From an uncultured Bacteroidales bacterium (GTDB taxonomy: Bacteria > Bacteroidota > Bacteroidia > Bacteroidales > UBA932), in assembly GCA_900320545.1 (NCBI GenBank), contig ONSU01000009.1:62001-126000 (forward strand): a stretch of 64,000 nt of DNA, read 5' to 3'. Position 1 is the first letter of the stretch; each line of letters begins with the position of its first letter. The position numbers and the translations under genes were made by a program. Below are positions 1 through 64,000 of this stretch, in pieces. Under the pieces are notes generated by a model, which was given only the letters and a program-made list of their open reading frames with translations, was not told where the DNA came from and did no database searches.

Positions 1-460
1 GGGAGTTCAGCATGTCAGCCTGAGGGAATTCCTGTTACGGGGATTATGATTTTCTTTATGAATTAAAGAAGATATCCCTAAGTTACCATATTTTTCAAAT
101 TATTATTATCTTTGCATAGCTTTATTATTCAGGGAAAAGAAGCCCGGGATTTTAAGGCTATTACATATAGAAGACGTTTATTGACGTTTTTCTTCTGTCA
201 TCAAAACTTGGCGGTTTAGATATTCAATCGGAAGAAACGGCAACTCAAACGTCCACCGGTGATGACTATTCAGACACTGCGCTTTAGCGTGGGATTTACT
301 GTATATCATCCTTGACGTGGGCCAGTTGCGTTGCTTATTCTGATTGAAAGGCACGCCAAGGCCGGATGACGGGATAAGCTTCAGTAAGACTCCCACGTCT
401 TTTTTTGTATCCGTTCGGTTGGGGAGATCTCCGAGCATAATAGATGACACGATCTTTCAA
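1..460. other. Upstream region without a supportable gene
   Basis: This AT-rich stretch has no convincing coding region. A 90-codon frame on the minus strand (178-450) has no signal, motif or family resemblance that I recognise and lies across the upstream region of the next gene. A TATCTTTG box at 107-114 fits the Bacteroidota -7 promoter element, but no clear TTG lies at the right distance and the leader to the start at 461 would be about 340 nt. Confidence 0.5.
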
Positions 461-1756
461 ATGTCTCGTTCGTTTCATTCTTTGTCGGGCAGGATACTCC
501 AGTCAGTTTTATGGGTATTCCTTCTGTCGATAATCTCTTGTAAACAGGAACCCAAGACCATACCGGTTTCTTCCATTTCTTTCAGTGAAACATCCCTTGA
601 AATGAAGACCGGAGAGAGCAAGACGATAAATGTGACCATTAGCCCGGAAAACGCCACCGATAAATCTATAGTTTGGACGAGTTCCGAGCCATCGGTTGTT
701 ACAGTGAAGGATGGATTGCTAAATGCCTTAGCTGCCGGCACGGTTATGATTACCGCAGAAGCGGATGGAAAAATTGCCCGGTGTACTGTAAAGGTGATAC
801 CATCTTTTATTAATGTGGAATCGGTTTCATTGGATAAGCCGAACGCCTCCTTGAAAGTGGGCGAGACCGTAACTCTCACTGCGACGGTGAAGCCGGACGA
901 TGCCACGGACAAGACCGTCACCTGGTCGAGCACCGACGGATCCGTTGCGAGTGTAAGCGACGGTGTCGTCACGGCCCACAAGGTGGGCACTGCGACCATC
1001 ACGGCGAAGTCCGGGGACAAGGGTGCGACGTGCGCAATTACCGTTGAGCCAACTCCCGTGACCAGCGTCACGCTTAACGAGACGAGTGCCTCCTTGAAAG
1101 TGGGCGAGACCGTGACTCTCACCGCGACGGTGAAGCCGGACGATGCCACGGACAAGACAGTTATCTGGTCGAGCACCGACGGATCCGTCGCGAGTGTAAG
1201 CGACGGTGTCGTTACGGCACATAAGTTAGGAACTGCGACCATCACGGCGAAGTCCGGGGACAAGAGTGCGACGTGTGCAATAACTGTTGTACCTACCCCT
1301 GTGACCAGCGTCACGCTTAACGAGACGAGTGCCACCTTGAAGGCTGGCGAGACCGTGACCCTCACCGCGACGGTGAAGCCGGACGATGCCACGGACAAGA
1401 CCGTTATCTGGTCAAGCACCGACGGGTCCGTTGCAAGTGTAAGCGCCGGTGTCGTTACGGCCCACAAGGTAGGCACTGCGACTATCACAGCGAAGTCCGG
1501 GGACAAGAGTGCGACGTGTGCAATTACCGTTGTGCCAACCCCTGTGACCAGCGTCACGCTTAACAAGACGAGCGCATCCTTGAAGGCTGGCGAGACCGTA
1601 ACTCTCACCGCGACGGTGAAGCCGGATAGTGCTACGGATAAGACCGTCACTTGGTCGAGCACCGACGGATCCGTTGCGAGTGTAAGCGATGGTGTCGTCA
1701 CGGCCCACAAGGTGGGCACTGCGACCATCACGGCGAAGTCCGGGGACAAGGCTTAA
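461..1756 (+). CDS. BIG2-repeat surface lipoprotein, 5' part (frame interrupted)
   Basis: The start at 461 gives a lipoprotein signal peptide: hydrophobic residues 11-26 followed by the lipobox-like LSIIS and Cys27. An upstream in-frame ATG at 344 would bury this signal. After the signal come one divergent BIG2 (bacterial Ig-like) domain and then near-identical BIG2 copies of 81 residues (243 nt), each with the ATDKTV, WSSTDGSVASVS and GTATITA stretches. The frame stops at 1754-1756 because about 50 nt of the repeat is missing after position 1750. The same frame resumes from about 2187 and runs to a FISUMP domain ending at 3745, so this is probably the front of one longer gene. Such proteins are anchored in the outer membrane and face outward; the ligand is unknown. 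Confidence 0.75.
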   Translation: MSRSFHSLSGRILQSVLWVFLLSIISCKQEPKTIPVSSISFSETSLEMKTGESKTINVTISPENATDKSIVWTSSEPSVVTVKDGLLNALAAGTVMITAEADGKIARCTVKVIPSFINVESVSLDKPNASLKVGETVTLTATVKPDDATDKTVTWSSTDGSVASVSDGVVTAHKVGTATITAKSGDKGATCAITVEPTPVTSVTLNETSASLKVGETVTLTATVKPDDATDKTVIWSSTDGSVASVSDGVVTAHKLGTATITAKSGDKSATCAITVVPTPVTSVTLNETSATLKAGETVTLTATVKPDDATDKTVIWSSTDGSVASVSAGVVTAHKVGTATITAKSGDKSATCAITVVPTPVTSVTLNKTSASLKAGETVTLTATVKPDSATDKTVTWSSTDGSVASVSDGVVTAHKVGTATITAKSGDKA

Positions 1757-2505
1757 CAAGCCGAGCGCCTCTCTAAAAGTTGGCGAGACCGTGACTCTCA
1801 CCGCGACGGTGAAACCGGATAGTGCCACGGATAAGACCGTCACCTGGTCGAGCACCGACGGATCCGTTGCGAGTGTGAGCGACGGTGTCGTAACGGCACA
1901 TAAGTTGGGAACTGCGACCATCACGGCGAAGTCCGGGGACAAGAGTGCGACATGCGCAATTACCGTAGTACCGACACCTGTGACCAGCATCACGCTCAAC
2001 AAGACGAGCGCATCCTTGAAGGTTGGCAAGACCGTGACCCTTACCGCGACGGTGAAGCCGGACGATGCCACGGACAAGACCGTCACCTGGTCGAGCACCG
2101 ACGGATCCGTTGCGAGTGTAAGCGATGGTGTCGTCACGGCCCACAAGGTGGGCACTGCGACCATCACGGCGAAGTCCGGGGACAAGCCCACAAGGTGGGC
2201 ACTGCGACCATCACGGCGAAGTCCGGGGACAAGAGTGCGACGTGCGCAATTACCGTTGAACCTACTCCCGTGACGAGTGTTACACTCAATAAGACGAGTG
2301 CCACCTTGAAGGCTGGCGAGACCGTGACTCTCACCGCGACGGTGAAACCGGACGATGCAACGGACAAGACCGTTATCTGGTCGAGCACCGACGGGTCCGT
2401 TGCAAGTGTAAGCGACGGTGTCGTCACGGCCCATAAGGTGGGAACAGCGACCATCACGGCTAAATCCGGAGACAAGAGTGCGACGTGCGCAATTACCGTA
2501 GAAAT
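838..2505 (+). repeat. Array of near-identical 243-nt BIG2 repeats
   Basis: Seven copies of an 81-codon unit follow one another, the spacing being exactly 243 nt between equivalent positions near 1080 and 1323. The copies are far more alike, and more GC-rich, than the divergent BIG2 domains on either side (before 838 and about 2506-2760). This pattern indicates recent expansion or homogenisation by recombination. Two copies are disturbed, at 1750/1751 and 2187-2233. Confidence 0.9.
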
Positions 2506-3745
2506 AACACATGTAACAAGTGTTAGCCTAAATATAAATTATCTCATACTGACTGTTGATCAAAGCAAGACTTTGAAAGCAACCATTTCTCCCTCCACGG
2601 CAAGTAATAAATCTGTAAACTGGTCTTCTTCTAATAATAGTATCGTAACTGTTGATAATAAAGGACTTGTTACCGCTAAAAGTGCTGGCGAAGCAAAAAT
2701 AACCGTATGTACTGAGGACGGCAATAAATCAGCATATTGTGATGTTTGGGTGACTCTCCCGCCCTCAGACTTGTCTGCAACAGAAAGCGCTAACTGCTAT
2801 ATTATTTCATCGTCGGGGGCGTATTCCTTTAGAGCAACAAAGGGTAATTCTTCAACTTCTATCGGATCTGTTTCCAATGTGTCGGTTCTATGGGAGTCTT
2901 ATGGTAATACTGTCGTTCCTTCTGTTGGCAGTATCATCAATAATGTGTCGTACAATTCAACCACCAATACTATTTCATTTTTTACACCTTCTTCCTTGAA
3001 GGATGGTAATGCTGTCATTGTCGCGAAAAATAGCTCCGGAACGATTCTTTGGTCTTGGCATATTTGGGTATGCAAGGATTACGATCCGGCGAAAATGGCC
3101 CAAACATATTACGATAATAATGTGATGATGGATCGAAACCTTGGTGCGACCTCTGCTACCTCAGGCAACATCCTCTCACATGGTTTACTATATCAGTGGG
3201 GGCGGAAAGATCCGTTCCTGGGCAAATGCAACTACTCATCCCCCCAAAATGTAGCCTCTACATATTCTTGGCCCTCTATGGAGAAAACGACGAGTAAAGT
3301 TGATGTTGATTATTCCATTAAAAATCCTACGACTTTTTTCATGGGTGTAGAAGGGACAAAATACGACTGGGTTTACGCCTCACGACTAAATGAACTGTGG
3401 TCAGACAGTAATGGTAAAAAAACCATATATGATCCTTGCCCACCAGGGTGGAGAGTCCCCGGTCAAATAGAGTATAAAATCTTCCCTTTCGATTGTGCGT
3501 CGGCAATGAAGGGGGATGGGTATAACTTATATGCCTATTTGGGGAGTTCAAATCCGATTTGGTATCCTTGTACAAGTTATATTGATGGTACAAATGGGGT
3601 TCGACGTTTCTTCTTTCAAACTCAATTATGGACCCGTGTTTGCGATACAAAAGGATATTACTTTCAGTTTAACTCAACGAAGGCTTCTTATTCACGAAAC
3701 GCTCGGGCGTATGGCTACTCTGTCCGTTGCCAGAAAATTAAATAG
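1952..3745 (+). CDS. BIG2/FISUMP surface protein, 3' part of the interrupted gene
   Basis: The open frame begins at 1952, but its first 78 or so residues are out-of-frame translation of BIG2 repeats; genuine protein resumes near 2187. It then encodes one near-identical BIG2 copy, a divergent BIG2 domain (about 2506-2760), a linker, and a C-terminal FISUMP-type domain with MDRNLGATSAT, QWGRKDPF, CPPGWRVP and a final YSVRCQ. This is the same frame as the 461-1756 part. I read both as one lipoprotein gene carrying two compensating indels, which could be real or an assembly error in the repeats. Surface adhesion or binding is a family-level guess. Confidence 0.65.
   Translation: MRNYRSTDTCDQHHAQQDERILEGWQDRDPYRDGEAGRCHGQDRHLVEHRRIRCECKRWCRHGPQGGHCDHHGEVRGQAHKVGTATITAKSGDKSATCAITVEPTPVTSVTLNKTSATLKAGETVTLTATVKPDDATDKTVIWSSTDGSVASVSDGVVTAHKVGTATITAKSGDKSATCAITVEITHVTSVSLNINYLILTVDQSKTLKATISPSTASNKSVNWSSSNNSIVTVDNKGLVTAKSAGEAKITVCTEDGNKSAYCDVWVTLPPSDLSATESANCYIISSSGAYSFRATKGNSSTSIGSVSNVSVLWESYGNTVVPSVGSIINNVSYNSTTNTISFFTPSSLKDGNAVIVAKNSSGTILWSWHIWVCKDYDPAKMAQTYYDNNVMMDRNLGATSATSGNILSHGLLYQWGRKDPFLGKCNYSSPQNVASTYSWPSMEKTTSKVDVDYSIKNPTTFFMGVEGTKYDWVYASRLNELWSDSNGKKTIYDPCPPGWRVPGQIEYKIFPFDCASAMKGDGYNLYAYLGSSNPIWYPCTSYIDGTNGVRRFFFQTQLWTRVCDTKGYYFQFNSTKASYSRNARAYGYSVRCQKIK
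2140..2233 (+). repeat. Exact 47-nt tandem duplication in the BIG2 array
   Basis: Bases 2140-2186 are repeated without change at 2187-2233. The 47-nt insertion shifts the frame by minus one. Together with the 50-nt gap at 1750/1751 the net change is minus 3 nt, so the reading frame before 1750 and after 2233 is the same. Both events sit immediately behind the same repeat position (ggggacaag). Confidence 0.9.
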
Positions 3746-3796
3746 TAGAGCCACAAAAACGGCTCAACATTTGAGACATTATAGTGATAATTGGTT

Positions 3797-4336
3797 ATGG
3801 GACATAAAAGCAACTTTCCTTATACGAAGTCTGAGCTCAACAAAAGGGCGGAGCATTTCCGAGGAACTCAGGAAAACCGTGTCCATGAGTTCAGGTTAAA
3901 GAAGCATACAGCGGCTGAAAAAAAGTCGACAAAGACAGACTGGTGGGATATGCCGTTGACGGTATGCTCTTGCGGCACAAGGATTTCACCATACGTTGCC
4001 GCCAACGGGAGGAATAGCTCTGTATTAAAAAATCCGCATAAAGTTTTAGTTGCTGCGTATAACAATATTCTGGATAATAATGAAAGAATAATCGGATCTA
4101 TCAAACTCGGGACGCACCCTGATAAGACAATCAAGACAAAACTGGGGCTGGCAGGGGGAAAGTCGTGGGAGGCTGGCAGATGCGCGGAACCTCACGCCGC
4201 GAATCGTCTGCTTTCAAGAGCTAAAACGGTCACAAGGGTGTCGGATATTCTTTTCAGTAATGCCCTTGATTCCAGATATCCAATATCCAAATCTTATTGT
4301 GTGACTTGCAAATGTGTGTTTCCCCAACTTCGATAA
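3797..4336 (+). CDS. Deaminase-superfamily-like protein, possible toxin or effector
   Basis: The product is 179 residues from the ATG at 3797; a TTG two codons upstream is less likely. Near the C-terminus are a Cys-Ala-Glu motif (GRCAEPHAAN, C129 and E131) and, 37 residues later, a Cys-x-x-Cys motif (YCVTC, C168 and C171). This is the layout of zinc-dependent nucleotide/nucleic-acid deaminases (C/HxE plus CxxC). Only eight residues follow the second cysteine, so the fold may be truncated or a compact toxin type. There is no signal peptide. It sits 51 nt behind a BIG2 surface gene and 9 nt before an unknown ORF with a GGA-type ribosome site, which resembles a toxin-immunity layout. The deaminase call rests only on motif spacing. 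Confidence 0.55.
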   Translation: MGHKSNFPYTKSELNKRAEHFRGTQENRVHEFRLKKHTAAEKKSTKTDWWDMPLTVCSCGTRISPYVAANGRNSSVLKNPHKVLVAAYNNILDNNERIIGSIKLGTHPDKTIKTKLGLAGGKSWEAGRCAEPHAANRLLSRAKTVTRVSDILFSNALDSRYPISKSYCVTCKCVFPQLR

Positions 4337-4345
4337 GGACAGATA

Positions 4346-4864
4346 ATGGAAAAATATTCTGTTAGATATATGGAGAATCATTGCATAGATGTATTCTTCT
4401 CTTATGGTCAGTATCCTGTCCACGTCTTGACTGCCGGCAGCATCATCCCTGACGAATTGAATGATATTCTGCGTAACCGCACTTTACAGGAAGAGACAGA
4501 AAGAAATAATGATAGAGCAAATCAGGTTGCCCTTTCGACGAACAGCAATTATATTCAGTCATTATTAGAAAGACATCGCACCGTTGTCGAAGAATCCGGC
4601 CACCAAGGAACGTCTAACGACAATGATGAATTATGTCCGATCCCAACCGCTGAACAGATTTCTTCTCATTTCCGTTTCTATGCCGGTCAAGGATTCTATT
4701 CGTATGATTGCGCCGAGGTAAAAGCAGACGGGACGGCTGTTTATAGACTGATGGCCTGGCCAAATCAAAAGCATCAACTACATCTCTCTCTTCCGCAGTT
4801 TAAACCCGAAGGCTTTAGGGAGAGTAATGAGGTACCTCCGCTTCCGGAGTACTTTGAAATGTAA
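4346..4864 (+). CDS. Hypothetical protein, possible immunity partner
   Basis: A 172-residue cytosolic-looking protein with no signal peptide or membrane segment. It begins 9 nt after the stop of the deaminase-like gene, with AAGGA as a plausible ribosome-binding site, so the two are probably cotranslated. The middle part (about residues 50-90) is polar and likely helical; the C-terminal half is rich in aromatic residues (HFRFYAGQGFYSYDCAEV). I do not recognise the family. An immunity role is inferred only from position behind the deaminase-like gene. Confidence 0.6.
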   Translation: MEKYSVRYMENHCIDVFFSYGQYPVHVLTAGSIIPDELNDILRNRTLQEETERNNDRANQVALSTNSNYIQSLLERHRTVVEESGHQGTSNDNDELCPIPTAEQISSHFRFYAGQGFYSYDCAEVKADGTAVYRLMAWPNQKHQLHLSLPQFKPEGFRESNEVPPLPEYFEM

Positions 4865-4916
4865 TCTTCTCTCACCGAACTTTACGAAAGTTGGACATAA
4901 TATAATTACTACGATT

Positions 4917-6812
4917 ATGAAAAAAGCGATTATTGCTCTTAGTGCAGTCCTTCTCCTGGTTTCTTGTGCCAAACCCGAAGTGATTGAGGAGCCTACACTG
5001 AATCTGAAAGGTACATTGGCACAAATTGCTGCGGGAGCGGAAAAAAGCCAGATTCCCATTTCTTTCTCAACCAATCAGTCTTGGACAGCAACGTCAGATG
5101 CTCAATGGATATCACTCAGTCCTGATAAAGGTTCTGCGGGAGAAGCAAACATTATGGCTACTGTCGAAGAGAATAAGACCGGCAAATCCCGAATCGGTTC
5201 AGTTACAATCACCGCCGGTCAACTTAGCAAGACTGTGAAAATCAATCAGTCTTCGGCGGGAGGGGGATCTACGGGAACAGAAACGCTTATAATTAAAGTT
5301 GTTACTAACTTTCACACAACATCCTTCACGGTATCCGTAACGTCAAACTCACAGAAGACATATTTTTATGATGTCGTCGAAAAGACCGTATGGGATAAAG
5401 ATGGTGGAGATGCTGTATGGAGAAACCGTGTAAAGAAAGATGCGATCTGCTCCGGGAACACTAAAAAAGAATATACCTACCAGAAAGTCCAAGTAGAGTA
5501 TATCGCTTTTGCGGCTTTTTGTGACGGAAATGGCAATAAAAATGGAGACTTTATCACGGAAGCCTTTGTATTGGATGACACGGTGGAGGATGATGATTAT
5601 TCTCCTATTACTTTTTCGATAAGCAATGTCACGGAAACATCGTATACATTAAAAACTTCATCATCAACCAATAAGCAATACTTCTTTGATGTTGTTGATA
5701 AAGAGACCTGGGATGAATATGGCGCTCAGGCTGTATGGGAGGCATATGTTGATTATTATATTAAAGATGGATCTTTCGTAGATCAGTTAGTAACGGGAGA
5801 TGCTGATTGCAATTTTAGGATCGAAGATCAAGAGATAGTAGCGTTTGCTGCGTATTGTTATAATGACGGAACAGTTCAGAGCACCATATTCTTTAAGGCA
5901 TATAACCTTACCGACTTTGACGATAGCCCCTCCCTTTCTTGGGTTTCAATTGATACCGGCTTGTTATTAGTCGTCGGCGAGAGCAAGATAATGACTGTCA
6001 GCGGATTGGATGAAGAAGACTATGAGACGGTGGAAGACCCTAAAGTCAAGTGGCAAAGCAATAGACCGTCTGTCGCCACCATAGACCAGAATGGAAATGT
6101 CAGGGCCATTGGCGCAGGAATTGCGACGATAACCGCAACAGCTTTAAAAGGCGATGCATCCGATGATTGTAAAGTTCTTGTTGTTTCAAATGCTTCTGAT
6201 TATAAGAACCCAGTGGATTTGGGGCTGTCTGTAAAATGGGCGCAGTGTAATATTGGCGCTAACCGCCCGGATGGATATGGCAGTTATTATGCGTGGGGAG
6301 AATCATACACAAGGGCCTATTATGATGGGTATAACGGACCATACCCCAATGATGTATCCTTCTGGGATTCGCATAAGGATGAAATAGTAGATGAAGATTA
6401 CAATTTATACAGGTCCAAGGATCCAGTTGTTCAATTGCTTGGGGGAAAATGGCGCTTGCCGACGAAGAAAGAATTTGAGGAGTTGTTAGAGAATTGTTCT
6501 GAGGAACGAACTAAAATAAATGGACGATTGGGTGTTTTATATATTGGCAAAAAAAGTGGTTATACGAATAAGTGGATATTTCTTCCTAATTCGGGTACCT
6601 GCTGGATGAATTATCGCGCGAATCCCAGCACAGATGATTGCACCCTCTATTGGTCATCAACAATTAATGAAAAAGGAGGGAATAGCACAGGTCACGCAAG
6701 ATATGAGTTTGCTTGGGGACTACAAATTGATCGTATCGGTACACCACCTTCCTGGATTAACGATTGGGAACGTATAAGTGGAAACCCTATCAGGCCTGTT
6801 TACTCGGATTAA
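4917..6812 (+). CDS. BACON/BIG2/FISUMP surface lipoprotein
   Basis: The start at 4917 gives a lipoprotein signal (LLLVSC, Cys17); the earlier in-frame ATG at 4827 overlaps the preceding gene and lacks this logic. Domain order is a BACON domain (about residues 25-110, with NQSWTATSDAQWISLSP), two related modules of about 90-100 residues sharing YFxDVVxKxxWD and a VEYIAFAAFCD-like or EIVAFAAYCY-like end, a BIG2 domain (VKWQSNRPSVATIDQNG), and a C-terminal FISUMP domain (VDLGLSVKWAQCNIG, GESYTR, WRLPTKKEFEELL). BACON domains are typical of Bacteroidota surface glycan-binding proteins; this one has no SusC/SusD or glycosidase neighbour, so the ligand is unknown. Confidence 0.85.
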   Translation: MKKAIIALSAVLLLVSCAKPEVIEEPTLNLKGTLAQIAAGAEKSQIPISFSTNQSWTATSDAQWISLSPDKGSAGEANIMATVEENKTGKSRIGSVTITAGQLSKTVKINQSSAGGGSTGTETLIIKVVTNFHTTSFTVSVTSNSQKTYFYDVVEKTVWDKDGGDAVWRNRVKKDAICSGNTKKEYTYQKVQVEYIAFAAFCDGNGNKNGDFITEAFVLDDTVEDDDYSPITFSISNVTETSYTLKTSSSTNKQYFFDVVDKETWDEYGAQAVWEAYVDYYIKDGSFVDQLVTGDADCNFRIEDQEIVAFAAYCYNDGTVQSTIFFKAYNLTDFDDSPSLSWVSIDTGLLLVVGESKIMTVSGLDEEDYETVEDPKVKWQSNRPSVATIDQNGNVRAIGAGIATITATALKGDASDDCKVLVVSNASDYKNPVDLGLSVKWAQCNIGANRPDGYGSYYAWGESYTRAYYDGYNGPYPNDVSFWDSHKDEIVDEDYNLYRSKDPVVQLLGGKWRLPTKKEFEELLENCSEERTKINGRLGVLYIGKKSGYTNKWIFLPNSGTCWMNYRANPSTDDCTLYWSSTINEKGGNSTGHARYEFAWGLQIDRIGTPPSWINDWERISGNPIRPVYSD

Positions 6813-7151
6813 TTGTATTTTGAAATCATTGTTACCGATATAGCAAGTACTCAGTGCGTTATTTCAGCCGGGACCAATTCATCCGACACGTTTTTTTTAA
6901 CAGTGGTCAACAAATCATACTTAAACCAATAGGAAGCTAAAACCTTATGCCAGGCGTTGATAAATAATGCATATAATAATAGGACTCTTGAGGCATCCCA
7001 TTCACAAGGCGATGTCTCACTCGGGTATAATGGTTTTAATTCCCCAACCGAATATGCCGTTATTGCCATTTTCTGTGACAAGAAGGGCACGACAAAGGGG
7101 AGCGCTTACTTGAAGGTTTTCAAAACAAAGAACTGTTTGGAGAATTTATAA
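6813..7151 (+). pseudogene. Decayed extra copy of the ~95-residue lipoprotein module
   Basis: Directly after the TAA that ends the upstream lipoprotein (6810-6812), and in the same frame, translation gives a stretch matching that protein's repeated module: EIIVTDIASTQCVISAGTNS, then FFLTVVNKSYL, and after an in-frame TAG at 6930-6932 EYAVIAIFCDKKGTTKGSAY up to a TAA at 7149. It has no start codon of its own at the front. I read it as a former C-terminal module or a recombination remnant. A short frame from 6957 could be called here but is only the tail of the module. Confidence 0.65.
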
Positions 7152-7179
7152 AACCCTGTTGAAGAAGCCGATTAGGTCC

Positions 7180-7749
7180 TTATTTGACCTTGATCTTGGC
7201 AATCTGGTTGGCGAGGTCCATATAGCAGAGGCCGAGGCGCATTGTCTCGGAAGGGTTGGCCTTGCCCTTGACCCCGTCGACACGTAGTTTGAGAAGGGTT
7301 TTCTTGCCTCTGGCATCCTTTACGAGGACGTCGCCCCACATAATGACGCCGCCGGCCTTGGGGTTGTAGCCGATGAAGAATCCGGCCATATTGCCCATGT
7401 CCAGCACCTCCACCTTCACCTCGATGATGTATTTGGTGCCGCTGGTGGCGATTGTCAGGCCTTTCTTGTTCTTCTTGTTGAAACGGGTGACGAAATATTC
7501 CTCCGCCTTCTTGTGGTCCTGCGGCCAGTCACGGACGTAGTCGGATCCGCGGGATTTGAGATACTGGTTGAGGGTCTGGGTTTTGGCCCCGTCCTCGCCG
7601 ACGTAGGTCTTGGAATAATTGAAGACGATCTTGGCCGTCTCGGCCTTCTTCAGGATGGAGGCATCCCCGGAAACGACGGTCACGCCGCCGGCGAAAAGAC
7701 TGGCTGCGGAGAAAAGGGCCGCAACAGCAAGAAGGAGGATTTTCTTCAT
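7180..7749 (-). CDS. Secreted conserved hypothetical protein
   Basis: A 189-residue protein with a clear Sec signal peptide (MKKILLLAVAALFSAASLFA) and no lipobox cysteine. The mature part is basic and mixed alpha/beta, with a YIIEVKVEVLDMGNMAGFF strand-rich centre. I do not recognise a named family. It lies as a single gene between the decayed lipoprotein module and feoAB, with a palindromic repeat on its 5' side. Confidence 0.75.
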   Translation of the reverse strand: MKKILLLAVAALFSAASLFAGGVTVVSGDASILKKAETAKIVFNYSKTYVGEDGAKTQTLNQYLKSRGSDYVRDWPQDHKKAEEYFVTRFNKKNKKGLTIATSGTKYIIEVKVEVLDMGNMAGFFIGYNPKAGGVIMWGDVLVKDARGKKTLLKLRVDGVKGKANPSETMRLGLCYMDLANQIAKIKVK

Positions 7750-7782
7750 ATCAAGGCATTATTTTTTGCAAGATACGCAATT

Positions 7783-7847
7783 TTTCCCGGAATGACAAAA
7801 AGATTCCGGGTCAAGCCCGGAATGACGGTTGATGGCGGAATGACGGG
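7783..7847. repeat. Dispersed palindromic element (copy 1) with half copies
   Basis: A 26-bp imperfect palindrome at 7801-7826 begins AGATTCCGG and ends CCGGAATGAC. Extra half copies ending in GGAATGAC flank it at about 7785-7796 and 7835-7847. The same element occurs near 11895, 24398, 44308 and 46149. Here it fills the gap just behind the feoAB stop codon. Confidence 0.85.
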
Positions 7848-7848
7848 A

Positions 7849-10305
7849 TTACCAGATCAGCAGACCGATGCGGTAGGCGGCGAAGGCGAAGAGCCAGGCG
7901 ACGAGGATGGTGTAGATGGCGCAGAGGATGGCCCAGCGCCAGGATCCGGTCTCGTTCTTAATGGCTGCGAAGGTCGCGATGCAGGGGAAGTACAGCAGCA
8001 CGAAGATCATAAACGCCAGGGCGGCGGCCTTGGAAACAGATCCTTTGAGGGCGCTCTGGAGACGGGTATCGTCATCCTCCTCTTCCACGGTCGTTCCGCT
8101 TTGTGCATACATCACCCCCATCGTGCTTACGACCAGTTCTTTGGCGCCGACGCCGGCAATCAGGCCGACATCCATCCGCCAGTCGAATCCGAGCGGATCC
8201 AGCGCCGGGGAAATGCCCTTCCCGAGGTGGCCGATGAGGGAATTCTCCTGCTGGACGAGCGAGAGCGAATCGATCCGCGCATCCAGCGTCGGTGGCACTT
8301 CCGTTGCCAGCGCTTCCTTCTCTGCCTTCGCGGCAAGGAGTTCCTTATTCCGCGGGAAATACCCGAGGGCCCAGATCACCACGGCGCAGATAAGAATCGT
8401 CGTTGCCATCTTCTGGAGATATTGCTTCCCCTTCTCCCAGGTGTGACGCCAAGTGGCTTTCGCCGTCGGAACGCGGTAAGGCGGCAATTCCATCACGAAC
8501 GGCAGATCATCATCCTTGACGAAACGCGCCATCACAACGGCCGACAGAATTGCCAGCAGTACGCCGAGGAAATAGATGCCCAGCAGGGCCAGGGCCGGAT
8601 TCTCCGGGAAGAACGCCCCGGCAATCAGCACGAAGACCGGCAGTCTTCCCGCGCAGGACATAAACGGGATGATGGAAAGCGTGATGAGGCGGCTCTTGCG
8701 ACTCTCAATCGAGCGCGTAGCCATAATGGCGGGAACGTTGCAGCCGAAGCCCATCACCATCGGGATGAAACTCTTTCCGTGCAGCCCGATCCGGTGCATC
8801 AGTTTATCCACGATAAAGGCCGCCCGCGACATGTAGCCGCTGTCCTCCATCAGGGAGATGAACAGATACAGGATCATAATGTTCGGCAGGAAGACAAGCA
8901 CACTGCCGACACCGGCGATGACGCCGTCTACGACAAGATCTTTAAACCAGCCTTCCCGCATTAGGGAACCGACCCACTCGCCCAGGCGGGTCATCAGCCA
9001 TTCGATCCAGTCCATCGGGTATTGTCCGACGGTGAAGGTCGTCCAGAAAACGAGATAGAGGATGGCGACGAAGATCGGGAATGCCAGCCATCGGTTGGTG
9101 ACGATGGCGTCAATGCGGTCGGTGAGGGTGCGTTTGGGACGTTCCTCCTGATATTTCTCGTAGGTTTCGGCGAGGGCGCCCTGAATGAAGGCGTATTTTG
9201 CGTCGACGATGGCGCTTTCGGGATTGGTGCCGACAAGGGCCTTGATGCGCTGCGTCTCTTCGCGACGGACGGTCAGCAGTTCGGCGGCGATGACGGTGCC
9301 CTGGAGCATCCGTTCGACCTCCTTGTCCCCTTCGAGGTATTTGATGGCCAGGTATCGGGTGGAATATTTGGCCCGGAGGTTTTCGTCCCGCCAAAGGATG
9401 TCGCGGAGGCGGGTAATGCTCTTTTCGAGTTCGGCGCCGTGGTTGATGTGGATGTGCCTGGCCAGTGATTCTCCAGCCCCTTCGTACACGTTGATGACGG
9501 TCTCGAACAGGGCCGGAATGCCCTGTCCGTCGCGGCTGACCGTCGGACAGACGGGAATGCCGAGCAGTTTGCCGAGCTGCTCCACGTCGAGCTTGTCGCC
9601 TTTGGACTGCAGCTCGTCGTACATATTGAGCGCCATCACCACGCGGAGGTTCATGTCGATGAGCTGGGTGGTGAGATAGAGGTTGCGCTCGATGTTGGAG
9701 GCGTCCACAACGTTGACGATGACGTCCGGGAGGGCGTCGATCAGATTTTTCCGGACGTAGAGTTCCTCCGGGCTGTAGGCCGAGAGGGAATAGGTGCCGG
9801 GAAGGTCGACCAGCACGATCTGGTAGCCTTTGAAGGTGAATTTCCCCTCCTTGGCGTCGACCGTGACGCCGCTATAGTTCCCGACGTGCTCGTGGCTGCC
9901 GGAGGCGATGTTGAACAGACTCGTCTTGCCGCAGTTGGGGTTGCCGACGAGGGCCACGCGGATGACGTGGTTCCGCTCTTCCGCGAGGTGCTCCATCGCC
10001 TTTGTAAGCCGCTGCGCTTCATCCATGTCCTGGGGGAGGCCCTGCAGGTGCTCGTCCGTTACGAGGGCCTCGCGGGCTTCCTCTTCACTCGCAACCTCGA
10101 TCTGCGCCGCCTCCTCCCGTCGGAGGGAAACCTTGTAGCCGATGATTTCGTATTCGATCGGATCCTTGAGCGGGGCGTTCAGCACCACCCGGACGGTCTT
10201 TCCCTGGATGAACCCCATCTCGATCAGCCGCTTACGGAAACTCCCGTGCCCGTCCACGTGGACGATCACGGCCTGCTGCCCGGTCAGGAGTTCGGATAAT
10301 TTCAT
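7849..10305 (-). CDS. feoB: Fused ferrous iron transporter FeoA-FeoB
   Basis: The 818-residue protein takes up Fe(II) across the inner membrane. Residues 1-75 are a FeoA (SH3-like) domain (RKRLIEMGFIQGKTVRV), followed by a linker and the FeoB G-protein domain with G1 motif GNPNCGKTS (about 121-129), DLPGTYSLSAYS (G3) and NVVDASNIERN. The C-terminal half has the two Gate regions with GFGCNVPAIMATRSIESRKSR and a late GVGAKELVVSTMGVMYAQ. FeoA fused to FeoB is common in Bacteroidota. The start at 10305 is the first ATG that opens the FeoA domain. The gene is divergent from a porin and imelysin operon, with a TATCTTTG promoter box at 10328-10335, which points to a shared iron theme. Confidence 0.96.
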   Translation of the reverse strand: MKLSELLTGQQAVIVHVDGHGSFRKRLIEMGFIQGKTVRVVLNAPLKDPIEYEIIGYKVSLRREEAAQIEVASEEEAREALVTDEHLQGLPQDMDEAQRLTKAMEHLAEERNHVIRVALVGNPNCGKTSLFNIASGSHEHVGNYSGVTVDAKEGKFTFKGYQIVLVDLPGTYSLSAYSPEELYVRKNLIDALPDVIVNVVDASNIERNLYLTTQLIDMNLRVVMALNMYDELQSKGDKLDVEQLGKLLGIPVCPTVSRDGQGIPALFETVINVYEGAGESLARHIHINHGAELEKSITRLRDILWRDENLRAKYSTRYLAIKYLEGDKEVERMLQGTVIAAELLTVRREETQRIKALVGTNPESAIVDAKYAFIQGALAETYEKYQEERPKRTLTDRIDAIVTNRWLAFPIFVAILYLVFWTTFTVGQYPMDWIEWLMTRLGEWVGSLMREGWFKDLVVDGVIAGVGSVLVFLPNIMILYLFISLMEDSGYMSRAAFIVDKLMHRIGLHGKSFIPMVMGFGCNVPAIMATRSIESRKSRLITLSIIPFMSCAGRLPVFVLIAGAFFPENPALALLGIYFLGVLLAILSAVVMARFVKDDDLPFVMELPPYRVPTAKATWRHTWEKGKQYLQKMATTILICAVVIWALGYFPRNKELLAAKAEKEALATEVPPTLDARIDSLSLVQQENSLIGHLGKGISPALDPLGFDWRMDVGLIAGVGAKELVVSTMGVMYAQSGTTVEEEDDDTRLQSALKGSVSKAAALAFMIFVLLYFPCIATFAAIKNETGSWRWAILCAIYTILVAWLFAFAAYRIGLLIW

Positions 10306-10327
10306 CGCTCTTTTTGCTTTGCGACTG

Positions 10328-10335
10328 CAAAGATA
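10328..10335 (-). promoter_or_regulatory. -7 promoter box of feoAB
   Basis: On the minus strand this reads TATCTTTG, matching the Bacteroidota TAnnTTTG element, 22 nt before the feoAB start. I see no clear TTG at -33. Confidence 0.55.
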
Positions 10336-10360
10336 CACATTATTTATATATGCCGGGCAT

Positions 10361-10374
10361 CCCTACTTGTAGGG
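10361..10374. promoter_or_regulatory. Candidate operator between feoAB and the porin operon
   Basis: The perfect palindrome CCCTACTTGTAGGG lies between the two divergent promoters, next to where the feoAB -33 element would be. Position and symmetry suggest a repressor site, possibly iron-responsive, but no second copy was found in the window. Confidence 0.35.
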
Positions 10375-10406
10375 ACTGTCTCACGCCCGCTCCCTATTTT
10401 TGATGA

Positions 10407-10437
10407 TTGTCCGCCCGGGAGGCTCGCAGTACCTTTG
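10407..10437 (+). promoter_or_regulatory. Promoter of the porin-imelysin operon
   Basis: TTG at 10407-10409, a 20-nt spacer and TACCTTTG at 10430-10437 match the Bacteroidota sigma consensus. The box ends 8 nt before the ATG at 10446, so the transcript would have almost no leader. Confidence 0.65.
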
Positions 10438-10445
10438 TCAAGTCT

Positions 10446-11870
10446 ATGAAAAAGTATTTAATATCGATTACCTCCTTCCTCTTGATCCTGGTGCCTTTCG
10501 CCCGCGCTCAGGAGAACATCCCCGAGGAGGTTCTGGAAGCCGCCCGTGAGGCGGCCCGGAAAGCGGCGATGGAAGTCATCCGGCAGGCGCAGGATAGTAT
10601 CGCTGCCATTCAGGAGGCTCCTGAGCCGAAGAAAACGGGAGCGCAGAAATTCCTGGGAGGACTGACGGTCGGTGGCTACGGCGAAGTGGCCCTGACGCGC
10701 AATTTCTACAGCGACAATGTATACCGGTATGCCCAGCCGGAGAAGTACACGGGCGATCAGCACGGCCGGTTCGACATTCCTCACGCGGTAATTTATATCG
10801 GCTACGATTTCGGCAAGGGGTGGTCGATGCAGACGGAGGTCGAATTCGAACATCTCGGAACCGGCAGTGCCGTCGAGCGGGAATTCGAGGAAGCCGGGGA
10901 ATGGGAAGCCGAGATCGAGCAGGGCGGGGAGGTGGAATTGGAGCAGTTCTGGCTCCAGAAAAGTTTCTTCCCGCAGCTCAATGTCCGGGCCGGACACATT
11001 GTCGTCCCGGTCGGCGGGCTCAACAATTCCCACGAACCGCTCAATTTCTTCACGGTCTACCGCCCCGAAGGGGAATTCACCATCCTCCCTTCCACCTGGC
11101 ACGACACCGGCATCAGCATCTGGGGAACGGTTCCGTTGGGTAAGAAGGGCGCATCGATGCGTTACGAGGCGCAGGTCCTGGCCGGACTTGACGCAATGCG
11201 CTTCTCCCGCGATAAATTTATCCACAACGGGGCCCATTCGGCCTTTGAATTCAAGGTGGCCAACAGCTACGGCGGTGCCTTACGGCTCGATTTTATGCCC
11301 GTGACAGGCCTTCGCTTGGGCCTAAGCGGCTTCGCTGGGAATACCGTCAACAATACCTATCCCAAGGAGCAACTTTCGGAGCAATATAATGTGAAAGGAA
11401 CGTTGCTGGTGGGGGCTTTTGATATGCAGTATAAAGGACACGGCGTGGTTGTCCGGGCCAATGCCGACTACGGTCATCTCTCCGACGCTGCCACGGTGTC
11501 GAAACTCAAGGCCCGGCGGAGCGGGGGAGACAGCCCCTATTCCAGCGCCCCGGTCGCCACGGTCGCGGCTGCGGCGGGCTGCGAGGCCGGTGTGGACCTG
11601 TTCCACTTCATCCCGAAATTGAAGGGGAAGGAACAGTTCTTCCTCTTCGCCCGATACGAATTCTACGACAGTTACATTCCCGGTCCGGGCGACGCCTCCG
11701 GCTTCGATTTCACCCGCAAGCATCGCATCGCGGCCGGCATCAATTACTACCCGATCCCCCAGATCGCGCTAAAAGCGGAATACTCCCACCGTTTCCTCCA
11801 CTCCGACTTCAACCCCGAGCCCTCCGTCAGCCTCGGTATAGCATATATGGCGTTTTTTAATAAGAAGTGA
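10446..11870 (+). CDS. Outer-membrane porin (phosphate-selective porin O/P-like)
   Basis: A 474-residue protein with a signal peptide (to about residue 22, FARAQ), then a helical, coiled-coil-prone stretch (about 24-60, rich in EAAREAARKAAMEV), then a beta-barrel region with repeated aromatic-ending strands (GGYGEVALTRNFYSDN, RAGHIVVPVGGLNN) and a barrel-closing end (GIAYMAFFNKK). The coiled coil plus 16-18-stranded porin layout resembles the OprP/OprO group. It leads a series with an imelysin and a di-haem lipoprotein, so it may pass iron or another inorganic substrate; the specificity is not visible. The start at 10446 is chosen because it opens the signal peptide. Confidence 0.8.
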   Translation: MKKYLISITSFLLILVPFARAQENIPEEVLEAAREAARKAAMEVIRQAQDSIAAIQEAPEPKKTGAQKFLGGLTVGGYGEVALTRNFYSDNVYRYAQPEKYTGDQHGRFDIPHAVIYIGYDFGKGWSMQTEVEFEHLGTGSAVEREFEEAGEWEAEIEQGGEVELEQFWLQKSFFPQLNVRAGHIVVPVGGLNNSHEPLNFFTVYRPEGEFTILPSTWHDTGISIWGTVPLGKKGASMRYEAQVLAGLDAMRFSRDKFIHNGAHSAFEFKVANSYGGALRLDFMPVTGLRLGLSGFAGNTVNNTYPKEQLSEQYNVKGTLLVGAFDMQYKGHGVVVRANADYGHLSDAATVSKLKARRSGGDSPYSSAPVATVAAAAGCEAGVDLFHFIPKLKGKEQFFLFARYEFYDSYIPGPGDASGFDFTRKHRIAAGINYYPIPQIALKAEYSHRFLHSDFNPEPSVSLGIAYMAFFNKK

Positions 11871-11920
11871 CCCGTCATTCCGATCATACCTTTCGTCATT
11901 CCGGACTTGTTCCGGAATCT
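11871..11920. repeat. Dispersed palindromic element (copy 2)
   Basis: The full 26-bp element is at 11895-11920 in the opposite orientation to copy 1 (GTCATTCCGG at its left end), with a half copy at 11873-11882. It fills the gap between the porin stop and the imelysin gene. Confidence 0.85.
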
Positions 11921-11948
11921 ATAATGAAACAAACAAAAATCGTATAAT

Positions 11949-13214
11949 ATGAAAAAGTGTTTTAATCTGATCGCAGTGGCTGCCGTAGCGGTGGCGCTGT
12001 GCGCCTGCAATGGCGGCGGAAGGAATCCTGCAGACCTCTCTAAGGAGGATGCGGCGATGAAAGCCGCCGTGGAACAGTATGTTCCCGGTGTGATCTACGA
12101 GATTTACGGCAATCTTGCCGACGAGGCGGAGAATCTGCACAGTGCCCTTTCCGCTGCCAAGGCGAAGGCCAAGGCGGGCACGCTGAAGGATGCCGATATG
12201 GAGGCCTTGAAGGAGACCTTCTTCGCCGCCCGCGAATGGTGGGAGAAGAGCGAGGCCTTCCTCTTCGGCGCCGCGACGGTCTATAAGATCGACCCGCACA
12301 TCGACTCCTGGCCGCTCGACAAGCAGGCACTTGCCAAGAATCTCGTGAATGCGAGCGTGGTTTCCGATCTTGACGAAGAGGGAAGCGGCGCCATCGGCCT
12401 GGTCGGTCAGGACGCCCTCGGCTTCCACGGCATCGAATTCATCCTGTTCCGCAACGGCGCCGTACGCAAGGCCTCCGAGTTCTCGGCCCTCGCCATCGAC
12501 CAGATTGCCGGATACAGCGTGAGCGGGCTCAGCGAACTGATCTCCGCCGCGGCTGTTGCGGAGGATCTGATGGGGTATTGCTTCGAGCTGCAGGCCGCCT
12601 GGGATCCGGAGGACTATGCCTTCGACTATGATGAGGAGGTCAAAACCCGCCGCGCCTATGTCGAGGACGTTCTCGAACTGCCGACGGCCATGGACGGAAG
12701 CGGCATGACTTTCGGTGAGAACCTGATGGCCACGGCTACGCTGGGCAGCACGTACAAGGCCTGGACGACGGCCGTGAACGCCATTCTTGTAGCCGGATGT
12801 TCCAATATCTGCAACGAAGTGGCCAACACCAAAATAGCGACGGCCCACAACGCCGCGCCGGCCGACCCCAACGATGTGACGGCACCGGTCAACTACATCG
12901 AATCCCCCTATTCGAAGCGTTCTTTCCACGATTTCAAGGACAACATCCTTTCCATCCAGTATTCCCTCTACGGGAAAAACGGCGCTACCGCTCCCGAGAA
13001 GAATTCCATCTTCTCCTTCCTCGACCGCTTCGGCTACGACGTGAAGCCGCTGAAGACCCGGCTGGACGCGGCCCTCGCTTCGCTGGATGACTGCATCGCC
13101 CTGGGCGCCTTCGTCGACAATCTCAATGACAAGAAGGTCGACACCGCCATCGACGCCATCAACGCCCTTGACGAAGAACTCAACAAGGCGGCCTCCTGGG
13201 TCCTGGAACGCTAA
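11949..13214 (+). CDS. Imelysin-family (M75-like) lipoprotein
   Basis: A 421-residue lipoprotein (signal ends in ALCAC, Cys18 or Cys20). It carries the imelysin signature GxHxxE as GFHGIE (residues 158-163), together with WWEKSEAFLFG and DPHIDSWPLD, which are typical of the family. Imelysins, related to the M75 part of EfeO and to iron-regulated IrpA, are usually surface or periplasmic proteins of iron uptake; peptidase activity is doubtful for many. It is followed 12 nt later by a di-haem protein, a pairing often seen in Bacteroidota. It most likely binds iron or an iron complex on the cell surface. Confidence 0.88.
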   Translation: MKKCFNLIAVAAVAVALCACNGGGRNPADLSKEDAAMKAAVEQYVPGVIYEIYGNLADEAENLHSALSAAKAKAKAGTLKDADMEALKETFFAAREWWEKSEAFLFGAATVYKIDPHIDSWPLDKQALAKNLVNASVVSDLDEEGSGAIGLVGQDALGFHGIEFILFRNGAVRKASEFSALAIDQIAGYSVSGLSELISAAAVAEDLMGYCFELQAAWDPEDYAFDYDEEVKTRRAYVEDVLELPTAMDGSGMTFGENLMATATLGSTYKAWTTAVNAILVAGCSNICNEVANTKIATAHNAAPADPNDVTAPVNYIESPYSKRSFHDFKDNILSIQYSLYGKNGATAPEKNSIFSFLDRFGYDVKPLKTRLDAALASLDDCIALGAFVDNLNDKKVDTAIDAINALDEELNKAASWVLER

Positions 13215-13226
13215 AAAAAGAAAGCA

Positions 13227-15014
13227 ATGAAAAGACATTTACCCTTTTTGATCGCCTTCCCCCTCGTCCTGGCCTGCAACACGAACGGCTCTCTTCCCGG
13301 GACCATCGAATCCGACGCCAAGTATGTCGGAAAGGCCGTAGGCAATTTCACCGCCGAGGAATGGTATGCGGGCGGACGGCTCGGCACCACGCTCAACGTG
13401 TCGGAAGGTTGTTATGAAGACCAGACCCCCGCTGTAGACGAGCAGGGCCTCACGGTGAAGTTCAACATGGGCGAGCACTTCTTCGAGCGGAATTACAGCG
13501 AATACCAGAAGCCGTTCAACGGCCTGGGACCCGCTTCCGTCCGGAAATCCTGCCTCGACTGCCATCCCGGATACGGCCACGGCCAGTGGCAGCAGAGCTA
13601 TGTGGCCAACGGCGCGAAGGCAAGCGGTAACGGCTACCTGCTGGTGGTGTATTTCGAGAATTCCGACAATCCCAATGACGGCCCTTACGTGAGCCATGTG
13701 ACGGGTATGCCGCAGACAATGGCCCAGGCGCTGTTCCTTCCGCCCATCGACGAGACGAAGATCCAGCTCTCCTGGCAGGAGATCGCCGCGATGGAGAGCG
13801 GCCTTCCGATGAAGTTCAAGGACGGGGAGGAGTATCATCTCCAGTATCCCGAACTGAATATCCCGAGAGAAGCGTTCAATACCGTTCCGACTCCGTATGA
13901 CGACGGCCGCAAGGTCGGATTCCGGCTGGAGAGCACGATCGGAGTCATCGGGTCGGGTCTGATCGATGCCATCGACCAGGACGACATCCGCGAGCAGTAC
14001 CGGGCCGAGGCCCCGTATGTGGAACTCAATCCCTCCTTCTGGGATGCCGGTGCAAATGATTTCGCCGCGAGCGCTTTCTACCACAACTGGCAGAGCGGAA
14101 CGGTGCCCGTCTACGGGATGGAGGGCGTCCACTGCGGAGACGGCTACGATGCGGACGGCAATTTCGTCCCGCGTGACACCTACCGCGACGGCAAGCTCCT
14201 CAAGAAATTTACCTACGCGATGACCCGCGGCACGCTGCAGGACGGCGCCGGCGCCAATGCCATCTGGAACATTACCAATGTTTCCCGTCCCGACCGTCCG
14301 TTCCTCTACACCACCGAGCCCTGGGCGAAGGCGATGTCGCAGAACGCCGGCGTGATCGCCGCCATCCGGAAGGAAGGATCCGCTTCCCCCTATTATGTGG
14401 ATGTGGATAAGAACGGCACCGTGACCGATGCGGAGATCGCCGAAGCGGTGTACGAACTCCTGAAGCCGACGACCAACCAGTTCGACAATGCCTACCACAA
14501 CTTCGTGCCCGAAATGACCGAGGACCAGTTCTACTGCTTTATGGTCTGGCACCGGGGTCTCGCCATCCCGCGCGCCCGCGATCTCAATGATCCCCAGGTG
14601 CAGCGGGGCAAGGAACTCTTCCTGAAGATGGGATGCGCCACCTGCCACCGTCCTTCGTGGAAGACCCGTGAAGACAATTACTGGTCGCCCGCGCTCAACG
14701 GCACCAAGAAACTCCCGCGTTATGCCAACCAGACCATCTGGCCTTACTCGGACTTCATCCAGCACCGGCTGTGGATGAAGAACGACATCCACGGGACCTG
14801 GTGCCGGACGACGCCGCTCTGGGGCAGGGGACTGTCCGCGATGCATACCGGCACTTCCGACCGCCTGCACGACTGCCGCGCCCGGAATGTTGTGGAATCC
14901 ATCATGTGGCACGCCTATTCCCGGAAAAGCGACGCCTTCTCCTCGGCCGAGCAGTTCTACAACCTTTCCAAGCAGGACCGCGACGCCGTCGTACGGTTCA
15001 TAGATTCTATTTAA
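13227..15014 (+). CDS. Di-haem oxidoreductase lipoprotein (DHOR / thiol oxidoreductase-like)
   Basis: A 595-residue lipoprotein (lipobox LVLAC, Cys17) with two c-type haem sites: CLDCH at 109-113 and CATCH at 470-474. The rest matches the putative di-haem oxidoreductase group (formerly called thiol oxidoreductase, related to MauG and CcpA peroxidases), with YAGGRLGTTLN, GLGPASVRKSC and HTGTSDRLHDC-like stretches and a late LHDCRARNVVESIMWH. It probably performs redox chemistry outside the inner membrane, perhaps on iron delivered by the imelysin encoded just upstream. The next gene supplies cytochrome c maturation, consistent with a need to attach these haems. Confidence 0.88.
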   Translation: MKRHLPFLIAFPLVLACNTNGSLPGTIESDAKYVGKAVGNFTAEEWYAGGRLGTTLNVSEGCYEDQTPAVDEQGLTVKFNMGEHFFERNYSEYQKPFNGLGPASVRKSCLDCHPGYGHGQWQQSYVANGAKASGNGYLLVVYFENSDNPNDGPYVSHVTGMPQTMAQALFLPPIDETKIQLSWQEIAAMESGLPMKFKDGEEYHLQYPELNIPREAFNTVPTPYDDGRKVGFRLESTIGVIGSGLIDAIDQDDIREQYRAEAPYVELNPSFWDAGANDFAASAFYHNWQSGTVPVYGMEGVHCGDGYDADGNFVPRDTYRDGKLLKKFTYAMTRGTLQDGAGANAIWNITNVSRPDRPFLYTTEPWAKAMSQNAGVIAAIRKEGSASPYYVDVDKNGTVTDAEIAEAVYELLKPTTNQFDNAYHNFVPEMTEDQFYCFMVWHRGLAIPRARDLNDPQVQRGKELFLKMGCATCHRPSWKTREDNYWSPALNGTKKLPRYANQTIWPYSDFIQHRLWMKNDIHGTWCRTTPLWGRGLSAMHTGTSDRLHDCRARNVVESIMWHAYSRKSDAFSSAEQFYNLSKQDRDAVVRFIDSI

Positions 15015-15017
15015 ACA

Positions 15018-16895
15018 ATGAAACGAACTTTTCTCCCCGTTTTGTCATATGGATCCCTGGCGGCCGTCATTCTTGCAATGACAGCCGCCACGGTCGTTGA
15101 ACGCCTTCAGGGAACGGAGGCGGCCTTCAAGTGGATTTATCACAATCCTTTATTCATCGCTTTCTGGGCCGTCGCCGCCGTGACGGGACTGCTGTATCTC
15201 ATCTCCCGCAGGGTGCACAGGCGGATGGCGACGATGGGCCTTCACGTCGCTTTCGTCCTGATCCTTGCAGGCGCCCTGCTGACCTTCCTCTTCGGAGATT
15301 CGGGTGAAGTGACCCTGCATCCGGGAGAACCGGTCTCCGCTTATGAAAAAGAGGACGGTACCGCCTGCGAACTGCCTTTTACCCTGGCGCTCGACACCTT
15401 CACCGTGGAATCCTATCCGGGCAGCAAAATGCCCTCCAACTTCATTTCGGTGGTGAAGGTAAACGGATCCGAGACCTATACCATCTCGATGAACCACATT
15501 CTCAAAAAGCAGGGATACCGCCTCTATCAGGCCGATTACGACCTTGAAGAGGGGACTTCCGTCCTTGCGGTCAGCCACGATCCCTGGGGTGTCACCGTCA
15601 CCTATGCGGGTTATCTTCTGCTCCTGCTTTCGATGATCGGCTTTTTCTTCGAGAAGGAGAGCGGATTCCGCGCGGCCCTGTCCCGCCTTTCCGCCCCGCT
15701 TGCCGCGATTGTCCTGCTGCTCGTTCCGGGAATGCTCCAGGCGCGGGACAAAGCGGAAATCGGCCTCGGCGACTTGTATGTATACTCCCATCAGCGGGTA
15801 TGTCCGCTTCCGCTGCGGCAGTGGGACCCCTCCGTCAGGTCGATGAAGATTTTCCCGGTGCGGGATTCGCTCGGGAGCGTGACCTGGTACGCCTCCGACG
15901 ATGAATTGCCGCAGGCGGTGATGGATGATTTCGACCATTGGAGCTTTATCCGCAAGTCGCTGGATCTGGTGGAGGAATCCGTGGACAAGGGAGACCGGGC
16001 CGAGGCGTCGCGTCTGATCGGAAAGATCCGGGCCTATCAGGAGAAGACGGCGGAGGACGTGCTGCCCTCCCGTTCCCGCTTCCGGGCGGAACAATGCTAC
16101 AACCGGATAGCGCGGCCGAGGATTCCCTTTATGGCCGCCCTGGGCCTGGGGCTCGTCCTTTTCGTGCTGACCGGGATCGCGCTTTCGCGGGGGAGGAACC
16201 TCTCGAAGGGGGTGCAGATGCCGGCGGTTATCCTGATCGGCGTGCTGCTTGCCTATCTGACGACGGTCCTGGGCCTCCGCTGGTATATTTCCGGGCACGC
16301 CCCGTTCGCCGGCACCTACTGCGTGATGATGCTGATGGCGTGGCTGTCCTCCCTGGCCGTCCTCCTGCTGTGGAAGCGGCTTCCGCTGATCGTATCCCTG
16401 GGATATCTGGTGGCCGGTTTTACGATGCTGATGGCTTCGCGGGCGGGGACCGATCCGGGCATCTCCCATCTGATGCCGGTCCTCAAATCCCCGCTTCTCT
16501 CGATCCATGTGGTAAGTATGATGTTGAGTTATACGCTCTTCGCCCTTGCCGCCCTCAACGGAATCATGGGTCTGGCCGTCCGCCGGGGCGCGCCACGGCG
16601 GATGGATCTGAGCCGGGTGATTCTCTATCCGGCCGTCTTCCTGCTGACTTTCGGAATCTTTATCGGCGCCGTCTGGGCCAATATTTCCTGGGGCAGTTAC
16701 TGGGCCTGGGATCCGAAGGAGACCTGGGCGCTCATCACGCTGCTGATCTATGCGGCCTGTCTGCACGGCGGTTCCCTGAAAGCATTCCGGAATCCCCGCT
16801 TCTTCCATCTTTACACCCTTCTCGCTTTCCTGTCGGTGCTCATTACCTGGTTCGGCGTCAACTTTATTTTGGGAGGAATGCACGCATATGCCTGA
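15018..16895 (+). CDS. Cytochrome c maturation protein, fused ResB/CcsA type (CcsBA)
   Basis: A 625-residue multi-spanning membrane protein. The N-terminal third has three membrane segments and a periplasmic ResB-like part; the C-terminal half has CcsA features with the haem-binding tryptophan-rich segment WGSYWAWDPKETW (558-570) and conserved histidines in GHAPFAGTY and IHVVSMMLSY contexts. Such fusions export haem and join it to CxxCH motifs. It starts 3 nt after the di-haem gene's stop, so the two are cotranslated; this copy seems dedicated to that protein. It is shorter than many CcsBA proteins. Confidence 0.88.
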   Translation: MKRTFLPVLSYGSLAAVILAMTAATVVERLQGTEAAFKWIYHNPLFIAFWAVAAVTGLLYLISRRVHRRMATMGLHVAFVLILAGALLTFLFGDSGEVTLHPGEPVSAYEKEDGTACELPFTLALDTFTVESYPGSKMPSNFISVVKVNGSETYTISMNHILKKQGYRLYQADYDLEEGTSVLAVSHDPWGVTVTYAGYLLLLLSMIGFFFEKESGFRAALSRLSAPLAAIVLLLVPGMLQARDKAEIGLGDLYVYSHQRVCPLPLRQWDPSVRSMKIFPVRDSLGSVTWYASDDELPQAVMDDFDHWSFIRKSLDLVEESVDKGDRAEASRLIGKIRAYQEKTAEDVLPSRSRFRAEQCYNRIARPRIPFMAALGLGLVLFVLTGIALSRGRNLSKGVQMPAVILIGVLLAYLTTVLGLRWYISGHAPFAGTYCVMMLMAWLSSLAVLLLWKRLPLIVSLGYLVAGFTMLMASRAGTDPGISHLMPVLKSPLLSIHVVSMMLSYTLFALAALNGIMGLAVRRGAPRRMDLSRVILYPAVFLLTFGIFIGAVWANISWGSYWAWDPKETWALITLLIYAACLHGGSLKAFRNPRFFHLYTLLAFLSVLITWFGVNFILGGMHAYA

Positions 16896-16917
16896 AAAAT
16901 TATTATCTTTACCGCCT

Positions 16918-17475
16918 ATGAAGGTTGGCAAAGACACCAAACTGTCGGATCTCATCGATCTGGTCAGCAATATCTACACGTACGACGGGTATGTTCCCTC
17001 GCCGGAGGTCCTGTCGAAGGTACAGTTATCGGACATCATCAATTATCTCCGGATTTCGCACCGGTATTATGTCGACGTGGCTCTGGGCGGGCTGGAATCG
17101 ACCATCCATTCGGTCCTGAAACCCTGTGAGGAGAAGATCCGCCGGGTGATTCTCTCTTTCTATTCCACCTACCGCGACGAGATGCTGACCCATTTCCGCT
17201 ACGAGGAGGAGACGGTGTTCCCGTATGCCGAAGCGCTCCTGGAAGGGAAGCGCCCGGAGGCGGTGGAAGTAGGGGAGGAGGACCATACGGACATCGTGGA
17301 GAAGATCGACGACCTGAAGAATATCGTCACCAAGTATCTCCCCGCGGAATGCGATCCGGTGGAGTCCGTCGCCCTGCTGAAGCAGCTGCTGTACCTGTCG
17401 GACGACCTTCGCAAACATACGGCGATCGAGGACAATATCCTTGTGCCGATGATCAGGAGGATGGAGCGTGGGTAG
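16918..17475 (+). CDS. Hemerythrin-domain protein
   Basis: The start at 16918 gives 185 residues beginning MKVGKDTKLSDLIDL, the usual opening of RIC/hemerythrin-like proteins of this phylum; an ATG at 16888 overlapping the previous stop by 8 nt is the alternative. Di-iron ligand candidates lie in ISHRYY, LTHFRYEEE, EEDHTDIVEKI and RKHTAIEDNIL. A four-helix di-iron protein of this type handles O2/NO sensing or repair of iron centres. TATCTTTA at 16904-16911, one base from the promoter consensus, may drive internal transcription. It overlaps the next gene by 8 nt. Confidence 0.85.
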   Translation: MKVGKDTKLSDLIDLVSNIYTYDGYVPSPEVLSKVQLSDIINYLRISHRYYVDVALGGLESTIHSVLKPCEEKIRRVILSFYSTYRDEMLTHFRYEEETVFPYAEALLEGKRPEAVEVGEEDHTDIVEKIDDLKNIVTKYLPAECDPVESVALLKQLLYLSDDLRKHTAIEDNILVPMIRRMERG

Positions 17476-18064
17476 GAAAAAGATATTGCTTCTCATTCCG
17501 TCCGCGGTCGTGGCGAAAGGACTGGAACAGGTGTTCTCCGATCTGGGAGAATTCTCGGTCGAGGGCAATCTCCAGGACCTCTCCCACGGGACGCTACCCC
17601 GGATCCGTTCCTTTGCCGCCGACGTCCTGATCGTGGACCCGTCGGTATTCGGCGTGGAAGAGCGCTCCCGTGCCCGTGCCCTGATTGCCGAATATACGCC
17701 TGCGCCGGTGGTGGCGATGCTCACTTCGCTGCAGGGGGAGGACTCTTTGCGGCAGTATGATGCGGTCATCGACCTGTACGACAGCCCCACTTCGATTATC
17801 CAGAAAATGCGCGCGGCGCTGGAATCCGGGCAGGAGTCCGGCCGCGGAGAAGGCGAAGAACTTTCGGCCCGCGAAAAGGATATTCTGATCTGCGTGGCCA
17901 AAGGGATGCTCAACAAGGAGATCGCCGACCTGTACAACATCTCCATCTACACGGTCATCACGCATCGCAAGAATATCACCCGCAAGACCGGCATCAAGAC
18001 CGTCGCCGGTCTTACGGTGTATGCCCTGCTGAACAATCTCATCGATATCGGTTCCGTGGAATGA
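17468..18064 (+). CDS. LuxR-type regulator with a degenerate receiver domain
   Basis: The 198-residue protein starts with GTG at 17468, overlapping the hemerythrin gene. The C-terminal 65 residues are a LuxR/NarL helix-turn-helix (LSAREKDILICVAKGMLNKE, then YTVITHRKNITRKTG). The N-terminal part is receiver-like, with a possible acceptor Asp in ADVLIVDPSV and a Thr in VVAMLTS, but the acidic pair of strand 1 is replaced (LLLIPSAV) and the conserved Lys of strand 5 is absent (VIDLYDSPTS). It therefore probably does not act as a standard phospho-switch. Coupling to hemerythrin suggests regulation linked to oxygen, NO or iron. Confidence 0.85.
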   Translation: MGRKKILLLIPSAVVAKGLEQVFSDLGEFSVEGNLQDLSHGTLPRIRSFAADVLIVDPSVFGVEERSRARALIAEYTPAPVVAMLTSLQGEDSLRQYDAVIDLYDSPTSIIQKMRAALESGQESGRGEGEELSAREKDILICVAKGMLNKEIADLYNISIYTVITHRKNITRKTGIKTVAGLTVYALLNNLIDIGSVE

Positions 18065-18666
18065 CGATCCTGCGCCCGGGCATACTGAGATATGGACTCC
18101 TTACGCTCCTCTTTCTGCTCTTCGCCGTTTCTCTCGGCGCGCAGAGCAGGAAGGTATACCGGGGCTTTGACGGGGGAATGATGCTCCATACCGGCTATCA
18201 GTGGGGCACGGTGGCCGGCGAGCAGGTCAAAGGCGCTCCTTTCGGCGTCGGCGGTGCCATCCGCGTCCATCTGGGCGGGCATTTCCGGCTCGGTGCGGAA
18301 GGTTATGTTTCCTCTCTGAAGCAGGGCGTGCGCGGCAGCCAGATCAAAAGCGGCTGGGGCGGCGCCCTCGCCGATATCTATACGGTCGTGGGCCGTTTCC
18401 AGCCCTACGGCGGCCTCACGATCGGCGGCGGCTCGATGACCACACTGCTGATGACCGAAGAACCGTCCTCCGAATGGGTCCCTGTCGACGGCACCCTCTA
18501 CAACCGTCAGCCCTTCCTGGCCGTCGCCCCTTTCGCCGGCTTCGACATCCTTGTCGCCGGCCCCCTTCATTTCACTTTCAAGGCCGACTGGCTTCTCCCC
18601 ATCCACAAACGCGACCTCCTTCCTTCCGGTCCGCGTTTCTACTTCGGGATCCTCTTCTACCGCTAA
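18061..18666 (+). CDS. Small outer-membrane beta-barrel protein
   Basis: A 201-residue protein with a signal peptide ending SLGAQ and a barrel-like body of alternating strands, Gly and aromatic residues, closing with RFYFGILFYR. The start overlaps the LuxR gene's stop (ATGA), so it belongs to the same transcript. The sequence resembles conserved Bacteroidota proteins of unknown function. Confidence 0.75.
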   Translation: MTILRPGILRYGLLTLLFLLFAVSLGAQSRKVYRGFDGGMMLHTGYQWGTVAGEQVKGAPFGVGGAIRVHLGGHFRLGAEGYVSSLKQGVRGSQIKSGWGGALADIYTVVGRFQPYGGLTIGGGSMTTLLMTEEPSSEWVPVDGTLYNRQPFLAVAPFAGFDILVAGPLHFTFKADWLLPIHKRDLLPSGPRFYFGILFYR

Positions 18667-18690
18667 GTTCCGGGCTTCGGGTGTAACTAG

Positions 18691-18770
18691 TCCTCCGCGG
18701 TTACGGAGGACCCGTTGCATTTTGCCCTCTTTTCGTTACGGGTCGTCCATGAGGACGGAGGACCGGTAAC
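18691..18770 (+). terminator. Two hairpins after the imelysin/hemerythrin gene series
   Basis: A 7-bp stem TCCTCCG/CGGAGGA with a 6-nt loop is at 18691-18710. A second, imperfect hairpin with ends GTTACGGG and CCGGTAAC spans about 18735-18770. No strong T run follows either, so they may be a palindromic element rather than a classic terminator. Confidence 0.35.
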
Positions 18771-18801
18771 GCCTAAGTGTCGGAAGTGAAGGATTTTTGT
18801 G

Positions 18802-18809
18802 TATTTTTG
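18802..18809 (+). promoter_or_regulatory. -7 promoter box of the GH92 gene
   Basis: TATTTTTG matches TAnnTTTG and ends only 4 nt before the ATG at 18814, implying a leaderless transcript if used. Confidence 0.5.
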
Positions 18810-18813
18810 CAGT

Positions 18814-21351
18814 ATGACGATCTTTTTTGTGCTTCTGACGGCCCTGCTGCACTATGCCGACCCGATGGTCGGCACGGATGCGCACGGGCATACGTTCCCC
18901 GGGGCGGTGTATCCTTTCGGAATGGTGCAGCTGAGCCCGGACACGCGGCCGAGGGCGGGCGACTGGGACGGCTGCAGCGGATATCATTACAGCGACAGCG
19001 TCATCTACGGTTTCAGTCACACGCATCTCAGCGGGACGGGCTGCGACGACTGGTGCGACATCCTCGTCACGCCGGGTGAGGGGCCGTCGCATTTCTCGCA
19101 TGCGAAGGAAAAAGCCTCTCCGGGATACTACGAAGTCTATCTGGACGATGCCCGGGCGCTGGTGCGGCTGACGGCCGGGCGGCGCTGCGGTGTGCACGAA
19201 TATACCTTCGACGCCGGCGTGACACCCCGGCTTACGGTCAACCTGCAGCACAGGGACCATCTGGACGAAGGCATCCTGCATACCGGTCCGGACTGGTGCA
19301 GCGGCAAGCGGGTATCCTCCAGCTGGGCCCGGCATCAGACCGTCTATTTCTACCTGGAATTCTCTTCGCCGGGAGAAGCCGTCCGGGATGGCGGCAAAGC
19401 GGTATTCACCTTCCGCGATCGCACGGTGACCGTCCGTGCGGCCATTTCAAGTGTCTCCGAGGAGGCGGCCAAAGCCAATCTCTACGCGGACTATCCGGCT
19501 TCTTTCCGGGCAGTCCGGAAGGGAACGGAGAGGGCCTGGAACCAGTATCTGGGCAAACTCGAATGCCCCTATAGAGACAAAGAGCACAGGCGCCGCTTCT
19601 ACACGGCCCTTTACCATACCGGCATTCATCCGTCCCTTTATAGTGACGCCGACGGCCGCTATCGCGGAATGGACAGGGAGATTCACCGTACCGACGGATG
19701 GGACCGCTATACCGTATTCTCCACCTGGGATACTTTCCGGGGCGAGCATCCGCTGCTCTGCATCCTCGAGCCGGAGCGGACGGTGGATTTTATCAAAACG
19801 ATGATTTCCATCTACGAGGAGAACGGCAAACTCCCGGTCTGGGAGCTTTCGGGATATGAGACCGACTGTATGATCGGCTACAACAGCGTTCCCGTCATCG
19901 CCGACGCCATCGCGAGAGGGATAACCGGCTTCGATGTGGAAAAGGCCTACGAGGCGATGAAGGCCTCCTCTCAGAGACCCGAGCACGGGATGGAGAGCTA
20001 TCGCCGGAATGGCTTTGTCCTGGCGGACGATGAGCACGAGAGCGTCTCCAAGACCCTGGAATTCGCCTACGACGACTGGTGCGTGGCGCAGGTTGCAAAG
20101 TATCTCGGGAAAACGATTGAGTATCAATACTATATGCGCCGCAGCGAGGCCTGGCGGAATGTCTTTGACGCGGAAACGGGCTTTATGCGGGCGCGGCTCA
20201 ACGGCCGCTGGTATACACCGTTCGATCCCCGGGAGGTCAACAACAACTACACGGAGGCGAATGCCTGGCAGTACAGTTTCTTCGTGCCGCACGATATCGA
20301 CGGGCTGATCCGGGCGATGGGCGGTCCGGAAGCCTTCGAGCGGAAGCTGGACGCGCTCTTCGAGGGACCCGAGGGCAACACGGGCCGCACCCAGGCCGAC
20401 ATTACGGGCTGCATCGGGCAGTATGCCCACGGCAACGAACCCAGCCATCATATCCCGTATCTATACAACGCCGTCGGCAAGCCCGAAAAGGCGGCCGCAA
20501 GGGTCGGGCAGATTCTGGAAACACTATATACTTCCGCTCCCGACGGCCTTTGCGGCAACGATGACTGCGGCCAGATGTCCGCCTGGTATGTGCTCAGTTC
20601 GCTGGGACTCTATCCCGTCTGTCCGGGACAGATCGGGGCTCCTGACTCCGCCCCTCATACCCTGCCCGTCAGCCCTGTCTTCCGGATGGAGAATGATATC
20701 TTCGCCGATTCCCTCCGGGTCAGTATCGAGGCGCCGGAAGGAATCCTGCTGTATAGCCGGAACGGGGGAATGTTTATGCCTTATACCGGCCCTTTTACCG
20801 TGCGGGAAACCAGCAATCTGAGGGCGTTTTTGAGGACGGATGCGGGCGTGAGCGCCACGACCCTGTGCAGGGTCTATAAAATCCATTCCGACCGGGATAT
20901 AGACATCCGCTCCCGGGTCAGCCGCTCCTATACGGCCGGCGGACCGGAGGCGCTCATCGACGACCGCCGCGGCGGCCTCAACTGGCGCACCGGCGGCTGG
21001 CAAGGCTATCAGGGCGTGGATTTCGAAGCGGTCATCGACCTTCGGGAAGACCGTGACATCCGCCTCGTGGGCGCCGGCTTCTGCCAGGACGCCCGCTCCT
21101 GGATATGGATGCCGTCCAAGGTGACTTTCGAGGTGTCTACGGACGGCGAAATCTGGTCCGAGGCCGCCTCCGCCGTCACGACGGTCGCGCCAGACGATAT
21201 GACCGTCCGTATCTGGAACTGCGAAATCCCCGTCTCGATCCGGGCCCGTTATGTCCGGGTCCGGGCCGCCAATCCCGGCCCCATTCCCGCCTGGCATCCC
21301 GGCGCCGGCAGTCCCTCCTTCATCTTTATCGACGAAATTACCGTCCGCTGA
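18814..21351 (+). CDS. GH92 alpha-mannosidase with C-terminal discoidin-like domain
   Basis: A secreted 845-residue glycosidase. A short signal peptide (to about residue 14) is followed by DPMVGTDAHGHTFPGAVYPF, the hallmark opening of family GH92. Catalytic-core motifs are present: HGNEPSHH with the likely acid E542 and GNDDCGQMSAWY with acidic residues 583-584. GH92 enzymes are calcium-dependent exo-acting alpha-mannosidases, mostly on alpha-1,2 linkages of N-glycans or yeast mannan. The last 140 residues form an F5/8 type C (discoidin/CBM32-like) module with GGWQGYQGVDFEAVIDL. No SusC/SusD genes are nearby, so it is not in an obvious polysaccharide utilisation locus. The start at 18814 opens the signal peptide. 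Confidence 0.94.
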   Translation: MTIFFVLLTALLHYADPMVGTDAHGHTFPGAVYPFGMVQLSPDTRPRAGDWDGCSGYHYSDSVIYGFSHTHLSGTGCDDWCDILVTPGEGPSHFSHAKEKASPGYYEVYLDDARALVRLTAGRRCGVHEYTFDAGVTPRLTVNLQHRDHLDEGILHTGPDWCSGKRVSSSWARHQTVYFYLEFSSPGEAVRDGGKAVFTFRDRTVTVRAAISSVSEEAAKANLYADYPASFRAVRKGTERAWNQYLGKLECPYRDKEHRRRFYTALYHTGIHPSLYSDADGRYRGMDREIHRTDGWDRYTVFSTWDTFRGEHPLLCILEPERTVDFIKTMISIYEENGKLPVWELSGYETDCMIGYNSVPVIADAIARGITGFDVEKAYEAMKASSQRPEHGMESYRRNGFVLADDEHESVSKTLEFAYDDWCVAQVAKYLGKTIEYQYYMRRSEAWRNVFDAETGFMRARLNGRWYTPFDPREVNNNYTEANAWQYSFFVPHDIDGLIRAMGGPEAFERKLDALFEGPEGNTGRTQADITGCIGQYAHGNEPSHHIPYLYNAVGKPEKAAARVGQILETLYTSAPDGLCGNDDCGQMSAWYVLSSLGLYPVCPGQIGAPDSAPHTLPVSPVFRMENDIFADSLRVSIEAPEGILLYSRNGGMFMPYTGPFTVRETSNLRAFLRTDAGVSATTLCRVYKIHSDRDIDIRSRVSRSYTAGGPEALIDDRRGGLNWRTGGWQGYQGVDFEAVIDLREDRDIRLVGAGFCQDARSWIWMPSKVTFEVSTDGEIWSEAASAVTTVAPDDMTVRIWNCEIPVSIRARYVRVRAANPGPIPAWHPGAGSPSFIFIDEITVR

Positions 21352-21408
21352 CCTCCCGGCCATATCTCAAAAAAGGTCTGAAACGTGGCTTCGAGCCGAA
21401 AAAAGTGG

Positions 21409-21416
21409 TAACTTTG
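21409..21416 (+). promoter_or_regulatory. -7 promoter box of queH
   Basis: TAACTTTG matches the TAnnTTTG consensus and ends 7 nt before the ATG at 21424. Confidence 0.55.
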
Positions 21417-21423
21417 CAGGGTT

Positions 21424-22023
21424 ATGGATGCAAGGATGACAGAGAGATGCCCGATCAGGTCGGGCATATCGGGAGAGAAGATCCCGGCCGGTGCGAGGAT
21501 TTTGGTGCACAGCTGCTGCGCGCCGTGCTCGGGGGCGATCCTGGAGTACCTCGTGCAGCATGGCGTGCGTCCGGTGGTGTTCTTCTCCAATTCCAACATT
21601 GTCCCTTCCGCGGAATACGATAAGCGCTACGGCGAAATCCTCCGCTACGCCCGGCTGCTCGGGCTGGAGATTGTCAGCGATGCGTACGATCATGAGGCCT
21701 GGCGGAGTGCGATCCGTGGCTGGGAAGGGGAGCCGGAGCGGGGACGCCGATGCCTGGAGTGTTTCCGCTTCCGCCTCGAAAGGGCCGCGAAATATGCCTC
21801 GGAGCACGGATTCGACGTCCTGACGACCACCCTGGCATCTTCCCGCTGGAAAGACCTCTCTCAGGTGGATGAGGCAGGGGAATGGGCCTGCTCGCTCTTC
21901 CCCGGCGTCACCTGGTGGGGACGCAACTGGCGCAAGGGCGGCCTCCAGCAGCGCCGTTCCGAGATTATCTGCGAGCAGCAGTTCTACAATCAGAATTATT
22001 GCGGTTGCGAGTTTTCCCTGTAA
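21424..22023 (+). CDS. queH: Epoxyqueuosine reductase QueH
   Basis: A 199-residue cytosolic enzyme of the QueH (DUF208) family, which reduces epoxyqueuosine to queuosine in tRNA without cobalamin. Visible signatures are the N-terminal HSCCAPCSG cysteine cluster, RCLECFRFRLERAA, a TTTLASSRWK stretch, and the C-terminal NQNYCGCEFSL. These cysteines bind the iron-sulfur cluster and second metal. It is a single gene between GH92 and a secreted-protein operon. The start at 21424 follows directly on a promoter box; a second ATG four codons later is possible. Confidence 0.93.
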   Translation: MDARMTERCPIRSGISGEKIPAGARILVHSCCAPCSGAILEYLVQHGVRPVVFFSNSNIVPSAEYDKRYGEILRYARLLGLEIVSDAYDHEAWRSAIRGWEGEPERGRRCLECFRFRLERAAKYASEHGFDVLTTTLASSRWKDLSQVDEAGEWACSLFPGVTWWGRNWRKGGLQQRRSEIICEQQFYNQNYCGCEFSL

Positions 22024-22028
22024 ATTAT

Positions 22029-22036
22029 TATATTTG
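22029..22036 (+). promoter_or_regulatory. -7 promoter box of the 22082-24423 operon
   Basis: TATATTTG with TTG at 22005-22007 (21-nt spacer) resembles the Bacteroidota promoter; the leader to 22082 would be about 40 nt. Confidence 0.45.
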
Positions 22037-22081
22037 TAGTTCAGTACCATTTTTGCATTGTTCGTGAAAAACTCTATAGAA

Positions 22082-22669
22082 ATGAAAAAGATAGCGTTAA
22101 CCCTTCTCTCCGTCCTTGTCGCCGCAGTCTGCTCCGCGCAGCTCCGCACCGGCTCGGATATCGATTCCAAGACTTTCGTCGTCGGACTCGACAACTATAT
22201 CGTCGGCGAGGCCGGCGGACTCGGCTTCTCCATCAAGAACAACACCTTCAAGGTCGAGGTTCTGGACGGAACCGTCAGTGTCGCCAAGGGCAGCCAGAAA
22301 GTCGTTCTCTACAAGAACGGGCTGCAGGTTCCCGCCGCATACGACTACAGCATGCCCGTGCTGAAGGGCGATTTCGTCGTCGGCGTGCACGATTTCACCG
22401 ATGACGCGGTCCCCGAGTTCGTCATCGCGGTCCGGGACGAGTCCGGCAGCGGCATCATCGCCTTCATCCTCCAGTACAAGGACGGCAAGTGGATCTCCAT
22501 CGGTGAGATCGGTGCCGTCAAGGGCAATGTCAACGAGATCCGCGTCTTCCGCCAGACCCTTACCATCAAGAATCAGAAGACAGGCGCCCTCTATAAATGG
22601 ACGTATAAGAAGAACGGCTTCCTCTTCCAGGCCTCCGACAAGACGGCTTCCGCCGCCAACCTGCTGTAG
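22082..22669 (+). CDS. Secreted hypothetical protein
   Basis: A 195-residue protein with a signal peptide (MKKIALTLLSVLVAAVCSAQ) and a mature part of short repeated strands such as VPEFVIAVRDESGSGIIAFI and GALYKWTYKKNGFLF, suggesting a beta-rich fold of FG-GAP or WG type. I do not recognise a family. The start at 22082 opens the signal peptide. It precedes a lytic transglycosylase by 3 nt and is therefore likely in its operon. Confidence 0.75.
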   Translation: MKKIALTLLSVLVAAVCSAQLRTGSDIDSKTFVVGLDNYIVGEAGGLGFSIKNNTFKVEVLDGTVSVAKGSQKVVLYKNGLQVPAAYDYSMPVLKGDFVVGVHDFTDDAVPEFVIAVRDESGSGIIAFILQYKDGKWISIGEIGAVKGNVNEIRVFRQTLTIKNQKTGALYKWTYKKNGFLFQASDKTASAANLL

Positions 22670-22672
22670 GCG

Positions 22673-23566
22673 ATGAGAAGATTCCTGCTCGCCTTCGTCC
22701 TGATTCTCGCCGCGACCTCCTGCATTACCGCACGGCCGCAGCGTGATACGGTTACCTTCGCCACGGATTCCCTCCGGCATCCCAAGGCCCCGGGCATTCC
22801 GGCATATGTGGTCTTCGCGGGGGACACCGTCCGTCTCGACCGCCCCGATTTCCAGGAGCGTCTCGACCGCGAACTCCTCTCCTTCACCTATATGCACAGC
22901 ACCTCGACGATGATCCTGAAGCGGGCTCCGCGCATCTTCGCGCAAATCGAGCCCATTCTCAGGGCGCAGGGCGTGCACGACGACCTCAAATACCTCGCGG
23001 TCATCGAGAGCAACCTCGATCCCAGGGCCCTTTCCCGGGCCGGAGCGGCCGGGCTGTGGCAGTTTATGAAATCGGCCGCGGCCACCTATTCCCTGGAAGT
23101 CTCCGCGGAGGTGGACGAGCGGTACAACATCGAAAAGGAGACGGCGGCGGCCTGCCAGTATCTCAAGAATTCCTACCGTCGCTACGGCGACTGGATGACG
23201 GCGGCGGCCAGTTACAACGCGGGCCCCGGCAACATCAACAAGGCCATCGCCGAGCAGAAGCAGTCCTCCGCCCTCGATCTGTGGCTGACCGACGAGACGG
23301 CGCGCTATATGTTCCGCCTGATGGCGGCCAAACTTTTCTTCGAACATCCCTCCGATTTCGGCTATGACATTTCCGAGGAGGATGCTTACCCGGCCTTCAA
23401 GGTAAAGGAAGAGGTAATCGTATCGGACGCCATTCCCTCGCTTGTGGATTTCGCGCTGGAGCACGGCACGACCTACGCCAAACTCCGCAGCGCCAATCTC
23501 TGGCTGATCGCCCCCAAACTGACCAATTCCGCCAAAAAGACGTACAAAATCGTTATTCCCGAATGA
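22673..23566 (+). CDS. Lytic transglycosylase (MltD-like SLT domain) lipoprotein
   Basis: A 297-residue lipoprotein (lipobox AATSC, Cys17) with a C-terminal SLT/goose-lysozyme-type domain. The catalytic Glu is E112 in AVIESNLDPRALSRAGAAGL, followed by GLWQFM and AAASYNAGPGNINKAI, all family landmarks. It cleaves peptidoglycan glycan strands to 1,6-anhydro ends in the periplasm. LysM domains, present in many MltD proteins, are absent. The stop overlaps the folD start (ATGA), so both are translated from one message. Confidence 0.92.
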   Translation: MRRFLLAFVLILAATSCITARPQRDTVTFATDSLRHPKAPGIPAYVVFAGDTVRLDRPDFQERLDRELLSFTYMHSTSTMILKRAPRIFAQIEPILRAQGVHDDLKYLAVIESNLDPRALSRAGAAGLWQFMKSAAATYSLEVSAEVDERYNIEKETAAACQYLKNSYRRYGDWMTAAASYNAGPGNINKAIAEQKQSSALDLWLTDETARYMFRLMAAKLFFEHPSDFGYDISEEDAYPAFKVKEEVIVSDAIPSLVDFALEHGTTYAKLRSANLWLIAPKLTNSAKKTYKIVIPE

Positions 23567-24423
23567 TTCTCGATGGAAAGGCCGTTTCGGCCGCACTCAA
23601 AGCAGATCTTGCACAGAAAGTAAAAGCCCTTCCGGAAAAATACGGAAGGGTTCCGCATCTGGTCGTCATCCTGGTGGGGGAGGACCCCGCCAGCCAGGTG
23701 TACGTCAACAATAAGAGCCGGGCCGTCGAGGCCGTGGGATTCCGCAGCACGACGCTGACGCTTCCGTCCGATACCGCCGAGGATGACCTGCTCGATAGGA
23801 TTCGGGAACTCAATGCGGACGACGGTGTGGACGGCATTCTTGTCCAGCTTCCGCTGCCCGCCCAGATCGACGAAGCCAAAGTGATCCGGACGATCGCGGT
23901 CGGGAAGGACGTGGACGGTTTCCATCCGCTCAATGTGGCCGCGCTGTGGCAGAGGATGCCCTGCATCGTGCCCTGTACGCCCAAGGGGATCATGAAACTG
24001 CTTGCGTCCGCCGGCATCGATCCCAAAGGGAAACGAGCCGTGGTGGTCGGACGCAGCAACATCGTCGGTCTTCCCGTCGCGAAACTGCTGCTGGACGCCC
24101 ATGCGACCGTGACCGTCTGTCATTCCCGCACGGCCGACCTTGCGGAGGAGACCCGCCGGGCCGAAATTCTCGTAGTCGCTGCCGGCCGCCCGAGAATGAT
24201 CACCGGGGAAATGGTTTCCGAAGGCGCCGTCGTCATCGATGTCGGCGTGAACAGAGACAAAGAAGGGAAGCTTTGCGGCGACGTCGATTTCGATACGGTC
24301 GCTCCCAAAGCTTCCTTCATTACTCCCGTTCCGGGCGGCGTGGGTCCGATGACGATCGCCTGCCTGATGGAGAACACGCTGGAGTGTTTCCTGAACAGAC
24401 TCCGGGGACAGTCCCCGGAATGA
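23563..24423 (+). CDS. folD: Bifunctional methylenetetrahydrofolate dehydrogenase/cyclohydrolase FolD
   Basis: A 286-residue cytosolic enzyme interconverting 5,10-methylene-, methenyl- and 10-formyl-tetrahydrofolate with NADP. Diagnostic stretches include VGEDPASQVYVNNKSRAVE (catalytic Lys), DGILVQLPLP, KDVDGFHPLN, CTPKGIMKLL, VVGRSNIVGLPVAKLLL (nucleotide site) and TPVPGGVGPMTIACLMENT. The final codons and the stop come from a dispersed palindromic element (24398-24424), so the C-terminal tail has been replaced or extended by it. The start overlaps the upstream transglycosylase gene. Confidence 0.97.
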   Translation: MILDGKAVSAALKADLAQKVKALPEKYGRVPHLVVILVGEDPASQVYVNNKSRAVEAVGFRSTTLTLPSDTAEDDLLDRIRELNADDGVDGILVQLPLPAQIDEAKVIRTIAVGKDVDGFHPLNVAALWQRMPCIVPCTPKGIMKLLASAGIDPKGKRAVVVGRSNIVGLPVAKLLLDAHATVTVCHSRTADLAEETRRAEILVVAAGRPRMITGEMVSEGAVVIDVGVNRDKEGKLCGDVDFDTVAPKASFITPVPGGVGPMTIACLMENTLECFLNRLRGQSPE

Positions 24424-24424
24424 C
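24398..24424. repeat. Dispersed palindromic element (copy 3) forming the folD 3' end
   Basis: This 27-bp copy starts GACTCCGGGG and ends CCCCGGAATGAC. The folD stop codon TGA is the TGA of the GGAATGAC motif, so folD's last codons read through the element. Confidence 0.85.
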
Positions 24425-24427
24425 GGT

Positions 24428-25723
24428 CTAGTTCACCGTACCAGCGGCCTTTCTCGCCACCGCGTGCTGCTCGTTGCGGGAATCTTTCCGCTGTACGTCG
24501 CGCAGGCGCGTGTGATGCCGGAGCGCCTGCTTGGAGTTGACATCCTTGAATGACGCCGGCTTGCGGGCGATGGCGCGGGTGGCGCTGGGGGCGTTTCCCG
24601 TCTTGACCATCGTGAGCGGGAACTGAGGCACGTTGAGGTTGAACTTCAGCAGCTGCTCCCCATTGTCGGCGAAGTACTGCATCGACGTGAACTGCGTTTT
24701 GATTCCGGTCTGGTCGGTATCGGTCAAATAAGCCTTGATGGCGCAGCCCTTCACTTCCGCCCGCTCGTTGTTATTGTCGGTCATAATGGCCGCCGCGATG
24801 TCGAGATTCTCCTCCGGGATGATGTATTCTCCGTTTTCGATGCGCTGACCGTCGACGATGACATGCCCGTCGACGATGAAATTGCCGAAGAAGAACTGGT
24901 CGTAAGTGACATTGTTCTCCTTATAGGACTGGATGTACTGCGACATGAAGTACATGTTTTGGTTGGAGGGCTCGAAGAAAGTTTCGATCCAGTCTTCGTT
25001 GCCGTTCATCTGCGTCCCGGTCTGGGAGTCGATGCTCTCTCCCGTCTCCCAGTCATAGACAATGTAGGAGTAGTTGGCCTCGCAGCTGGCGATCTCGATG
25101 TTGTAGGAAACGAGTTTTTCGTCCGGATCCAGTCCGCTGATCGTCCACAGGCCGATCCACCGGTTGAACGCGGCCGTCGGGGTGTCTTCCTTCGAGGTGA
25201 AATTGATGGTGGCGTATTCGCCCGTGATCTTCCCCCTGGCGTCAAATCCGATGACGAAGGCCATCCAGCTGCCGTGGCGGATCCGGTCGAAGTACAGATC
25301 CGTCTGGGTCGGCGTGTAGAGATAGTCGGTGACGTTCTCGTTGTAGTTTTTCGCGTCCTCCTCCAGATAGCCCTGCTCGTCCTGGAAGAACTTGATGACG
25401 TCGGTGCCGTAGTTTTCCTGGAAAACATCGGGATTGATGGTCCGGAACAGATAATAAGCCGTTCCGGGCGCCTCGACGTGGAAGTGCTCGACCCGGGATA
25501 CGGAGCCGTCGGTCTCGTTATAATCCTCCCGGCCCTTGTACTGGATGGTCCAGTTGGACATCAATTTGGCCTTGACGGTGGTCGATCCGCCGCCGGGATT
25601 GTTGCCGCCGGGATGGGTTCCCGAGGTGTCGGTAGGTCTGTAGGGGGTGTGCCTGTCACCGCAGGACACCGAGCAGAAGACCGCGATCGCGGCCGCCGCT
25701 AATATCTTGACGAAATTTTTCAT
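24428..25723 (-). CDS. Hypothetical lipoprotein with basic C-terminal tail
   Basis: A 431-residue lipoprotein: signal with SVSC (Cys21), a Gly/Pro/Thr-rich spacer (GTHPGGNNPGGG), and a large mixed domain with aspartate and tyrosine-rich strands. The last 45 residues are strikingly basic (from about TRAIARKPASFKDVN onward), unlike the acidic body. I do not recognise the family; the layout resembles the many surface lipoproteins of Bacteroidota. It has a good ribosome site AAGGAGGA at 25731-25738 and a consensus promoter. Confidence 0.75.
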   Translation of the reverse strand: MKNFVKILAAAAIAVFCSVSCGDRHTPYRPTDTSGTHPGGNNPGGGSTTVKAKLMSNWTIQYKGREDYNETDGSVSRVEHFHVEAPGTAYYLFRTINPDVFQENYGTDVIKFFQDEQGYLEEDAKNYNENVTDYLYTPTQTDLYFDRIRHGSWMAFVIGFDARGKITGEYATINFTSKEDTPTAAFNRWIGLWTISGLDPDEKLVSYNIEIASCEANYSYIVYDWETGESIDSQTGTQMNGNEDWIETFFEPSNQNMYFMSQYIQSYKENNVTYDQFFFGNFIVDGHVIVDGQRIENGEYIIPEENLDIAAAIMTDNNNERAEVKGCAIKAYLTDTDQTGIKTQFTSMQYFADNGEQLLKFNLNVPQFPLTMVKTGNAPSATRAIARKPASFKDVNSKQALRHHTRLRDVQRKDSRNEQHAVARKAAGTVN

Positions 25724-25730
25724 AGTCGGA

Positions 25731-25780
25731 TCCTCCTTTTCTTTAAATGCAAAATTACAAAGCGATCTTCAAAAATACAA
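25731..25780 (-). promoter_or_regulatory. Promoter and strong ribosome site of the 24428-25723 lipoprotein gene
   Basis: On the minus strand, TTG (25778-25780), a 20-nt spacer and TAATTTTG (25750-25757) form a consensus promoter. AAGGAGGA at 25731-25738 lies 7 nt before the start, an unusually strong Shine-Dalgarno site for this phylum. Confidence 0.6.
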
Positions 25781-25822
25781 ACTTCGTACCTTGCTGAAAA
25801 CACTTGCCGACTGCTTAACTCC

Positions 25823-25932
25823 GAGAGTTTGCTTTGAGAAACTTCCGGAGCTTCGCTCCTCCATCCCTCCCATAAATGGGCCCCTCCCGTTCACGAGGCC
25901 ACGGGCGGCCACGGTTTTCGAAGCAAACTCTC
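25823..25932. repeat. 110-bp inverted-repeat element
   Basis: GAGAGTTTGCTT at 25823-25834 is exactly complementary to AAGCAAACTCTC at 25921-25932. Between them are smaller hairpins, GGAGC-TTC-GCTCC near 25847 and CCCATAAATGGG near 25870. The element lies between the 3' end of the YSGDI-repeat gene and the promoter of the lipoprotein gene. It looks like a small palindromic or MITE-like unit; only one copy is seen here. Confidence 0.7.
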
Positions 25933-25948
25933 TGCGTTAACCAGTCTT

Positions 25949-26440
25949 TCAATAGATATAATTTATGACAAACCAGACGGCGTAGAATTCCGGCAGGGTC
26001 AGCGGGCCGTCAAAGCGGTAGAGGATGTCGCCGCTGTAGGAGGAATTCCCCCGGTAGACTTTATTGTCCCGTTTGTTGAGGATTATGTCCCCGCTATACG
26101 AGGAATTCCCTTTGTAGAGTTTTCCGTTCTGCATATTCGCCACGATGTCGCCGGAATAGGAGGAGTTCCCCCTATAGAGTCTGCTGTCGCGTATGTTGTA
26201 GAGAATGTCACCGCTGTAGGAAGAATTCCCGTTATAAATCTTACCATCACTGATCCGGCAGAGGATATCGCCGCTGTAGGAGGAATTCTTCCGGTAAATC
26301 TTCCCGTCCCGGACCGTGCAGATGATGTCGCCGGAATAGGTGGAATTGCCGCGGTACACGCGCACCTGGGCTTCGGCGTCATGGCTTCCGAGGGTGCCCC
26401 AGGCGATGAGGGTGCAGATTATTGCAAGTATTCTTTTCAT
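25949..26440 (-). CDS. Secreted YSGDI 20-residue repeat protein
   Basis: A 163-residue protein from the ATG at 26440, with a signal peptide (to about residue 25, DAEAQ). The mature part is six tandem 20-residue repeats with the core Y-x-G-N-S-S-Y-S-G-D-I and a variable R/K-D-G-K end, spaced exactly 60 nt apart. A hydrophobic tail (LPEFYAVWFVINYIY) closes the protein. The regular strand-turn pattern suggests a beta-solenoid or beta-flower-like fold. I do not recognise a named function. Confidence 0.8.
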   Translation of the reverse strand: MKRILAIICTLIAWGTLGSHDAEAQVRVYRGNSTYSGDIICTVRDGKIYRKNSSYSGDILCRISDGKIYNGNSSYSGDILYNIRDSRLYRGNSSYSGDIVANMQNGKLYKGNSSYSGDIILNKRDNKVYRGNSSYSGDILYRFDGPLTLPEFYAVWFVINYIY

Positions 26441-26506
26441 CGTATCAGGCTTTTCTCTTCTATCCTGCAAAAACCGTAGCGAATTTTTATTCTTGCAAAA
26501 TTATTG

Positions 26507-26514
26507 TAAATTTG
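26507..26514 (+). promoter_or_regulatory. -7 promoter box of the 26539 gene
   Basis: TAAATTTG matches TAnnTTTG, 24 nt before the ATG at 26539; a -33 element is not clear. Confidence 0.45.
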
Positions 26515-26538
26515 TCCCGGACACCAACCATTACGACT

Positions 26539-26979
26539 ATGAATACTCTTCACACCGTTATCTGCGGAATAGGCGCCGCGATTCTTCTTACCTTTCTCTC
26601 GTGCTCCATTATGAGTGCCAAGAAACCCGTTTTCAAGAAAACCGTCTGGGAGAGCAAGCAGGAAATATTCGTGGCCGACGCCGGCACGATGACCATGACC
26701 ATCACCCTCGAGTTCGGCTCCGGGAAGGATGTGAAGGTTACCTGGTCGTCGTATCTTCCCGCCCATCCGGCGATGTATATGAATGCGGACGGCTCTGTCG
26801 ACAGGATCCCTGCCAGCAGCAGCGAATCGGTCTCGAAAGGCATCTGGGAGTACAAGTCCGGCAAACTCACCATTACGCTGGAAAGCGGCACGAAGTCCGA
26901 GTTCGAGTACAAAGCCGGCTGCCTGTTCGGCGGCTCGGAACTCAGCGGATCCGGCGCGATGTTCAACAGGATAAAATAA
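26539..26979 (+). CDS. Small hypothetical lipoprotein
   Basis: A 146-residue protein with a lipoprotein signal (LLTFLSC, Cys22). The mature part is beta-rich with VTWSSYLPAHPAMYMN and ends GSELSGSGAMFNRIK. The function is not recognised. The start at 26539 opens the signal and is the ATG nearest the promoter box at 26507. It converges on rpoC, with a shared palindromic terminator between the two. Confidence 0.75.
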   Translation: MNTLHTVICGIGAAILLTFLSCSIMSAKKPVFKKTVWESKQEIFVADAGTMTMTITLEFGSGKDVKVTWSSYLPAHPAMYMNADGSVDRIPASSSESVSKGIWEYKSGKLTITLESGTKSEFEYKAGCLFGGSELSGSGAMFNRIK

Positions 26980-27011
26980 AAAAAACGACGGCTCCGAATT
27001 CGGAGCCGTCG
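26971..27011 (-). terminator. Intrinsic terminator of rpoC
   Basis: A perfect 26-nt palindrome (26986-27011, centre GAATTC) forms a GC-rich stem and on the minus strand is followed by a long T run (26971-26985). It ends the rpoBC transcript 20 nt after the rpoC stop. It may also serve the convergent small lipoprotein gene. Confidence 0.85.
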
Positions 27012-27030
27012 CGGTAAAGAGCACTGAGGA

Positions 27031-30000
27031 CTAGAGGTCGCCGAGTTCGGCGGCGATTTCGTCCTTGCGTCCGACGACGATGTCCTGGTAGTCCTTGAGA
27101 CCGGTACCTGCGGGAATGAGATGGCCGCAGATGACGTTCTCCTTGAGGCCCTCGAGGTTGTCGACGCGGGCACGGATGGCCGCTTCGCTGAGGACCTTGG
27201 TGGTCTCCTGGAAGGAGGCCGCGGAGATGAAGCTCTCGGTCTTGAGGGCTGCGCGGGTGATACCCTGGAGCACCTGGCTGGCCGTTGCGGGCCTGGCGTC
27301 GCGGACCTTCATCAGGTTGAGGCCCTGGCGCTCGAGCGAGGTGTTCTCGCCGCGGAGTTCGCGGGCACCGATGATGTCGCCTTCGCGATACTTGGTGCTG
27401 TCGCCCGGATCCGTCACATAGGACTTGCCGTAGATGGCGTCGTTGGTGTCCATGAACTTCCACTTGTCCACCAGTTCCTCGGACAGGAATTCGGTATCGC
27501 CGGGATCGCCGATCTGCACCTTGCGCATCATCTGACGAACGATGATCTCGAAGTGCTTGTCGTTGATCTTCACGCCCTGCAGACGGTAGACCGCCTGGAT
27601 TTCGTTGACGATGTATTCCTGCGCCTTGACGGGACCGAGGATGTCGAGGATGTCGGTCGGGGAGATGCCGCCGTCGGAGAGCCGGGTACCGGCCCTGACA
27701 TAGTCGTTCTCCTGGACCAGAATCTGCTTGGTGAGCGGAACGAGGTAGGACTTCGTGACGCCCGAGCGGTTCTTTATGGTGATCTCGCGGTTGCCCCGTT
27801 TGGGTTTCGGATTCATCGTGACCTCACCGTTGATTTCGGCCAGGATGGCCTTGTCGGACGGGGTACGGGCCTCGAAGAGTTCGGTAACGCGCGGGAGACC
27901 GCCGGTGATATCGCTCGACTTGCCGATCGCACGCGGAATCTTGATGATGACGTCGCCGACCTTGACCTCCTGGCCGTCGCTCTGCATGATGTGGGCGCCG
28001 ACAGGGAGGTTGTGCTGCTTGAGGGTGTTGCCCTGCGCATCGGTAATGAGGATGGACGGAGTCTTGGTCTTGTCGCGGGATTCGATGATGACCTTGTCCT
28101 TGTTCATGGACAGTTCATCGGCGTTCTCCTCACGGTAAGTGACGCCGTCGATCATATTCTCGAAGCGGAGGATACCGTCCGTTTCGACGATGGTCGTCGC
28201 GTTGTACGGATCCCATTCGCAGATGAGGTCGCCCTTCTTGACTTTGTCGCCCTCCTTGAAGTACAGCGTGGAGCCGTAGGGGACGTCGTAGTGCGAGAAG
28301 GTGATGCCGGTGTTCTCGTCGACGATGCTGACCTCGGTGGTGCGGCTTACGACCACATCCACGGTGGAGCCGTCCTCCTGCACTTTCTTGATGGTGCGGA
28401 GTTCGTCGAAGGTGAGTTTTCCGTCGAATTTGCTCTCGATGGAGGAATCGGCGGCGGACGAAGAAACGGTACCGCCGACGTGGAAGGTACGGAGCGTCAG
28501 CTGCGTACCCGGCTCGCCGATGGACTGTGCCGCGATCACGCCGACCACCTCGCCTTTCTCGACCATCCGGCTGGTAGCCAGGTTGCGTCCGTAGCACTTC
28601 GCGCAAACGCCGTGACGGCTTTCGCAGGTGAGTACGCTGCGGATTTCGACGGTCTCGATGGGGAGGGTGTCGATGAGGGCCGCGACGTCTTCCTTGATCT
28701 CTTCGCCGGCGGCGATGATGAGCTCGCCGGTGTTGGGATTGAAGATGTCGTGGACCGAGGTGCGGCCAAGGATGCGCTCGCCGAGGGATTCGACGACTTC
28801 GTCCTTGTTCTTGATGGCCGAGGCGACGAGGCCGCGGAGGGTTCCGCAGTCTTCCTCGGTGATGATCACGTCGTGGGAGACGTCCACCAGACGGCGGGTC
28901 AGGTAACCGGCGTCAGCGGTCTTGAGGGCCGTATCGGCCAGACCCTTACGGGCGCCGTGCGTGGAGATGAAGTACTCGAGCACCGACATTCCTTCCTTGA
29001 GGTTGGAGATGACCGGGTTCTCGATGATCTCGCTGCCGGCGGCGCCGGATTTCTGCGGCTTGGCCATCAGGCCTCGCATACCGCACAGCTGCTTGATCTG
29101 CTGGGTGGAGCCGCGGGCTCCGGAGTCAAGCATCATGTAGACGGGGTTGAAGCCCTGCTGGTCGGCCGAGATCTGATCCTCGACGAGTTTGGACAGCTTG
29201 TTGTCGATGGCGGTCCAGAGGTCGATGACCTTGTTGTAGCGCTCGTTGTTGGTGATAAAGCCCATCGCGAAGTTGGCCTTGATGTCTTCCACCTGCTTGT
29301 AGCCCTCGTCGATGAGTTTTTTCTTCTCGTCGGGGATGAGGACGTCGCCCAGGTTGAAGGAGATACCGGCACGGAAGGCCTGGTCGTAACCAAGGTTCTT
29401 GATGTCGTCCAGGAACTGGGCGGTACGGGTCACACCGGTCGACTTGATGACGTCGGTGATGATCCGGCGCAGCGACTTCTTGCCGAGCACCTCGTTGACG
29501 AACGGGACCTCGTCCGGAACGTACTGGTTGACGATGATACGGCCTGCGGTCGTTTCCACCATCTTCGTACCCTTCGAAGGATCCTGCTTGTCGGCGGGGA
29601 TGCGGACGCTGATCTTGGCGTGCATCTCGATGACCTTCTCGTTGTAGGCGATGATCACCTCTTCGGGGCCATAGAAACGCATTCCTTCACCCTTGGCGCC
29701 CGGACGGATCTTGGTGATGTAGTACAGACCGAGCACCATATCCTGCGAAGGAACGGTGATCGGGGATCCGTTGGCCGGGTTGAGGATGTTGTGGCTTCCG
29801 AGCATCAGGAGCTGCGCCTCCATGATGGCGGCGTTTCCGAGCGGAAGGTGCACGGCCATCTGGTCACCGTCGAAGTCGGCGTTGAAAGCCGTACAGGCGA
29901 GCGGATGCAGCTGGATGGCCTTGCCTTCGATCATCCGCGGCTGGAAGGCCTGGATACCGAGGCGGTGGAGGGTCGGTGCACGGTTGAGGAGCACGGGATG

Positions 30001-31302
30001 ACCCTTCATCACGTTCTCGAGGATGTCCCAGATGACGGGATCGCGGCGGTCGACGATCTTCTTTGCGCTCTTGACCGTCTTGACGATGCCGCGCTCGATG
30101 AGCTTGCGGATGACAAACGGTTTGTAGAGTTCGGCAGCCATGAACTTCGGCAGACCGCACTCGTGCATGTTGAGTTCGGGACCGACGACGATCACGCTTC
30201 GGGCGGAATAGTCGACGCGCTTTCCGAGGAGGTTCTGGCGGAAGCGTCCCTGCTTGCCCTTGAGGCTGTCGCTGAGGGACTTGAGAGCCCGGTTGGACTC
30301 GCTCTTCACGGCGGAAGACTTCTTGGAATTGTCAAACAGCGAGTCGACGGCTTCCTGAAGCATGCGTTTCTCGTTGCGGAGAATCACTTCCGGAGCGTTG
30401 ATCTCGATGAGCCTCTTGAGCCGGTTGTTGCGGATGATCACCCTGCGGTACAGGTCGTTGAGGTCGGAGGTCGCGAACCTTCCGCCGTCGAGCGGAACGA
30501 GCGGACGGAGATCCGGCGGAATCACCGGGATCACCTTCATGATCATCCACTCGGGGTTGTTGACCTCGCTGCTCTCCTGGAACCACTTCACGACGCCGAG
30601 GCGCTTGAGGATGTCGGCCTTCCGCTGCTGGGAAGCCTCGACACGCATCTGGGCGCGCAGGGAGCGTCCGAGTTCATTTACGTCGATCCCCTTGAGGAGG
30701 TCGTAGATGCCCTCGGCGCCCATCTTGGCGACGAAGTTGTCCTCATCGGACCATTCTTTACCCTGGTTGAGCGCTTCTTCCCTGGCGGCCTTGGTCTTCT
30801 CGACGGCGGCGATGTACTCGTCCTCCGAGAGAAGGTCCAGTTTCTTATGGTCGGTGATGCCGGGATTGATCACGACATACTTCTCATAGTAGATGATGGC
30901 CTCCAGTTTCTTGGAAGGAATGCCGAGGAGCGCGGAAATCTTGTTGGGCGCGCTCTTGAAGTACCAGATGTGGGCGACGGGAACGGTGAGGGTGATGTGA
31001 CCCATCCTTTCCCGGCGGACCTTCTTCTCGGTCACCTCGACGCCGCAGCGGTCGCAGACGATGCCGCGGTAGCGGATCCTCTTGTATTTGCCGCAGTAGC
31101 ACTCGTAATCCTTGGTCGGTCCGAAGATCTTCTCGCAGAAGAGACCGTCTTTCTCGGGCTTGTAGGTCCTGTAGTTGACCGTTTCCGGCTTGAGGACCTC
31201 GCCGCACGAGCGATCGGTAATGTCTTCCGGGGATGCGAGGGAAATCGAAATCCGCTGGAAATTGCTCTTTACCTTGTTGTCTTTATTGTTGAAAGTAGGC
31301 AT
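27031..31302 (-). CDS. rpoC: DNA-directed RNA polymerase subunit beta'
   Basis: The 1423-residue catalytic beta' subunit. It shows the N-terminal zinc site ([20 protein letters not shown]), the active-site magnesium loop [14 protein letters not shown], the bridge-helix/trigger-loop region ([20 protein letters not shown]) and the second zinc site with [15 protein letters not shown]. Length and domain order are those of Bacteroidota RpoC. It is the last gene of the operon, 24 nt after rpoB, with a strong terminator behind it. Confidence 0.99.
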
Positions 31303-31326
31303 ATTCTCTATCGATAAAAGTATTAC

Positions 31327-34300
31327 TTAGTCCAGTGTGACCTTGAGGCCGAGACCCCTGAGTTCGTGCAGGAGCACGTTGAGGGATTCCGGAATGCCTG
31401 CAGGCGGCATCGGGTCGCCCTTGACGATGGCCTCGTAAGTCTTGCTGCGGCCCGCGACGTCGTCGGATTTGACGGTGAGGATTTCCTGGAGCACGTTCGC
31501 GGCACCGAATGCCTCGAGGGCCCAGACCTCCATCTCTCCGAAACGCTGTCCGCCGAACTGCGCCTTGCCGCCGAGCGGCTGCTGGGTGATCAGCGAGTAC
31601 GGACCGATGGACCTTGCGTGCATCTTGTCGTCGACCATGTGGCCGAGTTTTATCATATAGATTACGCCGACGGTGGCGGGCTGGTCGAAGTAATCGCCGG
31701 TACCGCCGTCACGCAGCAGGGTCTTGCCGAATCTCGGCACGCCCGCCTTGTCGGTGTACTGGCAGATCTCGTCGATCGATGCGCCGTCGAAAATCGGAGT
31801 GGAGAACTTCAGTCCGAGACGGGAACCGGCCCATCCGAGCACGGTCTCGTAGATCTGACCGAGGTTCATACGGGAAGGCACGCCGAGCGGGTTGAGGACG
31901 ATGTCCACAGGCGTACCGTCCTCGAGGAACGGCATGTCTTCCTGACGGACGATCTTCGCCACGATACCCTTGTTTCCGTGCCGTCCGGCCATCTTGTCAC
32001 CGACGGTGATCTTGCGCTTCTTGGCGATGTAGACCTTGGCGATCTGCATCACGCCGTTGGGAAGTTCGTCACCGATCTTGATCTTGTCGATTTCACGGGT
32101 GTTGCGCGTCTTGGCCTCCTTGTAAGCGATGCAGTAATTGTTGATGAGCTCGCTTACCATCGCGGCGGTCTTTTTGTCGGCGCACCACTTGGTGGAATTG
32201 ACGTTGGCGTAGTCGATGTTCTTCAGCGCCTCGGCGGTGAAGTTCTTGCCTTTGGCGAGCACTTCCGCACCATAGAGATCGCTGATGCCGGCGCTCTTCT
32301 TGCCTTCCAGAAGGGTCTGGAGACGGCCGATGAAGTCGGCGCGGAGACGTTCCGCGACCTTGTTGAACTCCTCTTCCTTCATCTCCACGCGGGTCTTCTG
32401 GTCGGACTTGGCGCCCTTGCGGGAAGACTCCTTGGCGACTTTGGAATAGAGGGCGGTCTTGATGACGGTGCCGCTCAGCGAAGGATTGGCCTTGAGGGAG
32501 GCGTCCTTCACATCGCCGGCCTTGTCACCGAAGATGGCCTTGAGAAGCTTCTCTTCCGGAGAAGGATCGCTCTCGCCCTTCGGGGTGATCTTGCCGATCA
32601 TGATGTCACCGGGCTCGATGTGGGCGCCGATGTGCACGATACCGTTCTCGTCCAGATATTTGGTCGCATCCTCGCTGACGTTCGGAATGTCGGAGGTGAG
32701 CTCTTCCATTCCGCGCTTGGTCTCGCGGACCTCGGTAAGGTACTCGTCGACGTGGATGGAGGTGAGGATATCCCACTTCACCATTTCCTCGCTGAGCACG
32801 ATGGCGTCCTCATAGTTGTAACCCTTCCAGGGCATGAATGCGACTTTGAGGTTGCGGCCGAGGGCCAGTTCGCCGTTCTCGGTGGCATAGCCCTCGGTGA
32901 GGACCTGTCCCTTGACGACGCTGTCGCCCTTGCGGACGATCGGCTTCAGCATCACCGTGGTGCTCTGGTTGGTCCTGCGGTAGATGGGAAGCTTGTAGAT
33001 GGTCTCGTCCGGGTCGAAGGACACGAAACGCTCGTCATCGGTACGGTTGTACTTGATGCGGATTTCGTTGGCGTCGACATAGGTGACGGTACCTTCGCGT
33101 TCCGCAATGATCTGCGTGCGGGAGTCGATGCAGACACGCTCCTCCAGACCGGTGCCCACGATCGGGGCCTGCGGGGTCAGAAGAGGAACGGCCTGGCGCA
33201 TCATGTTCGCACCCATCAGGGCGCGGTGCGCATCGTCGTGCTCGAGGAACGGGATCAGGGAAGCGGCGACCGAAGCCATCTGGTTCGGGGCGACGTCCAT
33301 ATAGTTGACTTCCTCCTTGGTAACCACCGGGAAGTCGGCCTCGAGGCGGCACTGGATGCGCTCGTCCTCGATGACGCCGTCGTCCGACATCCGGACATTG
33401 GCCAGCGACACCAGCTTGTCCTCCTCTTCCTCGGCGCTCATATACTTCCAGCCCGTGGCGGAGAGGTCGACCTTGCCGTCCTTCACCTCACGGTAGGGAG
33501 TCTCGATGAAACCGAGGTTGTTGATCCGCGCGTAAACGCAGAGCGAGGAAATCAGACCGATGTTCGGACCTTCCGGGGACTCGATCGGGCAGAGGCGGCC
33601 GTAGTGCGTGTAGTGCACGTCGCGGACCTCGAATCCGGCCCTGTCGCGGGACAGACCGCCGGGGCCGAGGGCGCTCAGACGGCGCTTGTGGGTGATCTCC
33701 GCCAGCGGGTTGGTCTGGTCCATGAACTGCGAGAGCTGGCTCGTGCCGAAGAAGGAGTTGATCACGGAAGAGAGGGTCTTCGCGTTGATCAGGTCGGTCG
33801 GGCTGAACTGCTCGCTGTCACGGACGTTCATCCGCTCGCGGATGGTCCTGGCCATACGGCTCAGACCCACGCTGAACTGGTTGGCGAGCTGCTCGCCGAC
33901 CGTGCGGACACGGCGGTTGGAGAGGTGGTCGATGTCGTCGACCGTCGCCTTGGAGTTGATCAGCTGGATCAGATACTTGATGATCTCGATGATGTCGGTG
34001 TTGGTGAGAACCCGCACCGTCGGCTCGATCGAGAGGGAGAGTTTCTTGTTCAGGCGGTAACGGCCCACGCTGCCGAGATCGTAGCGCTTTTCCGAGAAGA
34101 AGAGCTTGTCGATGACGTCGCGGGCGGTCGCCTCATCCGGCGGGTCGGAGTTGCGGAGCTGCTTGTAGATGTAGTTGACAGCCTCGATTTCCGTGTTGGT
34201 GGGATCCCGCTGGAGGGTGTTGTAGATGATGGCGTACTCGTTGGAGCCCGTCTCATCCTTCTGGAGGAGAATGCTCTTGACATCGGTGTCGCCGAGACGC

Positions 34301-35145
34301 TCGATGGTGTCCTCGTCGAGGATTTCACCGCGCTCCACGATGGGAACGGTGCGCTCGATGGGGATGACCTCGCCGGTGTCCTCGTCCTCGAAGTCCTGTG
34401 TCCAGGTCTTCAGGACCTTGGCGGCGAACTTGCGGCCCTTGTTGGCCTCGAGGTTCTCGGGAGTGACCTCCACCTCGTCGGCCAGGCCGAAGATGTCGAT
34501 GATGTCTTTGTCACCGGTGTAGCCGATCGCCCTCAGGAGGGTCGTCACGGGCAGTTTCTTCTTGCGGTCGATGTACGCGTACATCACGTTGTTGATGTCG
34601 GTAGCGAACTCGATCCAGGAGCCCTTGAAGGGGATGATCCTGGCGGAATAGAGCTTGGTACCGTTGGCGTGCATGCTCTGGTCGAAGAATACGCCGGGGC
34701 TGCGGTGCAGCTGGGATACGATGATACGTTCGGATCCGTTGATGATGAACGTACCGGCAGGTGTCATATACGGGATGTTGCCGAGATACACGTCCTGAAC
34801 CCGGGTTTCGAAGCCCTCGTGGTCGGTGTCGGTGCAGGTCAGGCGGAGCTTGGCCTTCAGCGGAACGTTGTATGTGAGACCTCTATCAAGACACTCTTCG
34901 ATCGAATACTGGGGAGGATCGATGAAATAGTCGATAAAATCGAGCCTGTAGTTGTTTCGGGTGTCTTCAATCGGAAAAATTTCCTGGAAAACCTGATAGA
35001 GTCCTTCGTTTTTCCTGCTGTCAGGGGTGGTCTCGAGCTGGAAGAAGTCTTTGAAAGACTGCAGCTGGACCTCCAGAAGGTCGGGGTATTCCAGGATTTT
35101 TGAGGTTGCGAAGTTGATTCGCTTGTTGTTGGTCTTAATTGACAT
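31327..35145 (-). CDS. rpoB: DNA-directed RNA polymerase subunit beta
   Basis: The 1272-residue beta subunit, intact from [16 protein letters not shown] to [11 protein letters not shown]. The rifampicin pocket reads [20 protein letters not shown] followed by [10 protein letters not shown], with the Asp, His and Ser positions usually changed in resistance still wild-type. Other landmarks are [10 protein letters not shown]-like loops, [15 protein letters not shown] and [10 protein letters not shown] near the C-terminal clamp. It lies downstream of rplL across a terminator-like hairpin and immediately upstream of rpoC. Confidence 0.99.
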
Positions 35146-35178
35146 ATCTGCCTCTGTAAAGAGAAAATTTCAAATACG

Positions 35179-35214
35179 GAAAAAAGGTTTAGAGCCTACT
35201 GTGGGCTCTAAACC
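35179..35214 (-). terminator. Attenuator-like terminator between rplL and rpoB
   Basis: On the minus strand an 11-bp perfect stem (GGTTTAGAGCC/GGCTCTAAACC) with a 7-nt loop is followed by T6 (35179-35185), the form of an intrinsic terminator. It lies between the rplL stop and the rpoB start, where partial termination lowers polymerase output relative to ribosomal protein in other bacteria. Confidence 0.8.
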
Positions 35215-35247
35215 TGTTTGATCCCCAGCCAGGGGGAAGCTGCGAAG

Positions 35248-35622
35248 TTATTTAACCTCGACCTCGGCGCCCGCCTCTTCGAGAGCGGCCTTGAGGGCTT
35301 CAGCCTCAGCCTTGGAGACTTTCTCCTTGATGGCGGTCGGAGCCTTGTCGACAAGGTCCTTGGCCTCTTTCAGTCCGAGACCGGCGGCTTCCTTGACGGC
35401 CTTGATGACCTGAAGCTTCGCCTGGCCGGCGCTGGTGAGGATAACGTCGAATTCGGTCTGCTCGGCGGGAGCAGCGGCTTCGGCGGCGGCGGGAGCGGCC
35501 ACTGCGACAGCGGCGGCTGCGGGCTCGATACCGTATTCTTCCTTGAGGACCTTAGCAAGTTCCTGAACGTCTTTTACAGTAAGGTTAACCAACTCTTCTG
35601 CAAGTGCTTTGATGTCTGCCAT
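35248..35622 (-). CDS. rplL: 50S ribosomal protein L7/L12
   Basis: A 124-residue stalk protein that recruits translational GTPases. An N-terminal dimerisation helix is followed by an Ala/Pro-rich hinge and the C-terminal domain with [20 protein letters not shown] and [15 protein letters not shown]. Length is normal. It stands 33 nt after rplJ in the usual order. Confidence 0.98.
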
Positions 35623-35655
35623 AATTGTTTGATTTTAAAATTGTTATTGTTTTGT

Positions 35656-36180
35656 TTATTCTTTTTCCGAAAGGGTCTTGACAAGTCCCGCGATGGTGCC
35701 GCCGGCGTTTTCGAGGGCGGAGATGACATTGCGTGCAGGGGACTGGAGGAGCATGATGATGTCTCCGATGAGGTCTTCCTTGGACTTGATGGCCACGAGC
35801 TCATCGAGCTTGTCGGCGCCGACGAAAGCGCATTCCTGGACATAAGCGCCCTTGAGGAGCGGCTTCTCGCTGCCGGCCTTGTTGTACTTCTTGATGAGTT
35901 TTGCAGGAACTGCCGGGCCTTCTGCGAACATGATCGCGCTGTTGCCTTCGAGAACGGGGAGGAGGTTGTTGAGTTCCTCGATGCCGGTCTTCTCGATGGC
36001 CTTGGCGAACAGGGTGTTCTTGACAACGGAGAGCTTGATGCCCTCGTTGAAGCAGTCGCGGCGGAGCTTGGAGGTCTCCTCGGCGTTCAGGCCAGCGATA
36101 TCGGTGATGTAGAAGTTGGGGCACTCCTTGATCTGGGCCGAGATAGCTTCAATTACTTGATTCTTCAATTCTTTTTTCAT
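35656..36180 (-). CDS. rplJ: 50S ribosomal protein L10
   Basis: A 174-residue protein that anchors the L7/L12 stalk to 23S rRNA. It begins MKKELKNQVIEAISAQI and contains VVKNTLFAKAIEKTG and the C-terminal LVKTLSEKE helix that binds L7/L12 dimers. It sits between rplA (12 nt upstream) and rplL. Confidence 0.97.
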   Translation of the reverse strand: MKKELKNQVIEAISAQIKECPNFYITDIAGLNAEETSKLRRDCFNEGIKLSVVKNTLFAKAIEKTGIEELNNLLPVLEGNSAIMFAEGPAVPAKLIKKYNKAGSEKPLLKGAYVQECAFVGADKLDELVAIKSKEDLIGDIIMLLQSPARNVISALENAGGTIAGLVKTLSEKE

Positions 36181-36192
36181 AACTGTCAGCCT

Positions 36193-36900
36193 TTATTTCT
36201 CGGCACCGGTGGTGAATGCCTTGTTGTCCAACTTGATACCAGGACCCATCGTGCTCGACAGCGCGGCACCCTTGAGGTACGTGCCCTTGAGCGTCTGGGG
36301 TTTGAGTTTGAGGATCGCGCTCATCATCGCGCGGGTGTTGTCCGCAATCTGCTCCGGGGTGAAGGAGACTTTGCCGATCGCGGCATGGATGATACCGGTC
36401 TTGTCGACCTTGAAGTCGATCTTACCGCCCTTGACATCCTTCACGGCGTTGCCGATTTCCATCGTAACGGTACCGGTCTTGGGGTTCGGCATGAGGCCGC
36501 GGGGACCGAGGATACGACCGATGGCACCGACCTTGGCCATGACGGAAGGGGTGCAGATGATGACGTCCACATCTGTCCAGCCACCCTTGATCTTCTCGAT
36601 GTAGTCATCGAGACCGACGTAGTCGGCGCCTGCGGCCTGGGCCTCGGCCTCCTTGTCGGGAGTGCAGAGCACGAGGACGCGGACAACCTTGCCCGTTCCG
36701 TGAGGAAGGGTGACAACGCCACGGATCATCTGGTTGGCCTTGCGCGGGTCGACACCGAGGTTGACGTGGAGTTCCACTGATGCATCGAATTTGGTGTAGG
36801 AGAGTTCCTTCACAAGTCCACTTGCCTCAGCGAGAGAATAAATCTTATGCGCATCGTACTTCTCTTGTACGGCTTTCTGATTCTTTGTTAACTTGCTCAT
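36193..36900 (-). CDS. rplA: 50S ribosomal protein L1
   Basis: A 235-residue ribosomal protein binding the L1 stalk of 23S rRNA and, in many bacteria, its own mRNA as a repressor. Characteristic stretches are [45 protein letters not shown] and [16 protein letters not shown]. It is 14 nt after rplK. Confidence 0.98.
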
Positions 36901-36914
36901 AGTACAAATGGATT

Positions 36915-37358
36915 TTAGAGGTTCTCAGGGAATTGTCCTTCGACTTTGATACCCATACTTCTTGCCGTACCGGCCACCATCTTCATCGCGGAAGCGAGGG
37001 TGAACGCGTTGAGGTCCGGCATCTTCGCCTCGGCGATTTCCCTGACCTGGTCCCACGTCACGGTGGCGACTTTCTTGCGGTTCGGCTCTCCGGAAGCTTT
37101 CTGGATCTTGGCGGCCTCCTTGAGGGAGACGGCCACCGGCGGGTGCTTGACCTCGAACGAGAAGGACTTGTCACTGAAGACGGTGATCACGACGGGAAGA
37201 ACCTTCCCGGCCTGATCCTGCGTGCGAGCGTTGAACTGCTTGCAGAAGTCCATGATGTTGAGGCCCTTGGAACCGAGCGCCGGTCCAACCGGAGGTGCAG
37301 GATTTGCGGCTCCGCCCTTGATCTGGAGCTTGATAAATCCGGTTACTTCTTTTGCCAT
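36915..37358 (-). CDS. rplK: 50S ribosomal protein L11
   Basis: A 147-residue protein of the GTPase-associated centre. It opens [20 protein letters not shown] with the conserved [19 protein letters not shown], and ends with the rRNA-binding domain ([20 protein letters not shown]). It follows nusG by 9 nt. Confidence 0.98.
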
Positions 37359-37367
37359 ACTACTTTG

Positions 37368-37934
37368 TTATTCTTTAGTTACTTGTGTAAAGCTGAGCTC
37401 GAGGAGGGTCTTCCTCCCGAAGATCACTACTACCACTTTGAGTTTGCTCCTGTCCTGAAGGATTTCTTCGACTGTTCCGCTGAAGCCGCTGAAAGGCCCG
37501 TCGGTGATCTTGACGGATTCGCCGAGGGTGAAATTGACCTCGGTCTCCGCCGCGGATACGGCGTTTTCGTCCTGCTGTCCGAGGATGCGCATCGCCTCTT
37601 CGTCACGAAGGGGGACGGGAATCCTGTCGGCGGAGCCGTCCGGGGCTTTCTCGGAGAGGAAGCCGGCCAGACCGGGAATGATGTGGCCTCTGATGATATA
37701 CTGGAGGTCGGCGCTCAGTTCGGCGTGGATCAGCACATAGCCGGGGAACAGAAGTCTGTCGACTTCCTTCCGCTTGCCGTTCTTGGTGACGATCTCTTTC
37801 TTGACCGGGACAAGGATCTGGTCCACCATTGCCTGGAGGGACGCGTTCCTTTCAACTTCTTTGGTCAGATAATCAGCGACTTTTTTCTCTTTGGTGCCTG
37901 CCGTACGGAGGACGTACCATTTCTTTTCGCTCAT
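37368..37934 (-). CDS. nusG: Transcription termination/antitermination factor NusG
   Basis: A 188-residue factor that binds RNA polymerase and links it to Rho or the ribosome. The N-terminal NGN domain reads KWYVLRTAGTKEKKVADYL and contains FPGYVLIHAEL; the C-terminal KOW motif is VKITDGPFSGFSGTVEEI. The start at 37934 (MSEKKWYV) matches the family; a start four codons upstream would add an unconserved piece. Confidence 0.97.
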   Translation of the reverse strand: MSEKKWYVLRTAGTKEKKVADYLTKEVERNASLQAMVDQILVPVKKEIVTKNGKRKEVDRLLFPGYVLIHAELSADLQYIIRGHIIPGLAGFLSEKAPDGSADRIPVPLRDEEAMRILGQQDENAVSAAETEVNFTLGESVKITDGPFSGFSGTVEEILQDRSKLKVVVVIFGRKTLLELSFTQVTKE

Positions 37935-37947
37935 AGAAACAATCAAA

Positions 37948-38136
37948 TTACAATGCGTAAATGAACTCCATCAAATTCTGGAAAGCGAAGTCCATGACGA
38001 AAACCACCAGGGCCAGGATCAGCGTGGACACCAGGACGAGGAGAGCGGAGCTCTGGAGCTTGTCCCAGGTAGGCCATGTGACCTTCTTGGTGAGTTCCTG
38101 AAAGGACTCTTTAAGATAGTTAATGAACTTTCTCAT
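37948..38136 (-). CDS. secE: Preprotein translocase subunit SecE
   Basis: A 62-residue, single-helix SecE of the short bacterial type. ESFQELTKKVTWPTWDKLQS is the conserved cytosolic clamp and is followed by one membrane segment (ALLVLVSTLILALVVFVMDF). It clamps SecY in the translocon. It lies between tRNA-Trp and nusG, the usual place. Confidence 0.96.
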   Translation of the reverse strand: MRKFINYLKESFQELTKKVTWPTWDKLQSSALLVLVSTLILALVVFVMDFAFQNLMEFIYAL

Positions 38137-38218
38137 CTTTGCTTTTAATGGACACCGGAAATTGGAAGCGGCTCCGGAGTCTGTTAAACATTTACCAAAT
38201 CGTAACCTTTGATATTGG

Positions 38219-38295
38219 CAGGGGAAGCAGGATTCGAACCCACATCGACGGTTTTGGAGACCGCTGAACTACCCTTGTCCTTGTTCTATTCCCCT
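38219..38295 (-). tRNA. tRNA-Trp (CCA anticodon)
   Basis: The minus strand folds as a tRNA: acceptor stem AGGGGAA/TTCCCCT, D arm GAAC/GTTC, anticodon loop CTCCAAA with anticodon CCA, T arm with TTCGAAT. Discriminator G is followed by an encoded CCA (38216-38218). Position between tuf and secE is typical. Confidence 0.96.
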
Positions 38296-38300
38296 GTAAA

Positions 38301-38329
38301 GGAGGACATCCCCATGGGGGACATCCTCC
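38301..38329 (-). promoter_or_regulatory. Hairpin between tuf and tRNA-Trp
   Basis: GGAGGA...TCCCC pairs with GGGGGA...TCCTCC with a two-base internal loop, directly behind the tuf stop. It lacks a T run, so it is more likely a processing or stability element than a terminator. Confidence 0.4.
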
Positions 38330-38349
38330 AGGAAGCATTCGTCAGAGAA

Positions 38350-39543
38350 TTACTCGATGATGCCGATCACCTGGCCTGCGCCGACGGTACGGCCGCCTTC
38401 GCGGATAGCGAACTGCTGGCCCTCGTTCATGGCGACGGGAGTGATGAGCTTCACAGTGATCTCGACATTGTCACCAGGCATCACCATCTCGACACCGGCA
38501 GGAAGCATGATCTCACCGGTAACGTCGAGGGTACGGATGAAGAACTGGGGACGATAGTGGTTGTGGAACGGAGTGTGCCGGCCGCCTTCGTCCTTCTTCA
38601 GGACGTAGATCTGAGCCTTGAACTCGGTGTGCGGAGTGATGCTGCCGGGCTTTGCCACGACCTCACCTCTCTTGACCTCTTTCTTGTCCACACCACGGAG
38701 GAGAAGACCGACATTGTCGCCGGCTTCGCCCTGGTCGAGGAGCTTGCGGAACATCTCGACGCCGGTGACGACGGTGTTGCGAGGCTCATCGGTGAAACCT
38801 ACGAGCTCGACAGGGTCGTTGACGTGGATGGTACCAGCCTCGATACGACCGGTAACGACAGTACCACGGCCAGTGATGGAGAAGATGTCCTCGATAGGCA
38901 TGAGGAACGGCTTGTCAACGAGGCGCTCCGGAAGCGGAATGTACTCGTCGACGGCATCCATCAGCTCCATGACTTTGTCTTCCCACTTTTTCTCGCCGTT
39001 GAGGGCGCCGAGAGCGGAACCACGGATGATAGGGCAGTCCTCGTCGAACTTGTAGAAAGCGAGGAGGTCACGGATCTCCATTTCTACGAGGTCGAGCATC
39101 TCCTCATCATCGACAAGGTCAACCTTGTTCATGAAAACGAGGATCTTGGGGACGTTTACCTGACGGGCGAGAAGGATGTGCTCGCGGGTCTGGGGCATAG
39201 GACCGTCGGTGGCGGCGACCACGAGGATCGCACCGTCCATCTGGGCGGCACCGGTAACCATGTTCTTCACATAGTCGGCGTGGCCCGGGCAGTCGACGTG
39301 CGCATAGTGGCGCTTCTCGGTCTCATACTCGACGTGAGCGGTGTTGATGGTAATACCACGCTCCTTCTCTTCAGGGGCGTTGTCAATCTGATCGAAGGAT
39401 TTCACCTTGTCAGCATTGCCGGACACTCTCTCGGCCAGCACCTTGGTGATGGCGGCGGTGAGGGTGGTCTTGCCGTGGTCAACGTGGCCGATAGTACCGA
39501 TGTTGACGTGCGGTTTGGTTCTCTGGAATGTTTCTTTTGCCAT
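38350..39543 (-). CDS. tuf: Translation elongation factor Tu
   Basis: A 397-residue GTPase carrying aminoacyl-tRNA to the ribosome. G motifs are visible: GHVDHGKTT (G1), [12 protein letters not shown] (G3), [10 protein letters not shown] (G4) and SALGALNG (G5). It begins [20 protein letters not shown]; the start at 39543 is fixed by this. It lies directly downstream of the four-tRNA cluster and is probably cotranscribed with it. Confidence 0.99.
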
Positions 39544-39586
39544 AATATTATGATTAAAAAGTTTTTGTCCTATACACAAAATTTGG

Positions 39587-39658
<72 letters not shown>

Positions 39659-39664
39659 TTTTCG

Positions 39665-39737
39665 AGCGGAAAACGAGGTTCGAACTCGCGACCCTCAGCT
39701 TGGAAGGCTGATGCTCTACCAACTGAGCTACTTCCGC
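39665..39737 (-). tRNA. tRNA-Gly (TCC anticodon)
   Basis: Acceptor GCGGAAG/TTTCCGC, anticodon loop CTTCCAA (anticodon TCC), T loop TTCGAAC. No CCA is encoded, unlike its neighbours. Confidence 0.95.
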
Positions 39738-39746
39738 TTGTCGTGG

Positions 39747-39828
39747 TGGGGAGAGCAGGATTCGAACCTACGAAGGCATCGCCAGCAGATTTACAGTCTG
39801 CCCCAGTTGGCCACTTTGGTATCTCCCC
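39747..39828 (-). tRNA. tRNA-Tyr (GTA anticodon)
   Basis: Acceptor GGGGAGA/TCTCCCC, anticodon loop CTGTAAA (anticodon GTA), and a long variable arm as expected for a class II tyrosine tRNA. CCA is encoded at 39744-39746. Confidence 0.95.
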
Positions 39829-39858
39829 AGTTGATGTTCTCTTGTTGCCAGAATGTGG

Positions 39859-39932
39859 AGCCGATGGAGGGATTCGAACCCACGACCCCGAGATTACAAA
39901 TCACGTGCTCTGGCCAACTGAGCTACATCGGC
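39859..39932 (-). tRNA. tRNA-Thr (TGT anticodon)
   Basis: Acceptor GCCGATG/CATCGGC, anticodon loop TTTGTAA (anticodon TGT), with one T-T mismatch in the anticodon stem, T loop TTCGAAT. CCA is encoded at 39856-39858. It is the first gene of the operon. Confidence 0.95.
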
Positions 39933-39969
39933 GTTATTTCAAACAGCCACCCCTTTTCAAAAGGGAATG

Positions 39970-40001
39970 CAAAGTTAGAAAATTATTCTGATTCTGCAAA
40001 A
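39970..40001 (-). promoter_or_regulatory. Near-consensus promoter of the tRNA-tuf-rpoBC operon
   Basis: On the minus strand TTTTG (39997-40001), a 19-nt spacer and TAACTTTG (39970-39977) match the Bacteroidota promoter closely. The box is 38 nt before the first tRNA. Nothing else comparable is seen between here and rpoC. Confidence 0.75.
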
Positions 40002-40010
40002 CTTTTCCAA

Positions 40011-41897
40011 CTATTTTTTAATTATTTTTTCAATCCGCGCCAGGATTCCGTCGGAATCGAGTCCGCACGAGGCCCTCTGCTCCTTCTGGGACGCGTGCGG
40101 GATGAAAAGGTCGGGAATGCCGATGCCTTCCAGGGCGGGACTGCCCGCCGAACGGGCGAAATATTCGGATACCGCACCGTAGAGTCCGCCGAGAAGGGTG
40201 CCGTCCTCGACGGTGATGACCGCCCGGAAACGTTCCCGGACTTCGTCCAGGATCCCGGTGTCAAGCGGCTTGATGAATCGCATCGCATAGACGGCCGGCC
40301 GGAACCCGTAGGTTTCCAGGCATTTGCCGGCCGCTTCGACGGCCGCTCCGTCGTAGGGGCCGAGGGTCAGGATGGCGATCTTTTCTCCGGACAGCACTTC
40401 CTCTCCCTTTCCGGACGGAATCTCCGTGAAGGGCTCGTCTTTCCACGAAACCCCTTGTCCGCACCCGCGCGGGTACCTTATAATATATAGTCCCGTATCC
40501 GGGCCCTGAGGCCGGTGCAGGGCGCTGTACATCAGATTCTTCAGGTCGAGTTCGTCTTTCGGCGCGGCGATGACGGCTCCGGGAATGCTGCGGTAGGCGG
40601 ACAGGTCGAAGGCCCCTCCGTGCGTGGCGCCGTCTTCTCCGACGAGACCGGCCCGGTCCAGGCACAGGACGACGGGCAGCCCCTGCAGGGCGACGTCGTG
40701 GATCAGCTGGTCGTAGGCGCGCTGGGAGAAGGAGGAGTAGATGTTGCAGAACGGACGGAGTCCGCCGGCTGCGAGGCCTGCCGAGAAGGTGACGGCGTGC
40801 TCTTCTTCGATGCCGACGTCGAAGAAACGGTCGGGGTAGGCCTCGGCGAAATGGGTCATTCCGCTGCCGGAGGCCATCGCCGGCGTGATGCCGACGACGC
40901 GGTCGTCGAGTCCGGCCAGGGAGGTGAGTACGCTGCCGAAAACATCCTGGTAGCGGTCGGCCTTGTAGGCGGAGGGAAGGCGTTCGCCCGTCTCGGGGTT
41001 GAAGCGGCCCGGGGCGTGCCAGGTGGTCGGGTCGGCTTCGGCGGGGGCGTATCCCTTGCCTTTCCGGGTGATGCAGTGGAGGATGCGGGGCCCCTTGAGG
41101 GGGGCGATTTTCTCCAGGACGGAGGTCATCGCGGCGATGTCGTTGCCGTCCACGGGGCCGAAGTAGCGGAATCCCAGCGCCTCGAAAAGGGCGCCGCCGG
41201 ATTCGCGGACCAGGCTTGACTTGGCGTTGACGACCTTCCTCTGGATCCAGTGGCGGAGGCGGCTCTCGCCGAGGAGATTCCACACGCGGTGCTTGACTTT
41301 GTTGTAGGCCGGATTGGTGGTGAGCTTCAGCAGGTAGTTGTGCATCCCGCCCGTGGGCTTGTCGATGGAGAAGTTGTTGTCGTTGAGAATGACGAGGATG
41401 TCGGCCTTGCTGCTGCCGGCGTTGTTGAGCCCTTCCCAGGCGAGGCCGCCGGTAAGGGCGCCGTCGCCGATGACCGCTACGACTTTCTCGGATGTGCCTT
41501 TGATCTTGGCTGCTTCGGCGAGGCCGAGGGCCGCGGAAACGGAGGTGGAGGAATGCCCGGCGCCGAAAGCGTCATACGGGCTTTCCGCCATCTTGGGGAA
41601 TCCGCTGATGCCGCCGCTGCGGCGCATCGTCTTAAACGCCTCCCGCCGTCCGGTGAGGATCTTGTGGGCGTAGGCCTGGTGCCCGACGTCGAAGACCAGT
41701 TTGTCCCCGGGGGTGTGGAATACCCTGTGCAGGGCCACGATAATCTCTACGGCACCGAGGCTGGCCCCGAGGTGCCCGGGATTGACCGCGCAGCATTCCA
41801 CCATATATTTACGCACCTCCGCACAGAGCTGTTCCAACTCTTCCGGGCGGAGGGCCCGGAGGTCTTCCGGGCTGTTGATCTTTTCCAGTAAATCCAT
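40011..41897 (-). CDS. dxs: 1-deoxy-D-xylulose-5-phosphate synthase
   Basis: A 628-residue thiamine diphosphate enzyme condensing pyruvate and glyceraldehyde 3-phosphate, the first step of the MEP isoprenoid pathway. Visible motifs are VNPGHLGASLGAVEI, FDVGHQAYAHKILTGR, the ThDP motif GDGALTGGLAWEGLNNAG with NDN, and in the transketolase domain FDVGIEEEHAVTFSAGLA and DRAGLVGEDGATHGG. The start at 41897 (MDLLEKI) is nearest a TACCTTTG box. Length is normal. Confidence 0.97.
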   Translation of the reverse strand: MDLLEKINSPEDLRALRPEELEQLCAEVRKYMVECCAVNPGHLGASLGAVEIIVALHRVFHTPGDKLVFDVGHQAYAHKILTGRREAFKTMRRSGGISGFPKMAESPYDAFGAGHSSTSVSAALGLAEAAKIKGTSEKVVAVIGDGALTGGLAWEGLNNAGSSKADILVILNDNNFSIDKPTGGMHNYLLKLTTNPAYNKVKHRVWNLLGESRLRHWIQRKVVNAKSSLVRESGGALFEALGFRYFGPVDGNDIAAMTSVLEKIAPLKGPRILHCITRKGKGYAPAEADPTTWHAPGRFNPETGERLPSAYKADRYQDVFGSVLTSLAGLDDRVVGITPAMASGSGMTHFAEAYPDRFFDVGIEEEHAVTFSAGLAAGGLRPFCNIYSSFSQRAYDQLIHDVALQGLPVVLCLDRAGLVGEDGATHGGAFDLSAYRSIPGAVIAAPKDELDLKNLMYSALHRPQGPDTGLYIIRYPRGCGQGVSWKDEPFTEIPSGKGEEVLSGEKIAILTLGPYDGAAVEAAGKCLETYGFRPAVYAMRFIKPLDTGILDEVRERFRAVITVEDGTLLGGLYGAVSEYFARSAGSPALEGIGIPDLFIPHASQKEQRASCGLDSDGILARIEKIIKK

Positions 41898-41906
41898 ATA
41901 TTTCCA

Positions 41907-41914
41907 CAAAGGTA
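41907..41914 (-). promoter_or_regulatory. -7 promoter box of dxs
   Basis: The minus strand reads TACCTTTG, ending 9 nt before the dxs ATG, again leaving almost no leader. Confidence 0.55.
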
Positions 41915-41924
41915 ACATTATTTT

Positions 41925-41954
41925 TTGTGTTTTTTTGGCTTTTTGCTAACTTAG
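41925..41954 (+). promoter_or_regulatory. Promoter of the tandem MFS genes
   Basis: TTG (41925-41927), a 19-nt spacer and TAACTTAG (41947-41954, one mismatch to TAnnTTTG) lie about 40 nt before the ATG at 41994. Confidence 0.45.
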
Positions 41955-41993
41955 CGACTTGTTCGGTTTGAAAATATATAAAGTATAATCGAT

Positions 41994-43622
41994 ATGTCTG
42001 AAACCATTCAAAAGACCCTGAGGGATTCGGCCGCGCTGCGCTGGACCGCCCTTCTGCTGCTCGCCCTGGCGATGTTCTGCTCGTACATTTTCATGGATAT
42101 CCTGTCTCCGATCAAGGATCTGATGCAGGAGACGCGCGGGTGGGATTCCACCGCCTTCGGCACGATGCAGGGCTCGGAAGTGTTCCTCAACGTTTTCGTA
42201 TTCTTCCTTATCTTCGCCGGCATCATTCTCGACAAGATGGGAGTCCGCTTCACGGCGGTCCTGTCCGCCGCGGTGATGCTCGTCGGCGCCTGCATCAAAT
42301 GGTATGCGGTGTCGCCGGCCTTCATCGGCACCGGCCTTGAGACCTGGTTCACCGAGCATCTCAACTACATTCCGCTCTTCGACGAACTGGGCGTTTCGCC
42401 TTTCTACAGGGGAATGCCCGCGTCGGCAAAGGTCGCGGCCTGCGGCTTCATGATCTTCGGATGCGGCTGCGAGATGGCCGGCATTACGGTGTCGCGCGGT
42501 ATCGTGAAATGGTTCAAGGGCCGTGAGATGGCTCTCGCGATGGGCTCGGAGATGGCTCTGGCCCGTCTCGGCGTCGCCACCTGCATGATCTTCTCGCCCT
42601 TCTTCGCCAAGCTCGGCGGTCATGTGGAGGTCTCCCGCAGCGTCGCTTTCGGCGTGGTGCTGATGTGCATCGCCCTGATGATGACCATCGTGTACTTCTT
42701 TATGGACAAGAAACTGGACAGCCAGACCGGCGAGGCCGAGGAGAAGGACGATCCGTTCAAGATCAGCGATATCGGCAAGATCCTCTCCGACGGCGGATTC
42801 TGGATCGTCGCCCTGCTGTGCGTGCTGTATTATAGCGCCATTTTCCCGTTCCAGAAATATGCGGTGAATATGCTCCAGTGCAACCTGACACTCACCGAGC
42901 CCGCCGCCGGTTCCTTCTGGGCCGGCTCTAGCGTGACCATCATCCAGTATGTGATCATGCTGCTGGTGGCCGCTACGGGATTCGCCAGCAATTTCCAGAA
43001 GGTTCCCGCCCGGAAATATCTCTTCCTCGGCATCTCCGTGGCTTCGCTGATTGTCTATTGCTATATGGGTTACATGCGGCAGAGCGCCGAATCCATCTTC
43101 GCGGTATTCCCGCTGCTGGCCGTGCTCATTACCCCGATTCTCGGCAACTACCTCGACCACAAGGGGAAAGGCGCCTCGATGCTGGTGCTCGGCTCGATCC
43201 TCCTGATCGCCTGCCATCTGACCTTCGCTTTCATCCTGCCGCTGTTCAAGGGCAATGCCGTCGGCGGGGCGATTGTCGCCTATGTGACCATCCTCGTGCT
43301 CGGCTCCAGCTTCTCGCTGGTCCCGGCGGCCCTCTGGCCTTCGGTTCCGAAACTGGTGGACGCCAAGGTGATCGGATCGGCCTACGCACTGATCTTCTGG
43401 ATCCAGAACATCGGCCTGTGGCTGTTCCCGCTGCTGATCGGCAAGGTGCTTGACAAGACCAATCCCGGCGTCACCGATCCGACGCAGTTCAACTACACGG
43501 CCCCGCTGGTGATGCTCGCCTGCCTCGGCGTCGCCGCCCTCGCGCTCGGTCTCGTCCTCAAGGTCGTCGACCGCAAGAAGAAACTCGGACTCGAGGAACC
43601 CAACATCAAACCTGCGCAGTAA
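41994..43622 (+). CDS. MFS transporter (first of a tandem pair)
   Basis: A 542-residue inner-membrane protein with about 12 membrane segments and MFS features (IFAGIILDKMGVRFTAV in the segment 2-3 loop). A charged central loop (DSQTGEAEEKDDPFKISDIG) separates the halves. RGIVKWFKGREMALAMGSEM and SLVPAALWPSVPKLVDAKVI are shared almost word for word with the next gene, so the two are paralogues. The substrate cannot be read from the sequence; an organic anion or nitrate/nitrite-like role would be a guess. Confidence 0.85.
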   Translation: MSETIQKTLRDSAALRWTALLLLALAMFCSYIFMDILSPIKDLMQETRGWDSTAFGTMQGSEVFLNVFVFFLIFAGIILDKMGVRFTAVLSAAVMLVGACIKWYAVSPAFIGTGLETWFTEHLNYIPLFDELGVSPFYRGMPASAKVAACGFMIFGCGCEMAGITVSRGIVKWFKGREMALAMGSEMALARLGVATCMIFSPFFAKLGGHVEVSRSVAFGVVLMCIALMMTIVYFFMDKKLDSQTGEAEEKDDPFKISDIGKILSDGGFWIVALLCVLYYSAIFPFQKYAVNMLQCNLTLTEPAAGSFWAGSSVTIIQYVIMLLVAATGFASNFQKVPARKYLFLGISVASLIVYCYMGYMRQSAESIFAVFPLLAVLITPILGNYLDHKGKGASMLVLGSILLIACHLTFAFILPLFKGNAVGGAIVAYVTILVLGSSFSLVPAALWPSVPKLVDAKVIGSAYALIFWIQNIGLWLFPLLIGKVLDKTNPGVTDPTQFNYTAPLVMLACLGVAALALGLVLKVVDRKKKLGLEEPNIKPAQ

Positions 43623-44990
43623 ATGACCTTACAACAGCGTCCTGTCGGCAAGTGGCTGCCCTGGGTGGCCCTTGCCTGCCTTGTCGTCCCGATGTTCGGG
43701 TCCTATTTCTTCGACGATATGTTCTCGACCGTATCGTTCATCTTCAAGGATCCGACGATGCTCGCGCTCGGCTGGAGCTCTACCGACTACGGTTTCTACG
43801 CCGGCGGATATTCGACTCTCTGCGTCTTCGGCGGGCTGGTCCTGTGCGGCATTCTGCTGGATAAGTGGGGCGTACGGATTACCGGATCCATCTTTGTCGC
43901 GATGATGATCGGGGGCGCGGCCCTGGTGTACGGGGCGCTCCGCAGCGGGGCGGCTCCTGCCCGCTCGCTGGCCGTCGCCTATACGGGCTGTATGCTCTTC
44001 GGCCTGGGCAGCGAGATTGCCGGTACGGCCGTCAACCGTTCCATTGCAAAATGGTTCAAGGGGGGCAATATGGCGCTGGCGATGGGCGTGCAGCTTTCCA
44101 TCGCCCGTCTCGGCAGCGCGACCGCGATGGTCGTGGCGCCGATGCTGATCGTCGAGAAACCCGGTACGGTATATTCGCTTGCCGAAACGGCATCCCCGGC
44201 CTTCGTCGGTCTGATGCTCCTGCTGCTCGGCGGCGTTCTCTGGGCTCTGTTCGTGGCGATGGACGCCCGTTTTGACGCCCGTATGCGCGCTCTGTATACC
44301 GGCACCCGTCATTCCGGACCCGATCAGGAGTCTTCATCGTCCGAGGACGAATTCCACCTTTCGGACGTCTGGAAGGTCCTCACCAACAAGAACTTCCTGC
44401 TGGTGGCGCTGCTCTGCGTATTCTTCTACAGCAGCATTATTTCTTTCAAGAAATTCGGCGGCGCCATCCTCGTTCCCCGCTTCGGGATCTCGGCGACGAC
44501 CGCCGGCTGGATGGTGGCTTCGCTGCCGTTCTCGACGGTCATTTTCGCCCCGCTCTTCGGCCTGCTGGTCGACAAGTTCGGAAATGGAACCCGCTGGATG
44601 ATCGCCGGTTCCATCCTCGCCGTGGCCGCCCATCTGCTGCTGGCTTTCGCCCCGCAGGGCGTCCCGCTATGGGGCTATCTGTCGATGGCGCTGCTCGGAT
44701 TCGGGTATTCGCTCGTCCCGGCGGCCCTGTGGCCTTCGCTGCCGAAGATTGTCCCCGAGAAGGCGCTCGGCACGGCCTTCGCCTTGACGTACTGGGTTCA
44801 GAATCTGGGGCTTATGCTTTTCAAGACGGTATCCGGGAAGATTTTCGATGCTTCCGGCGAGGCGGGTCCCGTCCACGCCGAACTGATGTTCATCGGCCTC
44901 GCGGCCCTTTCCATCGTAACGGCGCTGTTGCTGGCGCTGGTATCAAAGAAAAACCCGCAACTCGGTCTGGACCGGGCTGCGGGGAAATAA
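43623..44990 (+). CDS. MFS transporter (second of a tandem pair)
   Basis: A 455-residue paralogue of the preceding transporter, starting on the base after its stop. It has the same blocks (RSIAKWFKGGNMALAMGVQL, LGFGYSLVPAALWPSLPKIV) and about 12 membrane segments. The central loop contains a dispersed palindromic element at 44308-44333, translated as RHSGPDQES. The coupling suggests the pair works on related substrates or as a heterodimer. It ends one base before the convergent ssb gene. Confidence 0.85.
   Translation: MTLQQRPVGKWLPWVALACLVVPMFGSYFFDDMFSTVSFIFKDPTMLALGWSSTDYGFYAGGYSTLCVFGGLVLCGILLDKWGVRITGSIFVAMMIGGAALVYGALRSGAAPARSLAVAYTGCMLFGLGSEIAGTAVNRSIAKWFKGGNMALAMGVQLSIARLGSATAMVVAPMLIVEKPGTVYSLAETASPAFVGLMLLLLGGVLWALFVAMDARFDARMRALYTGTRHSGPDQESSSSEDEFHLSDVWKVLTNKNFLLVALLCVFFYSSIISFKKFGGAILVPRFGISATTAGWMVASLPFSTVIFAPLFGLLVDKFGNGTRWMIAGSILAVAAHLLLAFAPQGVPLWGYLSMALLGFGYSLVPAALWPSLPKIVPEKALGTAFALTYWVQNLGLMLFKTVSGKIFDASGEAGPVHAELMFIGLAALSIVTALLLALVSKKNPQLGLDRAAGK
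44308..44333. repeat. Dispersed palindromic element (copy 4) inside an MFS gene
   Basis: A 26-bp copy beginning GTCATTCCGG lies in frame in the loop between the two transporter halves, where an extra peptide is tolerated. Confidence 0.7.
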
Positions 44991-45509
44991 TCAGAACGGA
45001 AGGTCGTCGTCACCCTGGCCGGCGTCGGATACCGGGGCGGCGGGCGGCGGCACGACCGGTGCGGATGCCTGTGCGGGCTGGTAGGCCGGCTGCTGGGGCC
45101 TGGGCTGCTGGAAAGCGGGTGCGGCGGCGGGAGCCGTTGCGGGAGCGCTTTCGCCCTGTCCGTCGGGACGGCGTCCCAGGAGTTGGAGGGTGTCGGTCAC
45201 GACCTCGGTCGTGTAGCGTTTGTTGCCGGTCTGGTCGGTCCAGGAACGCGTCCTGAGACGGCCTTCAATGTAGAGCTGGGTGCCTTTGTGCACAAAGCGT
45301 TCGACCACGTCGGCGTTGTTGCGCCAGGCGACGATGTTGTGCCATTCGGTGTTTTCACGGGTCTCGCCGTTGCGGTCGCGGTAGCGCTCCGTGGTGGCGA
45401 GGGTGAAGGATGCGACTTTGGTTGCCCCTTGAGCGGAATTCTGATCGAGGTAACGTACTGAGGGGTCTTGTCCAACGTTACCGATAAGCATGACTTTGTT
45501 GAGTGACAT
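44991..45509 (-). CDS. ssb: Single-stranded DNA-binding protein
   Basis: A 172-residue SSB. The OB-fold occupies residues 1-105 (MSLNKVMLIGNVGQDPSVRY, EWHNIVAWRNNADVVERFV, YIEGRLRTRSW), followed by an Ala/Pro/Gln-rich linker and the acidic C-terminal tip GQGDDDLPF that recruits replication and repair proteins. Confidence 0.97.
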   Translation of the reverse strand: MSLNKVMLIGNVGQDPSVRYLDQNSAQGATKVASFTLATTERYRDRNGETRENTEWHNIVAWRNNADVVERFVHKGTQLYIEGRLRTRSWTDQTGNKRYTTEVVTDTLQLLGRRPDGQGESAPATAPAAAPAFQQPRPQQPAYQPAQASAPVVPPPAAPVSDAGQGDDDLPF

Positions 45510-45569
45510 AACTTTACAATATTTTGGTTTGCTAAGTTATGTATTTTCGGGGGAATATGCAAGAGAAAT

Positions 45570-46409
45570 TTAGCGGCGCTGGCGGACGGCCTCGTAGAGG
45601 AGGATGGCCGTGGAGACGCTGACGTTCAGCGAGTCGAGGCGCCCCTGCATCGGGATGCGGATGTGGGCGGTGGCGGCATTGCGCCAGCGGTCGGTGAGGC
45701 CGGTGGATTCGGTCCCCATCACGAGGGCGGTACCGCCGGTCATCGGCGTATCGTAGTACAGTTCGGAATCCTGCAGCTGGGCGGTGAGGATGGCGATGCC
45801 GCGGGCCTGAAGGAAAGCGATGGCCTCCTCGGAGGAGCAGGCGACGGTCGGTACGGTGAAGATGCCGCCGAGCGAGGCGCGGATCAGGTTGGGATTCCAG
45901 AGGTCGGTAAGCGGATCGCAGACGATGAGGGCGTCGACTCCCGCCGCATCGGCTGTCCGGAGGATGGCGCCGATGTTGCCCGGCTTCTCCACGCCTTCGA
46001 TGACGGCGATGAGGGGATTCTCGGGGAGGGAAAGGTCTTCCAGCCGGCGTTCCCGGATCCGCACTTCGGCGACGACCCCTTCCGTCGCGCCCCGGTAGGT
46101 GACTTTCTCGAGGAGGGGGCGTGGGAGGGCGATGACGCGCGGGGAGGAGGTTCCGGGCACAAGGCCTGGAATGACGGTGCCGAGTTCTGGAATGACGCTG
46201 CTCGACGGGTCGGACAGACCGCTCAGATCCGCGCTGACGAACAGCGTGTCGATCTCGAAGCCGGCTTCGATGCAGTGCTGAATTTCGCGGCGGCCCTCCA
46301 CGACAAAGAGCCCCTGCTCACGGCGTGCGCGGGATTTCTCCTGCAGGAGCAGGAGGTTTTTGATCTTCGGATTCTGGGCCGAAGAGATACTCTGTATGGC
46401 AGTATTCAT
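45570..46409 (-). CDS. TrmH-family (SpoU) RNA methyltransferase
   Basis: A 279-residue 2'-O-ribose methyltransferase of the SPOUT class. An N-terminal substrate-binding part (NPKIKNLLLLQEKSRARREQ, LFVVEGRREI) precedes the knotted domain with EGVEKPGNIGAILRTADAAG, TALVMGTESTGLTD and the final SLNVSVSTAILLYEAVRQR. Between the two lies an insert of about 25 residues (SVIPELGTVIPGLVPGTSS) encoded by a dispersed palindromic element. The exact RNA target (23S rRNA or tRNA) is not clear. The start at 46409 is the only ATG; a TTG two codons earlier is possible. Confidence 0.9.
   Translation of the reverse strand: MNTAIQSISSAQNPKIKNLLLLQEKSRARREQGLFVVEGRREIQHCIEAGFEIDTLFVSADLSGLSDPSSSVIPELGTVIPGLVPGTSSPRVIALPRPLLEKVTYRGATEGVVAEVRIRERRLEDLSLPENPLIAVIEGVEKPGNIGAILRTADAAGVDALIVCDPLTDLWNPNLIRASLGGIFTVPTVACSSEEAIAFLQARGIAILTAQLQDSELYYDTPMTGGTALVMGTESTGLTDRWRNAATAHIRIPMQGRLDSLNVSVSTAILLYEAVRQRR
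46149..46196. repeat. Dispersed palindromic element (copy 5) inside a methyltransferase gene
   Basis: One full copy (46149-46175, GGTTCCGGGC...CTGGAATGAC) and one half copy (ending GGAATGAC at 46196) lie in frame in the gene. They encode the VIPELGTVIPGLVPGT insert. Confidence 0.8.
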
Positions 46410-46433
46410 CAGCAATGTCGGCTCGAAGGTTTA

Positions 46434-46478
46434 GCCACCATAGGTGGCCGGGGGTATGCAAGGGGGCAGGGCCCCCTT
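46434..46478. repeat. Two short perfect hairpins between lysS and the methyltransferase gene
   Basis: GCCACC-ATA-GGTGGC (46434-46448) and an 8-bp stem AAGGGGGC/GCCCCCTT with 3-nt loop (46460-46478). On the minus strand the T run precedes rather than follows the stem, so this is not a standard lysS terminator; it may be a structured repeat or processing site. Confidence 0.55.
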
Positions 46479-46497
46479 AAAAACAGCGAAAAGTTCG

Positions 46498-48015
46498 CTA
46501 GAACTTCTCCGGCCGCATCATCGGGAAGAAGAGGACGTCCTGGATGGTCTCGGCGCCGGTCATGAACATCGTCAGGCGGTCGATGCCGATGCCGATGCCG
46601 GAGGTCGGCGGCATCCCGTACTCGAGGGCGCGGACGAAGTCGTAGTCGATGTACATCGCCTCGTCGTCGCCCTTCGACTTGAGCGCGGCCTGCTCCTCGA
46701 AGCGCTCGAGCTGGTCGATGGGATCGTTGAGCTCGGAGTAGGCGTTGGCGAGTTCCTTTCCGTTTACGAACAGTTCGAACCGCTCGGTCAGACTCTCGTC
46801 ATAGCGGCAGCGCTTGGTGAGCGGCGACATTTCCACCGGATAATCAGTGATGAAGGTCGGCTGGATGAGGTTCTTCTCGGCATATTCGCCGAAGATGGCG
46901 TCGATCAGCTTGCCCTTTCCCATCGTCGGGTCGATCTCGACGTGCAGCTGCTTGCAGGTCTCGCGGAGCTGCGCTTCGTCCATTCCGGTCACGTCCACGC
47001 CGGCGTATTCCTTGATGGCGTCGAGGATGCGGAGGCGGCGGTAGGGGGCCTTGAATTCGATCTCATTTCCCCCGATCATCACCTTGGACGTGCCGTTGGT
47101 GGCGACGGCGACCTTTTCCAGCATTTTCTCGGTGAATTCCATCATCCAGAAGTAGTCCTTGTAGGCCACGTAGAGTTCCATGCAGGTGAATTCCGGATTG
47201 TGGGTCCGGTCCATTCCCTCGTTGCGGAAGTATTTGGCGAATTCGTACACGCCCGGGAAGCCGCCCACGATGAGGCGTTTCAGATAGAGTTCGCTGGCGA
47301 TCCGCAGGTACATGTCCACGTCGAGCGAATTGTGGTGCGTGATGAACGGACGGGCCGTTGCGCCGCCCGGAATCGGCTGGAGGACAGGCGTTTCCACTTC
47401 GAGGCATCCCGCCTCGTTGAAGTACTGGCGCATCGTCTGCATGATGACGGCGCGCTTGACGAACGGATCCTTGACCTCGGGATTGACGATCAGGTCGACA
47501 TAACGCTGCCTGTAGCGGAGTTCGGGATCGGTGAAGCCGTCGTGAACGGTGCCGTCGGCGTCGGTCTTGACGATCGGGAGGACGCGGAGCGACTTCGACA
47601 GGACGGTGAGTTCCTTGGCGTGCACCGAGAGCGTCCCGGTCTGCGTGAAGAAGGCGAATCCCTTGATGCCGATGATGTCGCCGATGTCGAGGAGTTTCTT
47701 GAAGACGGTGTTGTACATCGTCTTGTCCTCGCCGGGGCAGATCTCGTCGCGCTTGACGTAGACCTGGATCTTGCCGGTCGAGTCGAGCAGCTCGATAAAG
47801 GAAGCTGCGCCCATAATCCGTCGCGACATAATCCTTCCCGCGATGCAGACGTCCTGGAAGTTCCCTTTCTCCGCATCGAAGCCGTCCTTGATTTCCTGCG
47901 CGGTCGCCGAGACCGGATAGAGGGCGGCCGGATAGGGGTTGATGCCGAGTTCACGCAGTTTGCCGAGGGATTCCCTCCGGATGATTTCCTGTTCGTTCAG
48001 TTCAATGTTCGCCAT
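46498..48015 (-). CDS. lysS: Lysyl-tRNA synthetase, class II
   Basis: A 505-residue enzyme charging tRNA-Lys. An N-terminal OB-fold anticodon domain contains [19 protein letters not shown]. The catalytic core shows [39 protein letters not shown] (motif 2 region follows with [15 protein letters not shown]) and motif 3 [20 protein letters not shown]. Length fits the class II bacterial type. It is 3 nt downstream of recJ and thus in the same operon. Confidence 0.98.
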
Positions 48016-48018
48016 ATG

Positions 48019-49746
48019 CTAAATAAATTCATTACGCTGTTTGATATCCTTCAGGCGGAGCTGGAGGGTGGAGTTGCCGCGGTAGAAGTTTTCGACGATG
48101 GAGTAGCAGACGTCGATCGGATTGCCGGCCTTGATGTGGTCGAAGCTGTCGGCCATGTTGAAGGCGATGGCGGGAATCTGGCGGTAGGGCTGGGATTCCT
48201 GCATCAGATCCAGTTTGAGGTGGATGCCGCCTGCGCCCACTTTGCGGGCGTTGCCGGCGTCGTAGACGTCCTCGGTGAGGAAGACGGGGTTGTAATTGCC
48301 GGGACCGAAGGGCTGGAACTGCTTGAGGATCCGGAAGAATTTCGGCGTGATCTGGCTGAAATCCATCTTGGCGTCGAGGTCGATGACGGGCGTGAGGCTC
48401 TCCGGGTCGAGCTTTGCGGTGACGAAGGCGTCCATACGGCGGCAGAATTCATCCAGGTTTTCTTCCTTGAGGGTGAGGCCGGCCGCATAGACGTGGCCGC
48501 CGAAGTTCTCGAGGATGTCTGCGCAGCTTTCGATGGCTTCGTACAGGTCGAAGCCCTGGATGCTCCGGGCCGAGCCGGTGACGAAGCCGTTGGATTTGGT
48601 GAGGACGACGGTGGGCCGGTAATAGGCCTCCACGAGGCGGGATGCCACGATGCCGACGACGCCCTTGCTCCATTCGGGGTTGTAGACGATGGTCGCGCTG
48701 CCCGAGACCAGGGCGGTCCCGTCCGCAACCATCTCCAGGGCCTCCCTGGTGATCTCGCGGTCGATGTTCTTGCGGTCGTTGTTGTTGACGTTGATCTGCT
48801 CTCCGATGGCGTAGGCGGTGGTGTCGTCCTCGGCCGTCAGGAGTTCGACGGCCAGCCGCCCGGACTCCATCCTGCCCGCCGCATTGATGCGGGGGCCGAT
48901 CTTGAAGACGATGTCGTCGATGGTGACGTGCCCTTCCTCGAGTTTGGCGAGGTTGATCATCGCGAGAAGGCCTTTGCGCGGCGCTTCGTTGAGGCGCTTG
49001 AGGCCGTAGTGGGAGAGGACGCGGTTCTCGCCGACCATCGTGACGAGGTCGGAGGCGATGCTCACGACCAGCAGGTCCAGCAGCGGTTCCAGGCGCTCGA
49101 ACGGAATCCCGTGGCGCCGGGCGTATCCCTGGACCAGCTTGAAGCCCACGCCGCAGCCGCAGAGGTCGTCGAAGGGGTAGTGGCAGTCTTCCCGCTTGGG
49201 GTCGAGGACCGCTACCGCCGCAGGAAGTTCGTTCTCGGGCAGGTGGTGGTCGCAGATGATCATGTCGATGCCCTTGGACTTGGCGTAGGCCGCCTTTTCG
49301 ATGGCCTTGATGCCGCAGTCGAGGGTGATGATGAGGTTGAAGCCGTTTTCGGCCGCCCAGTCGATGCCCTTGAGCGACACGCCGTAACCCTCGTCGTAGC
49401 GGTCGGGAATGTAGAAGTCGATCTCGGGAGTGAGTTGCCGCAGGAAGGAGAATACCAGCGCGACGGCGGTGGTGCCGTCGACGTCATAGTCGCCGTAGAC
49501 GAGGATTTTCTCCCGGCTGGAAACGGCTTGGGTCAGCCGGTCGACGGCCTTGTCCATATCCTTCATCAGGAAGGGGTCGTGCAGGTCGTCCAGACTGGGA
49601 CGGAAGAATTTCCGGGCCTCCTCGAAGGTCTCCACGCCCCGCTGGACGAGGAGCTCGGCGAGCACCCGGTCGATACCGAGCTCCGTCCCGAGACGGCTTA
49701 CCTTCTCGGGATCGGCGCTGTTCTTCAGTATCCACTTCCGTTCCAT
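48019..49746 (-). CDS. recJ: Single-stranded-DNA-specific exonuclease RecJ
   Basis: A 575-residue 5'-3' exonuclease of recombination and repair. DHH-family metal motifs are present: YGDYDVDGTTAVALVFS, ITLDCGIKA, CDHHLPENELPA and, in the DHHA1 domain, KIGPRINAAGRMESG. The C-terminal OB-like region ends with STLQLRLKDIKQRNEFI. Length is normal. It lies between aroK and lysS with gaps of 3-6 nt. Confidence 0.97.
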   Translation of the reverse strand: MERKWILKNSADPEKVSRLGTELGIDRVLAELLVQRGVETFEEARKFFRPSLDDLHDPFLMKDMDKAVDRLTQAVSSREKILVYGDYDVDGTTAVALVFSFLRQLTPEIDFYIPDRYDEGYGVSLKGIDWAAENGFNLIITLDCGIKAIEKAAYAKSKGIDMIICDHHLPENELPAAVAVLDPKREDCHYPFDDLCGCGVGFKLVQGYARRHGIPFERLEPLLDLLVVSIASDLVTMVGENRVLSHYGLKRLNEAPRKGLLAMINLAKLEEGHVTIDDIVFKIGPRINAAGRMESGRLAVELLTAEDDTTAYAIGEQINVNNNDRKNIDREITREALEMVADGTALVSGSATIVYNPEWSKGVVGIVASRLVEAYYRPTVVLTKSNGFVTGSARSIQGFDLYEAIESCADILENFGGHVYAAGLTLKEENLDEFCRRMDAFVTAKLDPESLTPVIDLDAKMDFSQITPKFFRILKQFQPFGPGNYNPVFLTEDVYDAGNARKVGAGGIHLKLDLMQESQPYRQIPAIAFNMADSFDHIKAGNPIDVCYSIVENFYRGNSTLQLRLKDIKQRNEFI

Positions 49747-49752
49747 ATCAAT

Positions 49753-50271
49753 CTACAAATATAATAATTTTTCCACTTCATCCGCCACCTGGGCCGGGGT
49801 TTTTCCGTCGGTGTCGACGATGCGGGTCGCGGCGGCTTCGTAAATCGCGGAGCGGTCGGCGAGGATCCGGGCGATTTTGGTCTCCAGGGAGCCCTCGCCC
49901 TGCAGCAGCGGCCTGCCGTCGGCCTGCTCGCGGAGGCGGGCGGCGAGCGTCGCGGCCGTGGCCCTGAGGTAGATGCAGTGGCTTACGGTGCGGACGATGA
50001 AACGGTTCTCCTCGCGGAGGAGTGTCCCGCCGCCGAGGGAAAGGATCATCGTGCCGCCTTCGTAGGCTGTCACCGCATCTTCCAGCGCACGCGTTTCCGC
50101 GTCGCGGAATCCGTTTTCCCCGCACTCCCGGAAGATCTCCGGAATGCTCTTTCCGGCCGTTTCGGCGATAAGGAGGTCAAGGTCGACGAAAGCCCATCCG
50201 TGCCGGGCGGCGAGCAGCCGTCCTACGGTGCTCTTACCGCTTCCCATCGCGCCGGTGAGGGTGTAGATCAT
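49753..50271 (-). CDS. aroK: Shikimate kinase
   Basis: A 172-residue cytosolic kinase phosphorylating shikimate in aromatic amino acid synthesis. The P-loop GAMGSGKSTVGRLLA is at the N-terminus, followed by FVDLDLLIAETAGKSIPEIF, and the LID/substrate region SLGGGTLL and LRATAATLAARL. It is 1 nt downstream of parC. The pathway partner aroE is also in this window, at 61832-62623. Confidence 0.95.
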   Translation of the reverse strand: MIYTLTGAMGSGKSTVGRLLAARHGWAFVDLDLLIAETAGKSIPEIFRECGENGFRDAETRALEDAVTAYEGGTMILSLGGGTLLREENRFIVRTVSHCIYLRATAATLAARLREQADGRPLLQGEGSLETKIARILADRSAIYEAAATRIVDTDGKTPAQVADEVEKLLYL

Positions 50272-50272
50272 C

Positions 50273-53044
50273 CTAGAAGAGCGTCAGGTCGATGGGCTCC
50301 TCGTCGCCGTCGTCGGGGGCTTCGGCGGCCTTGTCCAGCAGTTTCTTCGCCTGGGAGTCCTGCCGGATCTCGTCCGGCACCGGAATATCGATGATGTCAA
50401 TGACTTCCTCGGTGTCTTCCACCTCCGCGGGTGTTTCCGGCTCCGTCGGGGTCTCCTGCTCTTCCTCGTCCGGCCAGGGGTCGGTGAACTCCACCTTCTT
50501 CAGATCGTATGCGTGGCATTTCTTTCCCTTTGCCGTGAGGCCCTTCTTGGCGATGAAATCCTCCGCGTCGATGATCTCGCTCTCGCGGTGGGCGTATTTG
50601 CCGCCGAAGGTCAGGAGGACCCTCGGATGCTTGTCGCCGCTGATCGCGACGAGGTAGGAACCCTTGCCGTCGGAGATGAAGGATACGGGCGTGTTGTCGC
50701 TTTCTGTGAAGGAGAAACGCTTGACATAGAAGGACTTGACGGCGCCGTCCCAGTAGAGGGCGGTGAAGGTCTTGCCGGTGTCGAGTTTCTCGATGAGGAT
50801 GACTTCGCCCTGGTATTTGTTCAGGAGATCGAAGGAGGTCGTGTAGTAGGTGCCGTCCTTGAAGACCGCCAGGACTTTGTCTTCGCCGGAGAATTCCCCG
50901 AGGTGCAGACCTCTTCCGTCCTCGTTGAGGCGCTGGATGTCGGCGTCCCACCAGATGTCCTTGCCTCCGATCGTGGAGACGCCCTTGGACTTGATGGAGA
51001 TGCGGTGGATGGCGTTCTTGGTGACGAGGTTGCCCCGCGTGCCCTTGCCCTTGATGGCGAGGGTGGAGAAGTCGTATTCGAGCTGAGTCTTCTTGAGTTT
51101 CGGCTTCGGGCGGAGGTTGATCCTGACGCTTTCGGCCTCGCCGTTGTGATTGACGGTGAACCAGAGGATCTGGCTGCCGGGCACGCCGGTGGTGATGTCG
51201 TATTCCTTGTCGCGGGTGACGGAGGTGATGTTGAACCGTTTGGCGTAGTAGACCGAGGTCTTGCCCTCGCGGTAGATCACGTTGTAGATGGTGCGCTCGT
51301 CGCCGCGGTTGAAGACGCCTACATACAGGAGGTCCTTGCCGAAGAAGGCCTTGTCGGATACTTTGGTAATGCGGTATTTGCCATCCTTTCCGATGACGAT
51401 GATCTCGGACATGTCGGAGCAGTCGCAGATGAACTGCGGATTGTCCCCGCTCTTGAGCCCGATTCCGACGAACCCTTCCTCGAGGTTGGCGTAGAGTTTG
51501 GCGTTGTTGTTGACGACCTTGGTGGCGGTGATGGTCTCGAGCGAGGTGATCTCGGTGAGTCTCGGATAGTCCTTGCCGTATTTCTTCTTGAGGGAAAGGA
51601 ACCAGTCGACGGTGAATTCCGTGAGGTGCTCGAGATGGTCGCGGACCTCGGCGATCTGCTGCTCGATGCCGTAGATCTTCTCGTCGAGGGCCTTGGTGTC
51701 GAATTTGGAAATCTTCCGCACCGGTTTCTCGACCAGTTTGAGGATGTCGTCCATCGTGATCTCCCGGTGGAGCAGGTCTTCGTAGTCCTTCATCCGGGCC
51801 AGCACGTCGTCGAGCTGCTCTTCCCAGGTCATCTGGTTCTGCTCGAGGACCTTGTAGATGCGGTTTTCGAAGAAGATGCGCTCGAGGGAACTGTAGTGCC
51901 AGTCCTCCTCCAGCTCGCCGAGTCTGATCTCGAGTTCGCGCCCGAGGATGTCGCGGGTGTGGAAGGTGTCGTATTCGAGGATGTCGTTCACCGACAGGAA
52001 CTGCGGCTTGTCGTCCTTGATGACGCAGGCGTTCGGATTGATGGTGGTCTCGCAGTCGGTGAAGGCGTAGAGGGCGTCGATCGTCTTGTCGGGGGAGACG
52101 TCGTTCGGAAGGTGGATGATGATCTCCACTTTCTCGGTCGTCATGTCCTCGATCTTCTTGATCTTGATCTTGCCCTTGTCCTTGGCTTTGAGGATGGAGT
52201 CGATCAGCACGTGGGAGGTCTTCCCGTAGGGGAGTTCCGTGATGGTGACGGTGTTCTTGTCGACTTTCTCGATGCGGGCGCGGACCTTGACCTGGCCGCC
52301 CCGGGCCCCGGCGTTGTACTTGCTGCAGTCGGCGATGCCGCCGGTGGGGAAGTCGGGATAGAGCTCGTACGGCTTGCCCTTCAGAATGGCGACGGAGGCG
52401 TCGAGGAGTTCGTTGAAGTTGTGCGGGAGGATCTTCGAAGCCATACCCACCGCGATGCCTTCGGTGCCCTGGGCGAGCAGCAGCGGGAAGCGGACGGGAA
52501 GCTCGGTCGGCTCCTGATTGCGGCCGTCGTAGGAGGTCATCCAGGGGGTGACTTTCTTGTCGAAGAGCACTTCCTTGGCGAATTTCGACAGGCGGGCCTC
52601 GATGTAACGGGGCGCGGCGTTGCTGTCACCGGTGAGGATGTTGCCCCAGTTACCCTGGCAGTCGATGAGGAGGCCTTTCTGGCCGATCGTGACGAGGGCG
52701 CCGAGGATGGAGGCGTCGCCGTGCGGATGGTACTGCATCGCCTGGCCGACGATGTTGGCCACCTTCGTGTAGCGGCCGTCCTCCATTTCGCCCATCGTGT
52801 AGAGCACGCGGCGCTGGACCGGCTTCAGGCCGTCCACGATGTGGGGCACGGCCCGCTGCAGGATTACGTATGAGGCGTAATCCAGGAACCAGTCCTTGAA
52901 CATGCCCGAGAACTTGAACCGTTTGCTGTCCGGTCCCAGCAACCGGGAGAATTTGCCCGAAGGGGCCGCTCCTTCGTCTACCGGAGAGTCCTCTTCCATC
53001 GGTTCTTCATCCATCGGCTGGATGTCATCCCATTCTTCGCTCAT
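50273..53044 (-). CDS. parC: DNA gyrase/topoisomerase IV subunit A (ParC-type)
   Basis: A 923-residue type IIA topoisomerase subunit. After an acidic N-terminus the breakage-reunion domain has VPHIVDGLKPVQRRVLYTM, YHPHGDASILGALV and the catalytic Tyr147 in AAPRYIEARLS. The C-terminal part is a beta-pinwheel, ending in an acidic tail. Bacteroidota commonly carry such a GyrA/ParC protein; the partner B subunit is not in the window. Quinolone-region residues appear ordinary, with Ser112 in HPHGDAS. It overlaps no neighbour and precedes aroK by 1 nt. Confidence 0.94.
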   Translation of the reverse strand: MSEEWDDIQPMDEEPMEEDSPVDEGAAPSGKFSRLLGPDSKRFKFSGMFKDWFLDYASYVILQRAVPHIVDGLKPVQRRVLYTMGEMEDGRYTKVANIVGQAMQYHPHGDASILGALVTIGQKGLLIDCQGNWGNILTGDSNAAPRYIEARLSKFAKEVLFDKKVTPWMTSYDGRNQEPTELPVRFPLLLAQGTEGIAVGMASKILPHNFNELLDASVAILKGKPYELYPDFPTGGIADCSKYNAGARGGQVKVRARIEKVDKNTVTITELPYGKTSHVLIDSILKAKDKGKIKIKKIEDMTTEKVEIIIHLPNDVSPDKTIDALYAFTDCETTINPNACVIKDDKPQFLSVNDILEYDTFHTRDILGRELEIRLGELEEDWHYSSLERIFFENRIYKVLEQNQMTWEEQLDDVLARMKDYEDLLHREITMDDILKLVEKPVRKISKFDTKALDEKIYGIEQQIAEVRDHLEHLTEFTVDWFLSLKKKYGKDYPRLTEITSLETITATKVVNNNAKLYANLEEGFVGIGLKSGDNPQFICDCSDMSEIIVIGKDGKYRITKVSDKAFFGKDLLYVGVFNRGDERTIYNVIYREGKTSVYYAKRFNITSVTRDKEYDITTGVPGSQILWFTVNHNGEAESVRINLRPKPKLKKTQLEYDFSTLAIKGKGTRGNLVTKNAIHRISIKSKGVSTIGGKDIWWDADIQRLNEDGRGLHLGEFSGEDKVLAVFKDGTYYTTSFDLLNKYQGEVILIEKLDTGKTFTALYWDGAVKSFYVKRFSFTESDNTPVSFISDGKGSYLVAISGDKHPRVLLTFGGKYAHRESEIIDAEDFIAKKGLTAKGKKCHAYDLKKVEFTDPWPDEEEQETPTEPETPAEVEDTEEVIDIIDIPVPDEIRQDSQAKKLLDKAAEAPDDGDEEPIDLTLF

Positions 53045-53053
53045 AGTTTTTAC

Positions 53054-53938
53054 CTAAAATTCATATCCGAAACGGCGGAGTTCCTTGCGGTCGCTGCGCC
53101 AGTCGGGGTCAACTTTTACAAATGTGGAGAGGAAGACCTTCTTCTGGAAGAAGTCCTCCATCTCGATCCGGGCCTCGGTGCCGACCTTCTTGAGGGCGGC
53201 GCCTTTCTTCCCGATGATGATGCCTTTCTGGCTGTCGCGCATCACATAGATGACGGCGCTGATCTCGTACCGGTCCTCGCCCTCGTGGAAGGCCTCGATC
53301 TCCACCTGGCAGCAGTAGGGGATCTCCTCGTCGTAGTTGAGGAAGATCTTCTCACGGATGATTTCGGCGGCGAAGAAGCGGAGGTTCTTGTCGGTGAAGG
53401 TATCCTTGTCGTACCACGGCGGGGCGACCGGCAGACGGGCGACGATCTCGTCGAGAATGCTCTGGAGGTTGAATTTCTCCTGCGCGGAGGCGGGAATGAT
53501 CACCGCCTTCGGGAGCTGCTCCTTCCACCACTGCATCAGTTCGACGACCTTTTCCTGGGTGCTGATGTCGATCTTGTTGAGCACCAGGATGACGGGGCAG
53601 TCGATCTTCTGGAGTTTGGCGATGTACTCCGCATTCTTGTCGGCCTTCTCGATGACGTCGGTCACGTAGAGGATGATGTCGGCGTCGCCGATGGCGGTGT
53701 CGACGAAATTCATCATGCTCTCCTGCAGCCGGTAACTCGGCTTCAGGATGCCGGGCGTGTCGGAGTAGACGATCTGCCAGTCCTCGCCGTTGACGATGCC
53801 CATGATGCGGTGACGCGTGGTCTGGGCCTTGGCGGTCACGATGGAGAGTTTCTCCCCTACAAGCGCGTTCATCAGGGTGGACTTCCCGACGTTGGGATTT
53901 CCGATGATGTTGACGAAACCGGCGCGGTGGCTAGACAT
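53054..53938 (-). CDS. era: GTPase Era
   Basis: A 294-residue GTPase that binds 16S rRNA 3' end and helps 30S maturation. G motifs are GNPNVGKSTLMNALVG, DTPGILKPSYRLQESM and LNKIDISTQEK; the C-terminal KH domain has VIYVMRDSQKGIIIGKKGAA. It overlaps the pseudouridine synthase gene upstream by 8 nt, so both are translated together. Confidence 0.97.
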   Translation of the reverse strand: MSSHRAGFVNIIGNPNVGKSTLMNALVGEKLSIVTAKAQTTRHRIMGIVNGEDWQIVYSDTPGILKPSYRLQESMMNFVDTAIGDADIILYVTDVIEKADKNAEYIAKLQKIDCPVILVLNKIDISTQEKVVELMQWWKEQLPKAVIIPASAQEKFNLQSILDEIVARLPVAPPWYDKDTFTDKNLRFFAAEIIREKIFLNYDEEIPYCCQVEIEAFHEGEDRYEISAVIYVMRDSQKGIIIGKKGAALKKVGTEARIEMEDFFQKKVFLSTFVKVDPDWRSDRKELRRFGYEF

Positions 53939-55085
53939 AGGCGCCCATTTTAAGGATGTTCACTTCGCCCTGGGTCAGGAAACGCCAGGCGCCCTTCTTG
54001 AGCCCCTTCTTGGTGAGGCCCGCGAAATAGACCCGGTCGAGGGCCTTGACGTCGTAGCCGAGGGATTCGAAGATGCGGCGGACGATGCGGTTCTTGCCCG
54101 AGTGGATCTCGATGCCGAGTTTGCGGTGGTCGGCGTCGACATATTCGAGTTCGTCGGCGGCGACGGGGCCGTCGGCAAGTTCGATGCCGCTCAGGATGGC
54201 CTCGCGGTCCTCTTCGGAGAGGGGACGGTCGAGGTTGACCTGGTAGATCTTCTTCTTGTTGTAGGCGGGATGCGTCAGGCGCTGGGCCATCTCGCCGTCG
54301 TTGGTGAGGAGGAGGACACCGGTGGTGTTCTTGTCAAGCCGGCCGACGGGGAATACGCGTACCGGGGACTTGCCGAGCAGGTCCATCACGGTCTTCTCCG
54401 CATGCGGGTCGCTGGCGGTGGTGACATAGCCGCGGGGCTTGTTCATGACCATATAGACTTTTTCCTCTCCCTTGAGACGCTCGCCGTTGAAGCGGATGTC
54501 GTCGGTGAAGACATTGACCTTGGTGCCGAGTTCGGTGACGACTTCGCCGTTGACGGTGACGCAGCCGGACTGGATCAGACTGTCGGCTTCCCTGCGGGAG
54601 CAGACGCCCGAATTGGCGATGTATTTGTTGAGGCGGACAACCTCCTGCACGGGCGGCTGGACGTAATCGTTGTCGGAGATGGAGGCGTGGAGCTGCTCCT
54701 TGCCTTTCTTGATCATCCGGCCGATGCCGTCATCCTTCTTGGGCGCATATTTCCGGGGGCCGGGCTTGGCGCCGTAGGGCTTGCGTTCACCGTAGGGCTT
54801 GTCGCCGAAGGTCCTGGGTTTGCGGTCTCCGGATGCCTTGCGCTCTCCGTATGCTTTTCGCTCACCGTAAGGTTTGCGGTCTCCGGCGGCCATCCTGTCG
54901 CCGTATGGTTTCCTGTCACCGTCGCTCCGGCGCTGGCCGTAACGGCTCCCCGACGGGCGGGGTCCTTCATCGTCGAAACTGCGGTCGGTCGAGTAGATTC
55001 TCTCCGCGCTTCCCTCGTTGGAGGGTTTCCGGGTGGTAAAGTGTTTCCGATGGGAAACTTTACCTTCTTTCTTGAAATTTTCCAT
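53931..55085 (-). CDS. Pseudouridine synthase (RluB/RsuA family) with repetitive basic N-terminus
   Basis: A 384-residue enzyme. Residues 56-110 are a low-complexity run of GDRKPYG/GERKxYG units, likely an unstructured RNA-binding tail. Then come an S4 domain (VVRLNKYIANSGVCSRREAD) and the RsuA/RluB catalytic core with MVMNKPRGYVTT and catalytic Asp251 in VGRLDKNTTGVLLLTNDGEM. It makes pseudouridine in 23S rRNA by analogy with RluB. It ends overlapping era, pairing two ribosome-assembly functions. Confidence 0.93.
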   Translation of the reverse strand: MENFKKEGKVSHRKHFTTRKPSNEGSAERIYSTDRSFDDEGPRPSGSRYGQRRSDGDRKPYGDRMAAGDRKPYGERKAYGERKASGDRKPRTFGDKPYGERKPYGAKPGPRKYAPKKDDGIGRMIKKGKEQLHASISDNDYVQPPVQEVVRLNKYIANSGVCSRREADSLIQSGCVTVNGEVVTELGTKVNVFTDDIRFNGERLKGEEKVYMVMNKPRGYVTTASDPHAEKTVMDLLGKSPVRVFPVGRLDKNTTGVLLLTNDGEMAQRLTHPAYNKKKIYQVNLDRPLSEEDREAILSGIELADGPVAADELEYVDADHRKLGIEIHSGKNRIVRRIFESLGYDVKALDRVYFAGLTKKGLKKGAWRFLTQGEVNILKMGAYV

Positions 55086-55112
55086 TTTCTAACCTTTTCT
55101 TTCGCCGTGGCG

Positions 55113-55895
55113 TCACGCCACTACTTTGAATATATATGTAATCGTTCCCTCCTGGAAGGCGGGAGCGTTTGCATCCGTGTTGAAATGGGCCTGCAGCGCG
55201 GCCTTGCGGGCGGCGTTCCATAGCCCCTTGTCGGTGACGGTCGTCCCCTCCACGCCGGGCTGGGCCTCGACCACGTTTCCATAGGGGTCGATCTTGATCC
55301 TGACGACGACCTTGCCTTCTTCCTGTCCGGAATAGGAGGGCTTGGGCAGCGTTCCTTTGACGGTGCGGCCCTGAACGTGGGCATTGGGCTGGCCGCTTAC
55401 CTTGCCCTTGTCGGTATTGCCGTCGCTCTCGCCTTCCTTGAAGGTGTCGGAACCTTCGGTCGCATTGTGGGGCGTCGTGGAGGTCGAAGGATTCTCGGAC
55501 ATTCCGGGGAAGGAGGCCCTCGGGTCCGTCACCGGCTCCTTGGGCGTAGCGGGCGTTTCCACATCCCCGTGCGGATCGGGTGCGGAGGCCGGGGTCGTAT
55601 TGGGCCTGTCGCCTTCATAGGGCGATTCGGCCTTCTGCACGAGGTCGACGGGCTTGTCCTTGTCGATCTCTTCGGCCTGGGGCTCCCGTCCGGTCCTGGA
55701 AACGAGCGGATCGGCATCCTCTTCCTGCTCGAATTCGATGAGGAAGGTCGTTTCCGGCGGCGGGGGATAGAGGTAATGAAGTCCCGTGAATGCACAGAAG
55801 AGGGCGACGACGACGTGTACGCCGACCGTGAGGGCGAGTCCGATCAGAAGGCCCGTCCGTCCGGTGGTTTCCCTTTCGTGCATGTAGTATCTCAT
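55113..55895 (-). CDS. TonB-like energy transducer
   Basis: A 260-residue protein with one N-terminal membrane segment (about residues 14-38), a long Pro/Glu/Thr-rich periplasmic spacer, and a C-terminal TonB-like domain (KVVVRIKIDPYGNVVEAQPG to GTITYIFKVVA). The spacer lacks the classic Pro-Lys repeats. It is the third gene of an exbB-exbD-tonB operon, 3 nt after exbD, and should transmit proton-motive force to outer-membrane receptors. The start could be four codons later. Confidence 0.85.
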   Translation of the reverse strand: MRYYMHERETTGRTGLLIGLALTVGVHVVVALFCAFTGLHYLYPPPPETTFLIEFEQEEDADPLVSRTGREPQAEEIDKDKPVDLVQKAESPYEGDRPNTTPASAPDPHGDVETPATPKEPVTDPRASFPGMSENPSTSTTPHNATEGSDTFKEGESDGNTDKGKVSGQPNAHVQGRTVKGTLPKPSYSGQEEGKVVVRIKIDPYGNVVEAQPGVEGTTVTDKGLWNAARKAALQAHFNTDANAPAFQEGTITYIFKVVA

Positions 55896-55898
55896 ACC

Positions 55899-56309
55899 TT
55901 ATTCCGGCTGTGTGGCCAGCAGGACCTTGTAGTGGTTCCGCTTGGCGATGTTCATGATCGACACGACCTCTCCGACCGGGACGCTGTCGTCCGAGAAGAT
56001 GGAGAAGGTCGGATCTTCCTGCCCTTCGAGCAGGGAGATCAGCTGCGACTCGACCTCTTCGTAGGAAGAGGGATTCTCGTCGCCGTTGATGTGGAAGGTG
56101 TAGCTGTCGTTGTGCCAGTCCTTGATGCTGACGCTGACCGTGGCCTTGCCGGAAACCTGGCCGGTGCTCTTGGGGAGCAGGAGCTTGAGGGCGTTGGGGT
56201 TGATCAGGGTCGAGGTCACAAGGAAGAAGATCAGCAACAGGAACACGATATCCGTCATCGACGATACCGAGAACGAGGCGTCTGTCCTGGTGTTTCTCTT
56301 GAGTGCCAT
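55899..56309 (-). CDS. exbD: ExbD/TolR-family biopolymer transport protein
   Basis: A 136-residue protein with one membrane segment (MTDIVFLLLIFFLVTSTL) carrying the conserved Asp at its start, and a periplasmic domain ending KRNHYKVLLATQPE. With ExbB it forms the proton-driven motor. It starts 3 nt after exbB. Confidence 0.93.
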   Translation of the reverse strand: MALKRNTRTDASFSVSSMTDIVFLLLIFFLVTSTLINPNALKLLLPKSTGQVSGKATVSVSIKDWHNDSYTFHINGDENPSSYEEVESQLISLLEGQEDPTFSIFSDDSVPVGEVVSIMNIAKRNHYKVLLATQPE

Positions 56310-56312
56310 AGA

Positions 56313-57044
56313 CTATGCTTCCTCTTTTGCATCACCCGGCTCGTGGAGCAGGATGTCGATGAATTCCGTGGTCGAGCTCTCCATCTTGTAGACGAGGTTG
56401 GAGACCTTCGAGGTGAGGAAATTGTATCCGAAATAGGCCACGATACCGACGATCAGACCGCCGACCGTGGTGATCATAGCGGTGTAGATGCCTCCCGAGA
56501 GGAGGGTGATGTCGATATTGGATCCGGCCGTGGACATATTGAAGAATGCGCGGACCATGCCGAGCACGGTGCCGAGGAATCCGATCATCGGGGCGCCGCC
56601 GGCGATGGAGGCGAGGGCGGGCAGGCCTTTCTCGAGGCGCGCGACCTCGATGTTGCCGGTATTCTCGATGGCGCTCTGGATCTCGTTCATCGGGCGGCCG
56701 AGACGGTTGATGCCGGTCTCGATCATCCGTGCGACGGGATTGTCGACCTTGCGGCAGAGCGTGACGGCGGATTTGAGCTTGCCGTCGTTGATGTAGTCGC
56801 GGATGTCGTTCATGAAGTCCTTGTCGACCTTGGAGGCCTTGGAAATGGTCCACCATTTCTTACCGATGATGTAGACGGCGACGATCGACAGGGCCAGCAG
56901 GACCCACATCAGGGCTCCGCCGAGGCGGAACATCTCGAAGAAATTGACCGTTTTCTCCTGCGCGACAGGATTTTGCGCCGCTTCGTTGATGGCGTCGGCC
57001 ATTCTCTGTAGGGAATCGGCTCCCTGCAAAAGTTTCAGTAGCAT
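56313..57044 (-). CDS. exbB: ExbB/TolQ/MotA-family proton channel
   Basis: A 243-residue protein with three membrane segments: one near residues 28-55 (GGALMWVLLALSIVAVYII) and two after the conserved GLPALASIAGGAPMIGFLGT, including TVGGLIVGIVAYFGYNFL. It builds the pentameric channel around ExbD. First gene of the operon; the upstream region contains direct and inverted repeats at 57191-57302. Confidence 0.94.
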   Translation of the reverse strand: MLLKLLQGADSLQRMADAINEAAQNPVAQEKTVNFFEMFRLGGALMWVLLALSIVAVYIIGKKWWTISKASKVDKDFMNDIRDYINDGKLKSAVTLCRKVDNPVARMIETGINRLGRPMNEIQSAIENTGNIEVARLEKGLPALASIAGGAPMIGFLGTVLGMVRAFFNMSTAGSNIDITLLSGGIYTAMITTVGGLIVGIVAYFGYNFLTSKVSNLVYKMESSTTEFIDILLHEPGDAKEEA

Positions 57045-57190
57045 ATCTGTTTGTTTTTAATTTGTCATTTCAACGGACTCAGGCCCTTCACGGGCCCTTT
57101 TTGTCCAATCTGCAAATTTACAAAAAATCCTCCGCCCGCACAAATAAATTTTCGCGGACTTTTTTACGGCTTTTGTACGGTGAGCCCTGG

Positions 57191-57302
57191 TCCGGCCGTT
57201 TCCCGTAGATGGAGGATTGGGGCGGAAATGCGGGAAAACGGCCGGAGTCTAGTGCCTCGGCCGGAGGATTGGGGCGAAAATGCGGGAAAACGGCCGGAGT
57301 CT
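57191..57302. repeat. Two 40-bp direct repeats plus an inverted half copy
   Basis: Bases 57211-57250 and 57263-57302 are nearly identical (one difference), at a 52-bp period. A shorter copy in inverse orientation (TCCGGCCGTTTCCCG) is at 57191-57205, so the region can fold as a long hairpin. It lies between the start of exbB and the 3' end of the porin gene. Function unknown; it may end transcription of the porin gene or control exbB. Confidence 0.8.
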
Positions 57303-57331
57303 CGGAAAAGATCCCCGGGCATATCCGCATC

Positions 57332-58744
57332 CTAGAAACTGAACTTCGCCATCGCGAGGATGCGGTGGTTGCCGACCCAGTGGAGGTCGGCGTTGACGCG
57401 GCCGCGGTCGTCGCGGGTGCCGTACTGGACGACGGTGTAGTCGTACTCGAGGGCGAACTGCATCTTGCCGAGGTTGTAGGCGAAGGTGGGGGAGACGCGC
57501 ATCATCTGGTTGATGTTCTTGAATCCGTTGCCGCTGAAGTAGTACAGTTTGTCGTCGAGGATGGTCTTGCCGCCGGCGAGGCCGAAACACTTCACGTAGC
57601 CGACCATGCAGAGACCCTGGAATTTCTTGCCGACCGTGGCGGAGATGAAACTGACGCTGCTCTGGGTCGGAGTGTATTCATAGGAGATGCCGTCCGCCTT
57701 GAGGGCCGTGGCCGCATAGCCGCCGTTGAGCTGCATGTGCTCGCCGCTCTGGACGAAGGCGCTCTTGGCCTTGATCTGCCAGTTCTTTCCGGTGTACTGC
57801 AGGAAGATGAACGGGTTGAAGGTGGTGAGCCACTCGTCGTACTTCTTGTCGGTCTTGTTGGTGACCGTCTTGTCGTCGGAGATTTTGATCTGGTGCGGAT
57901 TGCCGTCCGTGTCGTTGACGGTGATAGTTTCCCCGGAAATCGTGGCCGTGGTGGTGGCATATCCGTAGTGCGGGCGGATGCTCAGCGCGGAGACGCCGAC
58001 GCGGCCGAGGAAACCGCCGGACTTGAAGGTCAGGCCGAGGTAGGCCTCCGGGAGGATGGCGTGGCGCTGGTATTTGTTGGTGCCGCCGTCAGGTCCGCTG
58101 GAGCGGTACTGCATCTGCTCGATGAAGCCGGCCGAGAGGGATATGTGTTTGCCGAAGTTGGCGTTGTACATGATCTGCGCGCTACGGTTGAACGGGGAGA
58201 ACGGGGCGCCGGTCTCGAGGGCGATCGTGTTGGCCAGGTCGGCCGCGAGCGGATGCCAGGTCTGGCCGATGAGGAGGCTGTGGGAGAATTTCTCGGAAGG
58301 CTCCCAGGAGAGTTTGGCGTAGGCCTGCCGCATCCGGAGGGTCGCGACGTTGCCGCCCGAGTTGAGGCAGTAGAAGTCGGCCTCGATCTTGGCCTCGATG
58401 GCGGTGCCGCCGAACTTGTAACCTTTGATGTCGAGTCCGAGGCGGGTGGTGAGGGCCTGGTAGCCGAAGTTGCCGACGGCGTTGACGTCGGTGCCGTTCA
58501 CGAGACTCTGGTCGAGCGGGATGAAGAAGAAGAGGTCTTCGGTGAGGGATTTGGTGGCGCGGGTATCGTAGAATCCGTAGGTGCGGATGAAGCCGTAGGG
58601 CTTGAAGTGGGCCTTGAGTTCTTCCTTCACCGCCTCTTTCCGGGCGGCTTTCCGGGCCGCCTTGTCGGCGGGTTCCTGTGCGACGGCGTCGGCGGCTCCG
58701 AGGAGGGAGGCGCTCAGCGCGAGAAACATAAATATTCTTTTCAT
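57332..58744 (-). CDS. DcaP-like outer-membrane porin
   Basis: A 470-residue protein with a signal peptide (to about residue 23, VAQ), a short Ala/Lys-rich helical stretch (PADKAARKAARKEAVKE), and a beta-barrel that opens with PYGFIRTYGFYDTRA and closes with HRILAMAKFSF. The arrangement resembles DcaP-type porins, which admit dicarboxylates and other small anions in other phyla. It is divergent from a SLC13-type transporter-fusion gene (58861), which would fit uptake of the same class of compound, but this is inference. Confidence 0.75.
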   Translation of the reverse strand: MKRIFMFLALSASLLGAADAVAQEPADKAARKAARKEAVKEELKAHFKPYGFIRTYGFYDTRATKSLTEDLFFFIPLDQSLVNGTDVNAVGNFGYQALTTRLGLDIKGYKFGGTAIEAKIEADFYCLNSGGNVATLRMRQAYAKLSWEPSEKFSHSLLIGQTWHPLAADLANTIALETGAPFSPFNRSAQIMYNANFGKHISLSAGFIEQMQYRSSGPDGGTNKYQRHAILPEAYLGLTFKSGGFLGRVGVSALSIRPHYGYATTTATISGETITVNDTDGNPHQIKISDDKTVTNKTDKKYDEWLTTFNPFIFLQYTGKNWQIKAKSAFVQSGEHMQLNGGYAATALKADGISYEYTPTQSSVSFISATVGKKFQGLCMVGYVKCFGLAGGKTILDDKLYYFSGNGFKNINQMMRVSPTFAYNLGKMQFALEYDYTVVQYGTRDDRGRVNADLHWVGNHRILAMAKFSF

Positions 58745-58771
58745 TATCTAAGCGTTTATTTTTCGGAACGG

Positions 58772-58821
58772 CAAATTTAGCGGATTTTCCTTAAATTATT
58801 AAATAATTTTAAGTAAATTTG
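58772..58821. promoter_or_regulatory. Back-to-back promoters of the porin and transporter-fusion genes
   Basis: TAAATTTG occurs on the minus strand at 58772-58779 (27 nt before the porin start) and on the plus strand at 58814-58821 (39 nt before 58861). The two face away from each other across a 34-bp AT-rich gap, so regulation may be shared. Confidence 0.5.
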
Positions 58822-58860
58822 CGGCCCGTTATTCAGTATGTAATATAAATTCAATTCATA

Positions 58861-61800
58861 ATGACTGCAGAAAAAGGTAAATTCAATGTGAAGCTGCTGG
58901 TGTTCCTGCCGCTCGTGCTGATCATTACCATCTTCCTCTGGGCCGTTCCGACGTCATTCTTCGGCATCGAAGCCCTTACCGTCGTACAGCAGAGAGTCAT
59001 CGCGCTGTTCGTATTCGCCGCGCTGATGTGGATCTTCGAGATTATCCCGAACTGGACCACCTCCCTGCTCGTCATCGTGATCTCCCTCCTGACGATGTCC
59101 AACAAGGGCATCGGCTTTTTCTGTGACCCTTCCGCGGGACAGCTGGTCAACTACAAGGACCTGATGTCGGCCTTCGCCGACCCGGTCGTGATGCTGTTCC
59201 TCGGCGGATTCGTCCTCGCCATCATGGCCGAGAAATTCGGATTGGACGTCACCCTTGCGCGGATCCTGCTGAAACCCTTCGGCACCAAGCCCCGGATGGT
59301 CCTGCTGGGATTCCTGGTGGTGATCGCCGTGTTCTCGATGTTTATGTCCAACACGGCCACCGCCGCGATGATGCTGGCCTTCCTGGCCCCGGTGCTCGCC
59401 GTCCTCCCGAAGGATGACAAGGGCCGGATCGCCCTGGCGCTCGCCATCCCCGTATCGGCCAACCTCGGCGGCATCGGCACCCCGATCGGCACCCCGCCGA
59501 ACGCCACCGCCGTCAAGTTCCTCGCCGAGGCCAACTACGATGTCACCTTCGGCGAATGGGCGATGCGTATGATTCCGTTCGTGATCATCATGATCGTCAT
59601 CGCGTGGATTTTCCTCCAGATCCTGTTCCCGTTCAAGAGCAAGGAGATCAAGCTGGAAATCCCTGAGAACAAGCGCAAGACCGACTGGAAGACCTATGTG
59701 GTATGGATTACCTTCATCGGCACGATCCTCCTCTGGGCGACCGAGCAGTGGACCAAGATCAACTCCAACGTCGTGGCCCTCATTCCGCTCGGCGTGTTTA
59801 CCGCGACGGGTCTTTTCGGCAAGGATGACATCAAGGAGATCAACTGGAGCGTGCTTTGGTTGGTGGCGGGAGGTTTCGCCCTCGGTACCTGCCTGCAGGG
59901 AACCGGTCTGGCGAAGGTCCTGATCAATGCCATTCCGTTCGGCTCGATGTCGGTGGTGCTCGTGCTGGTGATCGCCGGCCTCGTGTGCTACTTCCTGTCG
60001 AACTTCATCTCCAACAGCGCCACCGCCGCCCTCCTGATCCCGATCCTTATCGTGGTCGCAGGCGGTATGGCAGACCCTGAAGCGGCCAACAACGCCAGTT
60101 TCGTGGCTCTCGGCGGCACCAAGGCAATGATCAGTTTCATCGCTGTCTGCGCCTCCATCGCGATGCTCTTCCCGATTTCCACGCCGCCGAACGCCATCGC
60201 CTCTTCGACGGGCCTGGTGGAGACCAAGGATATGACCAAGATCGGCCTGATCGTCGGCGTGATCGGTTTTGTCCTCGGCTATTTCTGGCTGACCAAACTG
60301 TTCCCGTTCGAGAACAAGCAGAGCGAAGCCATCCAGGAGTCCGTCCTGGAGAAGAAGGCCGCCCAGTACGCCCTCGTGGAGATCGGCGAGCCCGACCTCA
60401 GCGGGATCAGCGAGAACGGCAAGGAGGTCCTGAACCTCTACCGCTTCGCGGCGGACGAGGCCGACAAGATCTACTGGCTGCAGAGCGGTGCCGACAAGGC
60501 CGCCCTGGATTCGCTCGGAGACGAGGCCGCCAGCCTCTATGCCGGCATCAACTACGGTCCTTGGGACCGCATCGACGGCAAGGCCTTCCTGCCCGGTTAT
60601 CCGGAGCACAGGCCGCTGGGCGCCGGATTCTATCCTGCCGATATGACGGCGGAAGAGTTCGAGGCGTTCCAGGATCCCGCCAAGACGAGTCCTTACACGG
60701 TCATTACCCGCGGAGCCGACAACACGCTTTCGGCCGAATGGTACCACGACGCCTACAAGGAGCATATCGACAAGATCTGCAGCTACCTCAGCGCGGCTGC
60801 CGACCTCACCATCAAGCCGAGTGTCCGCAACTATCTCCAGAAGAAGGTGAACGCCCTCCGTACGGATGATTACTATGAGAGCGACCTCGCCTGGATCGAT
60901 ATGGCCGACAGCAAGATGGATCTCGTGATCGGTCCCAACGAGACGGCCGACGACGAACTCTACGGCAGCAAGGCCTCCTTCGGCGCTTTCGTGATGCTCA
61001 AGGACGAGCACAAGACCGAGGCGCTCCGGAAGTTTACGCAGATGCTTCCCGAACTCCAGAAGCAGCTGCCCGGCGAGGCGCAGTATCATTCTTTGGTTCC
61101 CGGCGGCGCATCCAACATCTTCGACTGCACCGCGATGTACTATGCCGGCAATTACAACGCCGGATTCAAGGTCATCGCCCTCAACCTGCCGCACGATCCG
61201 AAGGTCCTTTCCGCGAAGGGATCCCGTACCATCCTCTTCTCCAACATCATCAAGGAGAAGTTCAACATGACGGTCTTCCCGCTCGGCGGCATCCTGCTCT
61301 CGCATGATGCACAGCCGCATCTGGACGCCGACGCTTTCTACTGGAACATCGTCTTCCGCGAGGTCGCCCACGGACTTGGCGTGGCCGAGACCGTGAACGG
61401 AAAAGGCTCCGTCAAGGATGCGCTCGGCACCGAAGCGGAGACCTGGGAGAAGGCCAAGGACAATATCCTCGGCGTCTATCTGTCCTGCTACCTGATCGAC
61501 AAGGGCGAGATTCCCGCCCTGATCACCCGCGAGGATGCGATGACGACCTTCGTCGCCAGCGTGATCCGTTCCGCCCGCTTCGGTGCGGAAGGCGCGACCG
61601 GCCGTGCCAACGTGATGATTTACAATTATCTCGTGGAGCAGGGCGCCATTACCCGCGGAGAGAATGCCCGGTACTCGATCGACTTCGGGAAGACCGCGCA
61701 GGCGATCGATGACCTCGGCGCGCTGATCCTCAAGACCCAGGCGACCGGTGACTACGACTTTGCGAGCGCTTTCGCCGCGGAGCATGCCGTCATCGGCAAG

Positions 61801-61875
61801 GACCTTGCCGCCGACTTCAAACTGATGAACCTTGAGAATATCCCGGTCGACATCCGCTTCTCCTGGAAGAAGTAA
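58861..61875 (+). CDS. SLC13/DASS-type transporter fused to an M49-like pseudopeptidase domain
   Basis: A 1004-residue two-part protein. Residues 1-about 490 are a multi-spanning anion/dicarboxylate transporter of the DASS (SLC13) family, with the paired SNT-type motifs SNTATAAMM (163-165) and SNSATAALL (384-386). Residues about 505-1004 match a Bacteroidota relative of dipeptidyl-peptidase III (peptidase M49), with GAGFYPADMTAEEFEAF and ending DLAADFKLMNLENIPVDIRF. The zinc motif HExxH is REVAH here (R833, E834, H837), and the expected EExKAD is EKAKDN (863-868), so two metal ligands appear lost. The soluble part is probably a regulatory or binding domain. No break or frameshift is visible between the parts. 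Separate genes are the norm in the families. Confidence 0.85.
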   Translation: MTAEKGKFNVKLLVFLPLVLIITIFLWAVPTSFFGIEALTVVQQRVIALFVFAALMWIFEIIPNWTTSLLVIVISLLTMSNKGIGFFCDPSAGQLVNYKDLMSAFADPVVMLFLGGFVLAIMAEKFGLDVTLARILLKPFGTKPRMVLLGFLVVIAVFSMFMSNTATAAMMLAFLAPVLAVLPKDDKGRIALALAIPVSANLGGIGTPIGTPPNATAVKFLAEANYDVTFGEWAMRMIPFVIIMIVIAWIFLQILFPFKSKEIKLEIPENKRKTDWKTYVVWITFIGTILLWATEQWTKINSNVVALIPLGVFTATGLFGKDDIKEINWSVLWLVAGGFALGTCLQGTGLAKVLINAIPFGSMSVVLVLVIAGLVCYFLSNFISNSATAALLIPILIVVAGGMADPEAANNASFVALGGTKAMISFIAVCASIAMLFPISTPPNAIASSTGLVETKDMTKIGLIVGVIGFVLGYFWLTKLFPFENKQSEAIQESVLEKKAAQYALVEIGEPDLSGISENGKEVLNLYRFAADEADKIYWLQSGADKAALDSLGDEAASLYAGINYGPWDRIDGKAFLPGYPEHRPLGAGFYPADMTAEEFEAFQDPAKTSPYTVITRGADNTLSAEWYHDAYKEHIDKICSYLSAAADLTIKPSVRNYLQKKVNALRTDDYYESDLAWIDMADSKMDLVIGPNETADDELYGSKASFGAFVMLKDEHKTEALRKFTQMLPELQKQLPGEAQYHSLVPGGASNIFDCTAMYYAGNYNAGFKVIALNLPHDPKVLSAKGSRTILFSNIIKEKFNMTVFPLGGILLSHDAQPHLDADAFYWNIVFREVAHGLGVAETVNGKGSVKDALGTEAETWEKAKDNILGVYLSCYLIDKGEIPALITREDAMTTFVASVIRSARFGAEGATGRANVMIYNYLVEQGAITRGENARYSIDFGKTAQAIDDLGALILKTQATGDYDFASAFAAEHAVIGKDLAADFKLMNLENIPVDIRFSWKK

Positions 61876-62623
61876 GCGTTTTGCGCTGATCGGGCACCCT
61901 GTGGCGGGCTCGCTGAGTCCCGTGCTCTTCGGGGCCGCCTATGCGGGGCGCTATGCCTATGATCTCATTGACGAGCCGTCGTATGACGCCGCCTTTTCCC
62001 GGGTGGCCGCATACGGCGGCTTCAATGTGACGGCCCCGTTCAAGATGGATGCGTTCCGCGCCCTGTCGGAGATGGGGTGTGTGCCGGAAGATGGCGGTAC
62101 CGGATGCGTCAATACCGTCGTTCACCGTCCGGACGGGCGCTTCGAAGCGTACAATACGGATATTGACGGTGTCGTAGGGGCCCTGCAGGGAGTACCCGCC
62201 GGGACGGCTCTGGTCGTCGGCGCGGGCGGCGCCGCGATGGCGGCCCGGTCCGCCCTGCTTCGGCTCGGCTGCCGCCCCGTGGTCGCCGCCCGGCGGGAGG
62301 AGGCCATTCTGGCCGTGCTCCCGGAAGGGGCCCGGAGAGGGGAGGACTACATGCTCCTGTCCGATCTTCCCTGCGACGGATTCGCCTCGGACATTGTCGT
62401 CTATACGCTTCCTGGGAGCGCTCCCGTGCCAGAAGGCCTTCCGCTGGAAGGTGCCGTCGTGCTGGAGGCGGAGTACAAGAAGCCCCGTCTCGCCACCTTC
62501 CCCTGTCGCCGGTATATCTCCGGCAGGAGATGGCTTTTCCATCAGGCCGTGACGGCTTACCGGCATTTCACGGGCGAAGAGCCGGATGTCGCCGCGATGG
62601 AAAGCGCGATTGCTCGGGTATAA
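61832..62623 (+). CDS. aroE: Shikimate 5-dehydrogenase
   Basis: A shikimate dehydrogenase of about 245-263 residues reducing 3-dehydroshikimate with NADPH. Motifs: RFALIGHPVAGSLSPVLFG, GFNVTAPFKMDAFR (catalytic Lys), YNTDIDGVVGAL, and the nucleotide site VVGAGGAAMAARSALL. No ATG or GTG lies near the family's usual start (KRFALIGHP, about 61877); the only upstream start is TTG at 61832, inside the preceding gene, so the start is uncertain and translation may be coupled to it. Confidence 0.92.
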   Translation: MRISRSTSASPGRSKRFALIGHPVAGSLSPVLFGAAYAGRYAYDLIDEPSYDAAFSRVAAYGGFNVTAPFKMDAFRALSEMGCVPEDGGTGCVNTVVHRPDGRFEAYNTDIDGVVGALQGVPAGTALVVGAGGAAMAARSALLRLGCRPVVAARREEAILAVLPEGARRGEDYMLLSDLPCDGFASDIVVYTLPGSAPVPEGLPLEGAVVLEAEYKKPRLATFPCRRYISGRRWLFHQAVTAYRHFTGEEPDVAAMESAIARV

Positions 62624-62640
62624 TTTTCCAATATATTTTG

Positions 62641-62648
62641 TAACTTTG
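62641..62648 (+). promoter_or_regulatory. -7 promoter box of the YczE-like gene
   Basis: TAACTTTG ends 7 nt before the ATG at 62656, another case of a promoter box almost touching the start codon. Confidence 0.5.
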
Positions 62649-62655
62649 CGTCAAT

Positions 62656-63339
62656 ATGAGCGCAAAGAGCATATTGGTACGTTATGGGATTTCCACCCTG
62701 GGCCTTGTCATCGTGGCCCTCGGCGTGGGCTTGTCCATCAAGTCCAATCTCGGCATCGCGCCGCTCTCCTGTATCCCTACCATCCTGAGTCTGCGCTGGC
62801 CCGAGATATCCGTCGGCACCTTTACGTGGGGGTTCAACTTGCTCTTCATCGTGCTGCAGGCCTGCATTCTCCGCCGGGAATTCACTTGGAAACACGTTCT
62901 GCAGGTCCTCCCGATCCTGATTTTCGGATATCTGGTGGACGGCGCCATCTGGCTCTTCGACGCCCTGGATGCACCCGCGACGAATTATCTGGTCCAGATG
63001 CTTCTCTGCCTCGCGGCCGTGGTCCTCACCGCGGTCGGCATCCGGCTGGAGATTGTCGGCAAGGGGTGGATTCTCCCGGCCGACAGCACGCTCCACGTCA
63101 TCGAGGCGCGCACGAAAGCCCGCTTCAGCACCATCAAGGTCGTGATGGATGTAGCGCTCGTGGTGATCACCGCGATTCTCGCGCTCGTCTTTTTCTCCCG
63201 GTTCACCGGAAACGACACCACGAATGTCATCCGCGAGGGAACGGTCATCCAGGCCGTCCTGACCGGGCTGTGCATGAAACTGACCGACCCGCCGCTGGAC
63301 CGCATCTTCGGGCCCGTCGTAGCGAAAGTAATGAAATAA
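62656..63339 (+). CDS. YczE/YitT-like integral membrane protein
   Basis: A 227-residue protein with about five membrane segments (ISTLGLVIVALGVGLSIKSN, LLFIVLQACILR, LVQMLLCLAAVVLTAVGIRL and others). The opening GLSIKSNLGIAPLSCIP is typical of the YczE/YyaS/YitT-like group, whose function is unknown; transport is assumed. It is 18 nt before the GlpT-like gene. Confidence 0.8.
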   Translation: MSAKSILVRYGISTLGLVIVALGVGLSIKSNLGIAPLSCIPTILSLRWPEISVGTFTWGFNLLFIVLQACILRREFTWKHVLQVLPILIFGYLVDGAIWLFDALDAPATNYLVQMLLCLAAVVLTAVGIRLEIVGKGWILPADSTLHVIEARTKARFSTIKVVMDVALVVITAILALVFFSRFTGNDTTNVIREGTVIQAVLTGLCMKLTDPPLDRIFGPVVAKVMK

Positions 63340-63357
63340 CCAATAACTAGTAGAGAT

Positions 63358-64000
63358 ATGTCCCGTTTCTTAGACCCGCCGAAACCGGCGGAACCCCTTC
63401 CTTCAGAGAAAGTTGACAAAGAATACAAGTCGATGCGGCTCAAGGTGTTCCTGGGTGCTTTCCTGGGTTATGCCGCCTATTATCTTGTAAGGAAGAATCT
63501 GTCGCTCGCGGCGCCCGACATGATTGCCGACGGCATCCTCGACGCCGGCAAAGTCGGCCTTGCGATGTCGGCCGTCTCGATCGCGTACGCCTTCAGCAAA
63601 TTCGTGATGGGCAGCGTGTCGGACCGGTCCGACGCCCGCAAGTTTCTGTGCGTCGGCCTGATTCTGTCGGCCCTGACGATGATCGGCGTCGGCGTGATGC
63701 CCTTCGGCACCAATACCGCGGTCAACACGGCCATCATCTTTGTCCTGATGCTCGTCGTCGGATGGCTCAGCGGCTTCGGCTGGCCTCCCTGCGGACGGAT
63801 CATGGCGCACTGGTTCAGCCAGAACGAGCGAAGTTTCAAGATGAGCATCTGGAATGTTTCCCATACCATCGGCAGTTTCTCGCTGGGCTTCCTGGCCATT
63901 GCCGGCGTCGCGCTGGCCGCCGATATGGGAATCGCCCAGACCTGGAGAGGCAACTTTGTCTTCCCCGCCGTGATCGCCATCGCGATCGCCCTCTTCTGCT
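63358..64000 (+). CDS. GlpT/UhpT-family organophosphate:phosphate antiporter (partial)
   Basis: The gene starts at 63358 and runs off the window after 214 codons. It is an MFS protein with LGAFLGYAAYYLVRKNLSLA, the DRSDARKF loop after segment 2, and GWLSGFGWPPCGRIMAHWFS, which is the signature of the organophosphate:Pi antiporter family (glycerol-3-phosphate or hexose-phosphate). The exact substrate needs the missing C-terminal half. Confidence 0.88.
   Translation, partial: MSRFLDPPKPAEPLPSEKVDKEYKSMRLKVFLGAFLGYAAYYLVRKNLSLAAPDMIADGILDAGKVGLAMSAVSIAYAFSKFVMGSVSDRSDARKFLCVGLILSALTMIGVGVMPFGTNTAVNTAIIFVLMLVVGWLSGFGWPPCGRIMAHWFSQNERSFKMSIWNVSHTIGSFSLGFLAIAGVALAADMGIAQTWRGNFVFPAVIAIAIALFC

Follow-up and report, generated by a model that had tools for sequence, protein, structure and literature searches.

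Carriers of the DASS family, whose human members are SLC13, are generally regarded as acting on their own, and those of the VcINDY type are not known to need a binding protein. Among certain gut Bacteroidales, represented here by a 64,000-nucleotide stretch of DNA from an uncultured bacterium (the window), a gene for such a sodium-anion carrier runs on into a domain resembling dipeptidyl peptidase III (DPP III, M49), raising the questions of whether this domain is still a peptidase and what it would do on a transporter. We favour a reading, to which we assign a probability of roughly 0.5, in which a non-catalytic M49 clamshell mounted on the DASS elevator would capture a carboxylate solute and hand it over.

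A DASS carrier and an M49 domain share one open frame

The initial annotation described an unbroken frame from a DASS permease into an M49-like domain, and this description held at exact coordinates: from the ATG at 58861, 1,004 codons and a stop were read without an internal stop, and both halves had matches of their own (Table 1).

Table 1. Features of the fusion gene and its divergent neighbour, in window positions
Feature	Position	Strand	Basis
Whole fusion gene, 1,004 residues	58861..61875	+	ORF check
DASS/SLC13 transporter half, residues 16-472	58906..60276	+	TIGR00785, PF03600, PF00939, VcINDY 4f35
Last predicted TM helix (455-480) and low-confidence linker (481-495)	60223..60345	+	Full-length model, junctions
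Pseudo-M49 (DPP III-like) domain, residues 496-999	60346..61857	+	6eom, 5zum, model, Foldseek
Ex-zinc motif 1, R833-E-V-A-H837 (CaDPP III: HEISH)	61357..61371	+	Alignment to 6eom
Ex-zinc motif 2, E863-K-A-K-D-N868 (CaDPP III: EECKAD)	61447..61464	+	Alignment to 6eom
T913 replacing carbonyl-stabilising His (CoDPP III His465)	61597..61599	+	Alignment
Divergent neighbour, outside fusion protein, porin-like by eye	57332..58744	-	Recurs beside DASS genes in many loci

The N-terminal half matched TIGR00785 (1.3e-70 over residues 45-472; 238.3 bits against a cut-off of 198.6), PF03600 (4.9e-46) and PF00939 (5.7e-36), and a PDB sequence search returned VcINDY (4f35, 4e-31), with PHO90 the best DASS-type match. 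Both SNT-type motifs, through which DASS proteins bind substrate carboxylates, are present, as SNT at 163-165 and, in SNS form, at 384-386, with TPP at 211-213 and 441-443. S163-N164-T165 was invariant in 45/45 rows of alignment A3, and N385 was Asn in 39 of the 45 and His in six, all more distant paralogues. The transporter half is probably a cotransporter; Arg159 of LaINDY, found in exchangers, would align with T167.

When 400 genomes from the genus were searched for other DASS-M49 fusions, 10 had the same single frame, four of which were also met as named records from at least three projects. An assembly join of two genes, which would have undone the initial annotation, is thus ruled out. 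Other candidates were rejected: fusion-like matches of the second DASS paralogue in six genomes (G016, G003, G073, G286, G399 and G084) had a stop between two ORFs, and a 1,052-codon frame around the M49 gene of G871 merely reflected GC-rich sequence staying open upstream of a lipoprotein-like start, in a protein that has HExxH. No relatives were confirmed on the viral contigs searched. In quick tree searches (LG+G4), fused rows required two changes on the M49 tree, where a single clade was not rejected (p-AU 0.44), and three on the DASS tree, forced by starred branches. An alignment of separate halves with the fusion (A2) was discarded because its M49 rows landed on the DASS half at 17-22% identity, and was replaced by A3 and A4.

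The attached domain keeps the DPP III fold without its zinc site

In the PDB sequence search, the C-terminal half matched DPP III of Caldithrix abyssi (CaDPP III, 6eom; 5e-81 over residues 486-999) and Corallococcus (CoDPP III, 5zum; 1.5e-63). Although Peptidase_M49 (PF03571) scored 20.1 bits, just under its curated cut-off of 21, M49 homology is certain from these alignments. The structure prediction called for in the initial annotation yielded a confident DPP III-like domain (AlphaFold, residues 496-1004, mean pLDDT 94.1), for which Foldseek ranked crystal structures of DPP III first (6eom, E 2e-40, TMq 0.88; 5zum_A, E 1e-38, TMq 0.92), and the M49 fold is retained over the full domain length. 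The full-length model (pTM 0.52; pLDDT <50 at 485-493) is too weak to define how the domains are arranged, and a positive-inside loop count was set aside since the model's helices do not establish the topology.

CaDPP III binds zinc through His379, His383 and Glu412 (PMC5805324, whose crystal section prints 441/442 for the glutamate pair; 6eom chain numbering gives 411/412). In our alignment, HEISH (H379-H383) fell on R833-E-V-A-H837 and EECKAD (E411-D416) on E863-K-A-K-D-N868, placing the three ligands at R833, H837 and K864; two are lost and H837 is kept, bearing out the altered motifs noted initially. Neither the HExxH/HExxGH zinc motif of M49 nor its EExK/RAE/D motif with a zinc-binding second Glu is present in the domain, and no intact HExxH lies elsewhere in the fold, as the 6eom alignment crosses both motifs without displacement. 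The carbonyl-stabilising (transition-state) histidine, H568 in human DPP III, is likewise absent, with T913 in its place. Thus, compared with the pentapeptide-motif enzymes CaDPP III and CoDPP III, which have the same fold over the whole domain, the window domain has other residues in place of the first and third zinc ligands and of the carbonyl-stabilising His, and is fused to a transporter. This zinc-site comparison used residue identities rather than atomic coordinates, and on these identities peptidase activity is presumably lost.

The presumed loss of catalysis has not meant loss of constraint. The dN/dS ratio of the dead half was 0.069-0.162 in seven genome pairs and 0.322 in an eighth (eight pairs picked from 45, some sharing a genome), and this half is under purifying selection. 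The earlier description of a dead peptidase domain on a transporter is therefore well supported by sequence: dead by its residues, maintained and joined. The notion that the domain is an artefact or a passenger being lost can draw on the draft state of the MAGs and on close unfused relatives (G085, G340 and G175) in which no M49 was found, but the recurrence of one frame in ten genomes, including the four named records, and ratios well below 1 leave it almost no weight.

An invariant arginine replaces the first zinc ligand throughout a larger clade

The fusion falls within a larger pseudo-M49 clade. At the position of R833, all 113 aligned pseudo members carry Arg and all 43 active relatives carry His; the carbonyl-stabilising His is present in 43/43 active relatives and 0/113 pseudo members. 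R833, the catalytic Glu E834, E863, K866 and N775 are invariant in 113/113 pseudo members, but the last four show the same invariance in active relatives, perhaps for structural reasons, leaving R833 as the sole former-ligand position that is both new and invariant in the clade. N868 is present in 100/113. Over seven residues of the former zinc site, net charge is -3 in 43/43 active rows (-1 counting Zn2+) and, in rows of the Arg type, -1 (59 rows), +2 (35), +1 (11, the kind to which the window protein belongs), -2 (7) or 0 (1), suggesting either that the charge once supplied by the metal is often restored by Arg plus Asn, or that the former site is cationic.

Invariance of E834 would also fit a domain that is still an enzyme, one that works without metal or has acquired metal anew and feeds the transporter by acting on peptides or amino acids. 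Both the second zinc His and the zinc Glu remain in 62/113 Arg-type rows, and the fold has been reused for other chemistry, as the Fe/pterin enzyme PolE was a Foldseek match to the domain model (E 2e-8 to 7e-8). With neither the first zinc His nor the carbonyl-stabilising His left in any of the 113, however, and two of three ligands missing from the window protein, we regard continued enzymatic activity as highly improbable. The same 62/113 rows, together with several cleft residues that differ among pseudo members, make a single ligand common to the clade conjectural and count against the solute-capture reading.

T650, I651, S654, M686 and D697 are fixed across the dead clade but vary among active relatives. 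They could form an interface, as expected if the domain were merely a scaffold with an empty cleft, holding a complex together (outer-membrane protein, lipoprotein, transporter, dimer). In CoDPP III the lower domain mediates dimerisation (PMC9820243), and the porin-like gene recurs next to DASS in many loci; it had no Pfam, NCBIfam or PDB match (PDB by sequence and profile). An empty cleft sits poorly with the invariance of R833 within it; the equally fixed E834, E863, K866 and N775 count for less, being just as fixed in active enzymes. We consider a pure scaffold unlikely.

Pseudo-M49 genes are linked to two transporter families

Among 124 distinct Arg-type M49 genes, 112 were transporter-linked (fused, or with a transporter no more than 400 bp away; the sequences share ancestry, which inflates Fisher p values): 10 were fused to DASS, 75 adjoined DASS and 27 adjoined AspT/YidE-type antiporters (PF06826), a second partner family that is not the partner in the window. 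None of 43 HExxH relatives was linked to either family. When only the M49 domain was used to fetch loci, the figures were 78/87 Arg-type genes (window included) versus 0/30 HExxH genes. In a subset of the fetched loci, DASS-adjacent pairs lay on the same strand in 51/51 cases, with gaps of -115 to 35 bp, and no M49 fusion to an AspT/YidE-type antiporter was found in the fetched loci. Partner type followed M49 phylogeny, with 10 changes where shuffling gave a mean of 38.5 (n=82). A role for pseudo-M49 proteins as non-catalytic periplasmic accessories of carboxylate or acidic-solute transporters is well supported.

Twelve of the 124 genes had neither transporter adjacent, four of them near contig ends, and no partner was common to most of the ten whose neighbours were listed. 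A hydrophobic gene of 522-525 residues adjoined M49 at two loci (L043 and L125; the former without NCBIfam match), a LysR-type gene lay near the unlinked M49 at two others (L163 and L161), and one unlinked copy (L130) adjoined a second M49, which touches DASS.

A lipobox-like signal was present in 98/98 unfused Arg-type proteins judged, a further five being unjudged because their ends fall at contig edges, and a Cys near the junction was absent from 10/10 fusions. In VcINDY, the C-terminus is on the extracellular side and TM11 belongs to the transport domain (PMC7553777). By homology, the DASS C-terminus of the fusion would be periplasmic, with M49 attached to the moving domain at TM11; the fusion would therefore trade a lipoprotein anchor for the last TM helix.

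A position on TM11 would also suit a regulator or clamp that responds to a peptide or metabolite in the periplasm by locking or releasing the elevator, without handing over substrate. In PHO90-type DASS proteins, regulation comes from SPX domains, on the membrane side opposite to such a clamp, and PHO90 is the top DASS-type PDB match. M49 is optional for DASS genes: it was fused or adjacent in only 9 of 26 DASS1 genes, read by eye in 37 genomes of the genus (G000 included; MAGs incomplete), which also counts against a strict need of the M49 partner for transport. Two anchors of the peptide N-terminus are largely kept (CaDPP III numbering: Glu240 in 105/113, Asn321 in 113/113). Against regulation, the family also pairs with an unrelated antiporter family, and the anchors Asn324 and Tyr242 are lost in 113/113, so the cleft has been remodelled. 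We find this regulator doubtful. The initial annotation had suggested a sensor, scaffold or peptide-binding regulator; what stands of that idea is a non-catalytic domain maintained on a transporter, whereas peptide binding is weakened by the lost anchors. Because the fusion belongs to a wider family of transporter-linked lipoproteins, the domain is better read as a transport accessory than as a sensor.

A proposed route from peptidase to transport accessory

In the favoured reading of solute capture and hand-over, the ancestors of the clamshell would have been lipoproteins with zinc dipeptidyl peptidase activity. A single His-to-Arg change would have removed the first zinc ligand; the resulting family of lipoproteins, linked to transporters, would then have spread, and certain species would have joined its domain to the transporter itself, at the periplasmic end of the last DASS TM helix. 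The cleft would bind a carboxylate-bearing solute, a dicarboxylate or an acidic amino acid, where zinc once sat, held by the universal Arg and often by an additional Lys. Closing on the solute, the clamshell would deliver it to the transport domain in the manner of TRAP or TAXI binding proteins and so improve capture or affinity. We infer lack of activity, ligand binding, ligand identity and hand-over. Counting against this reading are the optional nature of the M49 partner, the 12 Arg-type genes with neither transporter adjacent, and VcINDY-type carriers, which are not known to need a binding protein. The broader proposition, that a zinc peptidase became a substrate-binding protein in which His-to-Arg made the carboxylate site, serving at least two unrelated secondary anion transporters and in some species forming a single chain with its transporter, is put forward tentatively.

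A close parallel is TAXI-GltS of Bordetella pertussis (BP0403/BP0402), described in PMC12344293: the genes of a periplasmic lipoprotein and of an elevator-type secondary carrier, whose solute is acidic, are translationally coupled, and gene fusions occur in Lachnospiraceae. Both systems combine a periplasmic partner with an elevator carrier and have natural fusions, but TAXI has a classical binding-protein fold, a measured ligand and an N-terminal position in fusions, whereas the window has a putatively binding, dead DPP III at the C-terminus. TRAP systems (SiaPQM and others) likewise combine a DASS-fold membrane part with a two-lobed periplasmic protein (fold: PMC12344293), and a conserved Arg of TRAP binding proteins binds carboxylate as an Arg-carboxylate filter (PMC4646407). 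The TRAP binding part has no known sequence relation to pseudo-M49, however, and the membrane half in the window is a true DASS rather than TRAP QM. The window system resembles TRAP, TTT and TAXI-GltS in that an elevator carrier has a partner, periplasmic by homology, in a neighbouring gene or in the same chain, and this partner has a DPP III fold instead of the classical solute-binding-protein fold. VcINDY and PHO90 share the full DASS domain with SNT-type motifs, but among the PDB matches listed no DASS chain had a matching C-terminal M49 part, and PHO90 carries a long N-terminal extension instead.

That a non-catalytic periplasmic domain is covalently joined to DASS carriers and kept by selection suggests a capture or control layer, of which no description was found in the literature searched. 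The authors of PMC12344293 note that finding more classes of secondary transporters dependent on binding proteins would show whether the elevator mechanism is what makes such partners possible; DASS-pseudo-M49 is a candidate for such a class, with natural fusions. As HExxH and dead M49 paralogues are both found within one bacterial genus, the family also offers a clean case of enzyme-to-accessory evolution, and proteins that would be labelled dipeptidyl peptidase III on homology alone are flagged here as probably not peptidases.

A DASS transporter and an M49 domain in one frame

The fusion gene (positions are collected in the table) codes for an uninterrupted protein of 1,004 residues. TIGR00785 matches residues 45–472 above the model's cut-off (1.3e-70), and the remainder aligns with the DPP III of Caldithrix abyssi (CaDPP III, PDB 6eom; residues 486–999, 5e-81) and of Corallococcus (CoDPP III, 5zum; residues 496–999, 1.5e-63), although its score of 20.1 bits against the Pfam M49 model falls slightly below the cut-off of 21. 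An AlphaFold model of residues 496–1004 (78 aligned sequences) had a mean pLDDT of 94.1, and Foldseek searches with it returned DPP III structures first (6eom, 2e-40, TMq 0.88; 5zum_A, 1e-38, TMq 0.92). The M49 fold also has a structural relative in PolE, an Fe/pterin-dependent enzyme (9j33, 9j2r and others; Foldseek E 2e-8 to 7e-8).

The initial annotation had described an M49-like domain covalently joined to a DASS transporter, and the join is both correct and recurrent: a single stop-free frame spans DASS and M49 in at least 10 of 400 genomes of the genus, the window's included, which are a sample of a larger number, and one of the ten fusions begins at a contig end. Four of the nine others (L119, L190, L191 and L195) also occur in records from at least three projects. 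Among the matches listed from 295 order-level genomes, searched with the M49 domain, and from 395 phylum-level genomes, searched with the full protein (E no higher than 1e-20; a long frame in G827 left out), only the window's own frame spans both halves.

Loss of the zinc site in a single clade

The zinc ligands of CaDPP III, listed in part of PMC5805324 as His379, His383 and Glu412 (442 in its crystal section; 412 in 6eom chain numbering), align with R833, H837 and K864 of the window protein, which retains the catalytic Glu as E834 and has T913 in place of His465, the CoDPP III residue assigned by docking to stabilization of the substrate carbonyl (in a passage of PMC9820243). The loss of two of three zinc ligands, with H837 kept, and of a second catalytic residue suggests that the M49 half is catalytically inactive; judged by sequence, the earlier description of a dead peptidase is right.

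We aligned 113 M49 domains with Arg in place of the first zinc His (R-type) and 43 HExxH relatives, after taking out identical and contained sequences. Position 833 was Arg in 113/113 and His in 43/43, respectively, and the His at 913, the Asn at 778 (Asn324, which anchors the N-terminus of the peptide) and the Tyr at 696 (Tyr242) were present in all 43 HExxH and none of the R-type sequences. The peptide-binding role first proposed for the M49 half is doubtful. E834, E863, K866 and N775 are common to all 156 domains. The second zinc His persists in 74 of the 113 R-type domains and the zinc Glu in 62, both together in 62, placing the window protein among the more altered members.

In a quick tree of 131 sequences (91 R-type), the R-type domains formed one clade nested in the HExxH sequences (support 100), for which a single H/R change suffices. 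All R-type genes with a genus code belong to the window's genus, except one in G627, from another family of the same order; the best 30 order-level M49 loci comprise 28 HExxH genes, the window and G627. The G627 gene (locus L229), the sole R-type M49 that we found in any genome not coded as the window's genus, adjoins an AspT/YidE gene and possibly arrived by lateral transfer. The relatives' records are Bacteroidales MAGs, many described as from rumen or other ruminant gut.

Nei–Gojobori dN/dS in eight fusion pairs selected from 45 (some with a genome in common, dS at most 1.4) was 0.069–0.162 for the M49 half in seven pairs and 0.322 in the most diverged, versus 0.019–0.077 for the DASS half in the same eight. 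The M49 half changes faster than the DASS half, yet is under clear constraint.

R-type M49 genes travel with anion carriers

The 124 distinct R-type genes comprise 10 fused to DASS, 75 with DASS within 400 bp, 27 with an AspT/YidE-type antiporter (PF06826, PRK03818; single query sequence) within that distance, and 12 with neither, 4 of the last near contig ends. Neither carrier lay beside any of 43 HExxH genes, many order-level loci having flanks of just 1.5 kb. Many R-type loci came from a DASS-containing query; among loci fetched by the M49 domain alone, 78/87 R-type genes (window counted) and 0/30 HExxH genes were transporter-linked. Fisher p values for this linkage (3e-20 and 3e-29) overstate its significance because the rows share ancestry. 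Partner type tracks the M49 tree, with 10 changes versus a shuffled mean of 38.5 (100 shuffles, lowest 31, n = 82).

R-type lipoprotein genes paired with AspT/YidE rather than DASS occur in L036, L053, L229, L127, L140, L145 and about 20 more loci, some near a LysR regulator. DASS2, the second DASS paralogue, has R-type M49 genes of two classes (zinc site R/H/E and R/K/K) on either side in L031, L035, L134, L143, L170, L175, L182 and L185; in L170, its frame is split in two. Only 9 of 26 DASS1 genes had M49 fused or adjacent (manual count, rows of one genus search), and no M49 was found in the DASS-bearing genomes G085 (68% complete), G340 and G175 (both 93%), which speaks against a strict need of DASS for an M49 partner.

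Proteins of one family, about 410–470 residues long, porin-like by eye and with a start that resembles an export signal, are encoded repeatedly beside DASS. The two members scanned lacked any Pfam or NCBIfam match, and the PDB gave none for the window's protein or for an 11-member profile; the family may be the outer-membrane component of a shared uptake route. In five loci from a single species group, the fusion has a glutamate dehydrogenase gene directly beside it, as does the unfused DASS of G175, a hint of glutamate or 2-oxoglutarate metabolism. A small DUF6198 membrane protein gene downstream of the fusion is flanked by a shikimate dehydrogenase-like gene and by the first part of an MFS-like gene (GlpT-like by eye).

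Positions of the fusion and associated genes in the window and in loci from relatives
Feature	Locus	Position	Strand
DASS–M49 fusion	window	58861-61875	+
Porin-like family	window	57332-58744	-
DUF6198 protein	window	62656-63336	
R-type M49 (G627)	L229	4012-5775	
Porin-like family	L115	5198-6472	
Porin-like family	L108	6468-7811	
Porin-like family	L034	600-3211	
Porin-like family	L100	1183-2457	
Porin-like family	others		
Glutamate dehydrogenase	L100	5572-6912	
Glutamate dehydrogenase	L101, L102, L103, L105, L115		

Fusion order and DASS topology

A lipobox-like signal (our own simple rule: hydrophobic stretch, small residue, Cys) was present in 98/98 unfused R-type proteins judged, 5 further ones being cut at contig ends, and in 41/43 HExxH proteins; no Cys lies near the junction in any of the ten fusions. 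Where an unfused M49 gene shares the strand of DASS1, it is upstream of it in 40/40 cases (16 upstream and 18 downstream for DASS2), whereas M49 follows the C-terminus of DASS1 in 10/10 fusions. The N-terminus of VcINDY is cytoplasmic. Its C-terminus is extracellular, and TM11 is part of the mobile transport domain (sections of PMC7553777). With this topology, a signal-less M49 domain would reach the periplasm only in the C-terminal order, which fits the arrangement of the fusions, and the fused domain would be tied through TM11 to the mobile transport domain.

A putative binding protein derived from a peptidase

The charges of seven former-site residues sum to −3 in HExxH enzymes, or −1 once Zn2+ is added, and to −1 (59), +2 (35), +1 (11, including the window protein), −2 (7) or 0 (1) in R-type domains. 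These sums suggest that His-to-Arg and Asp-to-Asn changes often stand in for the metal's charge, and that a second R-type group (R, K837, K864) has a cationic site. DPP III is two-lobed and shuts around ligands (part of PMC5805324). A clamshell with Arg in every member at the former zinc site, next to or fused with carriers from families that typically handle dicarboxylates and acidic amino acids, is what would be expected if the M49 half were a carboxylate-binding protein. TRAP binding proteins likewise bind carboxylate by a conserved Arg (excerpts of PMC4646407). In TAXI-GltS, a lipoprotein is translationally coupled to an elevator carrier and in other bacteria fused to it; the authors state that functional coupling still requires experiment (both from portions of PMC12344293). 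Among the matches listed from the open-access literature, preprints excluded, we found no description of a DASS–M49 fusion or a transporter-linked dead M49.

The same facts allow the M49 half to be a regulator or a scaffold, roles that the initial annotation had raised. The best reading is that it is a peptidase-derived accessory of anion carriers, most likely a putative binding protein.
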